Positions 1-64,000 of a stretch of 64,000 bases of DNA are shown piece after piece (within the stretch, counting starts at the first letter, position 1; the number at the start of each line of letters is the position of its first letter). The stretch covers positions 124,001 through 188,000 of the forward strand of contig MFFN01000001.1 in NCBI GenBank assembly GCA_001777915.1. The letters are read 5' to 3'. The translations under genes were made by a program, and so were the position numbers. The notes below the pieces were generated by a model. That model made no database searches, had not been told where the DNA came from, and was given only the letters and a program-made list of their open reading frames with translations. The stretch is from Candidatus Edwardsbacteria bacterium RifOxyA12_full_54_48 (GTDB lineage Bacteria; Edwardsbacteria; AC1; EtOH8).

Positions 1-3000
1 TTCTTGATAGCCGACTATGAGGATCTGAAAGTCGTCGGTACCGATACATCAACCTATTCTCTTAATAGTGTATATCGGTTGACAAGCAATATTGATGCTT
101 CAGCATCGGCTCTGGAAGATAGTGGTAAGGGTTTTGTGTCTATTGGTACAAACACTGCTCCATTTACCGGCGTTTTTCATGGGAGTGGTTGCATAATAAA
201 TGATTTGATGATTAATCGATCTGCTACTAATTATATTGGTTTGTTTGGTAATATAATTAGCGGTACTATTGATAGTCTTGGTATGGCGGGAGGCTCTGTA
301 ACTGGTGGTAATTATGTTGGTTTTCTTTCCGGTAGAGATTCAAACAGCACTGTGAATGGGTGTTACTCCACTGGTTCGGTAATGGGCGGAAGAAATGTCG
401 GAGGTCTTGTTGGATTAAATTACAATGGAGGCACAATTGACAGATGCTATGCCACCGGCGCCGTAACAGGCAGTGATGTTCAGGTGGGCGGCCTTGTTGG
501 GCTGAATTACAATGGCACTGTGAATGGTTGTTACGCTACCGGTTTTATTTTGGGTCGTGGAAAATGTGTTGGCGGCCTGGTTGGTTACAATTACAATGGA
601 ATAGTTAGCGATTGTTATGCAGAAGGTTCGGTAACGGGCGACAGTAGTTTTGTAGGCGGATTAGTCGGGGTCAATCAGGGCAGCAGCACCGTTAATGGAT
701 GTTATTCGACCGGTTCCGTAACCGGTTATAGCGGTTTTGTTGGTGGTCTGGTCGGCTTTAATGACGGCGGTTCTGTAAGTGTTGGTCATTCAACCAGTTC
801 AGTGGAAGGTAATAATAATTTTGTCGGTGGCTTTTGCGGTGCAAATTATAATAGCGGACTAATTATTAAATGTTACTCCAAAGGGGCTGTCACCGGAAAT
901 AATAATTTTTATGTTGGTGGTTTGGTTGGAGGGAATGATTACAATAGCACTGTTAGCGAATGCCACGCTGTCGGAACAGTCACAAGCAACAGCGGTTATG
1001 TCGGCGGTTTGGTAGGTATAAATAATAACAGCAAAGTGGATTTAAGTTATGCCTCGGGCTCAGTATTGGGTTTGGGATCTACCGTAGGCGGCCTAATTGG
1101 AATGAACGATACTTACAGTACGATAGACAGAAGTATGGCTACAGGCTCAGTAACAGCCGGCACTCACTCTGCTGGTGGGCTTGTGGGATACAATGATTAC
1201 AATAGCACAATATCAAAAAGTTATGCTACCGGTACAGTTGCTAGTTTGTGGGCCGGAAGTGTCGGAGGTCTAGTCGGATACAACTACTGGAGCATTATCA
1301 GCGAATGTTATTCCACAGGTCCGGCAACAGGGACTGACTATATTGGAGGCTTGGCTGGCGGCAATGCGTATGGTACGATTAATAACTGTTACTCCACAGG
1401 TGAAGTGAACAGCTATTACAATAAATATATAGGGGGCCTTACCGGGTACAGCGCAAGCAGCACGGTTAGCGGAAGTTACTGGAACAAAGAAACAACAATG
1501 GCAGCTGTTGGCGTAGGTTATATATCAGGTGGGAGTGCGGCTTGTTATGGTTTGACAACAGCGCAGATGAAGCAGGATACAAGCTTCAATAGTTGGGATT
1601 TTAGCGCTACGTGGAGAATCCGTTCAGACAGTACTTATCCTAGTCTGCAATCATTGGATAATGCTCCATTTGCTTTTTTCGATAGGTTCTACACTCAAAG
1701 CAAAACATTTTTGCTTTCAAATTTTATTCTCAATGATTGCGATATGGAAACGACGCGGGCTAACCTAGTACTCCATGTGAATAGTGTAAGCGTGGGAACA
1801 ACCGATAGTGTAACCACCTTAACGTTTCCTGATAGCATTGCCAAGGGCACCGTTGATACCGTGAAATACCGGGTAGGTGAAATTCGATCCACCGATACGT
1901 TATGGGGTAACATTGCCACGGCTTATGTTATATTTGATGCAACACTTGAAGGTAATGGAACCGAAGAAACCCCGTATTTGATTCCTGATTATGCAAGCCT
2001 GAAAATGATCGGATCAATTATTTACGGTTATGAACTGGATAAAGTATATAGGCTGGTTGCTGATATCGATGCCTCTCCCTCTGCGACAGAGAATAGCGAT
2101 AGCGGGTTTGTGCCCATAGGTACAAACGGCATGCCTTTTATAGGCGCCTTTCACGGGGGAGGACATGTTATAAAAAACTTAATGATCAACCGTCCTGCTA
2201 CTGATTATGTAGGTCTGTTCGGATATATAAGTGTTGCTAATATTGATAGTCTTGGGTTATCGAACTGCTATGTTGCAGGAAATTATCGCGTCGGCGGTCT
2301 TGTCGGTTATAGCTACCAAAGCACCGTGATGGAAAGTTATGCAACTGGCTCTGTAATGGGCTATTTTGCAGTCGGGGGTATTGTAGGTTATAATAGCTAT
2401 GGCATTCTGAGCGAATGTTACGCTACCGGCCCAGTGATGGGCAGTAATAATTATGTTGGTGGTCTGGTAGGTCTCAACTATACCGGCAGTAAAGTGAATA
2501 AATGTTATGCCACTGGGTCGGTATTGGGAAATAGCCGTTATGTTGGTGGCCTTGTCGGTGCCAATTATAGTAACGGCGCGATAAGTGGATGTTACTCGAC
2601 CGGCTCGGTGTCAGGTAGTAATGATTATGTCGGCGGTCTGGTCGGAGCTAATTATATTAACGGGACGGTAAGCGGCTGTTACTGGAATACAGAGACATCG
2701 GGATTGATAAGCGGAGTGGGAACCAACAACGGGTCGGCCGACATTACCGGGGTTACGACAGTCCCGATGAAACAATCATCCAGCTTTATGGACTGGAGCT
2801 TCGATACTACTTGGACCATCCGCTCTGATAGCACCTATCCCGGCTTGCAGTCTTTAGATAATGCTCCGTTCGCTTTTTATGATACTCTTATTTCCAACAG
2901 GTCTTTTGAACTTTCAAGGCTGCTACTCAACGATTGCGATGTGGAGACGGCGCGGAATAACCTCATGCTTCGAATAATTAGCGTCAGCTTGGGAACAACA

Positions 3001-3441
3001 GATAGTGTTAGCACCTTAATTTTCCCGGATAGTACTACCAATGGCATCATTAACACCGTGAAGTATCGGATAGGTGAAAACCGTTCTTTCGATACTCTTT
3101 GGGGTAACATTGCCACAGCGTATCTTACTCTGGATACTTCGTATATGGGCGTGGAATCCTCGAAGATTGTTGGGTTGTTCCGATATGAGTTAAGACAGAA
3201 CCATCCCAATCCCTTTAATACAAGAACAACAATAAGTTACCAGTTGGCAGTTGATGGTTACGTAAGCCTTAAGGTTTATGATATGCTTGGCCGGAAAGCT
3301 GCTACGCTGGTTGATGGCCTAAAACCCGCCGGGATGCATCGGGCCATATTCAATGTTCAGCGATTAGCAGAGGGTATTTATTTTTACCGGTTACAGGCGG
3401 GGACTTTTACAGAGACGAAAAAACTCCTTTTGTTAAAATAA
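1..3441 (+). CDS. GLUG-repeat surface protein with C-terminal sorting tail (5' partial)
   Basis: The frame is open to the left window edge, so start and signal peptide lie upstream. About 1,146 codons remain. They form two cassettes, the second beginning near position 1950. Each opens with a segment like LIPDYASLK, has many repeats of roughly 25-30 residues with a VGGLVG core followed by CYATGSV-type segments (GLUG motif, expected to stack as a beta-helix), and closes with SDSTYPGLQSLDNAPFAF and a beta-rich spacer ending in WGNIATAY. The last ~85 residues (NHPNPFN, YDMLGRK, GIYFYRL) match the Por/type IX secretion sorting domain. GLUG repeats are found in bacterial adhesins and peptidase-associated proteins; an adhesive or surface role is inference. 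Confidence in family is high, in function low. Confidence 0.88.
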   Translation, partial: FLIADYEDLKVVGTDTSTYSLNSVYRLTSNIDASASALEDSGKGFVSIGTNTAPFTGVFHGSGCIINDLMINRSATNYIGLFGNIISGTIDSLGMAGGSVTGGNYVGFLSGRDSNSTVNGCYSTGSVMGGRNVGGLVGLNYNGGTIDRCYATGAVTGSDVQVGGLVGLNYNGTVNGCYATGFILGRGKCVGGLVGYNYNGIVSDCYAEGSVTGDSSFVGGLVGVNQGSSTVNGCYSTGSVTGYSGFVGGLVGFNDGGSVSVGHSTSSVEGNNNFVGGFCGANYNSGLIIKCYSKGAVTGNNNFYVGGLVGGNDYNSTVSECHAVGTVTSNSGYVGGLVGINNNSKVDLSYASGSVLGLGSTVGGLIGMNDTYSTIDRSMATGSVTAGTHSAGGLVGYNDYNSTISKSYATGTVASLWAGSVGGLVGYNYWSIISECYSTGPATGTDYIGGLAGGNAYGTINNCYSTGEVNSYYNKYIGGLTGYSASSTVSGSYWNKETTMAAVGVGYISGGSAACYGLTTAQMKQDTSFNSWDFSATWRIRSDSTYPSLQSLDNAPFAFFDRFYTQSKTFLLSNFILNDCDMETTRANLVLHVNSVSVGTTDSVTTLTFPDSIAKGTVDTVKYRVGEIRSTDTLWGNIATAYVIFDATLEGNGTEETPYLIPDYASLKMIGSIIYGYELDKVYRLVADIDASPSATENSDSGFVPIGTNGMPFIGAFHGGGHVIKNLMINRPATDYVGLFGYISVANIDSLGLSNCYVAGNYRVGGLVGYSYQSTVMESYATGSVMGYFAVGGIVGYNSYGILSECYATGPVMGSNNYVGGLVGLNYTGSKVNKCYATGSVLGNSRYVGGLVGANYSNGAISGCYSTGSVSGSNDYVGGLVGANYINGTVSGCYWNTETSGLISGVGTNNGSADITGVTTVPMKQSSSFMDWSFDTTWTIRSDSTYPGLQSLDNAPFAFYDTLISNRSFELSRLLLNDCDVETARNNLMLRIISVSLGTTDSVSTLIFPDSTTNGIINTVKYRIGENRSFDTLWGNIATAYLTLDTSYMGVESSKIVGLFRYELRQNHPNPFNTRTTISYQLAVDGYVSLKVYDMLGRKAATLVDGLKPAGMHRAIFNVQRLAEGIYFYRLQAGTFTETKKLLLLK

Positions 3442-3470
3442 ATGATAATATTATATTACACACGAGGGGC

Positions 3471-3499
3471 TTGACAAAGCGGGATTTTGGGGGGATAAT
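3471..3499 (+). promoter_or_regulatory. Sigma70-type promoter for the 36-residue protein
   Basis: A perfect -35 box TTGACA (3471-3476) is followed after 17 bp by GATAAT (3494-3499). Transcription would start about 45 bases before the small gene at 3551. It lies 30 bases after the stop of the large surface-protein gene. Confidence 0.65.
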
Positions 3500-3550
3500 T
3501 GAATGCCGAATTGAAAACTCAAACAATAATAGAAAAAAAGGAGATTGAAG

Positions 3551-3661
3551 ATGTGCAATTCCTGCGGTTGCGGAAGCAAGCTGACCTATAAATGCGAAAA
3601 ATGCGGCCAGACATCCAGCCTTCCCAAGGAGTGCTGCGGCCAGCCCATGAAAAAGCAATAG
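3551..3661 (+). CDS. Desulforedoxin-like 36-residue metal-binding protein
   Basis: A 36-residue reading frame, MCNSCGC at the start, with a strong ribosome site (AAGGAG at 3538-3543, 7 bases before ATG). Seven cysteines: C2, C5, C7, then CEKC (15-18) and CC at 28-29 followed by GQPMK. The CxxC...CCGxPM arrangement is that of desulforedoxin and the N-terminal domain of desulfoferrodoxin, which bind one iron or zinc through four cysteines. It has its own promoter (3471) and terminator (3675), so it is very probably a real gene. It could carry zinc instead of iron; the extra N-terminal cysteines could hold another metal. Role unknown, perhaps electron transfer or metal handling. Confidence 0.75.
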   Translation: MCNSCGCGSKLTYKCEKCGQTSSLPKECCGQPMKKQ

Positions 3662-3674
3662 GGAACAGTATTAA

Positions 3675-3707
3675 AAAAGCGACAGCCAGTTTGCGGCTGT
3701 CGCTTTT
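3675..3707 (+). terminator. Rho-independent terminator
   Basis: Stem GCGACAGCC (3679-3687) pairs with GGCTGTCGC (3695-3703), flanked by an A-run and a T-run (TTTT), directly after the stop of the 36-residue gene. The A and T runs make it potentially bidirectional. Confidence 0.85.
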
Positions 3708-3723
3708 ATGTTTGATTTAATCC

Positions 3724-3752
3724 TTGACAATCAGGACATTTTATTATACCAT
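3724..3752 (+). promoter_or_regulatory. Possible promoter for the DUF1858 gene
   Basis: TTGACA at 3724-3729 followed by an AT-rich TATTATACCAT stretch; TACCAT lies at 17 bp spacing and TATACC at 15 bp. The -10 is therefore ambiguous. It sits between the upstream terminator and the gene at 3784. Confidence 0.45.
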
Positions 3753-3783
3753 TCAAAACTTAAGAATATTTAAGGGATGAGAG

Positions 3784-4008
3784 ATGATGGAAAAGATAAC
3801 CAGGGATATGACCATCATGGATGTGGTCAATAAATATCCCCAAAGCATAAAGGTATTTTTCGAGCATGGACTTTTTTGCATCGGTTGCAACGTGGCTTAT
3901 CGGGAGACGGTGGAGCAGGGGGCGATGGCTCATGGCTTGGACGTAAGCCAACTGATGGACAGGCTGAACGAGGCGATCAATAATCCCGAGCCGGCGGAGA
4001 AGAAGTAG
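3784..4008 (+). CDS. DUF1858 redox-disulfide domain protein
   Basis: A 74-residue protein that is essentially one DUF1858 domain: ITRDMTIMDVVNKYP, then GLFCIGC with the paired cysteines of a CxxC motif near residue 35, then a C-terminal helix containing LMDRLNEAI. The family is often found with the hybrid cluster protein or in anaerobes and is thought to be a redox-active disulfide or metal site; the exact function is unknown. Two ATGs (3784, 3787) follow an AAGGGATGAG ribosome site, so the start is uncertain by one codon. It is flanked by its own promoter and terminator, as is the desulforedoxin-like gene upstream; both are small cysteine proteins, suggesting a shared redox theme (inference). 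Confidence 0.85.
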   Translation: MMEKITRDMTIMDVVNKYPQSIKVFFEHGLFCIGCNVAYRETVEQGAMAHGLDVSQLMDRLNEAINNPEPAEKK

Positions 4009-4022
4009 TCTGATATCATTGT

Positions 4023-4054
4023 AAAAAGCAGCCTGTGAAGCAGGCTGCTTTTTT
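4023..4054 (+). terminator. Rho-independent terminator
   Basis: AAAAAGCAGCCTG pairs with CAGGCTGCTTTTTT around a five-base loop, 15 bases after the DUF1858 stop codon. Confidence 0.88.
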
Positions 4055-4056
4055 GT

Positions 4057-4085
4057 TTGACTTAAACTGAAGAATACCTTAAAAT
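4057..4085 (+). promoter_or_regulatory. Sigma70-type promoter for the exported hydrolase
   Basis: TTGACT (4057-4062), 17 bp spacer, TAAAAT (4080-4085). It immediately follows the upstream terminator and precedes the hydrolase start at 4117 by about 30 bases. Confidence 0.6.
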
Positions 4086-4116
4086 AAAAGACACAAACAG
4101 TAAAGGAGAGGCGGGT

Positions 4117-5145
4117 ATGAAAAAAGTAAAAATACTTCTAATATCATTATTTCTGTTTCTGCCACCTGCTGCCGGTCTGACCCAGGTATTGGATGCGGAA
4201 GGCCGGGCCAAGGAGGTTGATCCGGTCAGGATATTGATGCTCCGAGCCGACAAGGCATATAACGATAAGGATTACGAGGGATCGGCCCAAGCCTACATAG
4301 CCCTGTTACAGCATAAGCCAGGTTACGGAATGGCCGCCTATAGCATAGCCTGCAACTACAGTTTGATGGACAAGAAAAAAGAAGCCATTAAATGGCTGGA
4401 AAAGGCGGTGGAATGGGGTTTTTACGGGTTTGAGAATGATACTGACCTAAATAACATCAGCAATACCGGACAATATAAGAAGATCCTGACCCGGGCCCGC
4501 AAGATGATAGCAGAATTGAGACCCAAGATTGCCAAGCCGGTGGTGGAACTGCCTCAGGACTATGACTCCACTAAAACCTATGGCCTGCTGGTATGCCTGC
4601 ACGGTTACAGCGACAATCCCAGCTACTTCATCCAAACCCTGGCCGGAGTTCCCCAGCAGTTGGGCTATATTGTAGTGGCGCCTTATGGACTGGAAATCCT
4701 GGGCAAGGAGAGTTTTGGTTGGGGCAACTCGGTGGAAACAGAAAGGAACGTGCTGGCGGCCGTAAAAGAGGCACAGGCCAAGTATAGGATTGATCCCGCC
4801 AAGATAATACTAATGGGCTTTTCCCAGGGCGCATCCCGGACCTACTACACCGGCACAAAAAATGCCGGCCTTTTCAAGGGCATCATTCCTATAGCCGGGC
4901 GCTATGATTATGATTCAACAGTGGTCCAGTTCCTGCCCCGCAGCCGGGTGAACGGACTTAAAGTCTTTATCATGGTAGGGCAGCTGGATAATGAGAAGTT
5001 TATCAACGCTAACCAATTAGCAGTGAAGTTTTTCATGACGGCTGGGATCACGGTCAGTCTGAATGTCTACGCCGGAATTGGGCATACCCTGCTACCCAAC
5101 AAAAAGGAGGAACTGCAGCGAGCCATCGAGTGGGTGGAGAAGTGA
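4117..5145 (+). CDS. Exported TPR and alpha/beta-hydrolase (esterase-like) protein
   Basis: 342 residues. A signal peptide (MKKVKILLISLFLFLPPAAG) is followed by a TPR-like helical region (about residues 40-110: ADKAYNDKDYEGSAQAYIAL, AAYSIACNYSLMDKKKEAIKWLEKAVEWGF), then an alpha/beta-hydrolase domain. The oxyanion region is LVCLHGYSDN, the nucleophile elbow is GFSQG (serine near residue 238), a later aspartate lies in VGQLDNEK and the histidine in GIGHTL. This is the dienelactone hydrolase/phospholipase-carboxylesterase type. The substrate cannot be read from the sequence. An AAAGGAGAGG ribosome site precedes ATG 4117. The gene forms its own unit between a promoter at 4057 and a terminator at 5243. 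Confidence 0.82.
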   Translation: MKKVKILLISLFLFLPPAAGLTQVLDAEGRAKEVDPVRILMLRADKAYNDKDYEGSAQAYIALLQHKPGYGMAAYSIACNYSLMDKKKEAIKWLEKAVEWGFYGFENDTDLNNISNTGQYKKILTRARKMIAELRPKIAKPVVELPQDYDSTKTYGLLVCLHGYSDNPSYFIQTLAGVPQQLGYIVVAPYGLEILGKESFGWGNSVETERNVLAAVKEAQAKYRIDPAKIILMGFSQGASRTYYTGTKNAGLFKGIIPIAGRYDYDSTVVQFLPRSRVNGLKVFIMVGQLDNEKFINANQLAVKFFMTAGITVSLNVYAGIGHTLLPNKKEELQRAIEWVEK

Positions 5146-5186
5146 TGAAAGTTTCCAAAGACTGCTGCGGCAAGCCGATGAGTTGA
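5145..5186 (+). other. 13-codon frame ending in CCGKPMS, possible remnant of a desulforedoxin-like gene
   Basis: ATG at 5145 overlaps the TGA of the hydrolase by one base and opens a 13-codon frame, MKVSKDCCGKPMS. The CCGKPM end matches the CCGQPM end of the 36-residue protein at 3551. It lacks the CxxC half of the metal site, so it cannot be a complete site alone. It may be a gene fragment, or a short translated peptide coupled to the hydrolase, or chance. Confidence 0.25.
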
Positions 5187-5242
5187 TTGCCAAGCTAAAC
5201 CAGGCTCTGCCCGAGGAATCGGCAAGAAATGATCCAGAATTT

Positions 5243-5277
5243 AAAAAGCCCGGTCCTTTTGGGACCGGGCTTTTTTT
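5243..5277. terminator. Bidirectional rho-independent terminator
   Basis: GCCCGGTCC (5248-5256), loop TTTT, GGGACCGGGC (5261-5270), with AAAAA before and TTTTTTT after. It separates the plus-strand hydrolase from the convergent minus-strand HAD gene, whose stop overlaps its right edge, and can serve both. Confidence 0.88.
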
Positions 5278-6001
5278 ATAACTTATCTAAAACAGCCGAC
5301 AGTTCGGCAACACTTTTAATAACCGGGCAGTCAACCGATCCTTGGCCTTCAGGGGAGATCCAAACCGCCCTGATCCCGGAGGCCCGGGCTCCCAGAATGT
5401 CGTTCTCCCAGCTGTCTCCCACATGAACCGTTTGCTGTTTATCGGCCCGCATTTCCTTCAAGGCCTTTTCAAATATCCTGGCATCGGGCTTGCGGATGAT
5501 GGTCTCATCGGAGAACAGGGCACTCATAAAATATCTTAATATATCATAATCCCCCAGAAGTTCCCGGAGCGTGCTCCCCGGGGTTCTTCCGGTATTACAT
5601 ACCAATCCCATCTTGTAACCTCGTGAAGCCAGCTGGGCCAATGTCTCCCGGGCGCCTGCGATCAGCCGGGGCCGGAATTGCAGGACGGCTCCGGAGTATG
5701 CCTCTGCAATTGCCTGGAGCTCGCCTTGGTTCAGGGAGGACAATAGCCGGTGGTCTATCAGCCCAACAAAAAGCCGGACCTGATCGGGAAAGGCCAGGTC
5801 CCGGGCTTTATCCCATAAGACCGTACATTCCTGCCAGGTTTTTTGGTGGGCCCGGTATATGTCATTGATATCGATCCCAAGCTGCTTGCGGGATATCAAA
5901 GAATGAACGGCTCTCACCCGGTATTCTGTCCGGCTGCCGTCCAGTTCCGGCGAATCGGCGATCAGGGTCTCCCAGAGGTCAAAGGTGATGAACTGGTTCA
6001 T
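5276..6001 (-). CDS. HAD-superfamily hydrolase
   Basis: 241 residues with the four HAD motifs: motif I FDLWETL near the N-terminus (nucleophile Asp in D-x-W-x-T form), motif II CNTGRT, motif III lysine in RKPD, motif IV HVGDSWENDILGA. The region between motifs I and II is a helical C1-type cap. It is most likely a phosphatase of the phosphoglycolate phosphatase/dehalogenase-like group; the substrate is unknown. The gene lies one base after the stop of the upstream minus-strand gene, so the two are co-transcribed and probably translationally coupled. Confidence 0.88.
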   Translation of the reverse strand: MNQFITFDLWETLIADSPELDGSRTEYRVRAVHSLISRKQLGIDINDIYRAHQKTWQECTVLWDKARDLAFPDQVRLFVGLIDHRLLSSLNQGELQAIAEAYSGAVLQFRPRLIAGARETLAQLASRGYKMGLVCNTGRTPGSTLRELLGDYDILRYFMSALFSDETIIRKPDARIFEKALKEMRADKQQTVHVGDSWENDILGARASGIRAVWISPEGQGSVDCPVIKSVAELSAVLDKL

Positions 6002-6002
6002 G

Positions 6003-7874
6003 CTAGGCGAGCCCCTCCAGAACAGAGGTCAGGTCTGCGATCTCGGCTGTCTTCAGGGGGGCGGAGCCGGAGCTGAGGTTGAAAAGCAGCAGGGTGATGT
6101 CCTCAAAATCTGTCCGGCAGACGGAGTTGGCCTGATATTTTTTTACGGCCTCAAATATCCCCTTAAGCCGGTCCTGATTGTACCTAAAAGCCACGGCCAG
6201 GGCCGTGAAACTGGGATCGTTATCGGTCAGTTTCATCTCCTCGAAAATAACGGAGATCGGCCGCCCGGAGAGAAGCCGGTTATGGGCCTGATACTCCAGC
6301 TTGACCTGGGCGAAGATGGCATCGTTGGTGATCTCCGGGTTGAGCAGGCATCGGTCGCCGATGCTGTAGAAGAGGGATTTTATCTGATCCCCCGGGATGT
6401 TCAGTTTTTCAGCCAGTTCGGAGACCGCCTTCAGGCGCATCTGACGCAGGGCGCGGCTGGTGCGGTCGAATATCCGGAGCTTGGGCCCGAAACCGGGGAT
6501 GGTCTTGATGGCCTGTTCGATCCGGTTGTAGATCTCCTCGTCGTTCCAATTCTCCCGCTTGATTCCGAACAGGGTCCTGCGGTCGATCCAGATATCAATG
6601 ATGGATATCTCCTGCTGGTGCTCCTTGCCGTTCTGGATATTGGTCATGATGTTGGGCTTGTCCGGCATGGCGGCCGAGAATCCCGGTACCGAGGTCAGGG
6701 CACCCACCACTTCGAGCCCGAAGCCCTTGTCATTGCCGGAGGCCACGATTATAGCCTTGAAATGATCCGGGGCATGGGGGTGGATATAGCCCTGGGGGAT
6801 CTTGATATCCTTTTCCTCGTCTATCATCAGCGGGACTATCTTGCGGCGGATCAGCTCCACCCCCGGGGTGGGGCCCAGGGTCTCCTTTTGCGAGGGGATC
6901 ACCCGGATAGCTTCAGCCAGTTTATCCTGAAGGTCCGGGATTATCGGCTGGTCCTGCTGGTTGGTCATTTCCACATGAAAGACCGACAGTTTGTCGGCGG
7001 TGAAGTAGGCGTAATCGTCATAGCGGTGATTCTGGGATACCAGCTCATTTATCAGTCTCATCAACCGTTCGAAGGTAATGCTCTGTTCCTTGGTGATCAC
7101 CGTCACTCCGGTCAGGGTCTTGCTGTTGTATGTCACTTGTTGGAAAGAAATCTCCAGCGAAGAATGCCCGGACCGGATGTTCTTCTTCATGACATAATTG
7201 CCCAGGATCTGATCGGCAATGGATCCCAGAGTGCGCTGGTTGATGTATGATTCATGCCGCGACATGAAAAACTTGAGGGCCTCGCCGCTGTCGCCCATGA
7301 TCTCCTTCAGGTCATCGGCCGACAGTTTGCCCCGCAGCAGGTCGGTGACGGTGGTGAATGCGTAGAGCCTCCTGGCCTCCTGGCGCTGGAGGGTCCGTTT
7401 GGCGGCATCCTCCGAGGCGATGATGCTCAGCCTTTCCTGGATCTTGGCCCGGGCTATATCCAGGGCCTTCTGGGTCAAATGGGGGGGCAGTTCCACCTCC
7501 ATCAACACCACCCCCAGCTTCTCCCGGTTTCTCCGCAGAATAAAGCCGTGGGTATAGGCAATGTTCAGGCCAGCCTCATGCACCGTCCCCAGGCAGGCGT
7601 CAGCCAGCCCGGCCCAGTCAGGGGCCAGCACACCGAACAACAGCGACGGCAGGTCGGTATGGCCCTTTTCCGCCGATACTTTCTCGGTGATCACATGGGA
7701 CATCCCGGGCAGAACATCCTCCTCGCGCAACAGGCGTATCAGTATCGCCCTCTCCTGGGCGGTCAGCCTTCCGGCATAGGCGGTGCCTCGGGTTATCATC
7801 CGGTTGAAACCGGCTATCTGCCTGGGGGTCAGCGAAAGGTGGGACAGATAGGGAAAAATCTGTGCTAATTTCAT
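6003..7874 (-). CDS. Large conserved protein with ACT-like segments, function unknown
   Basis: About 620 residues. I do not recognise a full-length family. A segment (LLFGVLAPDWAGLADACLG followed by HEAGLNIAYTHGFIL) has the DRPGL...L...GLNI pattern of ACT domains as in GlnD; later segments (VVGALTSVPGF, IDIWIDRRTLFG) resemble further ACT-like beta-alpha units. The C-terminal half is helical. No catalytic motif was found. A start at 7874 fits the promoter at 7883-7910, which would give a leaderless mRNA; alternatives are ATG 7892 and TTG 7910, but the TTG would lie inside the -35 box. A regulatory amino-acid-binding role is inference. It is followed one base later by the HAD hydrolase gene. 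Confidence 0.6.
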   Translation of the reverse strand: MKLAQIFPYLSHLSLTPRQIAGFNRMITRGTAYAGRLTAQERAILIRLLREEDVLPGMSHVITEKVSAEKGHTDLPSLLFGVLAPDWAGLADACLGTVHEAGLNIAYTHGFILRRNREKLGVVLMEVELPPHLTQKALDIARAKIQERLSIIASEDAAKRTLQRQEARRLYAFTTVTDLLRGKLSADDLKEIMGDSGEALKFFMSRHESYINQRTLGSIADQILGNYVMKKNIRSGHSSLEISFQQVTYNSKTLTGVTVITKEQSITFERLMRLINELVSQNHRYDDYAYFTADKLSVFHVEMTNQQDQPIIPDLQDKLAEAIRVIPSQKETLGPTPGVELIRRKIVPLMIDEEKDIKIPQGYIHPHAPDHFKAIIVASGNDKGFGLEVVGALTSVPGFSAAMPDKPNIMTNIQNGKEHQQEISIIDIWIDRRTLFGIKRENWNDEEIYNRIEQAIKTIPGFGPKLRIFDRTSRALRQMRLKAVSELAEKLNIPGDQIKSLFYSIGDRCLLNPEITNDAIFAQVKLEYQAHNRLLSGRPISVIFEEMKLTDNDPSFTALAVAFRYNQDRLKGIFEAVKKYQANSVCRTDFEDITLLLFNLSSGSAPLKTAEIADLTSVLEGLA

Positions 7875-7882
7875 AGAGTTCA

Positions 7883-7910
7883 ATGATACCATCTTATATT
7901 TTAAAGTCAA
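7883..7910 (-). promoter_or_regulatory. Promoter of the minus-strand ACT-like/HAD pair
   Basis: Read on the minus strand: TTGACT (7910-7905), 16 bp spacer, TATCAT (7888-7883). The predicted start of transcription falls within a few bases of ATG 7874, and no ribosome site is visible before any candidate start. Confidence 0.5.
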
Positions 7911-8079
7911 GAAAAAACGGAAATTAAAAATCCTCCGGGCTTTTCCTTGGGGGCTTTTTTGCTTGATTTTTATGCCATTTTGGTGTATTCTTCTCAGGGG
8001 TTTTAGTTTCGTAATTGAATGACATATTTGTATTTAGGCCGAAATCAGAAACGATATAACATTTAAGGTGGTAAAACAG

Positions 8080-8892
8080 ATGAATACCGATAAAGTAACC
8101 ACCAGGACCCTGCTTAAAATGAAGCAAAAGGGCGAGAAGATAGCCAGCCTTACAGCCTACGATTATCTGACCGCCCGGCTGCTGGACGAGTGCGGGATAG
8201 ACCTGATCCTGGTGGGCGACTCGGCGGCCATGGTCTTTGCCGGCTACGAGAACACCCTGCCCATAACCATGGAGGCCATGCTCTATCATACCGCCGCGGT
8301 CAAGCGGGGGGTCAAGCGGGCCATGGTGGTGGCCGACATGCCGTTCCTGTCCTATCAGACCTCCATCGCCGAAGCGGCCAACAATGCCGGGCGGTTCCTC
8401 AAGGAATCCGGGGCCGAGGCGGTCAAAATAGAGGGCGGCAGGGTGGCGGCCCCCATCGTCAAGAATCTAGTGGAGCGCGGCATCCCGGTGATGGGCCACC
8501 TGGGGCTGACCCCCCAGTCCATCCACAAGTTCGGGGGCTACCAGCTGCAGGCCAAGGACAAGGAATCAGCCGAGCGGCTGATGGCGGCGGCCAAGGCCCT
8601 GGAGAACGCCGGATGTTTCGCCATCGTGCTGGAGAAGATCCCGCACCAGGTGGCCAAAAAGGTCTCGGAGAGCCTGGCCATTCCCACCATCGGCATCGGG
8701 GCCGGGCCGCACTGCGACGGGCAGATCCTGGTGGTGGACGACATGGACGGCCGGTTCGAGGATTTCGTGCCCAAGTTCGTGCGGCAGTACGCCCACATAG
8801 CCAAGGACATGAGGCAGGCGTTCAAAGGGTACATCGGGGACGTCAAGGGGAAGAGTTTTCCGAATATGGAGGAGAGTTTTTCGGAGGAATGA
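8080..8892 (+). CDS. panB: 3-methyl-2-oxobutanoate hydroxymethyltransferase PanB
   Basis: PanB adds a hydroxymethyl group from methylenetetrahydrofolate to alpha-ketoisovalerate, giving ketopantoate, the first step of pantothenate synthesis. The 270 residues match the family from end to end: KIASLTAYDY, LILVGDSAAMV (Mg-binding region), GHLGLTPQSIHKFGGYQLQ, TIGIGAGPHCDGQILV. ATG 8080 is chosen because AAGGTGG (8065-8071) lies 8 bases upstream and the family starts just before KVTTRTLLKMK; a GTG at 8068 lies inside that ribosome site. It is the first gene of the panB-panC-panD unit. The 170 bases between it and the divergent gene upstream are AT-rich; no convincing promoter was found there. Confidence 0.96.
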   Translation: MNTDKVTTRTLLKMKQKGEKIASLTAYDYLTARLLDECGIDLILVGDSAAMVFAGYENTLPITMEAMLYHTAAVKRGVKRAMVVADMPFLSYQTSIAEAANNAGRFLKESGAEAVKIEGGRVAAPIVKNLVERGIPVMGHLGLTPQSIHKFGGYQLQAKDKESAERLMAAAKALENAGCFAIVLEKIPHQVAKKVSESLAIPTIGIGAGPHCDGQILVVDDMDGRFEDFVPKFVRQYAHIAKDMRQAFKGYIGDVKGKSFPNMEESFSEE

Positions 8893-8907
8893 TCAGACCC
8901 CTCCCAA

Positions 8908-8929
8908 CCCTCCCCCAATGGGAGAGGGA
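8908..8929. repeat. G/C-box hairpin repeat between panB and panC
   Basis: CCCTCCCCC, loop AATG, GGGAGAGGG in the 50-base panB-panC gap. It resembles the hairpins at 14927, 21077 and 58828 and seems to be one member of a dispersed intergenic family. Confidence 0.55.
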
Positions 8930-8942
8930 TTATTCATGAGAT

Positions 8943-9788
8943 ATGAAGATAATTAAAACCATAAAACAAGTCAGACAGATCATTGCTCTGCAGAAGAAGC
9001 AGGGCAAGCGGATCGGCTTTGTGCCCACCATGGGGGCGCTGCACGAAGGTCACCTGTCGCTGATTCGGATGGCTAAGAAGCATTCCGACTTCGTGGTAGT
9101 CTCCATCTTCGTCAATCCCACCCAGTTCGGGCCCAAGGAAGATTACAAGAAATATCCAAGGAATCTGAAAAAGGATGCGGCGCTCTGTCAGACTGCCGGG
9201 GCCGACCTGATATTCTCGCCATCTCCGGAGGAGATATATCCCAAAGGCTTTTCCACCTACATCGATGTCGAGGGCCTGACCCAAGGGTTGTGTGGGGTCT
9301 CCAGGCCCGGGCATTTCAGGGGCGTGGCCACGGTGGTTGCCAAGCTGTTCAACATTGTTCAGCCGGATGCTGCGGTCTTCGGGCAGAAGGACGCCCAGCA
9401 ATTGGCGGTGATCAGACGAATGACGGCGGACCTGGACCTGCCGGTGAAGATCATCGGCGCGCCCATAGTCCGGGAAGGGGACGGCCTGGCCATGAGCTCG
9501 CGCAATGCGTATCTGACGCTGGAAGAAAGGGCGGAAGCGCCGACGCTGTATAGGGCGCTGCTGAAAGCCAAAGCATTAGCGGACAGCGGACAGCGGACAG
9601 CGGGCAGGATAAAAGGCGAAATTAAAAAGATATTGTATCGCGATGCGCCGCTGGCGGAGATAGATTATATTGAAATAGTTGACAATGAAACGCTAAAGCC
9701 AGTTAAACAAATAAAAAAAAATACATTGATCGCTTTAGCAGTAAAGCTACCAAACGCAAGGTTGATTGATAATTTGGTGATAAAATGA
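8943..9788 (+). CDS. panC: Pantothenate synthetase PanC
   Basis: PanC joins pantoate and beta-alanine with ATP through a pantoyl-adenylate. Family motifs are clear: GFVPTMGALHEGHLSLI (the HIGH-like ATP site), VVSIFVNPTQFGPKEDY, FGQKDAQQLAVIRRM and SSRNAYLT near the C-terminal domain. Its 281 residues are the usual length. Around 9577-9606 the DNA carries short GCGGACA tandem repeats coding for a loop (ADSGQRTAGR) between helices of the C-terminal domain. From about 9650 the composition turns AT-rich, blending into the next gene, which starts inside the panC stop codon (ATGA overlap). Confidence 0.96.
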   Translation: MKIIKTIKQVRQIIALQKKQGKRIGFVPTMGALHEGHLSLIRMAKKHSDFVVVSIFVNPTQFGPKEDYKKYPRNLKKDAALCQTAGADLIFSPSPEEIYPKGFSTYIDVEGLTQGLCGVSRPGHFRGVATVVAKLFNIVQPDAAVFGQKDAQQLAVIRRMTADLDLPVKIIGAPIVREGDGLAMSSRNAYLTLEERAEAPTLYRALLKAKALADSGQRTAGRIKGEIKKILYRDAPLAEIDYIEIVDNETLKPVKQIKKNTLIALAVKLPNARLIDNLVIK

Positions 9789-10309
9789 TGTGGTTCATTA
9801 ATAATGGTTCTGATAGTACGGGCTTTTATTTCTACAGTTCATTAATTCAAGTAAAAGCTGCAATATTTTCAATCTATGGTCTGTTTATTGTTTTTAAAAT
9901 ACAAATGAGCAGTCAAATAATTGAAACATGCAAAAACTTCATTGCTTCTTCACAAGGTAATATTATTGCAGTTACTAAATTTGATGAAAGCAACATGGAA
10001 GACAAACAAAAATTTATTGATATTAAAAAAGAAGCGAAAAAAGCTACTAGTGGTTTTACTGAAATACATCATTACCAAAAATGGTTTGATAGCATAAAAG
10101 CAATCAACGAAATTAAGATCAACTATAAAATCCCCATGATATTACTTGTCATAGGCATGGTTATAGATTCATTAGCGTTATTATTTCAAAAAACTCTACA
10201 GCAAAAACCTTCTGTCGAAATGAGCTTATATATTGTCTCTATGACACTGTTTGTTATCGTATTGTGTTGGATTTATTACGGCATAACAAAAATATTGTCC
10301 ACCAAGTAG
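9785..10309 (+). CDS. AT-rich membrane protein inserted between panC and panD
   Basis: 174 residues, not recognised. Two hydrophobic segments near the C-terminus (IPMILLVIGMVIDSLALLF and LYIVSMTLFVIVLCWIYYG) and one near the N-terminus (KAAIFSIYGLFIVFKI), with a charged helical middle containing EDKQKFIDIKKEAKKA. It may be an inner-membrane protein with a cytoplasmic coiled segment. The base composition is far more AT-rich than panB or panD, which suggests transfer. The start overlaps the panC stop (ATGA), so it is probably translated by coupling. No link to pantothenate synthesis is evident. Confidence 0.6.
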   Translation: MMWFINNGSDSTGFYFYSSLIQVKAAIFSIYGLFIVFKIQMSSQIIETCKNFIASSQGNIIAVTKFDESNMEDKQKFIDIKKEAKKATSGFTEIHHYQKWFDSIKAINEIKINYKIPMILLVIGMVIDSLALLFQKTLQQKPSVEMSLYIVSMTLFVIVLCWIYYGITKILSTK

Positions 10310-10354
10310 TATTTCAAGTCATTGCATAATTGTTTATAACATAGAAAGGTCCCC

Positions 10355-10717
10355 ATGTTTCGGATTCTCTGCAAATCCAAGATCCACCGCGCCACACTGA
10401 CCGGGGCCAACCTGCACTACTCCGGCTCCATCGCCGTCGACGAAGCCCTGATGGAAGCGGCCGACATCCTGCCCAACGAGATCGTGCAGGTGGTGAATAT
10501 CAACAACGGGAACCGCTTCGAGACCTATGTCATCAAGGCCCCGCGCAAGTCGGGCACCATCACCCTCAACGGGGCGGCGGCCCGGCTGGGCCTGGCCGGC
10601 GACAAGGTGATCATCATCTCCTCCTGCTACAAGGAGGACGCCGAGGCCAGAAAGCACCAGCCCAAGATAGTCTGCGTGGACGACAAGAACCGCATCGCCA
10701 AGAAGACCAAGCTATGA
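10355..10717 (+). CDS. panD: Aspartate 1-decarboxylase PanD
   Basis: PanD makes beta-alanine from aspartate, the second substrate of PanC. It is a self-cleaving pyruvoyl enzyme: the cleavage site HYSGS places Gly24-Ser25 exactly as in the characterised enzyme, so Ser25 becomes the pyruvoyl group. Other conserved parts are K9, the [14 protein letters not shown] strand pair and LNGAAARL. 120 residues, typical length. ATG 10355 has a GAAAGG ribosome site. The stop overlaps the start of the following nucleotidyltransferase. Confidence 0.96.
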
Positions 10718-11454
10718 CCCGGGACTGCATCTGCCTGATACTGGCGGCGGGCCAGGGAACAAGGATGAAGTCCGGCCTGGCCAAGGTCCTGCATCCGCTG
10801 TGCGGAAAGCCGCTGGTGGAGCACGTGGCGCGCTCGGCCCAAACGGCCGGGGTGGCCCGGACCGTGGTCATCGTGGGCCATCAGGCCGAACAGGTCAAAG
10901 AATCACTTAAAGGTCTGGAGGTCGAGTTCGTGCTGCAGTCCCCGCAGAAGGGCACCGGCCACGCGGTGATGCAGGCCCTGCCCATCATAGAAAAATTCGC
11001 CGGCGAACTGCTGGTGCTTTACGGCGACGTGCCGCTGATAAAACCGGCCACCATTGTCTCCCTGCTCAAAAAGCACCGGGAGGAGCGCAACGCCTGCACC
11101 ATGCTAAGCACGATCATCGACCAGCCGGGGGGCTACGGCCGGATCATCCGCGACCAGGACGGCTCCGTATCAAAGATAGTTGAGGCCAAGGATGCCACCC
11201 CCGCCGAACTGTCCGTCAAGGAGATCAACCCGGCCATCTATTCCTTTGAAAATCAGAAGTTGGTAGAGGCCCTCTCACAGTTAAAGCCCAACAACAAGCA
11301 GGGCGAATATTACCTGACCGACGTGATCGGGATATTCAGAGCAAAAGGGATGAAGATCGCGGCCCAAATCGTGGCTGACAGCCGGGAGGTGCTGGGCATC
11401 AACACTCCGGAGGAACTGGCCGAGTGCGAGGAATACATTAGCAAGGGGAGATAG
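10714..11454 (+). CDS. GlmU-type sugar nucleotidyltransferase, pyrophosphorylase domain only
   Basis: 246 residues matching the N-terminal uridylyltransferase domain of Glm[14 protein letters not shown] (nucleotide-binding loop), K24-type lysine in [28 protein letters not shown] (metal-binding Asp), [16 protein letters not shown]. It would transfer UMP from UTP to a sugar 1-phosphate such as N-acetylglucosamine 1-phosphate. The left-handed beta-helix acetyltransferase domain of bifunctional GlmU is absent, so acetylation must come from another enzyme, or the enzyme has another substrate. It overlaps panD by four bases, which indicates co-transcription with the pantothenate genes. Confidence 0.88.
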
Positions 11455-11472
11455 CTCCACTTATTGCTTTTG

Positions 11473-11499
11473 GTCATTGCGAGTTTAACGAAGCAATCC
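11473..11499 (+). repeat. Left arm of eroded GIY-YIG element
   Basis: GTCATTGCGAG, TTT, AACGAAGCAATCC. The ends ATTGC and GCAAT are complementary, so the unit can fold on itself. It is the same sequence type as the arms at 12715, 12821, 13179 and 13225 and lies just outside the GIY-YIG remnant. Confidence 0.75.
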
Positions 11500-11517
11500 T
11501 CGGATGTCTTTTAGGAT

Positions 11518-11682
11518 ATGATACGCGAGTATTATTTCTATATACTGTCCAATAAATGGATCACGGTATTGTATACTGGCGTGACCAACAATCTTAAACG
11601 TCGTGTTGCGGAACATAAACAAAAGACTGAACTGATCATATGCATCAACCCAAAGTACATTGATCTATCATCGGAGTTATAA
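11518..11682 (+). pseudogene. Truncated GIY-YIG nuclease remnant
   Basis: A 54-codon frame whose first ~35 residues match the N-terminal half of the intact GIY-YIG protein at 12870: YYFYILSNK versus YFIYILASKK, then LYTGVTNNLKRRVAEHK versus LYVGVTNDLKRRVAEHK. The GIY-YIG-like core (YIL...YTGVT) and the arginine helix are kept, but after AEHKQKTEL the frame loses similarity and stops, so the catalytic glutamate half is gone. It is therefore a decayed copy. It sits between an inverted pair of the same repeats that enclose the intact copy. Confidence 0.75.
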
Positions 11683-11694
11683 ATAGCCCGGCGG

Positions 11695-11737
11695 GGATTG
11701 TTTCGTCGTTCCACTTGGCGGAACTCCCCGCAATGAC
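11695..11737 (-). repeat. Right arm of eroded GIY-YIG element
   Basis: GGATTGTTTCGTCGTT, an inner hairpin (GTTCC...GGAAC), then CCCCGCAATGAC. It is the reverse complement type of the left arm at 11473, with one mismatch in the conserved GATTGCTTCGT block. Confidence 0.7.
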
Positions 11738-11762
11738 TAAAAGGGAACACTAATCAAACAAT

Positions 11763-12233
11763 ATGACAACCACAGATTTTAAAAATCGCCCGGCCAAGGC
11801 CGGCCGTAACCGATACCTGCCACTGGCGGTGATGTTCCTGATCATCGTACTGGCGGTCATCGGCGGTTCGGTCTATCTGCGATGGCGGCAGAACCGGCAG
11901 GCCGATCTCAAGCAGAGAAAGGCCCAGATCAGGGTCGAGGTGCTCAATGGGACCAAGAAAAGCGGACTGGGACAGGAAGTGGCCCAGCAGCTGCGCAAAA
12001 GCGGCTTCGACGTGGTGGACATCGCCAACGCCGAGAACGACAGCTTCCCCGAGACGGTGGTGGTGGACCGGGCCGACGAAGGCCAGAGCAACGCTATTCT
12101 GGTGGCTGAAGAACTCGAATGCAAAAACATAATACCCCAACTAGAACCAACATCATTATTGGAGGTCACAGTAATAATTGGCCAAGATCATCTTAAAGAA
12201 AAGAAAAAAGGCTTCCTCGGCATCAGCTTCTGA
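11763..12233 (+). CDS. Membrane-anchored LytR C-terminal-domain protein
   Basis: 156 residues: a basic N-terminus, one transmembrane helix (YLPLAVMFLIIVLAVIGGSVYL, about residues 19-40), then a LytR_C domain with its signature IRVEVLNGTKKSGLGQEVAQQLRKSGFDVV and a later VVVDRADEGQSNAILVAEEL. The catalytic LytR-CpsA-Psr domain is absent. Free-standing LytR_C proteins are often encoded next to rsfS; the function is not established but is likely at the cell envelope. Its last 56 bases overlap the start of rsfS in another frame. Confidence 0.8.
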   Translation: MTTTDFKNRPAKAGRNRYLPLAVMFLIIVLAVIGGSVYLRWRQNRQADLKQRKAQIRVEVLNGTKKSGLGQEVAQQLRKSGFDVVDIANAENDSFPETVVVDRADEGQSNAILVAEELECKNIIPQLEPTSLLEVTVIIGQDHLKEKKKGFLGISF

Positions 12234-12702
12234 TGTCTTGAAGAAGAGGCCTGCAGCAAGGTCCAAGATCAAACCCGGCACCGCCAAGGCCAAGAGCCTG
12301 GCCCGGAAGAAACTGGCGGCGCCCAAAGCTAAAGCCCCGGCCAAGGTCCGGGTGGTCAGCCCCGGGCAACAGCTGGCCAGGGAGATCGCCCATCTGACCC
12401 TCAACAAGAAGGCCTTCGATGTGACGGTGCTGGACGTCAGGGGGCTTTCCACCGCCGCGGACTTTTTCGTGATCGCCTCAGGCGCCACCGACATCCAGAT
12501 CCGGGCCATCCGCCGGGCCATCGAGGAGGGTCTGCAGCCCAAGGGCATCAAGGCCCTGCACATCGAGGGCGAAAAGACCGCCTCCTGGCTGCTGATGGAT
12601 TACGTGGACGTGGTGGTGCACATCATGCAGCCCCGGGTGCGCGATTATTACAACCTGGAGGCCCTGTGGGGCGACGCCCCCAGGGAAGAAGTAAAGGATT
12701 AA
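12178..12702 (+). CDS. rsfS: Ribosomal silencing factor RsfS (Iojap family) with basic N-terminal extension
   Basis: RsfS binds ribosomal protein uL14 and blocks subunit joining when nutrients are short. The domain begins near residue 60: REIAHLTLNKKAFDVTVLDVRGLSTAADFFVIASG, followed by HIEGEKTASWLLMDYVDVVVHIM and ends with LWGDAP. The first ~57 residues are an unusual lysine- and alanine-rich tail (KKRPAARSKIKPGTAKAK) not found in ordinary RsfS. The start is TTG 12178 with GGAGG at 12160, a somewhat long spacing; GTG codons nearer the domain are alternatives, which would remove the overlap with LytR_C. Confidence 0.88.
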   Translation: MAKIILKKRKKASSASASDVLKKRPAARSKIKPGTAKAKSLARKKLAAPKAKAPAKVRVVSPGQQLAREIAHLTLNKKAFDVTVLDVRGLSTAADFFVIASGATDIQIRAIRRAIEEGLQPKGIKALHIEGEKTASWLLMDYVDVVVHIMQPRVRDYYNLEALWGDAPREEVKD

Positions 12703-12714
12703 CGCCACTTATCA

Positions 12715-12757
12715 GTCATTGCGAATATGCTTCCCTGATAAACAGATGAAGCAATCC
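12715..12757 (+). repeat. Outer left palindromic arm
   Basis: GTCATTGCGA at the left, GAAGCAATCC at the right, 23 unlike bases between. It starts 13 bases after the rsfS stop codon. Confidence 0.7.
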
Positions 12758-12820
12758 CTGTTATGTTAATTTTGCTTCTGATTTAAATCAGACATTTCAA
12801 ATAGTGCGAAAAAAAAACAT

Positions 12821-12861
12821 CATTGCGAGTCTGGGTTCTTTGCTGCACTAACGAAGCAATC
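12821..12861 (+). repeat. Inner left palindromic arm
   Basis: CATTGCGAG ... AACGAAGCAATC, ending 8 bases before the GIY-YIG start codon. Its outer blocks are the exact reverse complement of those in the inner right arm at 13179. Confidence 0.75.
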
Positions 12862-12869
12862 TATTCACA

Positions 12870-13160
12870 ATGTTTGGCAAAAAATATTTTATATATATTC
12901 TGGCCAGCAAGAAGAACGGTACTTTATATGTCGGGGTCACAAACGATCTTAAGCGTAGGGTGGCCGAACATAAAAATGGTTTTATTCCAGGGTTTACAAG
13001 AAAGTATAAAGTCGAACTGCTGGTCTATTTTGAAGCGTTTGATGAACCAAGGGCTGCTATCGCTAGGGAAAAACAGATAAAGGCTGGCTCAAGGGCAAAC
13101 AAAGTAAGGCTTATCGAACGAGATAATCCAGATTGGATCGACCTGTTTGAAAAGATATAA
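12870..13160 (+). CDS. GIY-YIG nuclease family protein
   Basis: 96 residues forming one GIY-YIG domain. The motif is YFIYILASKKNGTLYVGVT (YIL...YVG variant); the conserved arginine follows in NDLKRRVAEHK; then FTRKYKVELLVYFEAFDEPRAAIAREKQIK, where the metal-binding glutamate lies in the REKQIK helix. The tail NPDWIDLFEKI is typical of this small free-standing family. GIY-YIG domains cut one DNA strand using a tyrosine and a metal-bound glutamate; small free-standing members have no settled role. No ribosome site is visible before ATG. It is flanked by inverted palindromic repeats that end 8 bases before the start and begin 18 bases after the stop. Confidence 0.9.
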   Translation: MFGKKYFIYILASKKNGTLYVGVTNDLKRRVAEHKNGFIPGFTRKYKVELLVYFEAFDEPRAAIAREKQIKAGSRANKVRLIERDNPDWIDLFEKI

Positions 13161-13178
13161 TACAAAGTTATTGTTTGT

Positions 13179-13219
13179 GGATTGCTTCGTTAGCTATATA
13201 AAATCATTCTCGCAATGAC
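13179..13219 (-). repeat. Inner right palindromic arm
   Basis: GGATTGCTTCGTT ... CGCAATGAC; reverse complement of the inner left arm in the conserved blocks, with an unrelated centre. Confidence 0.75.
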
Positions 13220-13224
13220 AGAAT

Positions 13225-13266
13225 GGATTGCTTCACAAGTCAGGCAGGGCTGTCGTTTGCAATGAC
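13225..13266 (-). repeat. Outer right palindromic arm
   Basis: GGATTGCTTC ... GCAATGAC; reverse complement type of the outer left arm at 12715. It ends 14 bases before the argS start. Confidence 0.7.
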
Positions 13267-13280
13267 GAAAAAGAAGATTT

Positions 13281-14927
13281 ATGATAAAAGACTACCTGCG
13301 TAAAAACATATCCCAAACCATCGAACAGATTCTGGGGGTCAATATCCCGTTGTCCGAGATCGGACTGGAGAAGCCCAAGCAGGAGGGGCACGGCGATTGG
13401 TCCACCAATATCGCCCTGAACCTGTCCAAAGGCCTGAAGGAGAATCCCCGGAAGCTGGCCGACAGGATCACGGCCTCGCTGAAGCTTGATCCCGAGCTGG
13501 TGTCCCAGACCGAGGTGGCCGGGCCGGGGTTCATCAATTTCAAGCTGGCCTCCGGCTGGCTGTACAGCGAACTGGTGACCCTGCTGGACAAAAAGAACTC
13601 TTTTGGCTGCTGCGACCACGGGAAAAGGGAAAAGGTACAGGTGGAGTTCGTCTCGGTCAACCCCACCGGGCCGCTGCACGTGGGCCACGGCCGGGGCGCT
13701 TTTGTGGGCGATGCCATCGCCCGGCTTTTGCAGTCCGTGGGCTACCAGGTCCATCGGGAGTATTACATAAACGACGCCGGCAACCAGATCGACAAGCTGG
13801 GCCGCTCGGTGCTGGCCCGCTTGAATCAGATCTGGGGCCGGCCCTTTGAATTTCCCGAGGGCGGCTATCAGGGCGAGTACCTCAAAGATTTCGCCGCCCA
13901 GCTGGATTCCGAGCAGGGCGCCCGGCTAAAAGCCCTTCCGCCCGACCAACTGCTGTCCGAGGCCACCAGGATCTCGCGGGACGGCATGCTGGAGAACCTG
14001 AAGCTGTCGTTAAAAGACCTGAAGGTGGAGTTCGATGAATGGTTCTCCGAGGTCGGCCTGGTGGGATCCGGGGCCATCAGCAGATCATTGGGAGAACTGA
14101 AGAAGAAGGGCTATCTCTACGATCAGGACGGGGCGCAGTTCTTCAAGGCCAGCGAGTTTGGCGACGAGAAGGACCGGGTGGTGATAAAATCCACCGGCGA
14201 GCACACCTACTTTGCGGCCGACATCGCCTACATGCTGAACAAGTTCGGCCGGGGGTTCAAAAGGCTGATCTACGTCTGGGGGGCCGACCACCACGGGGAC
14301 GTTCCCCGCATGAAGGGCGCCGCTAAGGCCCTGGGGCACGATCCGGATTCGCTGGAGTTCATCCTGATGCAGATGGTCCGCCTGATCGAGGAGGGCCGGG
14401 AGGTCAAGTTCTCCAAGCGCAGCGGGGTGATAGTCACCCTGGACGAACTGCGGGACGAGGTGGGGCCGGACGTGATGCGGTATTTCTTTTTGATGCGGCG
14501 CAGCGAGAGCCAGTTCGATTTCGACCTGGACCTGGCCCGCAAGCACTCCGACGAGAATCCGGTATTTTACGTTCAGTACGCCCATGCCCGGATCTGCAGC
14601 ATCATCGACCATGCCCGGGAGAAGGGCATCGCCCGGACCAAGAGCGATCTGAGCTTACTCAAGGAGAAGGAGGAGATAAACCTTATCAAGGCCCTGCTGG
14701 AATTTCCCGGGGTAGTGCTGGGGGCGGCCCTGGCCCGGGAGCCGCACCGCCTGCCCACCTACCTGCAGGACCTGGCCGGGGTGTTCCATACTTTTTATCA
14801 CCAGCATCGGGTGGTGACCGACGATGCCGGGCTGACCCAGGCCCGGCTGGACCTGTGCGACGCCGCCAGGATCGTGTTTGCCAACGGGCTGAGTTTGCTG
14901 GGGGTCAGCGCCCCGGAGAAGATGTGA
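13281..14927 (+). CDS. argS: Arginyl-tRNA synthetase
   Basis: Charges tRNA-Arg. 548 residues with the N-terminal Add-1 domain (GHGDWSTNIA, GPGFINFKL), the class I HIGH motif as HVGHGRGA (residues 133-140), YINDAGNQIDKLG, the conserved YVWGADHHGD, and KFSKRSG in the KMSKS position. The C-terminal anticodon-binding DALR domain starts near FYVQYAHARICSI. As in many ArgS enzymes the KMSKS motif lacks the usual second lysine. The start ATG 13281 has only a weak AAGAAG ribosome site. Its stop codon overlaps the palindromic repeat at 14927. Confidence 0.96.
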   Translation: MIKDYLRKNISQTIEQILGVNIPLSEIGLEKPKQEGHGDWSTNIALNLSKGLKENPRKLADRITASLKLDPELVSQTEVAGPGFINFKLASGWLYSELVTLLDKKNSFGCCDHGKREKVQVEFVSVNPTGPLHVGHGRGAFVGDAIARLLQSVGYQVHREYYINDAGNQIDKLGRSVLARLNQIWGRPFEFPEGGYQGEYLKDFAAQLDSEQGARLKALPPDQLLSEATRISRDGMLENLKLSLKDLKVEFDEWFSEVGLVGSGAISRSLGELKKKGYLYDQDGAQFFKASEFGDEKDRVVIKSTGEHTYFAADIAYMLNKFGRGFKRLIYVWGADHHGDVPRMKGAAKALGHDPDSLEFILMQMVRLIEEGREVKFSKRSGVIVTLDELRDEVGPDVMRYFFLMRRSESQFDFDLDLARKHSDENPVFYVQYAHARICSIIDHAREKGIARTKSDLSLLKEKEEINLIKALLEFPGVVLGAALAREPHRLPTYLQDLAGVFHTFYHQHRVVTDDAGLTQARLDLCDAARIVFANGLSLLGVSAPEKM

Positions 14928-14975
14928 CCACCCCTTCTATCCCCTCCTTGAGTAAGGAGGGGAACGTGGGGTGGT
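14927..14975. repeat. Long palindromic intergenic repeat
   Basis: ACCACCCC, then CCCCTCCTT, loop GAGT, AAGGAGGGG, then GGGGTGGT: two nested inverted blocks forming an almost complete hairpin. A close relative is at 58828-58875. There is no T-run; it could still stop or slow transcription after argS. Confidence 0.75.
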
Positions 14976-14982
14976 TGGAAAA

Positions 14983-15657
14983 ATGATGAAATTCAAAACC
15001 GATTACCTCGGCCACGATGCCCTTTACTGGCGCAGAAAAGAATCGGGGGCGCCCGGCTGGGATGATGAACAGACCTGGCAAACCTGGCGCAAGGAAATAC
15101 TTGATCTTATCGCCTCCGATGGTTTCCCGCGCTCCGGGAAGATCCTGGAGCTGGGCTGCGGAGCCGGGAATGTTTCGCTGCTGCTTGCGGAAAAAGGCTA
15201 TCAGGTATGCGGCATTGACATTGCTCCGACCGCAATAGAATGGGCCAGGGAGAAGGCCTTCAACGCGAAATTAAAGGCAAACTTTGAAGTCGGTGATGTT
15301 ACGAAGCTTGGAAGGTGGGAGGATGGGACTTTTGATATCGTGATGGACGGGCATTGCCTGCACTGCATAATCGGGCAAGACAGGGCTGAAGTGCTGAAAG
15401 AAACATACCGGGTATTGAAACCGGGCGGGATATTCTATGTAAGCACCATGTGCGGGGAGCCCAAGGAACCGGAAGTAGTTAAAATGTTCGACGCCGAGAC
15501 CCGGTGCATGGTTTGGGATGGAGTGGCCCGGAGGTATGTCGGGAAACCGGAAGATATTTTAAGGGAAGTCGAAGGGATGGGATTCAAGATCGTAAGGCAT
15601 GAGGTGCAGGCAGGCAAGGATACAGAAGATAATCTGATGCTGCAGGCAAAAAAATAA
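14983..15657 (+). CDS. Class I SAM-dependent methyltransferase
   Basis: About 225 residues with the Rossmann methyltransferase order: motif I ILELGCGAGNVSLLLAEKGY, acidic strand-2 end VCGIDIAPTAI, motif II-like GDVTK, motif IV FDIVMDGHCLHCI and post-IV LKPGGIFYVSTMCGE. It belongs to the small-molecule methyltransferase group (Methyltransf_11/25). The substrate is unknown. ATG 14983 and 14986 are both possible; a GTG at 14971 lies inside the palindromic repeat and is less likely. It stands alone between repeats, with no operon partner evident. Confidence 0.85.
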   Translation: MMKFKTDYLGHDALYWRRKESGAPGWDDEQTWQTWRKEILDLIASDGFPRSGKILELGCGAGNVSLLLAEKGYQVCGIDIAPTAIEWAREKAFNAKLKANFEVGDVTKLGRWEDGTFDIVMDGHCLHCIIGQDRAEVLKETYRVLKPGGIFYVSTMCGEPKEPEVVKMFDAETRCMVWDGVARRYVGKPEDILREVEGMGFKIVRHEVQAGKDTEDNLMLQAKK

Positions 15658-15658
15658 C

Positions 15659-15708
15659 TGGATTCCCGTCGGAGTTTATACTGAAATGTAATGAAGTGCG
15701 GGAATGAC
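15659..15708. repeat. TGGATTCC...GGAATGAC palindromic repeat
   Basis: TGGATTCCCG at the left, CGGGAATGAC at the right, with a centre closely similar to the repeat at 25086-25133 (GAATGCAATGAAG-like). It ends 12 bases before purM. Confidence 0.65.
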
Positions 15709-15720
15709 AAGAAGGGAATA

Positions 15721-16746
15721 ATGCGCTACAAAGATGCGGGCGTCAACATCGACGCCGGGACCGAATCGGTCCAAAGGATAAAAAAACTGGTCCGCTCCAC
15801 CTTCACCAGGAACGTGCTGACCGACATCGGCGGCTTCGGCGCCCTGTTCGACGGCTCGCTGAAGGGCTACCGGGAACCGGTGCTGGTCTCCTCCTGCGAC
15901 GGGGTGGGCACCAAGCTCAAAGTGGCCCTGATGGCCAACAGGCACGACACGGTGGGCCAGGACCTGGTCAACCACTGCGTCAACGACATCCTGGTGCAGG
16001 GGGCGCGGCCGCTGTTCTTCATGGATTACGCCGCCTTCGGGCGGCTGGATCCCAGGATCCTGGAGCAGGTGGTAAAGGGCTTTGCCAAGGCCTGCCAGGA
16101 GAACGGCTGTTCGCTGATCGGCGGGGAGACCGCCGAGATGCCGGGCATGTATGCCGTCGGCGATTACGACCTGGCCGGGTTCATCGTCGGCGTGGTGGAG
16201 AAGAAGAAGCTGATCACCGGAAGGAACATCAAACCCGGCGACGCGGTGATAGGCCTGTCCACCAACGGATTGCAGACCAACGGATATTCGCTGGCCCGCA
16301 AGATCCTCTTTGAAAAATGCAGATACCAGACCAATACCTATCTTCCGGAAATAAAATCCACCGTGGGTGAAGCCCTGCTCAAGGTTCACCCGTCCTTCCT
16401 GGGGCCGGTCTCTCCGCTGATGGATAAGGGCCTGATAAAGGGCATGGCCCATATCACCGGAGGCGGTTTCTTGGACAACATCCCCCGGGTCCTGCCGGAG
16501 AAATGCGGGGTGGAGATTTCTCTCGGCTCCTGGCCGGTCCTGCCGATATTCGATCTTCTGCAGAAGAAAGGCAATGTTCCATTAGATGATATGTACCGGA
16601 CATTCAACATGGGGATAGGGTTTGTGATGATAGTGGCCGAGCGGGATGTGAACGAAACGTTAAAAATGTTGAAAAAGTTTAAAACGTTCAAACCGTACGT
16701 GATCGGCCGGGTGGTGAAGGGGGCTAAAAAGGTAGTTTTAAAGTAA
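15721..16746 (+). CDS. purM: Phosphoribosylformylglycinamidine cyclo-ligase PurM
   Basis: AIR synthetase, fifth step of purine synthesis: closes the imidazole ring of FGAM with ATP. Start ATG 15721 (MRYKDAGVNID) is chosen because family members begin YKDAGVDI and AGAAGGG lies just upstream; an in-frame ATG at 15691 falls in the repeat. Motifs: SSCDGVGTKLK, DLVNHCVNDILVQGA, GGETAEMPGMY, GLSTNGLQTNGYSLAR, HITGGGFLDNIPR, FNMGIGFV. 341 residues, normal length. Another purine gene, purA, is at 25.2 kb, but the two are not in one operon. Confidence 0.96.
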   Translation: MRYKDAGVNIDAGTESVQRIKKLVRSTFTRNVLTDIGGFGALFDGSLKGYREPVLVSSCDGVGTKLKVALMANRHDTVGQDLVNHCVNDILVQGARPLFFMDYAAFGRLDPRILEQVVKGFAKACQENGCSLIGGETAEMPGMYAVGDYDLAGFIVGVVEKKKLITGRNIKPGDAVIGLSTNGLQTNGYSLARKILFEKCRYQTNTYLPEIKSTVGEALLKVHPSFLGPVSPLMDKGLIKGMAHITGGGFLDNIPRVLPEKCGVEISLGSWPVLPIFDLLQKKGNVPLDDMYRTFNMGIGFVMIVAERDVNETLKMLKKFKTFKPYVIGRVVKGAKKVVLK

Positions 16747-16793
16747 ATCATGTAATGTTTTTATAAAAAATCAACGGAAGAAAGTTATTATTT

Positions 16794-17186
16794 ATGGGAC
16801 ATGAAGAACAATTCATAAGAGCTTTTATTATTAAGGAAAAGAAAGAAAGGTATTTAACTTTATTGCAAACTCAGAAGGGTAGGCATAAAATAACCAGGCG
16901 CTTAGCTCACAGTTCTGATATTGATAATAAATGCATTCGTTTAATTCCCAATCATGAACAAACACCCAATAAAATATATAAAATATTGAAACAAAGAAAT
17001 GCCCCCGAAATATGCCATGTGATTTCAGAAGATGTTAAAATTGATAATAAAGATTTGCCGTTGGAAGAAGCTTTGGTAAATATAATTGGCAAAGGGTCAG
17101 GTACAATTTTGTCATGCATCCCTGGCCAATTGGGATACTACGAAGGTGAAGATCAAAATGAAAGATATATTATATCTTTAAAATGA
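16794..17186 (+). CDS. Small AT-rich conserved-looking protein, function unknown
   Basis: 130 residues: EEQFIRAFIIKEKKERYLTLL, then QKGRHKITRRLAHSSDID, IYKILKQRNAPEICHVIS, and a C-terminal GKGSGTILSCIPGQLGYYEGE before ERYII. The pattern (a short basic helix, a compact alpha/beta middle, a glycine-rich turn before a conserved tyrosine-rich strand) looks like a folded single-domain protein; I cannot name its family with certainty. It is clearly more AT-rich than purM and thiF on either side, suggesting later arrival. The 47 bases before it and 57 after contain no clear signal. Confidence 0.65.
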   Translation: MGHEEQFIRAFIIKEKKERYLTLLQTQKGRHKITRRLAHSSDIDNKCIRLIPNHEQTPNKIYKILKQRNAPEICHVISEDVKIDNKDLPLEEALVNIIGKGSGTILSCIPGQLGYYEGEDQNERYIISLK

Positions 17187-17243
17187 GTTGTTCTTAGGCT
17201 AAAGAAATATTAATACCTTTATGCGTTGCTAAAAAATATAATT

Positions 17244-18116
17244 ATGAAGATCCTCGTCAACGAAATAGCCCAGGAGATCGCCACCGGTTCGCTGGCGTCC
17301 GATGCCGCGCGGCTTTACAAGAACAACGCCGATCTGTTCATCCGCAACGGCTTCCCCTGCGGCCGGGACGTCAGGCTGGAGGACGGCGACCGGCTGGTGC
17401 TGATCAAAAAGGGCGAGATGCCCAAACGCGAGGAGCTGGAACATCTGCTGATGGCCCGGCATACTCCCGGCGTCCACGATCGGCTGAAGAACGCCACGGT
17501 GGGCATCGCCGGGTGCGGCGGGCTGGGATCCACCGCGGCCGTGGCCCTGGCCCGGGCGGGGATCGGCAAACTGATCATCGCCGATTTCGATGTGGTTGAG
17601 CCGTCGAACCTGAACCGCCAGCAGTATTTCGTGGAGCACATCGGCCAGCCCAAGGTGGAGGCCCTTAAGGAGATCATCCTCAAGGCCAATCCCTTTGCCG
17701 AAGTGGAATGCCATCAGGTGCGCATAACCCCGGACAATGTGTCCCAGCTATACAAAACGGCCGATGTGATCGTGGAAGCCTTCGACCTGGCCGACCAGAA
17801 ACTGATGCTGGCCGAGGCGGTCCAGAAACAGATGCCGGACAAACCCCTGGTGATCGGCAATGGCATGGCCGGCTGGGGCGACAACAATCTTTTAAGGACC
17901 CGGAAAGTGGGAAATATCCACATCTGCGGCGACGAGGTCAGCGAGGCCGGGCCGGGCATGGGCCTGATGGCGCCCCGGGTGGGCCTGGCCGCCTGCATGG
18001 AGGCCAACCAGGCGCTGGAGATCCTGCTGGGGCCGGATCCCAGGATCCAGAGCTTCGTCGAACAGGAAAAACAAAATCTTTTGAATATAAAACAACCCAA
18101 AGGGGAAAGATGCTGA
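17244..18116 (+). CDS. thiF: ThiF-family adenylyltransferase fused to a ThiS-like domain
   Basis: About 290 residues. Residues 1-57 (MKILVNE...GDRLVLIKKGE) form a ubiquitin-like ThiS/MoaD-type segment without a C-terminal GG. Then an E1-like domain: GIAGCGGLGSTAA (residues 88-99, ATP-binding loop), IADFDVVEPSNLNRQQYF with the conserved Asp and the Arg finger, and AGPGMGLMAPRVG near the C-terminus. This layout is that of the ThiF family 2 found with thiS in anaerobes; it adenylates the carrier's C-terminal glycine. ATG 17244 is preferred to TTG 17226. The separate ThiS overlaps its 3' end. Thiamine genes thiG/thiH/thiC are not in the window. Confidence 0.85.
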   Translation: MKILVNEIAQEIATGSLASDAARLYKNNADLFIRNGFPCGRDVRLEDGDRLVLIKKGEMPKREELEHLLMARHTPGVHDRLKNATVGIAGCGGLGSTAAVALARAGIGKLIIADFDVVEPSNLNRQQYFVEHIGQPKVEALKEIILKANPFAEVECHQVRITPDNVSQLYKTADVIVEAFDLADQKLMLAEAVQKQMPDKPLVIGNGMAGWGDNNLLRTRKVGNIHICGDEVSEAGPGMGLMAPRVGLAACMEANQALEILLGPDPRIQSFVEQEKQNLLNIKQPKGERC

Positions 18117-18307
18117 AGGTCAACGGGCAGGACCATCCCTGGCATCCGGGGCTGACCGTGGCCCTGCTGTTAAAGGAAAAGAATTACATATTTCACGCCA
18201 TCATCGTCAGGGTCAACGACAAATACGTTCCCGGCGAGGATTACGATAAAACAGCCGTCAACCAGGGCGACGACGTCCAGGCCATCCATCTGATAACCGG
18301 CGGCTGA
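18110..18307 (+). CDS. thiS: Sulfur carrier protein ThiS/MoaD-like
   Basis: 65 residues with the beta-grasp pattern MLKVNGQDHPWHPGLTVALLL, VRVNDKYVPGEDYD, VNQGDDVQAIHLITGG. It ends in the Gly-Gly that is adenylated by ThiF and then carries a thiocarboxylate. AAGGGG just upstream of ATG 18110 is its ribosome site, and it overlaps the thiF stop by seven bases, so the two are coupled. It may serve thiamine synthesis, or, given moaA and moaC downstream and no visible moaD, molybdopterin synthesis (inference). Confidence 0.88.
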   Translation: MLKVNGQDHPWHPGLTVALLLKEKNYIFHAIIVRVNDKYVPGEDYDKTAVNQGDDVQAIHLITGG

Positions 18308-18314
18308 TTCTGTC

Positions 18315-19478
18315 ATGCGTTCTTTCATGATCTTCATATTCATCTCCCTGGCCATCCTGATCTACGCCCTGGTCAATTTCTATATCTTTTCCAAGGGGTG
18401 GCAGTCGCTGGACGGCGTCCGCCGGGAATGGCGGCTGGCCTATGGGGTGGTCTTCATCGCCCTTGCCCTGTCGTTCATAGCCGGACGATTCTTGGAGAGG
18501 GCCGGCAGCAGCGTTTTTACCGATATTTTGGTATGGACGGGCTCGTTCTGGCTGGCGGTGATGCTGTACGGCTTTCTGGCCTCGGTGCTGTCCGATATCC
18601 TGCTCTTGGCGGCAAATCTGTTTAAGGTTAAGACACTCCAGTTTCTGCTGACCGGAGCAGCTTGGAAACTATGGACATTCCTTGTCACGGCCGGGCTGAT
18701 ACTGATCATCACCCTGGCCGGGTTCTTCAACGCCTGCAATGTCCGGGTCAAAAAGCTGGAGATAAATATCCCCAAGAATGCCGGGCAGTTCAAAGAATTG
18801 AACATCACCATGGCCTCGGACATCCACCTGGGCACCATCATCGGCAACGGACGGCTGGGAAGGCTGGTGGACAAGATCAACGCCACCGATCCCGACCTGG
18901 TGATCCTGGCCGGGGACATAGTGGACGAGGACATCGGGCCGGTGATCCGCCGGGACATGGGCAAGAAGCTGAAAGAGATACAAGCCCGCTACGGGGTGAT
19001 CGGCATCACCGGCAACCACGAGTATATCGGCGGGGTCAAGAAGGCGGTGGAATACCTGGAGGCCCACGGCATAAAAATGCTGATGGACGACAAGGTGCTG
19101 ATCGCCGATGCTCTATGGATAGTGGGCCGCAAGGACCGCAGCGGGGCCAGGTTCGACGGAAGCCCCAGAAAGCCGTTGAAAGATATCCTCTCCGGCCTCG
19201 ATCAAAATTTGCCGGTGATCCTGCTGGACCACCAGCCCTTCGCTCTGGAAGATGCCGTGTCCAACGGCGCCGACCTTCAGCTGTCGGGCCACACCCATCA
19301 CGGACAGCTATGGCCGCTGAACCTCATCACCAACCGGGTCTATGAAAAAAGCTGGGGATATCTGAAAAAAGGAAGTACCCATTATTATATCTCCAGCGGG
19401 GCCGGCACCTGGGGGCCGCCGGTGCGGATCGGGAACAGCCCGGAGATCGTCAGCCTCAAGATCAGTTTCAATAAATAA
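18315..19478 (+). CDS. Membrane metallophosphoesterase
   Basis: 387 residues. Four hydrophobic helices (start to about residue 145) are followed by a calcineurin-like phosphoesterase domain of the YkuE/YaeI type: MASDIHLGTIIG (D-x-H), LVILAGDIVDEDI (G-D-x-x-D), GITGNHEYIGG (G-N-H-E), LLDHQP and SGHTHHGQLWP (G-H-x-H). All metal ligands are present. Relatives act on lipid A precursors, UDP-diacylglucosamine or peptidoglycan lipids; the substrate here is unknown. It starts 7 bases after thiS and ends 24 bases before moaA, so it is likely co-transcribed with them. Confidence 0.88.
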   Translation: MRSFMIFIFISLAILIYALVNFYIFSKGWQSLDGVRREWRLAYGVVFIALALSFIAGRFLERAGSSVFTDILVWTGSFWLAVMLYGFLASVLSDILLLAANLFKVKTLQFLLTGAAWKLWTFLVTAGLILIITLAGFFNACNVRVKKLEINIPKNAGQFKELNITMASDIHLGTIIGNGRLGRLVDKINATDPDLVILAGDIVDEDIGPVIRRDMGKKLKEIQARYGVIGITGNHEYIGGVKKAVEYLEAHGIKMLMDDKVLIADALWIVGRKDRSGARFDGSPRKPLKDILSGLDQNLPVILLDHQPFALEDAVSNGADLQLSGHTHHGQLWPLNLITNRVYEKSWGYLKKGSTHYYISSGAGTWGPPVRIGNSPEIVSLKISFNK

Positions 19479-19502
19479 ATACCTTCAGGAATTTTCAGAC
19501 AG

Positions 19503-20477
19503 ATGCTATCAGACCAATTCGGCAGAAAAGTGAACTACCTCCGGGTGTCGGTCACCGACCGCTGCAACCTGCGTTGCCGCTACTGCATTCCCCAGGATGG
19601 CGTATCGTTGAAAAAGCACGATGATATGCTGAGCTTCGAGGAGATCGAGACCATCGTCCGGGCCGGGGTGGAGCTGGGCATCAACAAGGTGCGCCTGACC
19701 GGCGGCGAACCACTGTTGCGAAAGGGCTTTCCGGAGCTGGTGAAAAAACTGGCGGCCATCGAGGGCCTCAAGGACCTGGCCCTGACCACCAACGGCATTT
19801 TGCTGGGGCCCCTGGCCCGGGAACTGAAGCAGGCCGGCATCAAGCGGGTCAACGTCAGCCTGGACACCCTTAAGCCCGAAAGGTTCAAACAGATGACCGG
19901 CAGCGACCAGTGGCAGCAGGCCAAAGAGGGGTTCGAGAAGGCCCTGACGGCGGGCTTTGAACAGGTGAAGCTCAATGTGGTGGCGATAGCCGGCTATAAT
20001 GACGACGAGGTGGAGGACTTCGTCAAATATGCCATGGACAAGCCGATACAGCTTCGGTTCATCGAATTCATGCCGGTGGGCAATAAATTTTGGGAGAAGG
20101 GCAAACAGCTGAATTCAAAGCAGCTGATAGAGCGGATATCAAAAATCACCGCCATCGTTTCGCTGCCTCCTTTGAAAAATTCGGTCGCCGAGGAATATCA
20201 GATAGTGGGCAGCCCGGCCACCCTGGGGTTCATCTCCCCCCTGTCGCATTCCTTCTGCCGCGGCTGCAACCGTCTGCGCCTGACTGCCGACGGTTTCCTG
20301 AAGCCCTGCCTGGCCTCGAAATACGAGGTCAACATCAAGGTCCCGGTCAGGGCCGGGCACGCCGGCAACGAACTGCGGCGGGTGTTCTACGAGGCCATGC
20401 GGCTGAAACCAAGGGCCCATAAGATGGACCAGGGATTCTCGGACAATATCCGGCATATGGCCGAGGTGGGAGGATGA
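19503..20477 (+). CDS. moaA: GTP 3',8-cyclase MoaA
   Basis: Radical-SAM enzyme that begins molybdenum cofactor synthesis by converting GTP to 3',8-cyclo-GTP. N-terminal cluster CNLRCRYC (C21, C25, C28), LTGGEPLLRKG for SAM binding, NVSLDTL, RFIEFMPVG, and the C-terminal cluster HSFCRGCNRLRLTADG plus a third Cys in LKPCL. It ends in Gly-Gly, which is functionally important in known MoaA. 324 residues, normal length. moaC follows after 6 bases. Confidence 0.96.
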   Translation: MLSDQFGRKVNYLRVSVTDRCNLRCRYCIPQDGVSLKKHDDMLSFEEIETIVRAGVELGINKVRLTGGEPLLRKGFPELVKKLAAIEGLKDLALTTNGILLGPLARELKQAGIKRVNVSLDTLKPERFKQMTGSDQWQQAKEGFEKALTAGFEQVKLNVVAIAGYNDDEVEDFVKYAMDKPIQLRFIEFMPVGNKFWEKGKQLNSKQLIERISKITAIVSLPPLKNSVAEEYQIVGSPATLGFISPLSHSFCRGCNRLRLTADGFLKPCLASKYEVNIKVPVRAGHAGNELRRVFYEAMRLKPRAHKMDQGFSDNIRHMAEVGG

Positions 20478-20483
20478 TGAAAA

Positions 20484-20990
20484 ATGAAAAATGAAGAATC
20501 AAAAATCAAAAGTATTGTCAAATTGTCTCATGTTGGCTCCAATGGCCAGGCCCGGATGGTGGACGTCACCGAAAAAGAAAGGACCCGACGGATGGCCGCG
20601 GCCTCCGGCCGGGTGAAGATGAAGCCGGCCACCCTCGATCTGATCATAAAAAATCGCATCGCCAAGGGCGATGTGCTGGGCGTGGCCAGGATCGCCGGGA
20701 TCCAGGCTGCCAAGCGGGCCCATGAGCTGATCCCGCTGTGCCACCCGCTGGGGCTGACCCAGGTGGATGTCGAGTGCCGGGTGAATAAAATAAAATCTTT
20801 GGTTGAAGTAACCAGCACTGTGTGCTGTGCCGACCGCACCGGGGTGGAGATGGAGGCCCTGACCGCGGCGGCGGTGGCCTGCCTGACCATCTACGACATG
20901 GCCAAGGCGGCGGACAAGGGGATGGTGATCTCGGATGTCAAACTGCTGGTGAAGCGGGGCGGGAAGAGCGGGGATTGGAGAAGGGATTGA
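20484..20990 (+). CDS. moaC: Cyclic pyranopterin monophosphate synthase MoaC
   Basis: Converts 3',8-cyclo-GTP to cyclic pyranopterin monophosphate. 168 residues with ARMVDVTEKERTRRMAAASG, GDVLGVARIAGIQAAKRAHELIPLCHPL, DRTGVEMEALTAAAVACLTIYDMAKA and the final MVISDVKLLVKRGGKSG. The active-site Lys and Asp regions are intact. GGGAGGA lies 9 bases before ATG 20484. The first ~10 residues are variable. Confidence 0.95.
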   Translation: MKNEESKIKSIVKLSHVGSNGQARMVDVTEKERTRRMAAASGRVKMKPATLDLIIKNRIAKGDVLGVARIAGIQAAKRAHELIPLCHPLGLTQVDVECRVNKIKSLVEVTSTVCCADRTGVEMEALTAAAVACLTIYDMAKAADKGMVISDVKLLVKRGGKSGDWRRD

Positions 20991-21055
20991 AAGTCCCCTC
21001 TGGGGAAAAGACCACCCCGCATGTCATCCGCGATGTATTGAGGAAGATATTGTAG

Positions 21056-21109
21056 GGGCGTTCGGTCGAACGCCCGGACCCCTCCCTGCCCTCCCCGATG
21101 CGGAGAGGG
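21056..21109. repeat. Two adjacent palindromic repeats
   Basis: GGGCGTTCG, GT, CGAACGCCC (21056-21075), then CCCTCCCCGATGCGGAGAGGG inside 21077-21109. The second belongs to the same G/C-box family as 8908. They fill the moaC-MOSC gap (135 bases), which has no gene. Confidence 0.6.
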
Positions 21110-21126
21110 AAATTAAATTTAAAATA

Positions 21127-21558
21127 ATGGGCAAAATAATATCCATAAATATCAGCACCCGCAAGGGAGAGAAGAAGACCAGCGTTCAATCAGCTGTTCT
21201 TAAAGAGAACCACGGGATAGTGGGCGATGCCCATGCCGGGGACTGGCACCGCCAGGTGAGCCTGTTGGCGGCGGAGAGCGTGGACAAGATGCGGGGCAGG
21301 GGGATCGAACTGCACCCCGGCGATTTCGCCGAGAACCTGACCATCGAGGGGATTGACCTGAAAGGTTTGAAGATCGGGCAGAGGCTGAAGATCGGTTCGG
21401 AGGCAATTTTGGAGATAACCCAGATCGGCAAGGAGTGCCATAACGGCTGCGCCATAAAACGGCTGGTGGGAGACTGCGTGATGCCGCGGGAGGGCGTGTT
21501 TGCCAAGGTGATAAAAGGTGGGGAAATTAAAATTGAAGATAAAATAGAGGTTATTTGA
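21127..21558 (+). CDS. MOSC-domain protein
   Basis: 143 residues forming one MOSC domain: KIISINIS, IVGDAHAGDWHRQVSLL, ELHPGDFAENLTIEGIDL, LEITQIGKECHNGCAIKR with the conserved cysteine, and GVFAKVIKGGEI. MOSC domains bind molybdenum cofactor and move sulfur in MOCO sulfurase and related proteins. Single-domain MOSC proteins are often encoded among moa and mog genes, as here, and may deliver or carry the cofactor. It ends two bases before the OLD-like gene. Confidence 0.9.
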   Translation: MGKIISINISTRKGEKKTSVQSAVLKENHGIVGDAHAGDWHRQVSLLAAESVDKMRGRGIELHPGDFAENLTIEGIDLKGLKIGQRLKIGSEAILEITQIGKECHNGCAIKRLVGDCVMPREGVFAKVIKGGEIKIEDKIEVI

Positions 21559-21560
21559 TT

Positions 21561-23069
21561 ATGTGGATATCACAATTAAAAATGAACAATATAAGGTCTT
21601 TTGCGGAATTTGATTATACTTTTTCTAATGGGATAAATCTTTTTGTTGGTAAAAATAACTCTGGTAAATCTACAATTCTAAGAGCACTTTATACTATTCA
21701 AGATTCAGACACTATTAAAGGTGATGATTCAAGAAAATTAACTAAAAATGGGTTTATTCAGGTCGTTGTAGAAAATATTTCACATTTCGTACATGCACCG
21801 GGTTCCCAAGTTAATGGATTAAAGATAACCCAAAATTATTCCGACACACAAAGGGTGGGACCCAAAGTTACAGACAAAGATAACCCAGGTCATTCACTTG
21901 CTGCTACACCTTTTAAAAATTCTGAACCGGATAATATTATTTATCCTTTATTTTCAAAAAGAAAAAATAAAACCTACGCGCAAAGTATAAATGATAACTC
22001 AACAAAAATTATCAGTGGTGATTTTACAAATATTGTTTCCATTATTAATTCAATTATTGGCACAGATTTGCCTATTAGAAATGAATTTATAGAATCGTTT
22101 AAAAATATTTTTGAGTATGAAATAGCTACATTTTCTTACGGGAATGGAATGGATGCTGGTTTGGCTGTGACACGTTTTGATAATATTATTCTCGAAAATA
22201 TGGGGGAAGGTGTTGCACAGATATTAGGTTTATTGGCAATTTTATGTCGCGCAGAAGATAAGATTATTATGATTGAGGAACCAGAAAATGACTTGCATCC
22301 TGGGGCTTTAAAAAAGTTGTTGGAAAAGATTATCGATAAAGCTACTACAAATCAATTTTTTATAACTACTCACTCTAATATTGTTGCTAAATATCTTGGT
22401 AAATCTAAAGACATTAAAATATTTCATATAAAAAACGAAATAAAAGAGAGAATTCCTTTATCAACAGTTGATGAAGTGAAATCGAACGAAGATAAAATAA
22501 GATTGTTAGAAGATTTGGGATATGAATTACAGGATTTTGATATTTGGGATGGGTGGTTATTCCTAGAAGAATCTACAGCAGAAAGGATGATTTGCGAGTA
22601 TTTCATACCGTTATATGCACCAAAACTTAAGAATAAAGTAAAAACCGTATCATGTATGGGTAATTCACATGTCGAAAATAGATTTGAAGCATTTTACAGC
22701 AATTTTTTATATACGCACCTTACTCCGGTTTATGAAAATAAAGCTTGGGCAATAATTGATGGCGATGAAAAAGGCAAGGTGATTGTCGATGCATTGAGAG
22801 CTAAATATAAAAAATGGAAACCCGAACATTTTGACTATTTTATTAAGGATGCTTTTGAATTCTATTATCCTGAAATATTTCAGGATGAAGTAAAAAGAGT
22901 ACTGGCAATTAAAGATTTTAAGTCATCTTGTGACGAAAAAACAAACCTGCTGGTTAAGGTTTTAGAGTGGTCTGAAAGTAATAAAGATGAGGCAAAAAAG
23001 CATTTCGATTTTGTTGCGATAGATGTTATAGAAAAATTACAAATGATTGAAAAGAGTTTGTTTGGATAA
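21561..23069 (+). CDS. OLD-like AAA ATPase with possible TOPRIM domain
   Basis: About 502 residues. ABC/SMC-type ATPase: IRSFAEFDYTF, Walker A GKNNSGKST, signature-like ENMGEGVAQILGL, Walker B IIMIEEPENDLHP, switch histidine ITTHS. The C-terminal part (LFLEESTAERMICEYFIP ... AIIDGDEKGK) looks like the acidic E...DxD core of a TOPRIM nuclease, as in OLD-family proteins used in phage defence. ATG 21561 is chosen with GAGG upstream; the in-frame TTG at 21555 is unlikely. Strongly AT-rich, unlike the moa genes on either side, and fitted between the MOSC stop and the mogA start (overlapping by one base), so it looks imported. No GajB-type helicase is next to it. Confidence 0.75.
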   Translation: MWISQLKMNNIRSFAEFDYTFSNGINLFVGKNNSGKSTILRALYTIQDSDTIKGDDSRKLTKNGFIQVVVENISHFVHAPGSQVNGLKITQNYSDTQRVGPKVTDKDNPGHSLAATPFKNSEPDNIIYPLFSKRKNKTYAQSINDNSTKIISGDFTNIVSIINSIIGTDLPIRNEFIESFKNIFEYEIATFSYGNGMDAGLAVTRFDNIILENMGEGVAQILGLLAILCRAEDKIIMIEEPENDLHPGALKKLLEKIIDKATTNQFFITTHSNIVAKYLGKSKDIKIFHIKNEIKERIPLSTVDEVKSNEDKIRLLEDLGYELQDFDIWDGWLFLEESTAERMICEYFIPLYAPKLKNKVKTVSCMGNSHVENRFEAFYSNFLYTHLTPVYENKAWAIIDGDEKGKVIVDALRAKYKKWKPEHFDYFIKDAFEFYYPEIFQDEVKRVLAIKDFKSSCDEKTNLLVKVLEWSESNKDEAKKHFDFVAIDVIEKLQMIEKSLFG

Positions 23070-23596
23070 TGGCTAAAATTAAAATCGCCATCATTACAGT
23101 CTCTGATAAAGGCGCGGCTGGACAGCGGGAGGACCTTTCCGGCCCGGCCATCAAAGAAATGCTATCCGGCCTGGATGCCGAGATCGTGGCCGCCGAGATC
23201 ATCCCCGATGAGCGGATACTGATTGCCGAAAGGCTGATACACCACGCCGACAAGGCCTGCTGCGACCTGATCCTGACCACCGGGGGCACCGGCTTTTCCC
23301 CGCGGGACGTCACTCCCGAGGCCACCCTGGAGGTGATAGACCGCCCGGTGCCGGGCATCCCCGAGGCCATGCGGGCGGCCTCTTTGGGCAAGACCCCGAT
23401 GGCCATGATCTCCCGGGCGGCGGCCGGCATCCGGGGCCGGACCCTGATCATCAACCTTCCCGGCAGCGTCAAGGCGGTCAGGGAGAACCTGGAGGTGATC
23501 CTGCCGGTGCTGCCCCATGCCATCGAGATACTGCGGGGAGCGGGCGGCGAGTGCGGCAACCAATCGAACGGCAAGAAAAGAGGGATATTAAAATAA
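23069..23596 (+). CDS. mogA: Molybdopterin adenylyltransferase MogA/MoaB
   Basis: Activates molybdopterin by adenylation before molybdenum insertion. 175 residues: IAIITVSDKGAAGQREDLSGPAI, IIPDE, LILTTGGTGFSPRDVTPEAT, MREASL-like MRAASLGKTPMAMISRAAAG, LIINLPGSVKAVRENL. The TTGGTG and PRDVTPEAT motifs are diagnostic. The start ATG overlaps the stop of the AT-rich ATPase gene. The rest of the pathway (moaD, moaE, moeA) is not in this window. Confidence 0.92.
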   Translation: MAKIKIAIITVSDKGAAGQREDLSGPAIKEMLSGLDAEIVAAEIIPDERILIAERLIHHADKACCDLILTTGGTGFSPRDVTPEATLEVIDRPVPGIPEAMRAASLGKTPMAMISRAAAGIRGRTLIINLPGSVKAVRENLEVILPVLPHAIEILRGAGGECGNQSNGKKRGILK

Positions 23597-23692
23597 CCAC
23601 CGAAACACGGAGGTCCTGAAAATACTAAAAATGCATTCAACCCTGTTGTTAGGTTAATCCCGTTTTTGTAAATTCAGTGTCTCTGTGGTGAA
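23597..23692. repeat. Inverted repeat between mogA and clpX
   Basis: CACCGAAACACGGAGG just after mogA and CAGTGTCTCTGTGGTG 70 bases later are imperfect inverted arms (CACnGAnACACnGAG type). The intervening sequence has no gene. The last 50 bases before clpX are AT-rich and may hold its promoter, not defined. Confidence 0.5.
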
Positions 23693-23744
23693 ACATATTA
23701 AACGGTAAGAAATAAAATCGGAATATAAATTGCGAGGTGAACCC

Positions 23745-24995
23745 ATGGCCATGGACAAGACCACTTCCCAGCACAACCGCTGTTCCTTCTGCGGAAGGGC
23801 CGCCAGCGAGGTGGCCCACCTGATAGACGGCCGGGAGGCCGCCATCTGCGGGGACTGCGCCATAATCTGCAGCGACATCCTGAGCAAGGAGAAGAAGATC
23901 AACGGCTTCCTCACCAAGGAGGAACTGCCCATTCCGGTGGAGATCAAGGCGGTGCTGGACGAGTACGTCATCGGGCAGGACCGGGCCAAGAAGGCCCTGG
24001 CGGTGGCGGTCTACAATCACTACAAGAGGATACTCTGCGCCGGCACCAATCCCGAGGTGGAGCTGGACAAGAGCAACATCCTGGTGATCGGGCCCACCGG
24101 CACCGGAAAGACCATGCTGGCCCAGACCATGGCCCGCCTGCTCAAGGTGCCGTTCGCCATCGCCGACGCCACCACCCTGACCGAGGCCGGATACGTGGGA
24201 GAGGACGTGGAGAATATATTGGTCCGGCTGCTGCAGTCGGCCAATTACGATTTGAAGAAAACAGAGATCGGCATCGTCTACATCGACGAGATAGACAAGA
24301 TCACCCGCAAGTCCGAGGGGCCGTCCATCACCCGCGACGTCTCCGGCGAGGGGGTCCAGCAGGCCCTGCTCAAGATCCTGGAGGGCACCCTGGCCCACGT
24401 GCCGCCCCAGGGCGGCCGGAAACATCCCGAACAGCCGCTGGTGCCGGTGAACACCAAGAACATCCTGTTCGTCTGCGGCGGGACCTTCGACGGGCTGGAG
24501 AAGATCATCAGCTCCCGGATCGGCACCAAGAGCCTGGGCTTCGGGGCGGAGCTGCGGGAGAAGGGCAAGGTGCCCATCGGAGAGGTGCTGGCCAAGGTCC
24601 AGCCGGACGACCTGCTGAAGTTCGGGCTGATCCCGGAGCTGATCGGGCGCCTGCCGGTGATCTGCACCCTGAACGACCTGGACAAGGAAGCCATGATAGA
24701 TATCCTCACCAAGCCCAAGAACGCCCTGGTCAAGCAGTACCAGACCTACTTCAGCCTGGAGGGGGTGGAGCTGGAGTTCCTGCCCGAGGCCCTGGAGGCG
24801 GTGTCCGAGGAGGCCCTGAAGCGCAACACCGGGGCCCGGGGCCTGCGCGCTGTTCTGGAGGGGACCATGCTGGACATCATGTACCAGCTGCCATCCAACA
24901 AGAACATCGCCAAGTGCATCATCGGGCGGGAGGTGGTGGTGGGCAAGCAGCAGCCGCGGTACATCATGAAGGACGAGCAGGAGGCGGCCGCCTGA
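23745..24995 (+). CDS. clpX: ATP-dependent protease ATPase subunit ClpX
   Basis: Unfolds substrates and feeds them to ClpP. 416 residues: N-terminal zinc-binding domain with C13, C16, C35, C38; Walker A GPTGTGKT; pore loop GYVG (YVGED); Walker [11 protein letters not shown]; sensor 1 region [13 protein letters not shown]-like loop [13 protein letters not shown] for ClpP docking; sensor 2 [15 protein letters not shown] 23745 with GAGGTG 13 bases upstream is preferred over TTG 23730. clpP and tig, its usual neighbours, are not next to it. Confidence 0.96.
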
Positions 24996-25043
24996 GCATT
25001 GTTTATTGCTAACGTAGTGCGACACAGACCCGCTTCTTTAATT

Positions 25044-25070
25044 GTCATTCCGGGCTTGACCCGGAATCCA
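25044..25070. repeat. GTCATTCC...GGAATCCA palindrome
   Basis: GTCATTCCGGG, CTTGA, CCCGGAATCCA in the clpX-purA gap (228 bases, no gene). Same family as 29545 and 29731. Confidence 0.7.
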
Positions 25071-25085
25071 GTATTTTGTCTTTCC

Positions 25086-25133
25086 GGATCCCTGCCGGAG
25101 TCCGCACTGAATGCAATGAAGCGTAGGAATGAC
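25086..25133. repeat. GGAT...GGAATGAC palindromic repeat
   Basis: GGATCCCTGCCGGAGT at the left and GCGTAGGAATGAC at the right with a centre like the repeat at 15659-15708. Together with 25044 it makes an inverted pair around a 15-base spacer. Confidence 0.6.
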
Positions 25134-25223
25134 GGTCTTTGGCACCACAATTGAATCCTATGGATCCTGTCCATTTGATCTCCGCCTGGCCGAGCTGTGA
25201 AACATCATACAAAGGAATATATA

Positions 25224-26495
25224 ATGAAGAAGAACACCGTGGTCATCGGGGCCCAGTGGGGGGACGAGGGCAAGGGCAAGATCGTCGACCTGCTGGCCCG
25301 ACAGGCCGATGCGGTGGCCCGATTCCAGGGAGGGGCCAACGCCGGGCACACCGTCAAGGCGAATGGCCGGGAATTCGTGCTGCATCTGCTGCCGTCGGGC
25401 ATCGTCCATCCCAAAAAGCTGTGCTTCATCGGCAACGGGGTGGTGCTGGATCCCCAGAGCCTGATGGAGGAGATCGCCCAGGTGAGGTCCCAGGGAATAA
25501 AGGTCGAGGGCCGGCTGAAGATCAGCCCGCTGTGCAACCTGACCATGCCCTATCACAAGATGCTGGACCGGGCCCGGGAATCGCAGGGCCCCGGCGCCAT
25601 CGGAACCACCGGCCGCGGCATCGGCCCCAGCTACATCGACAAGGTTGGCCGTCTGGGCATCAGGCTGGGGGACCTTCTGCAGTTCGATGCCTTCGCCCAT
25701 AAGCTCAAGGAGAATCTCAAAGAAAAGAATTTCCTGCTCAAAAATTATTACCGGGCCTCGCCGGCATCCTATGACGCCATCATCAGGGAATACCGCAAAT
25801 ATCCGGCCCTGCTCAAGCCCTACCTGGCCGACGTCTCCCTGCTGCTGAACCAGCTGATGGCCTCGGGAAAAAAGGTGCTGTTCGAGGGGGCCCAGGGCAC
25901 TTTCCTGGACATCGATTTCGGCACCTATCCCTTCGTCACTTCGTCCTCCACCATATCGGGCGGAGCCTGCACCGGGCTGGGCATCGGGCCGGCAGGGGTG
26001 GGCAGCGTGCTGTTGGTGGCCAAGGCCTACACCACCAGGGTGGGTAACGGACCATTCCCCGCCGAGTTCGACCCCCGGATGGCGGATTTCATCCGGCGAA
26101 AGGCCGGCGACGAGTTCGGCCGGACCACCGGACGCCCCAGGCGTTGCGGCTGGTTCGATGCGGTGATGATCAAACGGGCGGTGCAGGTCAACGGTGCGGA
26201 CCAGATGGCGGTCACCAAGCTGGACGTGCTGGACGGGATCAAAAAGTTGAAAATAGCGACCTCCTACGGGATCAAGGGCGGGGGCTATCCCTGGACCACC
26301 GAGGAGCTGGCCCGTTGCCGGGTGAGATACATCACCCTGCCGGGCTGGGACCAGCCCACCGGGGGGGTCCGCAGCTACGCCAAACTGCCAGCCAACGCCA
26401 AAAGATACCTGCAGACCATCGAAAAGCTCACCGGGGCCAAGATCTCCATCGTCTCGGTGGGCCCGGATCGCGAAGCCACCATCCTTAGGGCATAG
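25224..26495 (+). CDS. purA: Adenylosuccinate synthetase PurA
   Basis: Joins IMP and aspartate with GTP, the first committed step to AMP. 423 residues with GAQWGDEGKGKIVDLL (GTP P-loop variant), FQGGANAGHTV, GTTGRGIGPSYIDK, FEGAQGTFLDIDFGTYPFVTSS, TTGRPRRCGWFD and TKLDVLDG. ATG 25224 has AAAGGA 8 bases upstream; a GTG at 25197 is in frame but unlikely. It stands alone; the next transcript begins with the tRNA promoter at 26514. Confidence 0.96.
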   Translation: MKKNTVVIGAQWGDEGKGKIVDLLARQADAVARFQGGANAGHTVKANGREFVLHLLPSGIVHPKKLCFIGNGVVLDPQSLMEEIAQVRSQGIKVEGRLKISPLCNLTMPYHKMLDRARESQGPGAIGTTGRGIGPSYIDKVGRLGIRLGDLLQFDAFAHKLKENLKEKNFLLKNYYRASPASYDAIIREYRKYPALLKPYLADVSLLLNQLMASGKKVLFEGAQGTFLDIDFGTYPFVTSSSTISGGACTGLGIGPAGVGSVLLVAKAYTTRVGNGPFPAEFDPRMADFIRRKAGDEFGRTTGRPRRCGWFDAVMIKRAVQVNGADQMAVTKLDVLDGIKKLKIATSYGIKGGGYPWTTEELARCRVRYITLPGWDQPTGGVRSYAKLPANAKRYLQTIEKLTGAKISIVSVGPDREATILRA

Positions 26496-26513
26496 GGTGG
26501 TCACTTTATTTGC

Positions 26514-26542
26514 TTGACCTGATGGGTTTTTTATTGTAAAAT
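26514..26542 (+). promoter_or_regulatory. Promoter of tRNA-Lys
   Basis: TTGACC (26514-26519), 17 bp, TAAAAT (26537-26542). The transcript would begin about 30 bases before the tRNA. Confidence 0.65.
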
Positions 26543-26579
26543 CAACAGATTCCGTTAAAAGCACGATATTTTGACTCAA

Positions 26580-26655
26580 GAGCCAGTAGCTCAGCCGGCA
26601 GAGCACCGCCCTTTTAAGGCGGGAGTCATGGGTTCGATTCCCATCTGGCTCACCA
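26580..26655 (+). tRNA. tRNA-Lys (anticodon TTT)
   Basis: Acceptor GAGCCAG pairs with CTGGCTC; D arm GCTC...GAGC; anticodon stem CCGCC/GGCGG around loop CTTTTAA (anticodon TTT, reads AAA/AAG); T arm ATGGG-TTCGATT-CCCAT; discriminator A and an encoded CCA (26653-26655). All stems are perfect. Confidence 0.97.
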
Positions 26656-26691
26656 CTTCGGTCATCAATAATCTCTATATGGAGGTGTAAA

Positions 26692-27201
26692 ATGGCGCCT
26701 CAGGATGTTTTGAAAAAGGTAGTCCTGTTCAAATACCTTTCGCCCGCCGAGCTGGAATCGCTGGAGAGCAAGCTGGAGAAGCGGAAGGTCGCCAAGGACA
26801 CGGCGATATTCCAGGAGGGGACCGCCGGCAACGAGATGTACCTGATCACCAGCGGAGAGGTGGAGATCAGCATCAAGCGAAACGATTCCAAGCTGGTGCT
26901 GGCCGAACTGGGGGAGAGCTCCTTCTTCGGGGAGATGGCCCTGATCACCGACAAACCCCGCACTGCCACCGCCACCGCCGCCATCGACAGCGAGATCTAC
27001 GCCCTGTCCAAGGAGGAGTTCCAGAGGCTGCTGATGAAGGAGCCCCAGCTCTCCGCCCGGATGCTGCTGGCCATCTCCGAGATCCTGTGCGACCGGATCC
27101 AGTCCACCAACGAGAACCTGGAGACCTATTTCCTGATCAACCGGGCGATCGTTGACAACGAGCAGTTCCGCCGGCTGTACATCCACAGCCACGTAAAATA
27201 A
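26692..27201 (+). CDS. Cyclic nucleotide-binding domain protein
   Basis: 169 residues with a cNMP-binding beta-roll (about residues 12-115): LFKYLSPAELESLESKLE, IFQEGTAGNEMYLITSGEVEIS, phosphate-binding cassette FFGEMALITDKPRTATATA. The phosphate-binding cassette has the E and R (GEMAL...RTA) needed for nucleotide contact. A C-terminal helical tail lacks a CRP-type helix-turn-helix, so it is not an obvious transcription factor. A similar protein is at 33619. GGAGGTG precedes the ATG. It lies between tRNA-Lys and tRNA-Glu and may share the tRNA-Lys transcript. Confidence 0.85.
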   Translation: MAPQDVLKKVVLFKYLSPAELESLESKLEKRKVAKDTAIFQEGTAGNEMYLITSGEVEISIKRNDSKLVLAELGESSFFGEMALITDKPRTATATAAIDSEIYALSKEEFQRLLMKEPQLSARMLLAISEILCDRIQSTNENLETYFLINRAIVDNEQFRRLYIHSHVK

Positions 27202-27218
27202 TCCAATCATAAAATGAT

Positions 27219-27293
27219 GTCCCCATCGACTAGCGGTTAGGTCACCACTCTTTCAAGGTGGCGGCACGGGTTCGAATCCCGTTGGGGACGCCA
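27219..27293 (+). tRNA. tRNA-Glu (anticodon TTC)
   Basis: Acceptor GTCCCCA pairs with TGGGGAC; anticodon loop CTTTCAA (anticodon TTC) between CCACT and GGTGG-type stems; T arm ACGGG-TTCGAAT-CCCGT; discriminator G and encoded CCA. It starts 17 bases after the cNMP-binding gene. A short run of six Ts follows. Confidence 0.97.
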
Positions 27294-27313
27294 TTTTTTG
27301 TGCCCTGCCATCG

Positions 27314-27390
27314 CCTTGGATCCAGCGGTTTGGTGTTTCCCCTTGATCGGTGCCCGGTGTGATCTCGAACCAAGCCGTTGGGCGCCAAGG
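27314..27390. other. Long imperfect inverted repeat of unknown role
   Basis: CCTTGG (27314-27319) with CCAAGG (27385-27390), then CCA-G-CGG-T-TTGGT pairing with ACCAA-G-CCG-T-TGG inside. It lies between tRNA-Glu and the promoter at 27412. An A-run, not a T-run, follows on the plus strand. It could be a processing structure of the tRNA transcript or a small structured RNA. Confidence 0.4.
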
Positions 27391-27411
27391 ATAAAAAAAA
27401 ATAAAAAGCAC

Positions 27412-27441
27412 TTGACAACCGGCCTGGTAAATTGCTATTAT
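27412..27441 (+). promoter_or_regulatory. Strong promoter of the OmpA-family gene
   Basis: TTGACA (27412-27417), 18 bp, TATTAT (27436-27441). Transcription from about 27448 would give an untranslated leader of about 200 bases. Confidence 0.7.
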
Positions 27442-27447
27442 TAGCCC

Positions 27448-27649
27448 TGAATTAAGACCTGATGAAATATATTTTAAATATATTCAAGCTTTAAGGAGGT
27501 GAGGGACCGGTATTCCTAACTCTGTAGGGTTATCTTAGTTCACTAAACAATAGTGTTTCCCTAAACAAACGGCACCATATATTGTAGTGCCGGGCGTATC
27601 AAATGAAGATAATCTAAATTAACCAACACAATTTAGGAGGTCAAACAAA
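27448..27649 (+). promoter_or_regulatory. Long structured 5' leader of the OmpA-family mRNA
   Basis: The leader has an orphan ribosome site AAGGAGGTGA (27493-27502) with no ATG, GTG or TTG at a useful distance after it, then hairpins CACTA/TAGTG (27541-27555) and CGGCAC/GTGCCG (27570-27592), and the real ribosome site AGGAGG just before ATG 27650. Such leaders stabilise or control outer-membrane protein mRNAs in other bacteria; a standby ribosome site is possible here (inference). Confidence 0.45.
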
Positions 27650-29446
27650 ATGAAGCGAATTGTATCGGTATTCGCGGTTCTGATGATGGTAGCCGGTCTG
27701 GCTATGGCAACCCCCTCGATGTACGGAAGCACCGGACTGGTAAGGACCATTGCTCCCGACAACTGCGGCCCGATGAGCTTCGGGATCGGTTTTCGCGGGT
27801 TCCTCTCCATGGGCGATTATGACACCAACTTTTCCTGGATGAACATCGATATGGTTCCCATGGGCAACCTTGCCTTCAACGACATGCTGGAGCTGTCGAT
27901 CGCCCCGACCTACACTTTCAATCAGTGGTCCATGACCACCCCGGACACCTCCGCCTGGAGAAGCGGCTCCAAGGACACCCGGATCGGCCTGAAGGCCACC
28001 TTCCTGCGGGGAGAGGGCTTCAACATGGGCGCCTATCTGGGATACGACTACCGCTGGAACAAGAAGTTCAGCGGATATTATGCCTGGGTCGATGAGGCTT
28101 GGGAGAAGGATTCCAATTACACTCCGACCGGCGCGATCCATTTCACCCTGATCCCCGGTTACAACGCCGGCAACTTCAAGGCCCACCTCAACCTGGGCAT
28201 GGCCATGAACCTGGACAAGTATGATTTCGGTGATGGCGTCAACAGGATCTATCCGAACATCGGGATCCCGTTCGGTCTGGGCCTGTCCTACAACGCCGGC
28301 ATGGTGACCCCGTTCCTGGAAGTCACCGGCAAGGCCGGCATCGACACCAGCAAATACCTGCAGGTTACCGACACCGGGTTTGACAGCATCAGCCGCGGCA
28401 TCATGAACAATCCCTTCTGGGTCACCGGCGGACTGCGCTTCGACTTCGGTTCCATCAAGATGGATCTGGGCGGCGAAATGAACATGCAGACCGACGACTC
28501 CACCATCCTGAATCCGACCATGACCCGTCAGTTGGACTGGCAGGTGTTCATGGGCCTGGCCTACACCAAGTGCAACCTTGGTCCCAAGGTCCCGGCCACC
28601 GCTATCATCTCCGGCAAGGTCACCGACAAGGCCGGCAAGGGCCTGGCCGCCATGGTCATGGCCGGCGGCATCACCGCCAACACCGACCCGGCCACCGGCG
28701 CCTACACCCTGAGCGGCGTGCTGATCGACAAAGCCCCGGTGGAGATCAAGGCCGACGCCAAGGGTTACATCGCCAAGCAGGCCTCCATCATGCTAAGCAA
28801 GAAGAACAAGAAGGTTCCTGCCATGCAGGACTTCACCCTGGAGCTCAAGCCCATTCCGCCCAGCGAGATCACCGGCAACATAATCGACTACAAGACCGGC
28901 AAACCGGTGCCCACCACCTTGGCCTTCAAGGATGCCAAGGGCAAGGTTCAGACCGTCACCACCAACGAAAAGGGCGCCTACACCATCAAGCTGGAGCCTG
29001 GCAAGTATGATGTGGTGGCTACCGCCGAAGGCTATAAAACCAGCAACTTCGTGGTTAACGCCGCCGACGGCAAGCCGGTATCCAAGAACGCCGGCCTGGT
29101 CAAGATAAAAGAGAAATTCACCTTTAACAACATCAACTTTGCCACTGGCAAGGCCGTCATCACTCCGGAGATCGAGACCGCCCTGCAGCCCCTGCTGAAG
29201 GTGCTGTTGGACAACCCGGACCTGAAGGTCGAGATCGGCGGACACACCGACGCCATCGGTTCCATGACCGCCAACCGCAGGCTGTCCCAGGCCCGGGCCG
29301 ACGCAGTGGTGGCTTGGCTGATCACCCAGAACGTCAAGTGCCAGATGACCTCCAAGGGTTACGGCGAGGACAAACCCATCGCCAGCAACAAGACCAAGGC
29401 TGGACGGGCCGAGAACCGCCGCATAGAGATCGACGTAGTCGAATAA
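27650..29446 (+). CDS. OmpA-family outer-membrane protein with carboxypeptidase-regulatory-like domains
   Basis: 598 residues. Signal peptide (to about residue 21, GLAMA), an N-terminal beta-barrel-like region of about 280 residues rich in alternating aromatic strands (LSIAPTYTFNQW, GAYLGYDYRW), two carboxypeptidase-regulatory-like domains (ISGKVTDKAGKGLAA..., ITGNIIDYKTGKPVP...), and a C-terminal OmpA domain with FATGKAVI, VEIGGHTDAIGS, NRRLSQARADAV, SKGYGEDKP and AENRRIEI. The OmpA domain binds peptidoglycan, so the protein should link outer membrane and cell wall. It has a strong promoter, a long leader and its own terminator, fitting a highly expressed monocistronic gene. Confidence 0.9.
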   Translation: MKRIVSVFAVLMMVAGLAMATPSMYGSTGLVRTIAPDNCGPMSFGIGFRGFLSMGDYDTNFSWMNIDMVPMGNLAFNDMLELSIAPTYTFNQWSMTTPDTSAWRSGSKDTRIGLKATFLRGEGFNMGAYLGYDYRWNKKFSGYYAWVDEAWEKDSNYTPTGAIHFTLIPGYNAGNFKAHLNLGMAMNLDKYDFGDGVNRIYPNIGIPFGLGLSYNAGMVTPFLEVTGKAGIDTSKYLQVTDTGFDSISRGIMNNPFWVTGGLRFDFGSIKMDLGGEMNMQTDDSTILNPTMTRQLDWQVFMGLAYTKCNLGPKVPATAIISGKVTDKAGKGLAAMVMAGGITANTDPATGAYTLSGVLIDKAPVEIKADAKGYIAKQASIMLSKKNKKVPAMQDFTLELKPIPPSEITGNIIDYKTGKPVPTTLAFKDAKGKVQTVTTNEKGAYTIKLEPGKYDVVATAEGYKTSNFVVNAADGKPVSKNAGLVKIKEKFTFNNINFATGKAVITPEIETALQPLLKVLLDNPDLKVEIGGHTDAIGSMTANRRLSQARADAVVAWLITQNVKCQMTSKGYGEDKPIASNKTKAGRAENRRIEIDVVE

Positions 29447-29462
29447 CCGGAATATCCGACCC

Positions 29463-29494
29463 AAAAAAGACCCGCAGAAATGCGGGTCTTTTTA
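29463..29494 (+). terminator. Rho-independent terminator
   Basis: GACCCGCA, loop GAAA, TGCGGGTC, then TTTTTA, with AAAAAA before; 16 bases after the OmpA-family stop. Confidence 0.9.
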
Positions 29495-29510
29495 TTTTGC
29501 TTAAAAGGAA

Positions 29511-29570
29511 AGAGGCGACCTGTGAATCGCCTCTACACAATTGTGTCATTCCCGCGAAGGCGGGAATCCA
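29511..29570. repeat. Hairpin repeat and GTCATTCCCGC palindrome
   Basis: GAGGCGA...TCGCCTC (29511-29532) and then GTCATTCCCGCG, AAG, GCGGGAATCCA (29545-29570). The latter recurs inverted at 29731. The 357 bases between the OmpA-family gene and mazG contain no gene. Confidence 0.7.
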
Positions 29571-29730
29571 GTGGAAACCTGCCGCTTTATGGGGCAAGCC
29601 CAGCACTTTCTTATAAGTGCCCATAGCCCCTCTGCAAGCGTTTACTCCGAAGAAAGCTGGGGATGATCCCCGCCGTGGCGGTGGGGGTCTGCGGCGGTTG
29701 AACGTGTTCGAAGGGAATCAACAAATAATC

Positions 29731-29756
29731 TGGATTCCCGCCTTCGCGGGAATGAC
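29731..29756. repeat. Inverted copy of the GTCATTCCCGC palindrome
   Basis: TGGATTCCCGC, CTT, CGCGGGAATGAC: exact reverse complement of 29545-29570. The two copies enclose 160 bases with no reading frame of note. Confidence 0.75.
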
Positions 29757-29803
29757 ATGCCTGCCTTCGTCAACCTGTCCGCAAATGGGTTATTACGCAA
29801 TGA

Positions 29804-30634
29804 TTATCTTTTGCCTTTCTTGATTTTCTTGGACTGCTGCCAGAGGGCCTCCATCTCGTCCAGCGAAACTTCCTTGAAGGACTTCTTTGACTTTTTAAGG
29901 GACCTTTCGATGTGCTGGAAACGGGAGGTGAACTTGTCTATGGTCCCGCGCAAAGCCCCTTCGGGATCCACGTTGAGAAAGCGGGAGAGGTTCACCAGGG
30001 TGAAAAGAATATCGCCCAATTCATCGGTGATCTCCTTTTTTCGCCCACCGGCGTAGGCCCGGGAGAATTCCTCCAGCTCCTCCTCCAGCTTGGCGAAGGC
30101 CCCGTCGATATGCTCCCAGTCGAAGCCCAGCCGGGCGGCCTTGTCCTGTATCCTATGGGCCTTGAGCAGGGCCGGCAGGTGCTTGGGCACCCCGTCCAGG
30201 GCCGAGGGGCGGTCCTTTTTCTTCTCCCGGTACTTTATCTCCTCCCAGTTGAGCAGGACCTCGGCGGCGTCCTTGACCTTGGTCTTGGCGAATATATGGG
30301 GATGGCGGCGGGTCATCTTCTCCATCTGTCCGGCGATCACCTCTTGGATGCCGAACAATCCGGCCTCCCGGGCTATCTGGGCATGGAAGATCACCTGGCC
30401 CAGCAGGTCTCCCAGTTCCTCCTGAAGTTTCTTCGGGTCGTTCTCCTCGATGGCCTCCACCACCTCATAGGCTTCCTCGATGATGTACGGCTTCAGGGTG
30501 CGGTGGTCCTGGGCCCGGTCCCAGGGGCAGCCGCCCGGCGCCCGCAGGCGGGCGAACAGGGAGACCAGGTCGTTAAAGGTTTGTTTACTAGTTAGTTTAC
30601 TGTTGACTGGTTTAAGGTTAGTTTTGATTTGCAT
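29804..30634 (-). CDS. mazG: Nucleoside triphosphate pyrophosphohydrolase MazG
   Basis: Hydrolyses NTPs to NMP and pyrophosphate. 276 residues with two MazG domains: LRAPGGCPWDRAQDHRTLKPYIIEEAYEVVEAI then EELGDLLGQVIFHA, and a second copy LEEELEEFSRAY with DELGDILFTLVNLSRFL. The E-E-x-x-E and E-x-x-D metal ligands are present in both. The first ~20 residues (MQIKTNLKPVNSKLTSK) are a variable extension. It is followed on the plus strand by gene-free repeats, and lies 9 bases after alr on the same strand. Confidence 0.95.
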   Translation of the reverse strand: MQIKTNLKPVNSKLTSKQTFNDLVSLFARLRAPGGCPWDRAQDHRTLKPYIIEEAYEVVEAIEENDPKKLQEELGDLLGQVIFHAQIAREAGLFGIQEVIAGQMEKMTRRHPHIFAKTKVKDAAEVLLNWEEIKYREKKKDRPSALDGVPKHLPALLKAHRIQDKAARLGFDWEHIDGAFAKLEEELEEFSRAYAGGRKKEITDELGDILFTLVNLSRFLNVDPEGALRGTIDKFTSRFQHIERSLKKSKKSFKEVSLDEMEALWQQSKKIKKGKR

Positions 30635-30643
30635 TTGATACCT

Positions 30644-31786
30644 TTATCTGTTAACTATTATCCTGGGCAGCAGGGGGTTGATCCTGGTGACCACCTCATA
30701 GTTGATGGTGCCTATCCATTGGGCCAGCTGTTCGGCGCTGATCTGCTCCTGGCCCTGCCTTCCCAGCAGCACCGCCTCGTCCTCCAGCTTGACCCCCGGG
30801 ATGTCGGTGATGTCGGCCAGGCAGAGGTTCATACACACCCGGCCCCTGATGGGCGCTCTTTTGCCCTTGATCAGCACATGGGCGGTGTTGGAGAGCCTGC
30901 GGTCATATCCGTCGTAATAACCGACCGGCAGGACCGCCAGCCTGGTCTTTCGGGTGGTGCGGTAGGTGCAGCCGTAGCTGATAAAAGATCCGGAAGGGAC
31001 GGTCTTGACCTGGGCCACCCGGGTCTTCCAGGACAGCACCGGTGCAAGGCTGAACCCGGGATCGCTGTCCCGGACGGCCAGCATGGTCTCCCGGGAGGGC
31101 CACAGCCCATAGAGGCCGATGCCGATCCGGGCCAGATTTTTATGGGTGTCGGGGAATATCAGAGCGGCTGCGGTGCAGGCCACATGATTCACCGGAGCGG
31201 AGTGTCCCAGCTTTTCCAGCCGGGCGATCATCCGTTGGTAATTCTCCTTTTGGGAATCGGGATAACTGCGGTCGGTGGTGTCCTCTATATTGGCGAAGTG
31301 GGTGGAGTAACCCTCCAGAAACAGATGGGGATATTTTTTGATCAGGGCCGCCAGGCTTATGGCTGCCGCCAGATCAACCCCTTGGCGGTTGGTGCCGGTC
31401 TCCAGTTTTATGTGGAGGGGGATCTTTTTTTTAATTTTTATTTTGGCCAGGGCCAGAACGGTCTCCTGGTTGTATGCCGTCAGCCGGATGTCGTTCCTGG
31501 CCGCTTCGGCCAGACGGCCCAAGGGCACATAGCCCAGCAGCAACAACGGTTTTCTGACGCCCTGTTCTCTTAATGCCACCGCCTCATCCAAAGAATTCAG
31601 CCCCAGCCAGTCCACCAGCTTCGATCCGGCCAGTATCGATGCCACTTCAGGCAGGCCATGCCCGTAGGCGTTGGATTTTATCACCGGCATGAATTTGGCC
31701 TGCGGCCCCAGCAGCTTTCGGAAAGCCCGGATATTGCCGAGCAATGCCGCCCGGTCGATCTCCACCCAATTGATATTTTTATTCAT
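30644..31786 (-). CDS. alr: Alanine racemase
   Basis: Makes D-alanine for peptidoglycan. 380 residues with the PLP lysine in VIKSNAYGHG (near residue 38), VDWLGLNSLDEAVALR, IKLETGTNRQGV, HVACTAAAL, ARIGIGLYGLWPS, the catalytic tyrosine in SFISYGCTYRT, and VGYYDGYDRRLS plus GRVCMNLCLADIT. It heads the alr-mazG minus-strand pair. The 134-base AT-rich divergent gap to the DUF1844 gene should hold its promoter. Confidence 0.96.
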   Translation of the reverse strand: MNKNINWVEIDRAALLGNIRAFRKLLGPQAKFMPVIKSNAYGHGLPEVASILAGSKLVDWLGLNSLDEAVALREQGVRKPLLLLGYVPLGRLAEAARNDIRLTAYNQETVLALAKIKIKKKIPLHIKLETGTNRQGVDLAAAISLAALIKKYPHLFLEGYSTHFANIEDTTDRSYPDSQKENYQRMIARLEKLGHSAPVNHVACTAAALIFPDTHKNLARIGIGLYGLWPSRETMLAVRDSDPGFSLAPVLSWKTRVAQVKTVPSGSFISYGCTYRTTRKTRLAVLPVGYYDGYDRRLSNTAHVLIKGKRAPIRGRVCMNLCLADITDIPGVKLEDEAVLLGRQGQEQISAEQLAQWIGTINYEVVTRINPLLPRIIVNR

Positions 31787-31871
31787 ATAACCTTATCCTG
31801 TTGGCAAGTTTATGTTATTCTACTACTAATCACACACGGGTTGCAAGTTTTTTTAAAAAAAATATTGCTTT

Positions 31872-31899
31872 TTGGGTAAAAATATGGTAAAAGTATAAG
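31872..31899 (+). promoter_or_regulatory. Possible promoter for the DUF1844 gene
   Basis: TTGGGT (31872-31877), 16 bp, TATAAG (31894-31899), about 22 bases before ATG 31921, in the AT-rich divergent region. The -35 box is poor. Confidence 0.35.
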
Positions 31900-31920
31900 A
31901 TAGCATAGAGGTAAAGCATT

Positions 31921-32205
31921 ATGGCTGATGAAATTAAACAACCGTTGCCGCCGGCCAGCATAGAATCCCTTTTCTATATGCTGGCCACATCGGCGATGGT
32001 AAATTTGGGGCAGGTGCCAGAACCCACAAATCAAAAGACCACAGTCAAACTGGAGCTGGCCAAACACAATATCGACACCCTGGGGGTACTGCAGAAAAAG
32101 ACCGCCGGAAACCTTACATCGGATGAATCCAGGCTGCTGGACGAGCTGCTGTACGATCTGCGCATGAAGTTCGTCCGGGCTACATCCCAGAACGAGAAAA
32201 AATAA
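31921..32205 (+). CDS. DUF1844 protein
   Basis: 94 residues covering the whole DUF1844 domain: SIESLFYMLATSAMVNLGQVPEP, VKLELAKHNIDTLGVLQKKTAGNLTSDESRLLDELLYDLRMKFV. The family is widespread in Acidobacteria, Deltaproteobacteria and related phyla; function is unknown. The predominantly helical small protein has a hydrophobic first helix. It lies 24 bases before the LysM gene, probably one transcript. Confidence 0.9.
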   Translation: MADEIKQPLPPASIESLFYMLATSAMVNLGQVPEPTNQKTTVKLELAKHNIDTLGVLQKKTAGNLTSDESRLLDELLYDLRMKFVRATSQNEKK

Positions 32206-32229
32206 ACTTATTTGGAAAAGGAGCGGAGC

Positions 32230-33366
32230 ATGTTTAAGAACAGGTCACTGTTGGCGTTGCTGGTTATAGCCGGGTTTCTTTTCAGCGCCGGGATCATTTC
32301 CGCCCAGCAGGGCAACCTGGTCCATAAAGTGGTGGAGGGGGAAACCCTGTGGGAGCTGGCCGGGAGATATTTTCAGAATTCCTTCTCCTGGCCCCTGATC
32401 TGGGAGGCCAACAAGGAGATCATCGCCGACCCCCACTGGATCTATCCCGGCCAGGATCTGGTGATCCCTCCCCAGACCGTTTCGGGGCAGGTGACCGCGC
32501 CGGATACCGCCGCCGGCCAGCCCGAGATGCAGGCCGAGGCAGCAACCCAGGAGGAGACCCCGGCCGAGGAGATGGTCTATGAGCCGGAGCCGGCCAAGGA
32601 GACCCCGGCGGTCTCGGTAAGAAAAACCCAGGCTATGGGGTATGTTAAAAGGCCGACCCCGGTGGTATCGGAGCTGATGGCTTTCGAGGCCGGCTTCATC
32701 AGCGATGAGCTGGACAAGCCCACCGGCCACATCATCGGCAGCGACCGCAAGGATATCGAAGCCATGATGGCCAACGATCCGGTGTATATCAACCTGGGAT
32801 CGCGCGACGGGGCCAAGCCGGGCGATAAGCACGCCCTGTACCGGGTGGGACAGAAGGTGAAGCACCCCCAGAACGGAAAGAACCTGGGCAAGATCATCAA
32901 TATCGTGGGCGTTCTGGAGGTGACGGATGTCGAGGAGAAAACCTCCCGGGCCAAACTGATAAAGACCTTCGACGGCATATCCCGCAAGGAGGCCTTCCGG
33001 CCTTACGTCCAGATAATAGTGCCCAAGGATGTGTCCCCGTTGCCGGTGCAAAAATCCAACCAGGGGTGCATCGTGGCTTTCAAACAGACCAACGCCACCG
33101 CCACCGAGTACAAAGTGGCTTATATCGACCAGGGCCTGGCCAACGGGATCATGCCGGGCGACGTTTTCGAGATATACCGTACCGGAACCATGGCCAGCGA
33201 TCCCGACCGGGGCGGTAAAAATATCCTTCCCGAACTTATAATCGGACAGCTGCAGGTGTTATCGGCCAGGAACAACACCGCGGCTGCGGTGATCACCAAT
33301 TCCAAGGTGGAGGATATTGTGGTGGGGGAGAAGATCCGGCTTATCAAACAGGTCCCCACCAGGTGA
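32230..33366 (+). CDS. Exported LysM-domain protein
   Basis: 378 residues from ATG 32230 (GGAG 8 bases upstream; an earlier TTG is unlikely). Signal peptide MFKNRSLLALLVIAGFLFSAGIISA, then one LysM (VVEGETLWELAGRYF, WPLIWEANKEIIADPHWIYPGQDLVIP), a proline/glutamate-rich linker, and a ~230-residue C-terminal region with repeated beta segments (YINLGSRDGAKPGDKHALYRVG; AYIDQGLANGIMPGDVFEIYR) as in LysM proteins that scaffold envelope machines. The LysM binds peptidoglycan. The function of the C-terminal domain is unknown; similar LysM-WxxWEAN proteins are near pilus or envelope genes in related phyla. Confidence 0.85.
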   Translation: MFKNRSLLALLVIAGFLFSAGIISAQQGNLVHKVVEGETLWELAGRYFQNSFSWPLIWEANKEIIADPHWIYPGQDLVIPPQTVSGQVTAPDTAAGQPEMQAEAATQEETPAEEMVYEPEPAKETPAVSVRKTQAMGYVKRPTPVVSELMAFEAGFISDELDKPTGHIIGSDRKDIEAMMANDPVYINLGSRDGAKPGDKHALYRVGQKVKHPQNGKNLGKIINIVGVLEVTDVEEKTSRAKLIKTFDGISRKEAFRPYVQIIVPKDVSPLPVQKSNQGCIVAFKQTNATATEYKVAYIDQGLANGIMPGDVFEIYRTGTMASDPDRGGKNILPELIIGQLQVLSARNNTAAAVITNSKVEDIVVGEKIRLIKQVPTR

Positions 33367-33400
33367 CCCTTGCTGAACTGACATAAGATAGTTAGGGAAA

Positions 33401-33589
33401 ATGGGACAGAAAAAAATGATCGGAGAAATAATGGTTTCCCTGGGCCATGTCTCGTTGGAGCAGATCAACCAGGCCAGACGGAGCCAGATGGATAATTCCG
33501 CCAAGCGATTGGGGGAGTGTCTGGTCGATCTGGGGTATATCACCAACGAAGATGTCAACCGGGCGCTGGATATCCAGAGGATGGAATGA
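33401..33589 (+). CDS. Stand-alone MshEN-like (GspE N-terminal) small protein
   Basis: 62 residues: IGEIMVSLGHVSLEQINQARRSQ then LGECLVDLGYITNEDVNRALDIQ, the duplicated L-G-x-x-L motif of the MshEN/GspE N-terminal domain. In MshE-type ATPases this domain binds cyclic di-GMP. Here no ATPase is attached. It is followed 29 bases later by a cNMP-binding protein, and pilT is 6 kb downstream. A role as a free c-di-GMP-sensing domain is inference. Confidence 0.75.
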   Translation: MGQKKMIGEIMVSLGHVSLEQINQARRSQMDNSAKRLGECLVDLGYITNEDVNRALDIQRME

Positions 33590-33618
33590 TTTGCCCAGAC
33601 GGGCGGGAAGGAAGTAAC

Positions 33619-34098
33619 ATGGGAGCATCCAATAAAAACCCCGATCTGCTTAAGAAAGTATACCTGTTCAACGATCTGACCCAGCCGGAGCTGGAGAAGA
33701 TCCTGGCCCTGGCCTACGAGAAGGCCTATGAGAAGGAATCGGCCGTCTTTCAGGAGGGCGAGATCGGCGACGCCTTCTACATAGTCGACCAGGGGCAGGT
33801 CCGGATATCCACCATGGTCCCGGGAGTTGGGGAAGAGGCGCTGAAGATCCTGCGGCCGGGGGATTATTTCGGGGAGATGGCCCTGATAGACGACTTTCCC
33901 CGCTCGGCGGCCGCCATCGCCCACGAGGGCGAGGTCAAGCTGCTGGCCATCTACAAGCGGGATTTCAAAAAGCTGATGGCCGAAGACAAGGAGATGGCCT
34001 ACAAGCTGATGGCGGTCTTCATAAAGACCCTCTCCACCCGCCTGCGGGACACCAACGACAAGCTGAAAAATATCTTCGCCATAGCCAAGTCTTTTTAA
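33619..34098 (+). CDS. Cyclic nucleotide-binding domain protein
   Basis: 159 residues from ATG 33619 (GGAAGGAAG upstream). Same architecture as the protein at 26692: LFNDLTQPELEKILALAYEK, VFQEGEIGDAFYIVDQGQVRIS, phosphate-binding cassette YFGEMALIDDFPRSAAAIA, and a helical C-terminus without a DNA-binding domain. It contains the E and R of the cassette, so it may bind cAMP, cGMP or c-di-nucleotide. Probably co-transcribed with the MshEN-like gene. It ends at a strong terminator. Confidence 0.85.
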   Translation: MGASNKNPDLLKKVYLFNDLTQPELEKILALAYEKAYEKESAVFQEGEIGDAFYIVDQGQVRISTMVPGVGEEALKILRPGDYFGEMALIDDFPRSAAAIAHEGEVKLLAIYKRDFKKLMAEDKEMAYKLMAVFIKTLSTRLRDTNDKLKNIFAIAKSF

Positions 34099-34106
34099 CC
34101 GATTTT

Positions 34107-34150
34107 GACGGAACGAGGTTGGAACATCCAACCTCGTTCCGTCTGTTTTT
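34107..34150 (+). terminator. Rho-independent terminator
   Basis: GACGGAACGAGGTTGGA, loop ACA, TCCAACCTCGTTCCGTC, then TGTTTTT; a perfect 17-base stem 9 bases after the stop. Confidence 0.9.
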
Positions 34151-34184
34151 CGGAAGGAATTTCAATTTAATTGATCGGGAGAAA

Positions 34185-34628
34185 ATGATGTCAAAAATCA
34201 CCAGCCTGGCGGCCATATGTTTGGCGTTGTCGGTCGCTTCCTGCTGTCACCAGAAGACTGTTGTTCCGGCGGGAACCTCTCTCAAGGTTGAAATTGAAGT
34301 GATTGCCAAAGATCCCGCAAAATTTTCGGATCGGCTGCTGGAAACCGAAGGGGTCCTGAAAAATGCCGGCGGCAATTATTTCACCGACCTGAGGCTGGTC
34401 CTGACCGGGAATAAAGGGGGGGAGATCGAGGTGACCGCCTGGGCCCCTCTAGAGGTGCCTCCGCCCAGGCCGGGTCCCAACCGGCCCCGCCGACCCAAAG
34501 TGATGTCCGATTTTCTGGACAGGAGGATGCGGCTGACCGGGCGGCTGGAGGACCAGGGCGGAAAGTTGATCCTCCGGGTGGAAAAGGCCGAGGAGATCAT
34601 CGACCGGGAGGGGACCGATGAGAAGTAA
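34185..34628 (+). CDS. Small lipoprotein with OB-like beta domain
   Basis: 147 residues from ATG 34185 (or 34188) with CGGGAG upstream. Signal ends at a lipobox-like VASCC, so it is probably lipid-anchored. The mature part (FSDRLLETEGVLKNAGGNYFTDLRLVL ... RMRLTGRLEDQGGKLILRVEKAEEI) has the alternating strands of a small OB-fold, with a proline-rich loop (PPPRPGPNRPRRP) between strands. The function is unknown. It overlaps the following protease gene by 11 bases and is probably its partner in expression. Confidence 0.7.
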   Translation: MMSKITSLAAICLALSVASCCHQKTVVPAGTSLKVEIEVIAKDPAKFSDRLLETEGVLKNAGGNYFTDLRLVLTGNKGGEIEVTAWAPLEVPPPRPGPNRPRRPKVMSDFLDRRMRLTGRLEDQGGKLILRVEKAEEIIDREGTDEK

Positions 34629-37059
34629 TGTTTTATCCGGCCTGATCCTGGTGGCCCTGCTGGCAGTCCCGGCCGGGGCCATGCCCCCCCGTTCCGGGGT
34701 GAGCGAGCCGGCCTCGCTGGCGGCCCTGCGGCTCAAGGGGCTGGATAGTCCGCGGGACGGCCTGATCCAGCAGCTGCGGACCAAGGACGCCGCGGCCAAG
34801 ATCAGCGGCAGCCGCAGTTATCCGGTGGTGATGGGATATTTCACCGATCTGGCCGGCACCAACACCCAGGGCGAGTTTCAGGCCATGCTGTTCAGCACCT
34901 CCAGCGGGATAAAATCGGTCAACAATTATTACCGGGACATGTCCTACAATGCCATGAGCTGTTCCGGAAGCGTTGACGCCTGGCGCAGCAGCAACAATAC
35001 GGTTGCCTATTACTCGGTCGACGGCGGCACCAGCGACGGCACCACCCAGAACACCTACGAATTCATCAGGAAGGTCCTGGCCCACGCCGACTCCTTCGTC
35101 AACTTTGCGGCTTCCGGCTATGACCAGAACAACGACGGCTACGTGGATGTGCTGTGGGTGGTTCACGCCGGCAAGGGGGCGGAGGAGGGCGCCAGCAACA
35201 TCTGGTCGCACAGTTTCCAGCTGACGGGGTACACCGGGGGCAGTGCCTACATAACCAAAGATCCCTGGCCGGGTCATGCCGGCCAATACCTGAAGATAGA
35301 CAGATACATCATCATGCCGGAGCGGACCAATTATGCCGACGGCAACGGCGGCACCACAGAGATGATCGGCTGCGGGGTATTCTGCCACGAATTCGGACAT
35401 GCCCTGGGGCTGCCGGACCTTTATGACACCGGCGGCTTCAGCATCTCCGGCAGCGGCCTGGGGCTTTTTTCCCTGATGGCGGCCGGCTCCTGGGGGGGCG
35501 ATTATAACAGCGGGGCCACCCCGGTGGCGCTGGACGCGTGGGCCAAGAGATTTCTGGGATGGCTGGCGCCGGTGATGGTCAAGGCCAACGGGTCCTACAA
35601 CGTCAACAGCACCCTGGCCACGGCCAGCAACAGCTCCTACCACCTGGCCCAGATGGGCAGCGAGGGGACCATGCAGTACTGGCTGGTGGAGAACCGCTGG
35701 AGAACCGCCGCCGGGCCTTTCAGCGGGGTGGCCTGGGACGCCAACCTGGCATCCCAGGGCCTGGGGATATACCATATCGACAGCTTCTACACCAGCGGTT
35801 CGTATTTTGCCAACAACCTGGTGAACGTCAACAGCACCAATGGCGCCTCACAGAACCGCCCCTACGGGGTGGCCCTGGAGGAGACCGATATCGGGGCTTT
35901 GGGCTACAGCTCCGAACTGTGGACCGGGGCCAATTACGGCGAGGCGGTGGACTTTTGGAGTTCGGCCACCCAGTCCGGCTTCGACAGCCTGGGGACCGCC
36001 TATCCGGTATCCTACCTGAACAACAACATCACCCGCTCCGGGATAGCGGTGATGGCCATCTCGGCCGCCTCGGCCGCCGTGGGCTGCAACATGTACGTCA
36101 TCCCCGGGGGCGGCACCGATTTCAGCATCGGGATCATGCAGAACCCGGCCTTCACCCAGTATCTTTCGCTGGCGGCGGTGTCCGGCAGCCTGATGCCTTC
36201 GGCCCCGGCCCTGGATACTGCCCTGATGACGGTCTCGGCCCAGGTGGAGACCCTGTCCTTTGCCAAGCTATCCGATTGGACCTATAACTGCGAATACCAG
36301 CTCAAAATAGAAGGCCAGCACCATCTGCATCTGGCCGCAGTGGATTCCGGCGGAACCTGGCGCAGCGGCGACCGGTATTTTGAGGTGGTGGCGGCCAAAA
36401 CTGCGGGCAATACAGTCAGCCCCAGATCCGCCCCCATTACGCTGAACCTCCCGGCCGGGGCCCTGGCCCGGGACCTGTATCTGGCAGTATTCGAGCCCCA
36501 GGCCAGCGACCCCCCGGGAACGGCCGTGATCGAACCGGTTCAGATCGGGCCGGCCGGAATGTCCCTGCTGAAACCGGCGATCCTGGAATTATCCTATGAT
36601 CCCGTCTCGCTTGGCGAAAGGGACGAACTGCGTCTGGGCCTCCATCAATTCAAAGACGGCGTCTGGGAATACCTGCCGGGGCAGATCGATAAAAAGGTCC
36701 ATAAGGTCATTGGGTCCATAAATAGCCTGGGGATCTACGCCCTGTCATGGGATGCCGGCAATTCGGCCCTGGCGGAGATCAACCATGGGACAAGCCCTGC
36801 CGTCTGGCCCAACCCCTTCCGCTCAGCGGTCAGGGTCAGATACCAGGTCAAGCACCAAGGGCCCATCAGTATCTCGATATACAATATCTTGGGGCAACAA
36901 GTAAACCAGGTCTTCCGGGGATACCGGCCGGCCGGGGATCATGATTTCAGTTGGGACGGCCGGGACGGCAACGGACGCCAGGCGGCCCCGGGCATATATT
37001 ATTACAGGGTGAGCGGCGCTTCCTCCGATCAAACCGGCCGCATGGTATTGGTGAAATAA
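34618..37059 (+). CDS. M6-family metalloprotease with C-terminal sorting tail
   Basis: 813 residues: signal peptide, propeptide-like region, an M6 (immune inhibitor A-like) catalytic domain with CHEFGHALGLPDLYD (zinc ligands H257, H261, catalytic E258), a downstream beta-rich region, and a C-terminal tail VWPNPFRSAVRVRYQV, YNILGQQV, DGRDGNGRQAAPGIYYYRV ending in GRMVLVK. The tail is the FlgD-Ig/Por type used to send proteins through type IX-like export. It should be a secreted zinc endopeptidase. The tail resembles that of the GLUG protein at the left edge. The preceding lipoprotein gene overlaps its start. Confidence 0.92.
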   Translation: MRSNVLSGLILVALLAVPAGAMPPRSGVSEPASLAALRLKGLDSPRDGLIQQLRTKDAAAKISGSRSYPVVMGYFTDLAGTNTQGEFQAMLFSTSSGIKSVNNYYRDMSYNAMSCSGSVDAWRSSNNTVAYYSVDGGTSDGTTQNTYEFIRKVLAHADSFVNFAASGYDQNNDGYVDVLWVVHAGKGAEEGASNIWSHSFQLTGYTGGSAYITKDPWPGHAGQYLKIDRYIIMPERTNYADGNGGTTEMIGCGVFCHEFGHALGLPDLYDTGGFSISGSGLGLFSLMAAGSWGGDYNSGATPVALDAWAKRFLGWLAPVMVKANGSYNVNSTLATASNSSYHLAQMGSEGTMQYWLVENRWRTAAGPFSGVAWDANLASQGLGIYHIDSFYTSGSYFANNLVNVNSTNGASQNRPYGVALEETDIGALGYSSELWTGANYGEAVDFWSSATQSGFDSLGTAYPVSYLNNNITRSGIAVMAISAASAAVGCNMYVIPGGGTDFSIGIMQNPAFTQYLSLAAVSGSLMPSAPALDTALMTVSAQVETLSFAKLSDWTYNCEYQLKIEGQHHLHLAAVDSGGTWRSGDRYFEVVAAKTAGNTVSPRSAPITLNLPAGALARDLYLAVFEPQASDPPGTAVIEPVQIGPAGMSLLKPAILELSYDPVSLGERDELRLGLHQFKDGVWEYLPGQIDKKVHKVIGSINSLGIYALSWDAGNSALAEINHGTSPAVWPNPFRSAVRVRYQVKHQGPISISIYNILGQQVNQVFRGYRPAGDHDFSWDGRDGNGRQAAPGIYYYRVSGASSDQTGRMVLVK

Positions 37060-37069
37060 GGAGATGATG

Positions 37070-37687
37070 ATGAAGAAGATCCTGATATATTCAGTGGCGG
37101 TGCTGACAGCCGCGATTCTGGGGTGCAGCAAGGAGGCCACCGCACCGGAGCCCGAGTTGACAGCCGCCCAGCTGCTATCCCAGGGCTGGACATATTTCAA
37201 CGCCGGCAGTTTCTCCGCCGCTCTGAGCAGTTTCCAGCAGGCCAAGGCCAAGGACCCCGCATTGGTCGATGCCTACAACGGCATCGGCTGGTGCCAGGGG
37301 ATAACGGGCCAAAATAACGAGGCCCAGGCAACCTTCAACAGCGGTCTGGCCAGGCAGGTGGCTAACAACGAAATGAGAGCCGGGCTATCCTTCGTTCTGG
37401 CCTCGCTCGACAGCTGCCCGGCGGCCGTCCGTAACGACAGCCTGGTGCTGGCCTCGGACAGCCTGTGGGAATTCTCCCATAAGTATTCATTGTCGGCCGA
37501 TCAGATAATGAATTACAAAGAACTGAACCTGTTGCTGGCCGAATGTTACTATAAACTGGGCAGCTTCGGCGCCGCGCTGGATGCGGTTAAAAAACTGGAT
37601 CCCCTGTTCACCGTGACCGATGTCAACACTTCGGAGGGGCAGTCCGAACTGCTGATGAAGATCGAGAGCCTGGGATCAACCATCTAA
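37070..37687 (+). CDS. TPR lipoprotein
   Basis: About 205 residues from ATG 37070, the third of three ATGs and the best spaced from AAGGAG. Lipobox AILGC places the lipidated Cys at residue 19. Three TPR-like helix pairs follow (LLSQGWTYFNAGSFSAALSSFQQAK; ALVDAYNGIGWCQGITGQNNEAQATF; LLLAECYYKLGSFGAALDAV). A periplasm-facing protein-interaction scaffold is likely. It starts 10 bases after the protease gene and is probably in the same transcript. Confidence 0.82.
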   Translation: MKKILIYSVAVLTAAILGCSKEATAPEPELTAAQLLSQGWTYFNAGSFSAALSSFQQAKAKDPALVDAYNGIGWCQGITGQNNEAQATFNSGLARQVANNEMRAGLSFVLASLDSCPAAVRNDSLVLASDSLWEFSHKYSLSADQIMNYKELNLLLAECYYKLGSFGAALDAVKKLDPLFTVTDVNTSEGQSELLMKIESLGSTI

Positions 37688-37766
37688 CTGGTTGAAATTA
37701 TTTCCCAGGGTTTTCAATTGACTATGGCGGGCAATTATTGTATCATAGCTTCTGACGGAGGGCCCT

Positions 37767-38432
37767 ATGGATATCAGAAAATCCCCGGCCATCTTTCTGG
37801 GGGTCGTGATGCTGGCCGTCTCCGGTTGCTCTTCATCGGCCGATGACAACAATCGAACCACCTTGCAGAAGGCCCAGGACCTGGGGCGGGTGGAGATAAA
37901 CAAATACCAGGGCCAGCGGCTGACCGATTTCGAGAAACTGCGGGACAACTCCATTCAGGGCCCGCAGAAGATCGATACCGCCAAATACCGCCTGATCATC
38001 GACGGCCTGGTGTCGGTCAAACAGGAATTGAGCTATCGCCAGGTGCTGGGGATGGAGCGGTATCAAAAGCTGCTGATACTGCACTGTGTCGAGGGATGGA
38101 GCGCCCGGGGGCTTTTCGAGGGGGTGCTGGTGGAGGATATTTTAAAACTGGCGGTTGTCAAGCCGGGGGCCAACACCCTGATATTCCATGCCGCCGACGG
38201 ATACACCTCTTCTCTGCCGCTGAAAACCGTGCGGGACAAAAAGCTCCTGCTGGCCCATAGGATAAACAACCAAACCCTAACCGTCCGGTCGGGCTTTCCC
38301 TTTCAGCTGATAGCCGAGGACCAGCTGGGATACAAGTGGGTCAAGTGGCTGAAACGGATCCAGGTCTCCAACGATTCCACCTATCGCGGTTTCTGGGAAA
38401 GCCGGGGCTACGACAATAAGGCGGATTATTGA
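37767..38432 (+). CDS. Exported molybdopterin-dependent oxidoreductase-domain lipoprotein
   Basis: 221 residues. Lipobox AVSGC near residue 21, then a sulfite-oxidase/YedY-type molybdopterin-binding fold: YRLIIDGLVSVKQELSYRQVL, LILHCVEGWSARGLFEGVLVEDIL with the Mo-ligating cysteine in LHCVEGW, ADGYTSSLPL, and GYKWVKWLKRIQV. It is a small lipid-anchored version rather than a Tat-exported YedY (no RR motif). The molybdenum cofactor genes at 19-23 kb could supply it. Substrate and redox partner are unknown. An exported Mo enzyme without Tat signal is odd, since cofactor loading normally precedes export. Confidence 0.82.
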   Translation: MDIRKSPAIFLGVVMLAVSGCSSSADDNNRTTLQKAQDLGRVEINKYQGQRLTDFEKLRDNSIQGPQKIDTAKYRLIIDGLVSVKQELSYRQVLGMERYQKLLILHCVEGWSARGLFEGVLVEDILKLAVVKPGANTLIFHAADGYTSSLPLKTVRDKKLLLAHRINNQTLTVRSGFPFQLIAEDQLGYKWVKWLKRIQVSNDSTYRGFWESRGYDNKADY

Positions 38433-38445
38433 AAAGGAAAAGGAT

Positions 38446-38979
38446 ATGAAAATCAAAAAAAAAGCCATGCCCAAAGCTCTGCAGGCCGCACTGAAGCTGG
38501 AGCGAAAGGGGACCGCCTTCTACCTGAAGATGTCGGAGAAGACCGGCAACATCCTGGCCAAGCGGCTGTTCGACCAGCTGGCCATGCAGGAGGTGGAGCA
38601 CATCGGCCGGATAAACGAGATCTACTCGGCCATCACCCAGGGGCAGGTCTGGCCCGAGCCCAAGGGAAAGAAGATCGGCTACCTGGAGGCCGAGATGAAG
38701 AAGGTATTCGCCCGGATCAATCACAGCAAATCCCGGGAAAAACCGGACAATATCTCGGGCCTGAAAGTGGCCATGGACATGGAATGGTACAGCTATAAGA
38801 TGTACCAGAAATTCTTTTCCGCCGCGGTGGACGGTCCGGAAAAGGATTTTTTCAAGCGGCTGCTGGAGGAGGAGACCAAGCACTACGAGGCGCTGTCCAA
38901 TGTCTATGCCTACCTGACCAGCAGCGGGGACTGGTTGGAGCGTTCCGAGAGCAACACTTGGAACTGGATGAACTCGTAA
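38446..38979 (+). CDS. Ferritin-like/rubrerythrin-type diiron protein
   Basis: 177 residues of four-helix ferritin-like fold: ALQAALKLERKGTAFYLKMSE, LFDQLAMQEVEHIGRINEIY (E-x-x-H), LKVAMDMEWYSYKMYQKFF, LLEEETKHYEALSNVYAYL (E-x-x-H). The four glutamates and two histidines of a diiron site are visible. The C-terminal rubredoxin domain of classical rubrerythrin is absent. It probably removes peroxide or stores iron. GAAAAGGAAAAGG precedes ATG 38446, 14 bases after the Mo-protein gene. Confidence 0.88.
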   Translation: MKIKKKAMPKALQAALKLERKGTAFYLKMSEKTGNILAKRLFDQLAMQEVEHIGRINEIYSAITQGQVWPEPKGKKIGYLEAEMKKVFARINHSKSREKPDNISGLKVAMDMEWYSYKMYQKFFSAAVDGPEKDFFKRLLEEETKHYEALSNVYAYLTSSGDWLERSESNTWNWMNS

Positions 38980-39000
38980 AATCCTTAAAGGGAAGATATA

Positions 39001-39471
39001 ATGCAACATCTAGTAGTGGAGAAAAAACAGGTTACGGTCACCATGCGATGCCGGGACCAGCAGGTGATCAAAGGGGATCTTTTTTTAAGCCTGATGGCCA
39101 AGAACCATATCGGCCAGGAGACGGTGCTGGACTTCATGAATGAGCCGGAGGAATTCTTCGTGCTCAAGGTGGCCACCGCCCCCTCCATCAACATCATCAA
39201 CAAGGCCAGGATCATGGAGGTGTCGGTGGCCCTGGAGGTGGAGGCCGCCGACCTGAACCGGGAGGCCATGGGAATCAAGGAGGAGCCGATGACGGCGGTG
39301 TTCAACGATAATTTCAAGCTGAGCGGGAAGGCCTACATCGATCTGCCGCCGGAGAAATCCCGGACCATAGATTTTTTAAACCAGAGCGAGAGATTCTTTT
39401 TGCTGGTCACCGATCATACTGCCCATATAGTCAACCGCAGACACATCAGTTATGTAATACCAGGGAGATAA
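39001..39471 (+). CDS. Beta-rich protein encoded upstream of pilT, function unknown
   Basis: 156 residues: two similar halves, each with a strand-rich VTVTMRCRDQQVIKGDLFLSL / FKLSGKAYIDLPPEKSRTIDFLNQSERFFLLVTDHTAHIVNRRHISYV pattern. The E-F-F-V-L-K / R-F-F-L-L-V plus I-N-I-I-N-K / I-V-N-R-R-H match suggests an internal repeat. It has no signal and is likely cytoplasmic. It ends 2 bases before the pilT ATG, so it is probably a pilus-retraction accessory (inference from context). Confidence 0.7.
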   Translation: MQHLVVEKKQVTVTMRCRDQQVIKGDLFLSLMAKNHIGQETVLDFMNEPEEFFVLKVATAPSINIINKARIMEVSVALEVEAADLNREAMGIKEEPMTAVFNDNFKLSGKAYIDLPPEKSRTIDFLNQSERFFLLVTDHTAHIVNRRHISYVIPGR

Positions 39472-39473
39472 GA

Positions 39474-40961
39474 ATGGCAAAGATAGACGTATTTTTCAAG
39501 GCAATGAACGATCACCGGGCCACCGAATTTTACCTGGCCAGCGAATCGGAGCCGCAGTTCAAAACAGCATCCGGCATCCAGGCCGTCTCCAAGCAGAAGT
39601 TTTCAAACCAGGAGGTGATGGGACTGCTGTCGGAGATCATGTCCCCGGCCGAGCGGGAGAAGCTGATGGACCAGCCGAAGGTGGAATTCACATACAAAGG
39701 GCCGGTGGGAGAATATCACGGAACGGTCAGTATGGAGGGCCACAGCATAAAGGCCGTGTTCCTGCCGGCCGGTGCCGCCGCCCCGCACCAAGAAGCCCCG
39801 GCTGCTGCGCCGGCCGCCAGCGCCCCGGCGCCAACCCCCGCGACCTCGGTCTCCGGCTCGTATAAGCCTGCCGAGATCGACAAGCTGCTGCACCTGCTGG
39901 TGGAACGCAAGGGTTCGGACCTGCATCTTTCGGCCGCCGAGAGGCCCTGCGTACGGATAGACGGCGATATCAAGAAGCTGGAGGAATATCCGGTGATGTC
40001 TCCGGACGACACCAGGCGGATATTGCTGGAGATCGCCGGGCCCCGCTACCGCCAGCAGTACGAGGAGCATCACGACACCGATTTTGCCTACGAGATACCC
40101 GGACTGGCCAGGTTCCGGGTGAACTATTTCTCCGACCGCAAAGGGATGGGCGGGGTGTTGAGGGTGATCCCCTCCAAGACCGTCACGGTGGAGGACCTGA
40201 AACTCTCTCTGGCCATCCAGAATCTGTGCTACCTCTCCAAGGGGCTGGTGCTGGTGACCGGACCCACCGGGTCGGGAAAATCCACCACCCTGTGCGCCCT
40301 GGTGGACCTGATCAACCGCACCCGGAGCGACCATATAATCACCCTGGAGGACCCTATCGAGTTCGTCCATGAGAACAAGAAGTGTCTGGTCAACCAGCGG
40401 GAGATCGGCAGCCACACCGATTCCTTCAAGAACGCCCTGAGGGCGGCCCTGCGGGAGGACCCGGACATCGTTTTAGTGGGCGAGATGCGCGACCTGGAGA
40501 CCATCTCCATCGCCATCGAGACCGCCGAGACCGGGCATCTGGTGTTCGGAACCCTGCATACCTCCACCGCCGCCAGCACGGTGGACCGGGTGATCGAACA
40601 ATTCCCGCCCGACCGCCAGGAGCAGATCCGGGTGATGATGTCCGAATCGTTGAAGGGCATCGTGGCCCAGACCCTGTGCAAGAAGATAGGCGGGGGACGG
40701 GTGGCCGCCATGGAGGTGCTGTTCGGCATTCCGGCGGTCTCCAACCTGATCCGGGAGGGGAAGACCTACCAGCTGCCGTCCATCATCCAGACCAACCGTA
40801 AGATGGGGATGGTGATGCTGAACGACGCCCTGATGGAGATAGTCAAAAAGAAAATAGTGGAGCCCAAGGATGCCTACATAAAATCCATGGACAAGATCGA
40901 TTTGCTTAACCAGCTGAAGCGCGACGGGTTTGACACCTCGTTTGTGGATGAGGTGAGATAG
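39474..40961 (+). CDS. pilT: PilT/PilU-family pilus ATPase with duplicated N-terminal domain
   Basis: 495 residues, against about 345-380 usual. Residues 1-98 form a degenerate copy of the PilT N-domain, joined by an alanine/proline-rich linker (101-128) to the normal N-domain (131-230, RKGSDLHLSAAERP) and the ATPase core: Walker A GPTGSGKST (263-271), Asp box HIITLEDPIEFVH, Walker B DPDIVLVGEMRD, His box GHLVFGTLHTSTA, and AIRNLI-like PAVSNLIREGKTYQLPS. PilT hexamers retract type IV pili. No other pilus genes are in the window. A terminator follows at 41032. Confidence 0.93.
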   Translation: MAKIDVFFKAMNDHRATEFYLASESEPQFKTASGIQAVSKQKFSNQEVMGLLSEIMSPAEREKLMDQPKVEFTYKGPVGEYHGTVSMEGHSIKAVFLPAGAAAPHQEAPAAAPAASAPAPTPATSVSGSYKPAEIDKLLHLLVERKGSDLHLSAAERPCVRIDGDIKKLEEYPVMSPDDTRRILLEIAGPRYRQQYEEHHDTDFAYEIPGLARFRVNYFSDRKGMGGVLRVIPSKTVTVEDLKLSLAIQNLCYLSKGLVLVTGPTGSGKSTTLCALVDLINRTRSDHIITLEDPIEFVHENKKCLVNQREIGSHTDSFKNALRAALREDPDIVLVGEMRDLETISIAIETAETGHLVFGTLHTSTAASTVDRVIEQFPPDRQEQIRVMMSESLKGIVAQTLCKKIGGGRVAAMEVLFGIPAVSNLIREGKTYQLPSIIQTNRKMGMVMLNDALMEIVKKKIVEPKDAYIKSMDKIDLLNQLKRDGFDTSFVDEVR

Positions 40962-41031
40962 ATCTCGTCCTCTGCGACCGTACCCCGCTTCGAAGATTTA
41001 GCTTCGGGTCCGTTCTCGGTGCATGCTTTGC

Positions 41032-41067
41032 CCCCTCTCCTGGGAAACCAGGCGAGGGGTTTTTTTA
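41032..41067 (+). terminator. Rho-independent terminator
   Basis: CCCCTCTCCTGG, loop GAAA, CCAGGCGAGGGG, then a run of seven or more Ts. It ends the pilT transcript. Confidence 0.9.
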
Positions 41068-41123
41068 TTGCTAAAATCATCTATTTGATGTATCATTAAT
41101 TGTGCTATACTCATCAGGAAGAT

Positions 41124-41915
41124 ATGAAAAATCTGGATATAAAATACATCCAAAAAAACTTGAGGACCCTGGAATTCGGCCGGAAGCTTTTCTATTTCGA
41201 CCGGTTGGATTCCACCAGCAGCCACCTGGCGGAGCTGTCAAAGGGTTTAGCCGGGCAGGGCACCGTGGTGATTGCCGAACAGCAGACCGCCGGGCGGGGC
41301 CGGCAGGGCAACAGCTGGTACTCGCCGCCGGGCCCGGGGTTGTATTTCTCCCTGCTGCTGAAGCCCAAACTGCCATCCATCAAGCTTTCCGGCCTGACCC
41401 TGGCGCTGGGATGTTCGGCGGCGGAAGCTATAGAAAAGGTGGTTAAGAATCCGATTGCGGTTAAATGGCCCAACGACCTGTATTGCAACAGCCGCAAGGT
41501 GGGGGGGATACTGACCGAGATGCAATCCCACGGCGGACTGATAGATAACGCCGTCGTCGGGATCGGCCTGAACGTCAATAACCAGTCGGTCCCGCCGGAA
41601 CTGAGCGATATTGCCTCCTCGCTGCTGCTGGAGACCGGAAAGACCTGCTCCCGCGAGGACCTGCTGATAGGCCTTTTAACCCGGCTGGAGGACGATTACC
41701 GGGCCTTTGCGAAACAGGGCTTGCCTGCTTTTGCCGACAGGCTGTCCGGAAGGTTCTTCCTCAAGGGCAAACGGGCCTCGGTCCAGGATGGCCTGAACCT
41801 CCAGCTGAAGGGAGTGGTGATCGGCTTCGACAGCGACGGCGGCCTGCTGCTGGCCGATGACCGGGGCCGGACAGTAAAATGCAGTTCCGGTACCGTTATG
41901 GAGATGGAGCCATGA
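41124..41915 (+). CDS. birA: Biotin--[acetyl-CoA-carboxylase] ligase BirA
   Basis: 263 residues from ATG 41124 (AGGAAG upstream; an earlier TTG at 41100 is rejected). Catalytic motif AGRGRQGNSWYSPPG, biotin-binding FDRLDSTSSHLAEL, substrate region VKWPNDLY, NSRKVGGILTEM, VVGIGLNVNN, and a C-terminal beta domain. It attaches biotin to the carrier domain of acetyl-CoA carboxylase. The N-terminal helix-turn-helix of E. coli BirA is absent, so it is not a repressor. The final bases overlap coaX (ATGA). Confidence 0.94.
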   Translation: MKNLDIKYIQKNLRTLEFGRKLFYFDRLDSTSSHLAELSKGLAGQGTVVIAEQQTAGRGRQGNSWYSPPGPGLYFSLLLKPKLPSIKLSGLTLALGCSAAEAIEKVVKNPIAVKWPNDLYCNSRKVGGILTEMQSHGGLIDNAVVGIGLNVNNQSVPPELSDIASSLLLETGKTCSREDLLIGLLTRLEDDYRAFAKQGLPAFADRLSGRFFLKGKRASVQDGLNLQLKGVVIGFDSDGGLLLADDRGRTVKCSSGTVMEMEP

Positions 41916-42685
41916 ACCTGTGTCTGGATATAGGCAACAGCAAGATCCGGGCGGCGGTCTTCAGAACCGGCCGGCCGGCGGCCGATGAGATATTGCATTA
42001 CGGGCAGGACATCAGCCCATCAAAGCTGCGAGCCTTTATCCGTAAACTTGCCGGCCAGCATACCATAGACCGGGCCGGCCTGATCTCGGTATCCCCGTCC
42101 CTTACGGCCAGGGTTCGAAAAGCCTTCACCGAACTGCCGGATATTCGGCTTAAGGTGATCACCTGCTGGGACCTGAAAGCAATGAATATCCGCTACCGCA
42201 ATCCCGGGAAGCTGGGGATCGACCGGCTGATCAACGCCTATGCGGCATACCAGCTTTACGGAGGGCCGGCCCTGGTGGTGGACATCGGGACCGCCATCAC
42301 CTGGGATGCGGTCACAGCCCAGGGGGGATTTTTAGGCGGGGCCATAGCCCCCGGGCCGGGCATCATGGCCGGGGCCTTGACCCAGCATACTGCGGCCCTG
42401 CCGTTGGTCAAGTTAAAAAAGAGACCGCGGCCGGTGGGGCGGGATACGGAGGAATGCATTCAATCAGGCCTTTACTGGGGGACCGTGGGGATGATCAAAG
42501 AACTGATCGGCCGGATATCCCGGGACACCAAACTCGATCACCGGGTGATTTTCACCGGCGGGCTGGGTTCCTTGTTTGCTCCGGAGTTCAGGGGATGCCG
42601 GGCTGATGAACTGCTGACCCTGAAGGGGATCGACCGGCTTCTGACGGAAATTGAAAACCAAAAACAAAAAACACGGCCGCTTTAG
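41912..42685 (+). CDS. coaX: Type III pantothenate kinase CoaX
   Basis: First step of coenzyme A synthesis from pantothenate. 257 residues starting at ATG 41912, overlapping the birA stop. Motifs: LCLDIGNSKIRAAV (phosphate 1, catalytic Asp), YRNPGKLGIDRLINAYAAY, VVDIGTAITWDAV (phosphate 2), GGAIAPGPGIMAGALTQHTAALP, TGGLG. The pantothenate genes are at 8-11 kb, so the window covers pantothenate synthesis and its first use. birA-coaX is a common pairing. Confidence 0.94.
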   Translation: MNLCLDIGNSKIRAAVFRTGRPAADEILHYGQDISPSKLRAFIRKLAGQHTIDRAGLISVSPSLTARVRKAFTELPDIRLKVITCWDLKAMNIRYRNPGKLGIDRLINAYAAYQLYGGPALVVDIGTAITWDAVTAQGGFLGGAIAPGPGIMAGALTQHTAALPLVKLKKRPRPVGRDTEECIQSGLYWGTVGMIKELIGRISRDTKLDHRVIFTGGLGSLFAPEFRGCRADELLTLKGIDRLLTEIENQKQKTRPL

Positions 42686-42734
42686 AATACCATCAAATAC
42701 GGCCGATATAAAATCATAAGAAATGGAAGAAAAT

Positions 42735-44264
42735 ATGGCAACTGATATCATTATCAACACTACTACCCACGAAACCAGGATCGCCCTTTTGGAAGAGGGG
42801 CGGCTGGTAGAGTTGTGGCTGGAGCGCAGCGCCGAACAGCGAATGGTGGGGGACATCTACAAGGGCCGGGTGGAGAAGGTCCTGCCGGGCCTGCAGGCGG
42901 CCTTCGTGGACATCGGCTTCGGCAAGAGCGGGTTCCTGGCCTTTTCCGACACCGCCTTCGACCCCGGCGATCTGGAGCCGGATGACCGGTCCCAGGCCAA
43001 ACCCGCCCGGCGGATCGAGGACGCCCTGAAAAGCGGCCAGGAGGTGATGGTCCAGGTGTCCAAGGAGCCCATCGGCAGCAAGGGCCCCCGGCTTACCTCC
43101 CATGTCTCCTTTGCCGGGCGTTTCTGTGTTCTGGTCCCCAACGAGGAAAGGGTGGGCGTCTCCCGCCGGGTGGAGGACCGGGCCGAGCGCCGCCGGCTCA
43201 AGGAGGAATTCTTAAAACACCTGCCCCAGGGCTACGGCCTGGTGATCCGCACCGCCGCCGAGGGCGAGGATGAGAAGGGCTTCGGTCGGGACCTGAAGAT
43301 CCTGCTGAAGACCTGGCAGCAGGTCAAGCGGGATTACCGCAAGGCCAAGATATCATCCCGGGTTTATTCCGAGCCGCCCATGGTGATCAGCTTCCTGAGG
43401 GAGCTGGCGGCCATGGAGATCGGCAGCCTGGTGGTGGACGACAAGCGGACCCACGACCAGATGGCCGAATACGTCAAAAACCTGGACCCGGCCCTGAGGA
43501 AGCGTCTGCTGCTGTACCGGGAGGATATTCCGCTGTTCGAGGCCTATGATATCGAGGCCCAGATCGAAAAAGCCCTGCAGCAGAAAGTATGGTTGAAAAG
43601 CGGCGGACGGATCGTGATCGAGCAGACCGAGGCCCTGGTGACCGTGGACGTCAATTCCGGGCGGTACACCGGCAAGCGGGACGCCGAGGGCACCATCACC
43701 CGGGTCAACATCGAAGCGGCCCGGGAGATAGCCCGCCAGCTGAGGCTGCGGGACATCGGGGGCATCATCGTGATAGATTTCATCGACATGGACCGGGAGG
43801 CCAACCGCCGCAAGGTGCTGGCCGAGCTGAAGGAGGCCCTCAAGGATGACCGCTCCAAGCCCAAGGTCTACGAGATCTCTCCGCTGGGCTTGGTGGAGAT
43901 GAGCCGCAAACGGGTCCGGCCCAGCCTGTGGCAGGCCTTCTCCCACAGCTGCCCCACCTGCCAGGGCACCGGGCGGGTGCTGTCGCCCGAGACCATGGCC
44001 GCCAGGCTGGAGCGCTGGTTCCTGCAGGCCGACCGGAACATCAGGAACCGCCGGCTGGAGGTGTCGGCCCATCCCCTGTTCATAGATTATCTGGAGCGGC
44101 AGGGGCGGAAGCTGGCCGACGATGTTAAAAAGCGGTATAAGGTCGACCTCCGGCTGAAGCGGGACACCCTGGACAATGTCTCCCAATTCAAGATAACCGA
44201 TTTGGCCGGCGGCCGGGACATCACCCGGGAATTTTCTGTTGACAGATGGGTGGATTTAGATTAA
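42735..44264 (+). CDS. rng: Ribonuclease G/E family
   Basis: About 509 residues. S1-type RNA-binding segment near the N-terminus (GDIYKGRVEKVLPGLQAAFVDIGFGKSGFLAF), then the RNase E/G core: RTAAEG, VTVDVNSGRYTGKR (metal-binding Asp), GGIIVIDFIDMD, the zinc-link CPTCQGTGRV. It lacks the C-terminal scaffold of RNase E, so it is the RNase G type. It matures 16S rRNA and degrades mRNA. ATG 42735 with GGAAG 5 bases upstream is preferred; ATG 42723 adds four residues. Its last bases contain the promoter of the following tRNA. Confidence 0.93.
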   Translation: MATDIIINTTTHETRIALLEEGRLVELWLERSAEQRMVGDIYKGRVEKVLPGLQAAFVDIGFGKSGFLAFSDTAFDPGDLEPDDRSQAKPARRIEDALKSGQEVMVQVSKEPIGSKGPRLTSHVSFAGRFCVLVPNEERVGVSRRVEDRAERRRLKEEFLKHLPQGYGLVIRTAAEGEDEKGFGRDLKILLKTWQQVKRDYRKAKISSRVYSEPPMVISFLRELAAMEIGSLVVDDKRTHDQMAEYVKNLDPALRKRLLLYREDIPLFEAYDIEAQIEKALQQKVWLKSGGRIVIEQTEALVTVDVNSGRYTGKRDAEGTITRVNIEAAREIARQLRLRDIGGIIVIDFIDMDREANRRKVLAELKEALKDDRSKPKVYEISPLGLVEMSRKRVRPSLWQAFSHSCPTCQGTGRVLSPETMAARLERWFLQADRNIRNRRLEVSAHPLFIDYLERQGRKLADDVKKRYKVDLRLKRDTLDNVSQFKITDLAGGRDITREFSVDRWVDLD

Positions 44265-44267
44265 AAT
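44239..44267 (+). promoter_or_regulatory. Promoter of tRNA-Leu inside the end of the RNase G gene
   Basis: TTGACA (44239-44244), 17 bp, TAAAAT (44262-44267). A near-consensus promoter whose -35 and spacer are coding sequence of the RNase G gene. Confidence 0.6.
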
Positions 44268-44326
44268 AACAGCTTGCCGATCGGAAGCGGAACTATAATC
44301 GGTATATTGCCTTAGTCGGCAAAACA

Positions 44327-44411
<85 letters not shown>

Positions 44412-44476
44412 GATAATCAATCTTCTCATTATCCTTCTATAAACCCACCGTTCAAAAATAAACAAACAGGTGCGAT

Positions 44477-45439
44477 ATGGCTTTTGTCAGGGAGATTTTA
44501 GATCAGCATTGCCTGAACCAGTTCCTCAAACTGGCTCTGAAATCATTCAACGAAGGCGATTATCATCAGACCATCGAATCGCTGGAGATGATCCAGCAGC
44601 ACGACCAGGCGGTGGGCCATAAATGCAGCGATGTGGTCACCTTCTATCTCATCGAGGCCAGGGTGGCCATGGCCAAGCTCTACTGGAAGCAGGGCAATGC
44701 CATTGCAGCCATCGAGGAATATCAGGAGGCCATAAAGCTGGCCCCCAAATACGCCGATCTTCACCTGTCCCTGGGTCGCATCTATGCCGGGCGGCATGAA
44801 TACCCGCTGGCCGAAAATTCCTATAAAAAAGCCCTGGAGATCAATCCCAATTATATCGAGGCCTTTCTTTCCCAAGCTTACCTGGCCGCAGAGCAGGGCC
44901 GGCACGAAAAAGCCGTGGAACTTTTCATCGGGTTATCGGCCAAGACCCACTTTTACAAGCAGGAGCTGTTCGACAAAGCACTGGCCGAGGCCAACCAGGG
45001 AAACCTGGCCAAGGCGGTCAAGGATTTCAACCTGGCCTTCAAAACATCGCCCGACCGGGCCGAGACCCTGTGCGCACTGGGCCAGGATGCATTGCGGGAC
45101 AACAGCTGCCAGGAGGCGGTCAAGTATTTCCTGCAGGCCAAAAAATTAAAACCGGGCTATGCCGATATCTACAACCTGCTGGGGGTGTGTTACACCCACA
45201 CCGGGGATTGGGGCAAAGCCGCCAGGTTGCTAAAACAGGCGGTAAAGCTGGCCCCGCATTTCACCCGGGCCTGGCTGAACCTGTGCATAGTCAGCGAGAA
45301 GTTGGAAAGGAATGCCCAGGCATTGACTGCCTGCAAAAAGGCCGCCAAGCTGGAGCCGAAGAACATTCTGGCGGCCGAAACCCTGGAAAGACTCTATCAA
45401 AAAACCACCGCCAAAAAACCAGGAAGAATTAAAAAATGA
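44477..45439 (+). CDS. TPR protein at the head of the V-ATPase region
   Basis: 320 residues with about seven TPR units, for example [59 protein letters not shown] and [20 protein letters not shown]. No signal peptide, so cytoplasmic. The first 60 residues are a shorter helical region. It ends by overlapping the DnaJ-like gene (ATGA), so the two are co-translated. A scaffold or assembly role for the operon that follows is inference. Confidence 0.85.
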
Positions 45440-46092
45440 CCCAACTGAAGGATTATTATTCTATATTGGGGGTGGATCGGCTGGTCAGCGAGACCGAGAT
45501 AAAACAAGCCTACCGGAAGCTGGCCATGCAATACCATCCCGACAAGAATCCCACAGAATCCAAGGAGGGGCTGGCCAATTCCGCCTTTCAGGACATCAAC
45601 GAGGCCTACCATACATTGATAGATAAGCTCCGGCGGGCCCAGTACAATAAAATGCTGGCCGAAAAAGCCGCCGGGGTCCAGGCCCACTCGGTCCAGGACA
45701 ACCAGGCGGATATGGCCTACCGCCACGGGGTGGAGGCCTACAAGGCCAACGAATTCAAACGGGCGGTGGAGTACTTCCGGGCGGCCGCCAAGCTCAACCC
45801 CAAGAAGGCCATCTATTACGACCGGCTGGGGATAGCCGTGATCAAGGCCGGCGGACCGCTGGAGGAAGCCAAGATGTACTGCGACAAGGCAATTCAGATG
45901 GAGATATACAACGCCGAGCATTACCTGAGCCTGGGCATAATCTACCAGCTGGCCGGAATGGCCGAGAAAGCCAAGGAGCAGTACAAGGAGGCCCTCAAGT
46001 GGGACCCCAATAACAGCCAGGCCAGACAGCGGTACGCCATTGTGGAGAAGGAGACCAAAAAGGGGATCTTCGGCAACTTGTTCAAAAAATAG
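45436..46092 (+). CDS. DnaJ-domain and TPR protein
   Basis: 218 residues. N-terminal J domain ([34 protein letters not shown]) with the HPD motif needed to stimulate DnaK; then TPR units ([62 protein letters not shown]). No zinc finger or substrate domain of true DnaJ. A specialised co-chaperone; being fused with TPRs and followed by V-ATPase genes, it may aid assembly of that complex (inference). Confidence 0.88.
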
Positions 46093-46144
46093 CCCCGTCT
46101 CTTGTCCGGTTCAGTTAAAAAAACTTAGGGAGGGAGAGCAGACC

Positions 46145-46513
46145 ATGACCCAGGGATACGAACAAAGAGTGAAGGAACTGGTGGATAACATCCCGGGAGC
46201 CCTATGCGCCAGCCTTACCGGGACCGACGGCATCGGGATAACATTCTATCAATCCGGGCTGGACCTGGATCCCACCCTGGCCGACGCCGAGTTCGCCACC
46301 ATGCTGTCCGCCTCCCGGCGGGCGGCCGAGAACCTTTCACTGGGGAGCATCTCCGAGCAGACCACCGCCACCGAAAAACTGACCGTCCTGATCAAGATGG
46401 TGGGGACGGATTTCTACCTGAGCGTGGTCATGCAGCAGGGCGCCGGAAACCTTGGAATGGCCCGGCTGCTGCTGAGAAGGGCCTCCGAAGAACTCAAAAA
46501 CATTTTATATTGA
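46145..46513 (+). CDS. Roadblock/LC7-domain protein
   Basis: 122 residues from ATG 46145 (AGGGAGGGAG upstream). A single roadblock domain: LVDNIPGALCASLTGTDGIGITFY, FATMLSASRRAAENLSLGSI, KLTVLIKMVGTDFYLSVVMQQGAGNLGMARLLLRRASEEL. Roadblock proteins regulate small Ras-like GTPases such as MglA; no such GTPase is in the window. Two further roadblock-like proteins lie between subunits C and F of the same ATPase operon (54220, 54522). Confidence 0.82.
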   Translation: MTQGYEQRVKELVDNIPGALCASLTGTDGIGITFYQSGLDLDPTLADAEFATMLSASRRAAENLSLGSISEQTTATEKLTVLIKMVGTDFYLSVVMQQGAGNLGMARLLLRRASEELKNILY

Positions 46514-46526
46514 ACGGGAGCAGATT

Positions 46527-46880
46527 GTGTCATCGGAAAAGCATAACGACCAACAGGATCAGGCACAACAGATAATCAGCAGCCTGGCACAGAGGGAGCA
46601 GGAGCTTCAGAAGAAGACCGAAGAAGCCAAAGCCGAGGCCGATCGAATAATCGAAAAAGCCAAAGCCGAGGCTTCCGCTATTTTAAGCAACGCCGGCTCC
46701 CGCATGGATGAAAATAATCTGAGCGGCAAAAAAGAGACGGCCCAAAAAGCGCTGCAGCTCATAGAACAGAAAAAGAAACAGGCCGTCGCCCAGGCCGGCC
46801 GGCTGGAGCAGCAGGCTGCGGCCAAACAGGGCCAGGCCGTGGAGCTGATCATCAAACAGGTTTTTCCGGAGAACGGATAG
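46527..46880 (+). CDS. V-type ATPase subunit G/H (peripheral stalk)
   Basis: 117 residues, nearly all coiled-coil helix: AQREQELQKKTEEAKAEADRIIEKAKAEASAIL ... QKALQLIEQKKKQAVAQAGRLEQQA. This is the composition and length of bacterial/archaeal V/A-ATPase subunit G (also called H), which pairs with subunit E in the peripheral stalk. The start is GTG 46527 with GGGAG upstream. The stop is immediately followed by subunit I. Confidence 0.82.
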   Translation: MSSEKHNDQQDQAQQIISSLAQREQELQKKTEEAKAEADRIIEKAKAEASAILSNAGSRMDENNLSGKKETAQKALQLIEQKKKQAVAQAGRLEQQAAAKQGQAVELIIKQVFPENG

Positions 46881-48773
46881 ATGATCGTCGCCATGAGCCG
46901 GGTGCTGATAGTGGGCCCGAAGATAATAAGCTCAGAAGTGATAAGGTCGTTGCACAAAATGGGCCGGCTGCATATTGCCCAGGTCAAGCCCCAGGGCCTG
47001 ATCCGCCATGCCGAGCTTGATGCCGAGGAGGCCCATTTGAAGCATACCATGGAACGGCTGCAGCAGGAACTGGACGGCCTGCTGACATTGATGGGATTCC
47101 ACGGGCGCCCCATCAAAACCGCCCTGCCGTCCGATTGGGAAAAGCTGCTGGCCGACCTGATTGTGCAGCGGGCCGAGATCAACCAACTGGTAAAACAGAA
47201 GCTGGATCTGAGCGACGAGCTGGCGCTGGTCGAAAATTACCGGGCGGCCTTTGAGGCCCTGTCCCCGCTGATGTCAAAACTGGAATCCAGCCGGAGGATA
47301 AAGGCCTTTGGTTTTATGACGAAACTTCAGGAGTCGGCGGCGGTGGATGCCCTGCAAAAGGAACTGCGAAAACTGACGGAAGGGCGGGTCGAATTCTACC
47401 GCCACCAGGTCGATGAGAAAAAATTAGCCGTCCTGGCGGTGTTCCATAAAGATGACGAAGAAAAAATCAAAGGTTTCTTTACCAAGGCCGGGGTCAATGA
47501 ACTGAAACTGCCTTCGGCGGTGGCCTCGCTTAATATGGCGGAGGCGGTCAGCCAGCTTAAGGAAAAAAGCCGCCAACTGCCGGAGATGATCTCCGAAATA
47601 AGCAAAAGAATTTCGGATATCTCGCGTCAGCAGGGGCCGGTGTTCGAGGCCTACCGCCTGATGGTGGGGGACGAACTGGCCCGGTTTCATGCCAAAGAGG
47701 AACTTCCGGAGGGGCGATTCACCTTCTACCTTCAGGGGTACCTGCCGGCCGATGATCTGCCGGTTTTGAAAGAAATGCTGTTTAAAAAATTCGGCGACAA
47801 AGTTTCGGTCCAGGCCCTGGAGATAGACCACCACGACTCTCCCAACGTTCCGGTGATCCTTCAGAACCATAAAATGATCAGACCCTTCGAATTGGCACTT
47901 TCCATTTTCAATCCACCCCAATACGGCACGGTGGATCCCACCCCGTTCATTGCCTTTTTCTTCCCATTGTTCTTCGGCTTCATCGTGGGCGACATTGGCT
48001 ACGGAGCGGTGATGCTGACGGCGGCGGTTATTTTGCATCTGAAACTCAGAGACAACCAGTTGGTCAGGACCCTGACCACCATTTTTGCCTTCTGCGCGGT
48101 CTGGACCATAATCTTCGGCGCGGTCTACGGCGAGCTGTTCGGCGATCTGGGTGAGCATATGCACTGGATCAAGCCGATGTCGGAAAAACTCAACCGGATG
48201 AGCAGCGAATCCATCATGACGCTTTTCAAAATAGCGGTGTTCATCGGGGCGGTCCAGGTGTACGTCGGCTTCGGCATCATGCTTTACACCGGCATCAAAC
48301 AGCGAAACCTGCATCATATCTTGGAGCCGGTGGCCTTCGCCCTGGGGGTTTTGGGTGTATTCGGCATATTCTTCACCATGATGGTCAGGATCCTGCCGGT
48401 CTCTCTGATGTGGCCTTCCATAGTCCTGACCGGGGCCAGCGCGGTGACCCTGGGGATCCTAGCCGGAGTGGCCGGTCCCATCGAGATATTCGGGGCGGTG
48501 GGCAACATCCTGTCCTATGCCCGTCTTTTTGCCATCGGGCTTTCGGCGGCCTACCTGGCCTACGCCGCCAACCTGATCGGCCGGACCATCGGCGGTCTGC
48601 CCGGGCTTCTGGTGGCGGCCCTAGTGGTGCATCCGCTGTTCTTCGCCCTGGGCCTGATCAGCCCCATCATGCAGCCCTTCCGTCTCCAGGTGGTGGAATT
48701 CTTAACCAAGTTCAAATACCACGATTATTCCGGTAAAAAATACAAACCATTAAAAACATTAGGAGGTGACTAA
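46881..48773 (+). CDS. ntpI: V-type ATPase subunit I
   Basis: 630 residues. N-terminal cytoplasmic half (to about 330) of mixed helices starting SRVLIVGPKIISSEVIRSLHKMGRLHI; C-terminal membrane half with 7-8 helices including FIAFFFPLFFGFIVGDIGYGAVML, AVWTIIFGAVYGELFGD, and FGAVGNILSYARLFAIGLSAAYLAYAAN with the arginine (YARLFA) that faces the rotor. It forms the ion half-channels and the stator anchor. The start follows subunit G/H directly. Confidence 0.95.
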   Translation: MIVAMSRVLIVGPKIISSEVIRSLHKMGRLHIAQVKPQGLIRHAELDAEEAHLKHTMERLQQELDGLLTLMGFHGRPIKTALPSDWEKLLADLIVQRAEINQLVKQKLDLSDELALVENYRAAFEALSPLMSKLESSRRIKAFGFMTKLQESAAVDALQKELRKLTEGRVEFYRHQVDEKKLAVLAVFHKDDEEKIKGFFTKAGVNELKLPSAVASLNMAEAVSQLKEKSRQLPEMISEISKRISDISRQQGPVFEAYRLMVGDELARFHAKEELPEGRFTFYLQGYLPADDLPVLKEMLFKKFGDKVSVQALEIDHHDSPNVPVILQNHKMIRPFELALSIFNPPQYGTVDPTPFIAFFFPLFFGFIVGDIGYGAVMLTAAVILHLKLRDNQLVRTLTTIFAFCAVWTIIFGAVYGELFGDLGEHMHWIKPMSEKLNRMSSESIMTLFKIAVFIGAVQVYVGFGIMLYTGIKQRNLHHILEPVAFALGVLGVFGIFFTMMVRILPVSLMWPSIVLTGASAVTLGILAGVAGPIEIFGAVGNILSYARLFAIGLSAAYLAYAANLIGRTIGGLPGLLVAALVVHPLFFALGLISPIMQPFRLQVVEFLTKFKYHDYSGKKYKPLKTLGGD

Positions 48774-49118
48774 ATGAAGAAACTTCTGGCTATCGCCCTG
48801 CTGACCCTGGTTTTGATGCCCCTGGCCACTTTGGCCCTGGCCCAGGACCACGGAACGCCCGCCCCCGCCGAGACTGCCTCGCAGCCCGTCCAGTCCTCCC
48901 AGGACATCGTGATCTGGAAGGCCCTGGGGGCCGCACTGGCCATAGGCTTTGCCGCCTTCGCCACGGCCTGGGCCCAGAGCAAGATCGGCGCGGCCGCGGC
49001 CGGCGCCATGGCCGAGAAGCCCGAGGTGGGCGGCCTGATGATCGTGCTGGAGGCACTGCCCGAGACCATCATCATTCTGGGATTCGTCATCGCCATCATG
49101 ATAGTCGGCATGAAGTAA
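48774..49118 (+). CDS. ntpK: V-type ATPase subunit K (proteolipid ring)
   Basis: 114 residues. N-terminal signal-like helix ending near LALAQ, a short linker (DHGTPAPAET...), then one helical hairpin: ALGAALAIGFAAFATAWAQ and LMIVLEALPETIIILGFVIAIMIV. The ion-binding glutamate is E97 in ALPET. It is thus the short two-helix type after signal removal. The Q often found after PET in Na+-type rings is an isoleucine here, so a proton ring is more likely (inference). AGGAGGTGA gives it the strongest ribosome site of the operon, fitting its high copy number. Confidence 0.92.
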   Translation: MKKLLAIALLTLVLMPLATLALAQDHGTPAPAETASQPVQSSQDIVIWKALGAALAIGFAAFATAWAQSKIGAAAAGAMAEKPEVGGLMIVLEALPETIIILGFVIAIMIVGMK

Positions 49119-49130
49119 AAAGGATTTTAA

Positions 49131-49167
49131 GGCGGGCGTCATCCGATTTCTTTTGGGGGCGCCCGCC
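49131..49167 (+). promoter_or_regulatory. Stem-loop after subunit K
   Basis: GGCGGGCG and CGCCCGCC pair around a 21-base loop, 12 bases after the ntpK stop. There is no T-run after it, so it is more likely an mRNA-stabilising or processing structure than a terminator. The 115-base gap is by far the largest between the early ATPase genes. Confidence 0.55.
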
Positions 49168-49233
49168 GCCGCAAAAATTCCCCCGGTTGGTTTTGTTCTC
49201 AATGAACTTAAGTTTTAATATATATTCAAAAAA

Positions 49234-49806
49234 ATGAACTCTGAACTGATCAAAGTCATCGAACTGGAGGCCGAAGCCGAGCGCCAGAGGATCCTGGAGG
49301 CTTCGCAAAAAAATGCCGGCGAGATAGTCCAACAGGCCCGGGCCCAGGCGGCGGAACTGGAACGGAAGTCTTTGGCCGACAGCCAGGCCCTGGAAAAGAC
49401 CGAGATGGCCAAGGCCGACAGCACGGCCAATCTTCAGGCCATGGCCATCCTGCTGGAGGTTAAAAGCCGGATCATTGACGGGGTGTTCCAATCGGCCTAC
49501 CAGAAGATCAAAAAAACCCCGCCGGAGAGATACCGCCAGGCCTTAAAGAGTATGCTGCGGGAGGCGGCGGAGGATCTGCCCGGCGAAACGGTGGTGTTGA
49601 CCAGCCCGGGCGATCTGAAGGTGGTGCAGGAGCTGGTGAAGGCCGCCAAGCTGAAGGCCGAGGTGAGGCCGGACCCCCAGGTTCAGGAGGGGATCATCAT
49701 GAGCGATAAAAGCGGCAGCCATTCGGTTCTCAACCGGTTCTCCGACCGGCTGGAAAGGGCCCGACCCTCCCTGGTGGCCCGTATCTCTGAAACATTGTGG
49801 GGATAG
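49234..49806 (+). CDS. ntpE: V-type ATPase subunit E
   Basis: 190 residues: an N-terminal coiled coil (LEAEAERQRILEASQKNAGEIVQQARAQAAELERKSLADSQA) and a C-terminal globular domain (RYRQALKSMLREAAEDLPGETVVLTSPGDL, VQEGIIMSDKSGSHSVLNRFSDRLERARPSLVARI) typical of the peripheral-stalk subunit E. No clear ribosome site is seen before ATG 49234. It should pair with the G/H subunit at 46527. Confidence 0.9.
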   Translation: MNSELIKVIELEAEAERQRILEASQKNAGEIVQQARAQAAELERKSLADSQALEKTEMAKADSTANLQAMAILLEVKSRIIDGVFQSAYQKIKKTPPERYRQALKSMLREAAEDLPGETVVLTSPGDLKVVQELVKAAKLKAEVRPDPQVQEGIIMSDKSGSHSVLNRFSDRLERARPSLVARISETLWG

Positions 49807-49809
49807 CAG

Positions 49810-50847
49810 ATGCCCAGCGATTACGGATATATCAACGCCAGGCTTAAAGGGCAGCACAGCAGACTATTGAAACCGGGGGCCTACGAGGAGCTGCTGGGCC
49901 TGCCCGATTTCAACGCTTTTGCCAAGTGGCTGGCCACCAGCCCCTATTCCAAGGAGTGGCAGGAGGCCCAAACCCGGTTTGCCGGGCTGGCGGCGGCCGA
50001 GGAGGCCCTGGCTGCCAACTTCAATTCCTCGACCCGGCTGATGCGGAAGATCTCCGATGGAGGCCCCAATAAACTGATAGGCATCATCCTCCGGAGATGG
50101 GACCTGGAAAATGTCAAGGCTGTTGTCCGGGGCATTCATAACCACTGGGATAGCGATGAAATTTTTCGGGCGGTGCTGCCGGCCGGGAACCTGGATAAGG
50201 TGAAATTGAAAGAGCTCTGCCGGAAGGCCGATCTTCGGGAGCTGGCCGACACCCTGGCCACCTGGGGCGAGGAGCTGGCCGGGCCCCTCACCAGGGCCCT
50301 GCCGGAATACCAGAAAGAGCATCAACTGACCGGGCTGGAGCTGGCCCTGGACCAGTTCTTCTTCAGCCAGGCTTTGAAGGGTCTGGCCGGCCTGGATTAC
50401 AACAAAAGTCTGGTCCGTGAACTTCTGCGCCGGGAGATCGATCTGTTGAATGCCAAGGCGCTGCGGCGGCTGATGGCCCGGGAGGGGATCGATCTGCCGG
50501 AGGCGGTCAGGAATTATCTGCCGGGCGGCAAGCTGCTGACACTGGAAAAATACGCCGCCCTGCTGGATCCCAAGGAATCCCAAAGGGCCCTGCGCTCCAT
50601 CCGGGGAACTTCCCTGCACCGGCTGTTGACGGCCGACGATAGCCAGGGAGGCCGGGAGGAGAAGCTGGACAGGGAGGAATGGCGCCAAAAGGCCCTGGCC
50701 TACCGGGGGGATCCGCTGGGGATCGATGTGGCGGTGGGCTTTTTGTGGCAGAAGTATTTCGAAGTGGTCAATTTGAAACTTATCGCCCGGGGAAAGCATT
50801 TCGGGATTCCCGCCGAGGATATCAGACATCAGCTGTTGACGGCCTAG
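49810..50847 (+). CDS. ntpC: V-type ATPase subunit C/d
   Basis: 345 residues, nearly all helical, with YGYINARLKGQHSRLLKPGAYEELLGL at the start, LIGIILRRWDLENVKAVVRGI in the middle, and NLKLIARGKHFGIPAEDIR near the end. This is the AC39-like subunit C/d that joins the rotor stalk to the proteolipid ring. It starts 4 bases after the subunit E stop. In most bacterial V-ATPase operons subunit F comes next; here four membrane genes intervene. Confidence 0.9.
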   Translation: MPSDYGYINARLKGQHSRLLKPGAYEELLGLPDFNAFAKWLATSPYSKEWQEAQTRFAGLAAAEEALAANFNSSTRLMRKISDGGPNKLIGIILRRWDLENVKAVVRGIHNHWDSDEIFRAVLPAGNLDKVKLKELCRKADLRELADTLATWGEELAGPLTRALPEYQKEHQLTGLELALDQFFFSQALKGLAGLDYNKSLVRELLRREIDLLNAKALRRLMAREGIDLPEAVRNYLPGGKLLTLEKYAALLDPKESQRALRSIRGTSLHRLLTADDSQGGREEKLDREEWRQKALAYRGDPLGIDVAVGFLWQKYFEVVNLKLIARGKHFGIPAEDIRHQLLTA

Positions 50848-50894
50848 ATATCTCCGGACCAGATATAAAACGGAAACACAAAGATAGGTGTCCT

Positions 50895-52067
50895 ATGAAA
50901 AAGTTATTCATGGTTCTGACGCTGGCCTGTCTGCTGTCCCCGGCCCGGGCCCTGGAGCCGCCGGTGGATGTCAAGGCGGTGGATACTCCCAACGACGAGG
51001 GGAGTTCCATCACCGTAAGCTGGGGAAGGTCGCCCCAGGATCAGGGGGATGCCACCGTCTTCAAGGGCTACCAGATCCTGCGGGCGGAGAATGACAAAGG
51101 ACCCTTTACTGAGGCCGGCTTCGTCATCTGTGGCAAGAACGATTTCCGCGACAATGTCGAGAACCATAAAAGCTATTATTACCAGGTCCGGGCGGTCGCC
51201 TTCCCGGATTCTTCGGATGCGGTCTTGACCGGCCCGGTCGCCGCCACCGCCCAGTGGTTCGACAGCAGCCGGACCAACGTGCTGATACTGACCATCATCC
51301 TCTGTTTCCTGATCATCTGGTATATCGAGCGGGCCAAGAAGGGCGAGGAACTGTTCATCCGCAAGATCCAGGGGCTGGATGCCATCGACGAGGCGGTGGG
51401 CCGTTCCACCGAGCTGGGCAAACCCATCATGTTCTCCTTCGGCCTGGGCGAGATCAAGGACATCGTGACGGTGGCCGCCCTGGCCATCCTGCGCCAGGTG
51501 GCGGTGCGCTGCGCCCAGCACGGCACCGAACTGCTGGTCCCCAACTGGGACCCGCTGGTGATGGCCGCCGCCCAGGAGACCGTGCAGCAGGCCTATTCCG
51601 AGCCGGGCCGGCCCGACCTCTACAAGGAGGGCAACGTCAGCTTTCTGACCTCCGACCAGTTCGGCTACGCCGCCGGGGTGGACGGGATGATGCTCCGGCA
51701 GAAGCCGGGGGCGGTGTTCTTCATGGGCTATTTCTACGCCGAGGCCCTGCTGATGTCCGAGACCGGCCATTCCATCGGGGCCATCCAGATAGCCGGCACC
51801 ACCGCCATCACCCAGCTGCCGTTCTTCATCGCCTCCTGCGATTACACCCTGATCGGCGAGGAGATGCTGGCGGCCTCCTGCTATCTGAAGAAGGATCCCC
51901 AGCTGCTGGGCAGCCTCAAGGGGGAGGATTTCGTCAAGGCCTTTCTGATAATCGGCTTTGCCCTGATGGCTCTCTGGGGCACGGCGGGATATATTTTGAA
52001 CAATGCGGGAAACCCCTGGATGATGAACGTCTTCCAGGCCGTCAAGAACTGGTTCATAACCGGTTAG
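50895..52067 (+). CDS. Membrane protein with FN3-like domain, first gene of an inserted module (DUF6754-like)
   Basis: 390 residues. Signal peptide (MKKLFMVLTLACLLSPARA), a fibronectin type III-like domain (about 20-115: PPVDVKAVDTPNDEGSSITVSWGRSPQDQG, YQILRAEND, YYYQVRAVA), a transmembrane helix (NVLILTIILCFLIIWYI), a ~200-residue soluble region (EELFIRKIQGLDAIDEAVGRSTELGKPIMFSFGLGEIKD ... AIQIAGTTAITQLPFFIASCDYTLIGEEMLAASCYL) and a C-terminal helix (LIIGFALMALWGTAGYIL). The soluble part resembles what I recall as DUF6754; the function is unknown. The start has TAGGTG upstream. It is 47 bases after subunit C. Confidence 0.75.
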   Translation: MKKLFMVLTLACLLSPARALEPPVDVKAVDTPNDEGSSITVSWGRSPQDQGDATVFKGYQILRAENDKGPFTEAGFVICGKNDFRDNVENHKSYYYQVRAVAFPDSSDAVLTGPVAATAQWFDSSRTNVLILTIILCFLIIWYIERAKKGEELFIRKIQGLDAIDEAVGRSTELGKPIMFSFGLGEIKDIVTVAALAILRQVAVRCAQHGTELLVPNWDPLVMAAAQETVQQAYSEPGRPDLYKEGNVSFLTSDQFGYAAGVDGMMLRQKPGAVFFMGYFYAEALLMSETGHSIGAIQIAGTTAITQLPFFIASCDYTLIGEEMLAASCYLKKDPQLLGSLKGEDFVKAFLIIGFALMALWGTAGYILNNAGNPWMMNVFQAVKNWFITG

Positions 52068-52089
52068 ATTCCGGCAGAGGAGATACAAA

Positions 52090-52722
52090 ATGAAAAAAGA
52101 GATACCCTTGGCCATAACCTTCATCACCGGGCTGATAATCATCGTGACCTTCTTCATCCCCCACCAGCCGCTGGGGACCATGCAGCAGAGGCTGTTGTTG
52201 TGGTATTCCATCGTGCTGGGCTTCACCATGCTGCTGGGAATGGACAGCCTGCTGCGCAGCAACCTCCGGAAGATCGCCAAGCGTTCGCCGGGCTGGCCCT
52301 TCGCCCTGGTGCTGATCATCGGTTTTTTGGGGACCCTGATCGCCGGCATCTACACCTGGGCCACCAGCGAATCCCTGCTGAGCCTGGGCTCGTCATTCAT
52401 GTATGTCTACACCTATTTCATCATTCCCCTGCAGGCCACCATGTTCTCACTGCTGGCCTTCTTCATCGCCTCGGCCGCCTACCGGGCCTTCCGGGCCAGG
52501 ACCCTGGAGGCCACCCTGCTGCTGATAACCGCCGCCATCGTGATGCTGGGCCGGGTGCCCATCGGAGCCGAGATCTGGGACAAATTTCCGCTGATCCAGG
52601 ACTGGATCATGGAGGTCCCCCAGATGGCCGCCAAGCGGGGCATCGTCATGGGGGTGGCCCTGGGTACCATAGCCATGTCACTCCGGGTGATCCTGGGGCT
52701 GGAAAGAACCTACCTTACATAA
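52090..52722 (+). CDS. Polytopic membrane protein of the inserted module
   Basis: 210 residues with about six hydrophobic helices: IPLAITFITGLIIIVTFFIP, LLWYSIVLGFTMLLGM, FALVLIIGFLGTLIAGIYTW, SFMYVYTYFIIPLQATMFSLLAFFIA, TLLLITAAIVMLGRV, IVMGVALGTIAMSLRVIL. No known catalytic motif. GAGGAG precedes ATG 52090. It is found between two single-pass proteins with similar soluble domains and may be their membrane core. Confidence 0.72.
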   Translation: MKKEIPLAITFITGLIIIVTFFIPHQPLGTMQQRLLLWYSIVLGFTMLLGMDSLLRSNLRKIAKRSPGWPFALVLIIGFLGTLIAGIYTWATSESLLSLGSSFMYVYTYFIIPLQATMFSLLAFFIASAAYRAFRARTLEATLLLITAAIVMLGRVPIGAEIWDKFPLIQDWIMEVPQMAAKRGIVMGVALGTIAMSLRVILGLERTYLT

Positions 52723-52748
52723 ATTAAGGTGATAAAGGAGATGGTGAA

Positions 52749-53573
52749 ATGAAATTCTTTGAAAACATAGCCAACATAGACAGCCGGATCATCTACCTGC
52801 TGTTGTTCATCGTAGTGCTGATCCCGGTGGCCTTCAAGCTGGTCCTGCCGGTAAGGGTTTCCGAGCCGGTCCAGGCGGCCTACGATTCCATCGAAAAACT
52901 GCCGGAGGGGTCGGTGATCCTTTTCTCGGTGGATTACGATGCCTCCTCGGCGCCCGAGATCCAGCCGATGCTGCTGGCCACCTTGCGGCACGCCTTCAGC
53001 AAAAAGCACAAAGTAGTTCTGCTGGGGCAGTGGGCCCTGGGCCTGCCGTTCGGCGAGATCGGCCTCAACGAGATCGCCCCCCAGTTCGACGCCAAATACG
53101 GGGTGGATTACGTCAACCTGGGCTACCGCCCCGGATACCGGGCCCAGATGGTGGGGATGGGGCGGGATATCCGCGACTTCTTCGCCAGCGATTACAAAGG
53201 CACTCCGGTCGACTCCATTCCCCTGATGCATGGCATTCACAACTACAACGACATAGACCTGCTGGTGGGCCTGGAGGCCGGTCAGGCCGGGGATGAGTGG
53301 ATCCAGTTCGCCGGCGCCCGCTACGGGATCAACATCATCATCGGGGCCACCGGGGTCATCGCCCCGGACATGTTCCACTATCTGCAGGCCAAACAGATCA
53401 AGGGCCTGGTGGGCGGCCTGCAGGGGGCGGCCGAATACGAGACCCTGGTCAAGCATGCCGGGACCGGCATCGCCGGGATGGTGGCCCAGTCTTACGCCCA
53501 TCTGCTGCTGTTGGGGTTCATCCTGATAGGCAATGTGGGCTATTTCGTGATCAGAAGGAGGAAACAAGCATGA
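52749..53573 (+). CDS. Bitopic membrane protein of the inserted module, remote relative of the first gene
   Basis: 274 residues: an N-terminal helix (IIYLLLFIVVLIPVAFKLVL), a ~200-residue soluble alpha/beta region (VILFSVDYDASSAPEIQPMLLATLRHAF, DLLVGLEAG, YGINIIIGATGVIAPDMFHYLQAKQIKGLVGGLQGAAEYETL) and a C-terminal helix (LLLLGFILIGNVGYFVI). The last soluble block aligns by eye with the block of the protein at 50895 (G-x-I-x-I-x-G-T-x-x-I ... G), and both are followed by a similar helix. GATAAAGGAG precedes the ATG. Function unknown. Confidence 0.72.
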   Translation: MKFFENIANIDSRIIYLLLFIVVLIPVAFKLVLPVRVSEPVQAAYDSIEKLPEGSVILFSVDYDASSAPEIQPMLLATLRHAFSKKHKVVLLGQWALGLPFGEIGLNEIAPQFDAKYGVDYVNLGYRPGYRAQMVGMGRDIRDFFASDYKGTPVDSIPLMHGIHNYNDIDLLVGLEAGQAGDEWIQFAGARYGINIIIGATGVIAPDMFHYLQAKQIKGLVGGLQGAAEYETLVKHAGTGIAGMVAQSYAHLLLLGFILIGNVGYFVIRRRKQA

Positions 53574-54181
53574 TGCAGATAATCGGGACCTGGATAGCGG
53601 CCGGGCTGACCCTGGCCATATTTTCATTCCTCTATAAGGACAACCCCTTCTACAAATTCGCCGAGCACCTCTATGTGGGGGTCTCGGCCGCCTATGCCAT
53701 ACTGTATGTCTTCTATTTTGACGTCAAGCCGCTGCTGATCGAGAAGTTCATCTCCGAGCAGGGGGCCGAGCGCTGGATCATACTGATCCCGGCGGCCTTC
53801 GGCCTGATCATGCTGGCCCGCTGGATACCCAAGATCTCCTGGCTGTCCCGCTGGTCCATCGCCCTGACGGTGGGGATCGCCGCCGGGCTGGGCATCACCG
53901 GACAGATCCAGGGGATCCTACTGCCCCAGATCCGGGGCACACTGGTTTCGCTGACCACCGTAAACAACGCCATAATGGTGATCGGGGTGATCGCCACCCT
54001 GATCTATTTCTATTTTTCCATTGCCCACCAGGGCGTCGTCAAACACGGAGCCAGGCTGGGAATGGTCTTTATCATGGTGGCCTTCGGGGCCAGCTTCGGA
54101 TACACCGTCATGGCCCGCATCTCGCTGCTGATCGGTCGACTGCATTTCCTGGTGTACGAGTGGCTCCATCTTGTTAAATGA
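53570..54181 (+). CDS. Polytopic membrane protein of the inserted module
   Basis: 203 residues from ATG 53570 (AAGGAGG upstream), overlapping the previous stop. About six helices: MQIIGTWIAAGLTLAIFSFL, AEHLYVGVSAAYAILYVFYF, WIILIPAAFGLIMLA, WSIALTVGIAAGLGITG, NAIMVIGVIATLIYFYF, LGMVFIMVAFGASFGYTVM. A conserved-looking loop KDNPFYKFAEHLYVG follows helix 1. It is the last of four membrane genes set between ATPase subunits C and F. Confidence 0.72.
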   Translation: MMQIIGTWIAAGLTLAIFSFLYKDNPFYKFAEHLYVGVSAAYAILYVFYFDVKPLLIEKFISEQGAERWIILIPAAFGLIMLARWIPKISWLSRWSIALTVGIAAGLGITGQIQGILLPQIRGTLVSLTTVNNAIMVIGVIATLIYFYFSIAHQGVVKHGARLGMVFIMVAFGASFGYTVMARISLLIGRLHFLVYEWLHLVK

Positions 54182-54219
54182 GCCGCCGGGGGCCTTGAAA
54201 TTTTAAGGGGGATGGAATT

Positions 54220-54522
54220 ATGGAAGACCTGACCGGAATAAAAGGGGTGCTGGGCTTTGCGGTCTACGTCAGCGACAGCCAGGTGTCCGGCTCGGCCAAG
54301 GGGAAGCTGGGCGACAAGGCCTCGGACATAGAACAGTTCTGGGTCAACGCCGCTTCGGTGATATCAAACAATCTGAACCTGGGGGAGGTCAAAGAAGTGG
54401 CGGTCGGCGGGAAGGACCGCCAGGTGCTGATGGTGATGTCCCCCGACAAGACCGTCCTGTGCGAACTGGATCCCAAGGCCAACTGGAAGAGCATCTCCGC
54501 CGAAGTAAGGAGGAAGATGTGA
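54220..54522 (+). CDS. Small roadblock-like protein in the ATPase operon
   Basis: 100 residues: IKGVLGFAVYVSDSQVSGSAKGKLGDK, FWVNAASVISNNLNLGEVKEVAVGGKDRQVLMVMSPDKTVLCELDPK. The strand-helix-strand pattern and G-V-L-G-F / V-L-M-V-M-S blocks resemble a roadblock/LC7 fold, though the match is weaker than at 46145. AAGGGGGATGG precedes the ATG. The stop overlaps the next gene (TGATG). Confidence 0.55.
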   Translation: MEDLTGIKGVLGFAVYVSDSQVSGSAKGKLGDKASDIEQFWVNAASVISNNLNLGEVKEVAVGGKDRQVLMVMSPDKTVLCELDPKANWKSISAEVRRKM

Positions 54523-55073
54523 TGTCTTTACAAGACGCTTTAAAGACCAAGCTGGCCGGGCAGAAGGCGGCCTTCGTGATAGATGGATCAGGCAAGTGTC
54601 AGCAGCAGGGAGGGGATGAATCGGCCATCCTGCAGAGCACCCAGTTCGCCAAGCAGATATACGACATCGTCGGACTGTCTTCGCTGGACACCCTGTGGGT
54701 CAGCGCCGGGAACGGAACCTTTGTCACTAAAACAACCTCCCAGGGGCAGGCCGGGCTGATACTGGACCAGAATCCGGACATACCATCGGCCCTAAGTTTC
54801 ATAGACAAAGCCCTGTCCTCATCGACCGACGGGCCGGCCGCCGGGACCGGGGATGTGATGGGAAAGGTGCGGAAGATAGCCGCCGAATACCTGACCGACT
54901 TCGCCGACACCGCCCTGATGATCCAGATCAAGCAGGCCGGGCTGGAGGAGAAGAACCCCCGGCCGGACCAGCTGGAGAAGCTGGCCGCCGGGCTGGAGAA
55001 GGCGGCCCTGATGATCACCGGGCCGGAGAAGGCCAGGGAGATGGCCGAACAGATAAGGAAGGCGATAAAATAA
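54522..55073 (+). CDS. Roadblock-like protein with helical C-terminal domain
   Basis: 183 residues from ATG 54522 (AAGGAGG upstream). N-terminal part (KAAFVIDGSGKCQQQGGDESAILQSTQFAKQIYDIVGLSSLDTLWVSAGNGTFVTKTTSQGQAGLILDQN) has the strand order of a roadblock domain. After a serine-rich linker comes a helical domain (DVMGKVRKIAAEYLTDFADTALMIQIKQAGL ... AREMAEQIRKAIK). Unknown function. It sits directly upstream of subunit F (3 bases). Confidence 0.6.
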   Translation: MSLQDALKTKLAGQKAAFVIDGSGKCQQQGGDESAILQSTQFAKQIYDIVGLSSLDTLWVSAGNGTFVTKTTSQGQAGLILDQNPDIPSALSFIDKALSSSTDGPAAGTGDVMGKVRKIAAEYLTDFADTALMIQIKQAGLEEKNPRPDQLEKLAAGLEKAALMITGPEKAREMAEQIRKAIK

Positions 55074-55076
55074 GCG

Positions 55077-55400
55077 ATGGAAAGATTGGCCGTAATAACC
55101 GATCCCTGCACCGCCACCGGATTCCGGATGGCTGGCATAGAGACCCATGAGGTGGCCGACATCCACCAGATGCGCAGCAAGGTGCTGGAGCTGATGAAGA
55201 GCGACAGCTACGGCATGATAGCGGTCAACGAGGACCTGGGCGGGGACCTGGGGGATGACATCAACCGCCTGATCAAGGGCCGGGCCCTGCCGGTGATCCT
55301 GCCGTTCCCGGTTCCCCAGGGCGGGGTGGTGGAGTCGGGCGAGGCTTATCTTTCCAAATTAGTCAAGCAGGCCATAGGGTTCTACGTCAAGTTGAAATGA
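55077..55400 (+). CDS. ntpF: V-type ATPase subunit F
   Basis: 107 residues: RLAVITDPCTATGFRMAGIETHEVAD, SDSYGMIAVNEDLGG, LPVILPFPVPQGG and a C-terminal helix AYLSKLVKQAIGFYVKLK. It is the central-shaft subunit F, which has a CheY-like fold and moves with the rotor. Usual length for the family. It is separated from subunit A by a 151-base gap with hairpins. Confidence 0.9.
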   Translation: MERLAVITDPCTATGFRMAGIETHEVADIHQMRSKVLELMKSDSYGMIAVNEDLGGDLGDDINRLIKGRALPVILPFPVPQGGVVESGEAYLSKLVKQAIGFYVKLK

Positions 55401-55440
55401 ACTTTGAGATGCAGACGGATTCAAACAGATTTGCACACTC

Positions 55441-55500
55441 TTAACCCAGCCCTTAAGGACTGGGTTAAGGATGGTGGCGTGTGGCAATGTAGGCCACGCA
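55441..55500. repeat. Two hairpins in the ntpF-ntpA gap
   Basis: TTAACCCAG with CTGGGTTAA (55441-55468), then GCGTGTGGC with GCCACGC (55478-55500). No T-run follows. They may tune expression between the upper and lower parts of the ATPase operon, or be dispersed repeats. A weak TATAAAT-like stretch lies near 55530. Confidence 0.5.
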
Positions 55501-55551
55501 TGCCCTTACGAACGCAATAACTATCTTATATAAATCGTTCCAGGAGTTTTT

Positions 55552-57294
<1,743 letters not shown>

Positions 57295-57310
57295 CCGACT
57301 TCCCATCAGA

Positions 57311-57402
57311 TGTCACCCTGAGAGGGCAATTTCGCTTGGCAGGGTGAACGGGTGACACTGTCATCCTTCAGCCTGTGGCGCACCGCAGGAATCTCAGGAT
57401 GA
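57311..57402. repeat. Two palindromic repeats after ntpA
   Basis: TGTCACCC ... GGGTGACA (57311-57357) and TCATCCT ... AGGATGA (57361-57402), in the 144 bases between ntpA and the DHH gene. They contain no reading frame. Confidence 0.65.
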
Positions 57403-57438
57403 TAGATAGTAGAATAAACATAACAGTATAGGTGAATT

Positions 57439-58353
57439 ATGCGTCTAGTAACCAGAGCGGATTTCGATGGATTGATCTGCGGCGTCCTGTTGAAGGAGGC
57501 CGGCATCATCGACAATATTTTGTTCGTCCACCCCAAGGACGTCCAGGACGGCAAGGTCGAGGTCACGGCCGACGACGTGCTGGCCAACGTGCCCTATGCC
57601 AAGGGCTGCGGGATGTGGTTCGACCATCACATGTCCGAGCTGGAGCGCAAGGCCTTCCCGGCCGATTACAAGGGCTGGTCCAGCCCGGAGAAGAGCTGCG
57701 CTCGGGTGATCTACAAGCATTACGGCGGGTCCGACAAGTTCCCCCGCTTCACCGAGATGATGACCGCGGTGGACAAGTCCGACTCCGGCGACCTAAGCAT
57801 CGAGGAGGTGGCCGAGCCCCGGGGCTGGCTGCTGCTGGCGGTGGTGATGGACCCCCGCACCGGCCTGGGCCGCTACAGCGACTACCGGATCAGCAACCTG
57901 CAGCTGATGCAGGACCTGATGGAATCCTGCCGGACCATGAGCATCGAGGAGATCCTGGAGCAGCCGGACGTCAAGGAGCGGGTCAAGCGCTATCGCGAAT
58001 CGGAGTGGATGTACAAAGAGATGATCAAGGGCCATTCCAGGGTGGAGGACAAGGTGCTGGTGGTGGACCTGCGCAATATCGAGGAGATCCCCAGCGGCAA
58101 CCGGTTCGTGGAATACGGCATGTTCCCCAATATCAATATCTCCATCCGGGTGATGTGGGGCCTCAAGAAGCAGAACGTGGTGTTCGCGGTGGGGCACAGC
58201 ATCATCAACCGGACCTCCCAGACCAAGGTGGGCTCGCTGATGCTGAAGTACGGCGGCGGCGGGCATGACAAGGTGGGGACCTGCCAGGTGCCGGCCGAGA
58301 AGGCCGAGGAGGTGCTGAAGGAACTAGTGGAGCAGATCAAGGCGGACGGGTAA
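57439..58353 (+). CDS. DHH-family phosphoesterase in the ATPase operon
   Basis: 304 residues. RADFDGLICGVLL (motif I, D-x-D), MWFDHHMSELE (DHH motif), DKSDSGD-type motif, LAVVMDPRTGLG, and a C-terminal DHHA1-like region ending MLKYGGGGHDKVGTCQVP (GGGH). All manganese ligands are present. Relatives cleave pyrophosphate, oligonucleotides (NrnA) or c-di-AMP. Members of this group have been annotated as exopolyphosphatase-like. Lying between subunits A and B it is unusual. The substrate is unknown. Confidence 0.88.
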   Translation: MRLVTRADFDGLICGVLLKEAGIIDNILFVHPKDVQDGKVEVTADDVLANVPYAKGCGMWFDHHMSELERKAFPADYKGWSSPEKSCARVIYKHYGGSDKFPRFTEMMTAVDKSDSGDLSIEEVAEPRGWLLLAVVMDPRTGLGRYSDYRISNLQLMQDLMESCRTMSIEEILEQPDVKERVKRYRESEWMYKEMIKGHSRVEDKVLVVDLRNIEEIPSGNRFVEYGMFPNINISIRVMWGLKKQNVVFAVGHSIINRTSQTKVGSLMLKYGGGGHDKVGTCQVPAEKAEEVLKELVEQIKADG

Positions 58354-58371
58354 ATGATAGGCGGGGTTGTT

Positions 58372-58797
58372 ATGAATGAAAATCCAGAAATACAAACAGC
58401 GTTAGATAACGAGCATTTGCGGCTTTTGGCGATAGGTTATAAAATATCTGCAGGTGTAATCATTCTGTACTCTTTATTTGGTTTGATGTATATGTTTATG
58501 GGAATTTTCATTGGTATTATTGATAAACATAGACAAACGTCCCAGCCACCAATAGAGTGGTTTTTAGCAATATTTGGTTTTGGTATCTTTGCTGTTTCAG
58601 CCATTTTCGTCGTATTGAATTTTATGGCGGCAAAAAGGCTTGAACAGCGCCGTTCAAAAACATTCTGCACGGTTATCGCTGCGCTAAATTGCATTGGGAT
58701 CCCATACCACACTATACTGGGTGTTTTTACCTTGGTCATATTGACCAGGAAATCAATTATAAAATTATTTGAAACAAACGGGGGTGCGATAGGTTGA
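58372..58797 (+). CDS. AT-rich four-helix membrane protein of a widespread unnamed family
   Basis: About 141 residues from ATG 58372 (58354 is an alternative). DNEHLRLLAIGYKISAGVIILYSLFGLMYMFMGIFIGI is followed by FLAIFGFGIFAVSAIFVVLNFMAAKRLEQRRSKTFCTVIAALNCIGIPYHTILGVFTLVILTRKSIIKLF. The D-x-E-H-L-R-L-L start, the R-R-x-x-T-F-C middle and the G-x-x-L-G-V-F-T end are typical of a small membrane protein family found across bacteria with no known function. It is strongly AT-rich, unlike the ATPase genes around it, and is inserted between the DHH gene and subunit B. Confidence 0.72.
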   Translation: MNENPEIQTALDNEHLRLLAIGYKISAGVIILYSLFGLMYMFMGIFIGIIDKHRQTSQPPIEWFLAIFGFGIFAVSAIFVVLNFMAAKRLEQRRSKTFCTVIAALNCIGIPYHTILGVFTLVILTRKSIIKLFETNGGAIG

Positions 58798-58827
58798 TTT
58801 ATCCGCCGTCGCTTTAGCGCAGGTGGG

Positions 58828-58875
58828 AACCTCCCCTTAATCCCCTCCTTGTTCAAGGAGGGGACGAGGGGTGGT
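58828..58875. repeat. Long palindromic intergenic repeat
   Basis: AACCTCCCC, TCCCCTCCTT, loop GTTC, AAGGAGGGGA, GGGGTGGT: two nested inverted blocks, nearly the same as 14927-14975. It lies between the AT-rich membrane gene and subunit B. Confidence 0.75.
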
Positions 58876-58934
58876 CTAAAAGAAAAGATAAAAATAAATA
58901 AATTCATTTTGATATATTAAATTACGAGGCATTC

Positions 58935-60347
<1,413 letters not shown>

Positions 60348-60370
60348 CTTCGAACAGTTTGAATGGATCA

Positions 60371-60395
60371 AATCGTTGAAACGTTTCAAACGATT
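60371..60395. repeat. Small AT-rich palindrome after ntpB
   Basis: AATCGTT, GAAACGTTTC, AACGATT with one bulged A: an almost complete palindrome 24 bases after the ntpB stop and just before the next gene. It could be an operator-like site or a weak attenuator. Confidence 0.4.
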
Positions 60396-60408
60396 GCAGG
60401 GAGTGGTA

Positions 60409-61263
60409 ATGAAAACAGAACTTAAAATATCCATCTGTCTGATGCTCCTTTCCGTAGTAACTGCAACATCCGAGACCCTGGACGTCACCATCAAGGGCCT
60501 GGACGACGGCCAGAAGACCTCCCGTCAGCAGGATTACAAGGAGGCGGTGCTGGACGCCAAGCGCCAGGCCATCGAGCAGGCCGGGGTGACGGTGGAATCG
60601 AAGTCAACAGTAAAGAACGCCGTTCTGCAGGAGGATTTCATAGAATCCAACGCCAAGGCGGTCCTGCTGCCGGGATTCCAGATCATGGACATCGGCTACA
60701 TGCAGGACGGCACTTATCAGATAGTGCTCACCGGCAAGGTTCAGGTCCAGCCCAAGCAATCATCTTCCGAGGCCGACAGCGGGGCCCTGCTTTTATTGAT
60801 GAACATCTACAGCGTGCCGGTGACCTTCCAGCTGAACGGCAGGCCGCTGGACGCCGGCGGCAAATTCACCGCCCTGGTGGCGATGAAGGATAGCACGGAT
60901 TTTTCCCTCCTGCCCAATATCAGGGAAGTTAAAAAAAGATACAACAACCTGCCTAAGTATTTTCTCTATCTGTTAAAACTTCCGGCCGGCCGGCACAGCA
61001 TCAGGATCACAGCCCAGGTCATCTCCGGCACCGGCCCCGGCAGGAACGGCAATTTCGTGGATGCTGAGATAATCCCTGGTCGGACCACATTTTACGAATA
61101 CCGGGCCGATCCGGAATACAACTTTATCCTGGCCGACAGCGATTTTGTATTTGAAAAACTGGAGGCCAATAAAAAACCGGCCGATACCACCGCCGCCTAC
61201 CGCCAAAAATTGCGGCAGGACATAACCGCCCAATACGAAAAGCTCATTGGCTTCAAGTTCTAA
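60409..61263 (+). CDS. Exported protein with LPP20/FlgT-like N-terminal region, function unknown
   Basis: 284 residues from ATG 60409 (GGGAGTGG upstream). Signal peptide (MKTELKISICLMLLSVVTATS), then QQDYKEAVLDAKRQAIEQAGVTVESKSTV, a motif seen in LPP20-like lipoproteins and in FlgT, followed by FQIMDIGYMQDGTYQIVLTGKV. The second half (ALLLLMNIYSVPVTFQLNGRPL, GRHSIRITAQVI, ADSDFVFEKLE) is beta-rich, like a PEGA-type domain. Probably periplasmic. It lies between ATPase subunits B and D, another exported protein within a cytoplasmic complex's operon. Confidence 0.65.
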   Translation: MKTELKISICLMLLSVVTATSETLDVTIKGLDDGQKTSRQQDYKEAVLDAKRQAIEQAGVTVESKSTVKNAVLQEDFIESNAKAVLLPGFQIMDIGYMQDGTYQIVLTGKVQVQPKQSSSEADSGALLLLMNIYSVPVTFQLNGRPLDAGGKFTALVAMKDSTDFSLLPNIREVKKRYNNLPKYFLYLLKLPAGRHSIRITAQVISGTGPGRNGNFVDAEIIPGRTTFYEYRADPEYNFILADSDFVFEKLEANKKPADTTAAYRQKLRQDITAQYEKLIGFKF

Positions 61264-61282
61264 TACTAACCAGAACGCAGAA

Positions 61283-61362
61283 TTTATTATAAGGAAACCA
61301 GGAATGCAGGAAACTATAATGGTTCCCAGTATTTATTCCCGGTTTCATGGATTCCTAATAAA
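61283..61362. repeat. Imperfect inverted repeat before ntpD
   Basis: TTTATTA...AGGAAACCAGGAATGCAGGAA at the left and TTCCCGGTTTCATGGATTCCTAATAAA-type sequence at the right, imperfect reverse complements, in the 148-base gap. No gene in the gap. Confidence 0.5.
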
Positions 61363-61411
61363 TAATCTTCGCATCTATGGCCATCGTAATAATATCTAAT
61401 TTTATCAATAA

Positions 61412-62035
61412 ATGGAAAACGTATCACCAACCAGGATGAACCTGCTGGCCCGAAAGGCCCAGGTATCATTGGCCAAACAGGGGGTGGACCTGCTGAAGAA
61501 GAAACGCGACGCCCTGGTGGCGGAGTTCTTCGGCGTGGTCCGGAACACGCTGGAATCGCGCAACAAGCTCAACGCGGTGGCCCAGGAGGCCGTCAATCAG
61601 CTGAACGTCGCGGCCTCCATAGAGGGCAAGCCGCTGCTGGAATCGGCGGCCCTGGCCGGAAAACGCCAGGTGATGCTGCAGGTGGCCGAGAAGAACGTCT
61701 GGGGCATCAAGATCCCCGAGGTCTCCACCGCCCACAGCCTGAAAAGGGACCCCTTCAAGAGAGGGTACAACGCCGCCACCGCCCCGGGCCGGGTGATAAA
61801 GACCGCCGATAATTTCGAGGAGATGATCGACCTGCTGGTGGAGGTGGCCGGGCGGGAGACCCGCCTGAAAAAACTGGGCCAGGAGATAAAGAAGACCACC
61901 CGCCGGGTCAACGCCCTGGAACAGATCGTGATCCCCCGGCTGTACCGCCAGATGGCCTACATCAAAAGCGTCCTGGAGCAGAGGGAGAGGGAGGATGTCT
62001 TCCGGCTCAAATTGATAAAGAACAAAGGCGAATGA
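61412..62035 (+). CDS. ntpD: V-type ATPase subunit D
   Basis: 207 residues of mostly helical rotor-shaft protein: SPTRMNLLARKAQVSLAKQGVDLLKKKRDALVAEF, NVWGIKIPEV, and the long C-terminal helix RRVNALEQIVIPRLYRQMAYIKSVLEQREREDVFRLKLIKNK. The RRVNALE...IP motif is diagnostic. It is the last of the recognised ATPase subunits. Its stop overlaps the next gene. Confidence 0.94.
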   Translation: MENVSPTRMNLLARKAQVSLAKQGVDLLKKKRDALVAEFFGVVRNTLESRNKLNAVAQEAVNQLNVAASIEGKPLLESAALAGKRQVMLQVAEKNVWGIKIPEVSTAHSLKRDPFKRGYNAATAPGRVIKTADNFEEMIDLLVEVAGRETRLKKLGQEIKKTTRRVNALEQIVIPRLYRQMAYIKSVLEQREREDVFRLKLIKNKGE

Positions 62036-62721
62036 GACAGGTTCGCCTTTGTTCCCGTCTGCTGGCAGGCCTTTCCTGCTGGCTTTTTTTATCCGGCTGC
62101 ATTTCGGTGGACATCCAGACCAAGGCCGGCCGGGACCTCTCGGGCAGCCGGACCTATAGGATAACACTGGAGCCCATGCTGGCCAGGTTTTACCGGGCGG
62201 GGGCCTCGGCCAAAATGTTCGACCTCCCCGGGCAGGACCTGGAGAAACAAAAAGGCGTCAGCGCCGTCTCCAAGCAGGAGATCCCGGGAGAGGACGGATC
62301 GCTGGAGCTGGTGTGGTCCTATCGTTCGTCCCGTTTGGATGATTTCTCCAGCCAAACCGACACCGTGATCTTCTCCAAGAGGGCCGTCAAATGGTGGATA
62401 TATTACAGCTATTACGAACGCTATCTGCCCCGCCGGGACACCAGCAATATTCCGGCCGCCAGAGGCACCTGGTTTAAGAACAGCCTGACCCTGCCGGGGC
62501 AGGTATATTCCAGCAACGGGGACTCGTTATCGGGCTCCCGAGTCGTCTGGCTACGCTCCATGGATGCTTCGGCCCAGGGCGGGCTGGTGATGACCGCCCA
62601 GAGCCGGGAGATCAACCCCCTGCTGCTGGTTTTATTGCCGGTCCTTTTGGGCGCCATCTGCTACCTCCTGCTGAAACGCCGGATAAAATTAGTTGACCCA
62701 TCCTCCTCTGACGGCACTTGA
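62032..62721 (+). CDS. Lipoprotein with C-terminal transmembrane helix, function unknown
   Basis: 229 residues. Lipobox LFLSGC places the lipidated Cys near residue 23. The body (RTYRITLEPMLARFYRAGASAKMFDLPG, LELVWSYRSSRLDDFS, WWIYYSYYERYLPRRDTS) is beta-rich with many aromatic residues. A hydrophobic segment near the C-terminus (PLLLVLLPVLLGAICYLLLKRRIKL) should cross the membrane, which is unusual for a lipoprotein. It overlaps the ntpD stop (ATGA). Function unknown. Confidence 0.68.
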   Translation: MRQVRLCSRLLAGLSCWLFLSGCISVDIQTKAGRDLSGSRTYRITLEPMLARFYRAGASAKMFDLPGQDLEKQKGVSAVSKQEIPGEDGSLELVWSYRSSRLDDFSSQTDTVIFSKRAVKWWIYYSYYERYLPRRDTSNIPAARGTWFKNSLTLPGQVYSSNGDSLSGSRVVWLRSMDASAQGGLVMTAQSREINPLLLVLLPVLLGAICYLLLKRRIKLVDPSSSDGT

Positions 62722-62752
62722 TAATATGATCTAAATGTATTAAACTGAAACG

Positions 62753-64000
62753 ATGAGAATAAAAGCCAAACATATTATGGTCCTCCTTGGTTTTATGTTC
62801 ATAGCCGTTCCATCTGCCAGGGCCATGGGCAGCCGGCCGGAGATGATGACCGAGTACACCGAGGCCAGCCAGGGAACCCTGAGGTTCTACCTGCAGAAGG
62901 TCCTGTTCCGGGACAGCCTGGGGCGGAGCAACATTGAATTCTCCTATTCGCTGGCCATGGACCAGCTGCAGTTCATCGCCGATGGAGAAAATTACCAAGC
63001 GGGTTATTCCATCTCCGTAATCATCTATGACCAGGACGGCCAGCAAACAGCCGGCGATAGCTGGGAGAGGACGGTTAAGATCCCAAATTATCACCATCTC
63101 CAGAGAGGCGACAGCATTTTGGCCGACACCCTGGTCCTGCCGCTGCCCCCCGGCGGGTACCGGGCCAAGATAACCTGCCGGGATGAAAATTCGGACCGGG
63201 CGGGCCAATTCGACCAGCAGTTGACGGTCCCGTCCCTTTCCAGCGGAAATTATATCGGCGGGGTGAAGTTTGAGCGCGACTACCACGGCAGCCTGATTCC
63301 CTGGCCCAATCGGATTTACGGCGATGGCGCCGGGCCGATAATATTCCGGGTGGATCTATATCACCAAGGCTCCGACAGCCTGGACTTGAAAGCCAGCCTC
63401 AGCGATCCCCGGACCCAGAAGACGGTCTGGGAGAAGACCCAGGGGATCCCCGATCGGCCTGGCCGCGCGGCCAGAATGATCATCCCGGTCGACAGCTTTC
63501 CGGACGGCAACTACCGGCTGGGCCTGGTTATTAACGACCATAAAAAAAACCTGTTATGGCAGAGCCAGTATCAGGTGATGGTGCAGAACCCGGCCTTGCT
63601 TACCAGGGGTGATTTCGAGGAAAAGATCGCCCAGGTGGAATATATTTCCAGGCGAAGCGAATTCGACAGTCTGAAGAAGGCCGGACCCGAACAGCGGGAC
63701 AGCCTGTGGAAAGCCTTTTGGAAGTCCCGCGATCCCACTCCGGACACCGACAAGAACGAATACCGCGATGCCTATTATGAGAAGATCAATTATGCCAACA
63801 GCAATTTCGGCTCCAGCATCAGGCCCGGCTGGAGGACCGACATGGGGCGGATCTACATTAAGTACGGACAGCCCGACGAGACAGAGAAGCATCCCTTTGA
63901 AATCGATTCCCCGCCCTATGAGATATGGTATTATTACCAGGATGGGCTGAAGATAATTTTCCTGGACCGCCACGGGTTCGGGGATTACCGCATAGTTTAC
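62753..64000 (+). CDS. GWxTD-domain protein (3' partial)
   Basis: Open to the right edge, 416 codons visible. Signal peptide (MRIKAKHIMVLLGFMFIAVPSARA), a beta-rich N-terminal region of about 270 residues (FRDSLGRSNIEFSYSLAMDQLQFIAD, LPPGGYRAKITC, SFPDGNYRLGLVI), and a GWxTD domain: FWKSRDPTPDTDKNEYRDAYYEKINYAN then RPGWRTDMGRIYIKYGQPDE with the G-W-R-T-D signature, followed by YEIWYYY. GWxTD proteins are common in FCB-group and neighbouring phyla and are exported; function is not established. No strong ribosome site. Confidence 0.88.
   Translation, partial: MRIKAKHIMVLLGFMFIAVPSARAMGSRPEMMTEYTEASQGTLRFYLQKVLFRDSLGRSNIEFSYSLAMDQLQFIADGENYQAGYSISVIIYDQDGQQTAGDSWERTVKIPNYHHLQRGDSILADTLVLPLPPGGYRAKITCRDENSDRAGQFDQQLTVPSLSSGNYIGGVKFERDYHGSLIPWPNRIYGDGAGPIIFRVDLYHQGSDSLDLKASLSDPRTQKTVWEKTQGIPDRPGRAARMIIPVDSFPDGNYRLGLVINDHKKNLLWQSQYQVMVQNPALLTRGDFEEKIAQVEYISRRSEFDSLKKAGPEQRDSLWKAFWKSRDPTPDTDKNEYRDAYYEKINYANSNFGSSIRPGWRTDMGRIYIKYGQPDETEKHPFEIDSPPYEIWYYYQDGLKIIFLDRHGFGDYRIVY

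Follow-up and report, generated by a model that had tools for sequence, protein, structure and literature searches.

What are four genes for membrane proteins doing in the middle of a bacterial V-ATPase operon? In the stretch of DNA analysed (64,000 nt from a member of Candidatus Edwardsbacteria, hereafter the window), the genes g1-g4 (positions 50895-54181, plus strand) form a tight array inside such an operon. Read from the sequence, the subunit C gene and g1 are 47 nt apart, and the distances within the array are 22 nt (g1/g2), 26 nt (g2/g3) and -4 nt (g3/g4), the last being a stop-start overlap (ATGA); the ribosome-site-like motifs AGGTG, GAGGAG, AAGGAG and AAGGAGG lie upstream of the starts of g1, g2, g3 and g4, respectively. 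These observations confirm a preliminary description of the locus, which had given the coordinates of the four genes, their tight spacing and ribosome sites, and the one overlap. Pfam and NCBIfam matches, together with gene position, provided the V-ATPase gene order G-I-K-E-C-[insert]-F-A-B-D (Table 1); the earlier reading that the order G-I-K-E-C-F-A-B-D is broken after C was therefore correct. Two of its points needed amending. The four inserted genes are real, but the insert between C and F holds six, RB1 and RB2 also lying before the subunit F gene; and the interruption after C is accompanied by others, between A and B and, by one more gene, between B and D. RB1 and RB2 are counted as members of the inserted cassette because, at nine loci with no V-ATPase (L006, L018, L019, L073, L080, L084, L101, L123 and L135), roadblock-like/DUF4388 genes related to them follow g4, in most cases immediately. 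In the window's family, each of the nine V-ATPase loci read has a further roadblock-like gene, RB0, upstream of the subunit G gene. Roadblock-fold proteins, those of Ragulator, also bind the eukaryotic V-ATPase, a parallel to RB0 that is possibly a coincidence.

Table 1. Genes of the V-ATPase operon in the window and of the cassette inserted in it
Feature	Position	Strand	Description and basis
RB0	46145..46513	+	Roadblock-like; Robl_LC7 E 0.003, below the Pfam cut-off
V-ATPase subunit G/H-like	46527..46880	+	Weak V-type subunit H/E matches; position
V-ATPase subunit I	46881..48773	+	NCBIfam E 3e-81
V-ATPase subunit K	48774..49118	+	NCBIfam E 8e-11
V-ATPase subunit E	49234..49806	+	NCBIfam E 1e-17
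V-ATPase subunit C	49810..50847	+	NCBIfam AhaC E 8e-50; PF01992
g1	50895..52067	+	390 aa; signal peptide, FN3, TM helix, DUF6754, C-terminal TM helix
g2	52090..52722	+	210 aa; six-helix membrane protein; hydropathy/charge profile, family alignment
g3	52749..53573	+	274 aa; TM helix, Rossmann-like domain, C-terminal TM helix; AlphaFold2 model
g4	53570..54181	+	203 aa; polytopic, about six helices; sequence, hydropathy, family alignment
RB1	54220..54522	+	Small roadblock-like protein; inserted-cassette member, from the position of relatives elsewhere
RB2	54519..55073	+	Partner of RB1; inserted-cassette member; ATGA overlap with RB1
V-ATPase subunit F	55077..55400	+	PF01990 E 4.5e-16; downstream border of the insert
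V-ATPase subunit A	55552..57294	+	54-59% identity to A subunits of other V-ATPase loci
DHHA1-like gene	57439-58353		Between V-ATPase A and B; conserved in relatives
Small membrane-protein gene	58354-58797		Between V-ATPase A and B
V-ATPase subunit B	58935..60347	+	55-60% identity to B subunits of other loci
V-ATPase subunit D	61412..62035	+	Position; 25-34% identity to the D region of other loci

The product of g1 is a full member of the Pfam family DUF6754 (PF20539; E 4e-108, 360.7 bits against a cut-off of 27), the domain spanning positions of about 51246-51965, with FN3 at about 50964-51245. Residues R170, E173, R268, E283, E289, Q298, Q307 and D316 are invariant, C315 being nearly so, which makes them candidate sites for a ligand. 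The Pfam fn3 HMM found no match in g1; the FN3 domain named in the preliminary description was confirmed by structure, the N-terminal part of the model resembling titin and fibronectin FN3 structures (Foldseek, E 1e-6). The AlphaFold2 models of g1 and g3 (pLDDT 94 and 95, respectively) each place, between membrane helices, a Rossmann-like domain of six strands in alternating alpha/beta order; Foldseek returned no specific fold relative for this domain in either protein, the g1 search being swamped by FN3. By the positive-inside rule, the DUF6754 domain of g1 is predicted to be cytoplasmic and its FN3 domain extracytoplasmic; the charge distribution in g3, the C-terminal TM helix of which ends in RRRK, places its Rossmann-like domain outside the cytoplasm. 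Hydropathy and the positive-inside rule give g2 six helices with an N-in/C-in arrangement and fit two helices in g3, in line with the helix counts first assigned; the six assigned to g4 came out less cleanly by hydropathy (about six). Homology between g1 and g3, and between g2 and g4, was considered and rejected since no profile similarity was seen; despite this, the predicted strand-helix order of the soluble domains of g1 and g3 looks similar. No Pfam or NCBIfam family, known transporter families included, matched g2, g3 or g4 above cut-off, and the same scans revealed no similarity of g1-g4 to any V-ATPase subunit, as had been noted before. The module is not a set of V-ATPase subunits.

Genes g1-g4 represent a single copy of a widely recurring, stand-alone unit. 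DUF6754 was detected in 108 of 386 sampled genomes (28%). The window's own genome has four copies, each in the order g1-g2-g3-g4, three of them away from the V-ATPase. When module loci were drawn from the DUF6754-positive genomes among the 386 plus 80 named contigs, 184 complete modules were found in exactly this order in 137 loci, often in tandem arrays, of up to four; the carriers among the named contigs were WOR-3, Latescibacterota, Zixibacteria, Eisenbacteria, Coatesbacteria, Poribacteria, Fermentibacteria, Myxococcota and others. With the same order in so many modules and loci, the arrangement is not a matter of chance. No mention of DUF6754, PF20539 or PF13941 (the family of a partner protein described below), nor of Edwardsbacteria together with a V-type ATPase, was found in the openly licensed papers searched; for this reason, and because g2-g4 match no family, the module is called new here, and it appears to be without prior description in that literature. 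The Pfam entry for DUF6754 describes just one domain, with no assigned function, and differs from the module in that neither g2-g4 nor the other fixed partners of g1, Lip and MutL (see below), form part of it. At one locus (L054:3263-8237) a module is followed by three extra copies of g3.

Fixed order, duplication as a whole unit and replacement of all four genes together (see below) support joint assembly, and g1-g4 very probably encode the parts of one complex; the earlier proposal of one membrane complex, expressed together, is thus well supported as far as gene arrangement can indicate. The alternative, that g1-g4 are functionally linked but act separately, as enzymes or transporters in a common pathway, would fit the only moderate co-inheritance of paralogues (73% for g2, 64% for g3 and 56% for g4 in a distance-matrix/paralogue-matching test). 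It is nonetheless very unlikely, given the fixed order and single-unit duplication seen in more than 100 loci, and given that g1-g4 all encode membrane proteins, each with a constant size and topology.

The preliminary description went further and proposed that the complex perhaps acts on, or is driven by, the ATPase. Outside the window's family, however, a V-ATPase C subunit was found in 28 of 98 genomes with DUF6754 and in 82 of 278 without it (odds ratio 0.96). In a set of 80 DUF6754 genomes, 47 lacked this subunit. In 23 fragmentary genomes the module and the V-ATPase lay on different contigs; since such separation is weak evidence by itself in fragmentary genomes, loci were also read directly. 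Outside the window's phylum, not one of 129 module loci carried V-ATPase A or B genes; ten foreign V-ATPase loci belonging to DUF6754 genomes carried none of g1-g4. The host operon thus shares subunits G-I-K-E-C-F-A-B-D with bacterial A/V-type ATPase operons in general, but differs from the other bacterial V-ATPase loci examined in carrying g1-g4. The V-ATPase as general partner of the module is not supported. That the module is an accessory or energy-coupling device working on, or driven by, the pump is accordingly improbable: neither the foreign loci nor co-occurrence beyond the window's own family favour it, many carriers have no V-ATPase C subunit, and three of the four copies in the window's genome lie elsewhere. 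What speaks for such a device comes from the window, where the tight spacing resembles that of a single transcript, and from its family, in which the module lies between C and F in every readable genome and this slot has been filled twice, by different lineages.

The constant companions of the module are instead a MutL-type actin-fold ATPase and Lip, a barrel-sandwich protein. Lip (∼375 aa, with barrel-sandwich features and weak Biotin_lipoyl/RnfC_N matches) was found in 103 of the 386 genomes, all 103 of them DUF6754-positive (Fisher P = 1e-88, genome relatedness ignored); the MutL subfamily was found in 99, of which 97 were DUF6754-positive. At the cut-offs used, five DUF6754 genomes had no Lip match and 11 no member of the MutL subfamily. 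The recurrent cluster is S128-MutL-Lip-g1-g2-g3-g4, the small proteins S128 and PH also recurring upstream of the module alongside Lip and MutL. MutL and Lip are usually encoded once per genome, as against several modules. Since these are the constant companions, the V-ATPase operon is just one home of the module. The neighbourhood survey therefore divides the preliminary interpretation: the unit of four stands, while the general coupling to the V-ATPase does not, the four genes recurring together but mostly far from ATPase genes and with other constant partners, even though their placement in the window's own family is fixed. At six loci (L162-L166 and L168), S128-MutL-Lip clusters run from Lip to the roadblock genes without an intervening module, the modules lying elsewhere in the genome. 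Partial Lip-like matches also occur within frames of ∼900-1030 aa in several genomes (e.g. G360:C156 and G249:C32).

The partner ATPase belongs to PF13941 (MutL-type ASKHA; E 9e-126, 420 bits), the Pfam family that also contains GlmL, the glutamate mutase accessory protein. It differs from GlmL in being found beside a membrane module and in scoring below the NCBIfam cut-offs (226.9 against 475 bits for the GlmL equivalog, 159 against 204 for the GlmL subfamily). In the type IV pilus, PilM-PilN-PilO combine an actin-fold ATPase with bitopic membrane proteins. The likeness to the present system would be a loose analogy only: in both, genes for bitopic membrane proteins accompany one for a cytoplasmic ASKHA-fold protein. 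The module differs in having two polytopic subunits and other soluble domains, and Pfam and NCBIfam reveal no sequence similarity between the two. Sequence searches of solved structures gave no significant match for Lip, g3, g4 or MutL. A known anti-phage defence system was also considered and rejected, as neither g1-g4 nor Lip nor MutL gave a PADLOC match.

If the V-ATPase is not a general partner, the constancy of the C-F slot in the window's family has to be accounted for. Of the ten genomes considered (G000-G009), nine, from four genera, have an operon that could be read, and each of these nine has the module between C and F; the tenth contig ends at the slot. The g1 tree requires two separate entries into this slot. 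The slot module of genus "g4" is 71, 83, 75 and 82% identical (genes g1 to g4, respectively) to the MutL/Lip-linked module at L006, compared with 50, 49, 45 and 50% to the usual slot module; the V-ATPase genes of this genus are conserved as elsewhere in the family. S128-MutL-Lip and, downstream, the roadblock genes are still present in this genus, with no module between them (L162-L164). Either the whole module was moved or converted into the V-ATPase operon, replacing another, or it entered independently. The V-ATPase operon is therefore one home, occupied twice by the module, in a single phylum.

It might be argued that this placement is incidental, a cassette having landed in a well-expressed operon and been inherited, with the second occupant arriving by gene conversion or relocation and with no functional meaning. 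The absence of a general link between module and V-ATPase would be in keeping with this, as would the unrelated genes that also break the operon, in its A-B and B-D intervals. We regard it as rather unlikely, since the module has been retained in all nine genomes across four genera and since, in genus "g4", the swap took in all four genes, left the slot occupied and emptied the donor locus. That a whole Lip/MutL-linked module took the C-F slot in genus "g4" is the strongest argument that co-expression with the V-ATPase may matter in the window's phylum. As two different module lineages came to hold the slot, manufacture alongside the pump probably suits the Edwardsbacteria lineage; and there may be a coupling of module and V-ATPase specific to the window's family, in which the placement is fixed and two module lineages, unrelated to each other, have taken it up. 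The exchange of module lineages inside this operon amounts to a natural experiment on the joint production of a pump and a membrane complex.

Taken together, these results are best explained if g1-g4 encode an undescribed stand-alone inner-membrane complex, probably powered by MutL and Lip, one copy of which lies, with two roadblock-like genes, in the V-ATPase operon (probability roughly 0.6). In such a complex, two bitopic subunits would carry Rossmann-like domains on opposite faces of the membrane, that of g1 in the cytoplasm (with FN3 outside) and that of g3 outside, and g2 and g4 would be the polytopic subunits. The MutL-type ATPase would power or assemble the complex, and Lip would link the ATPase to it. 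MutL and Lip, usually present as one set per genome, are about as likely as not to act on all the module copies. The complex might move or sense a small ligand or signal across the membrane, although this is doubtful. More speculative still is a new class of ATP-driven machine in which a MutL-type ATPase and a Lip adaptor power several paralogous complexes per cell, with paralogues recruited twice into the V-ATPase operon giving the Edwardsbacteria an ion-gradient-coupled version. An ordered module is present in over a quarter of the sampled genomes, often in several copies, and the ATPase and adaptor track it almost perfectly; if the proposed explanation is true, it would give many uncultured phyla a system of six core proteins that can be put to the test.

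Some variants of g1 deserve mention. In-frame TGA codons, suggestive of selenocysteine, were suspected in two foreign DUF6754 copies; the idea was dropped since the translated frames have no internal stop. On a Zixibacteria chromosome (L138:9827-12214), a fusion protein unites DUF6754 with a peptidase S49 (SppA/NfeD-like) domain; it stands alone, without g2-g4. The FN3 domain of g1 is optional, the protein ranging from 266 aa, without FN3, to about 975 aa; at L022, L032, L036 and L063, g1 proteins of 909-975 aa have long N-terminal extensions that are partly FN3/Ig-like.
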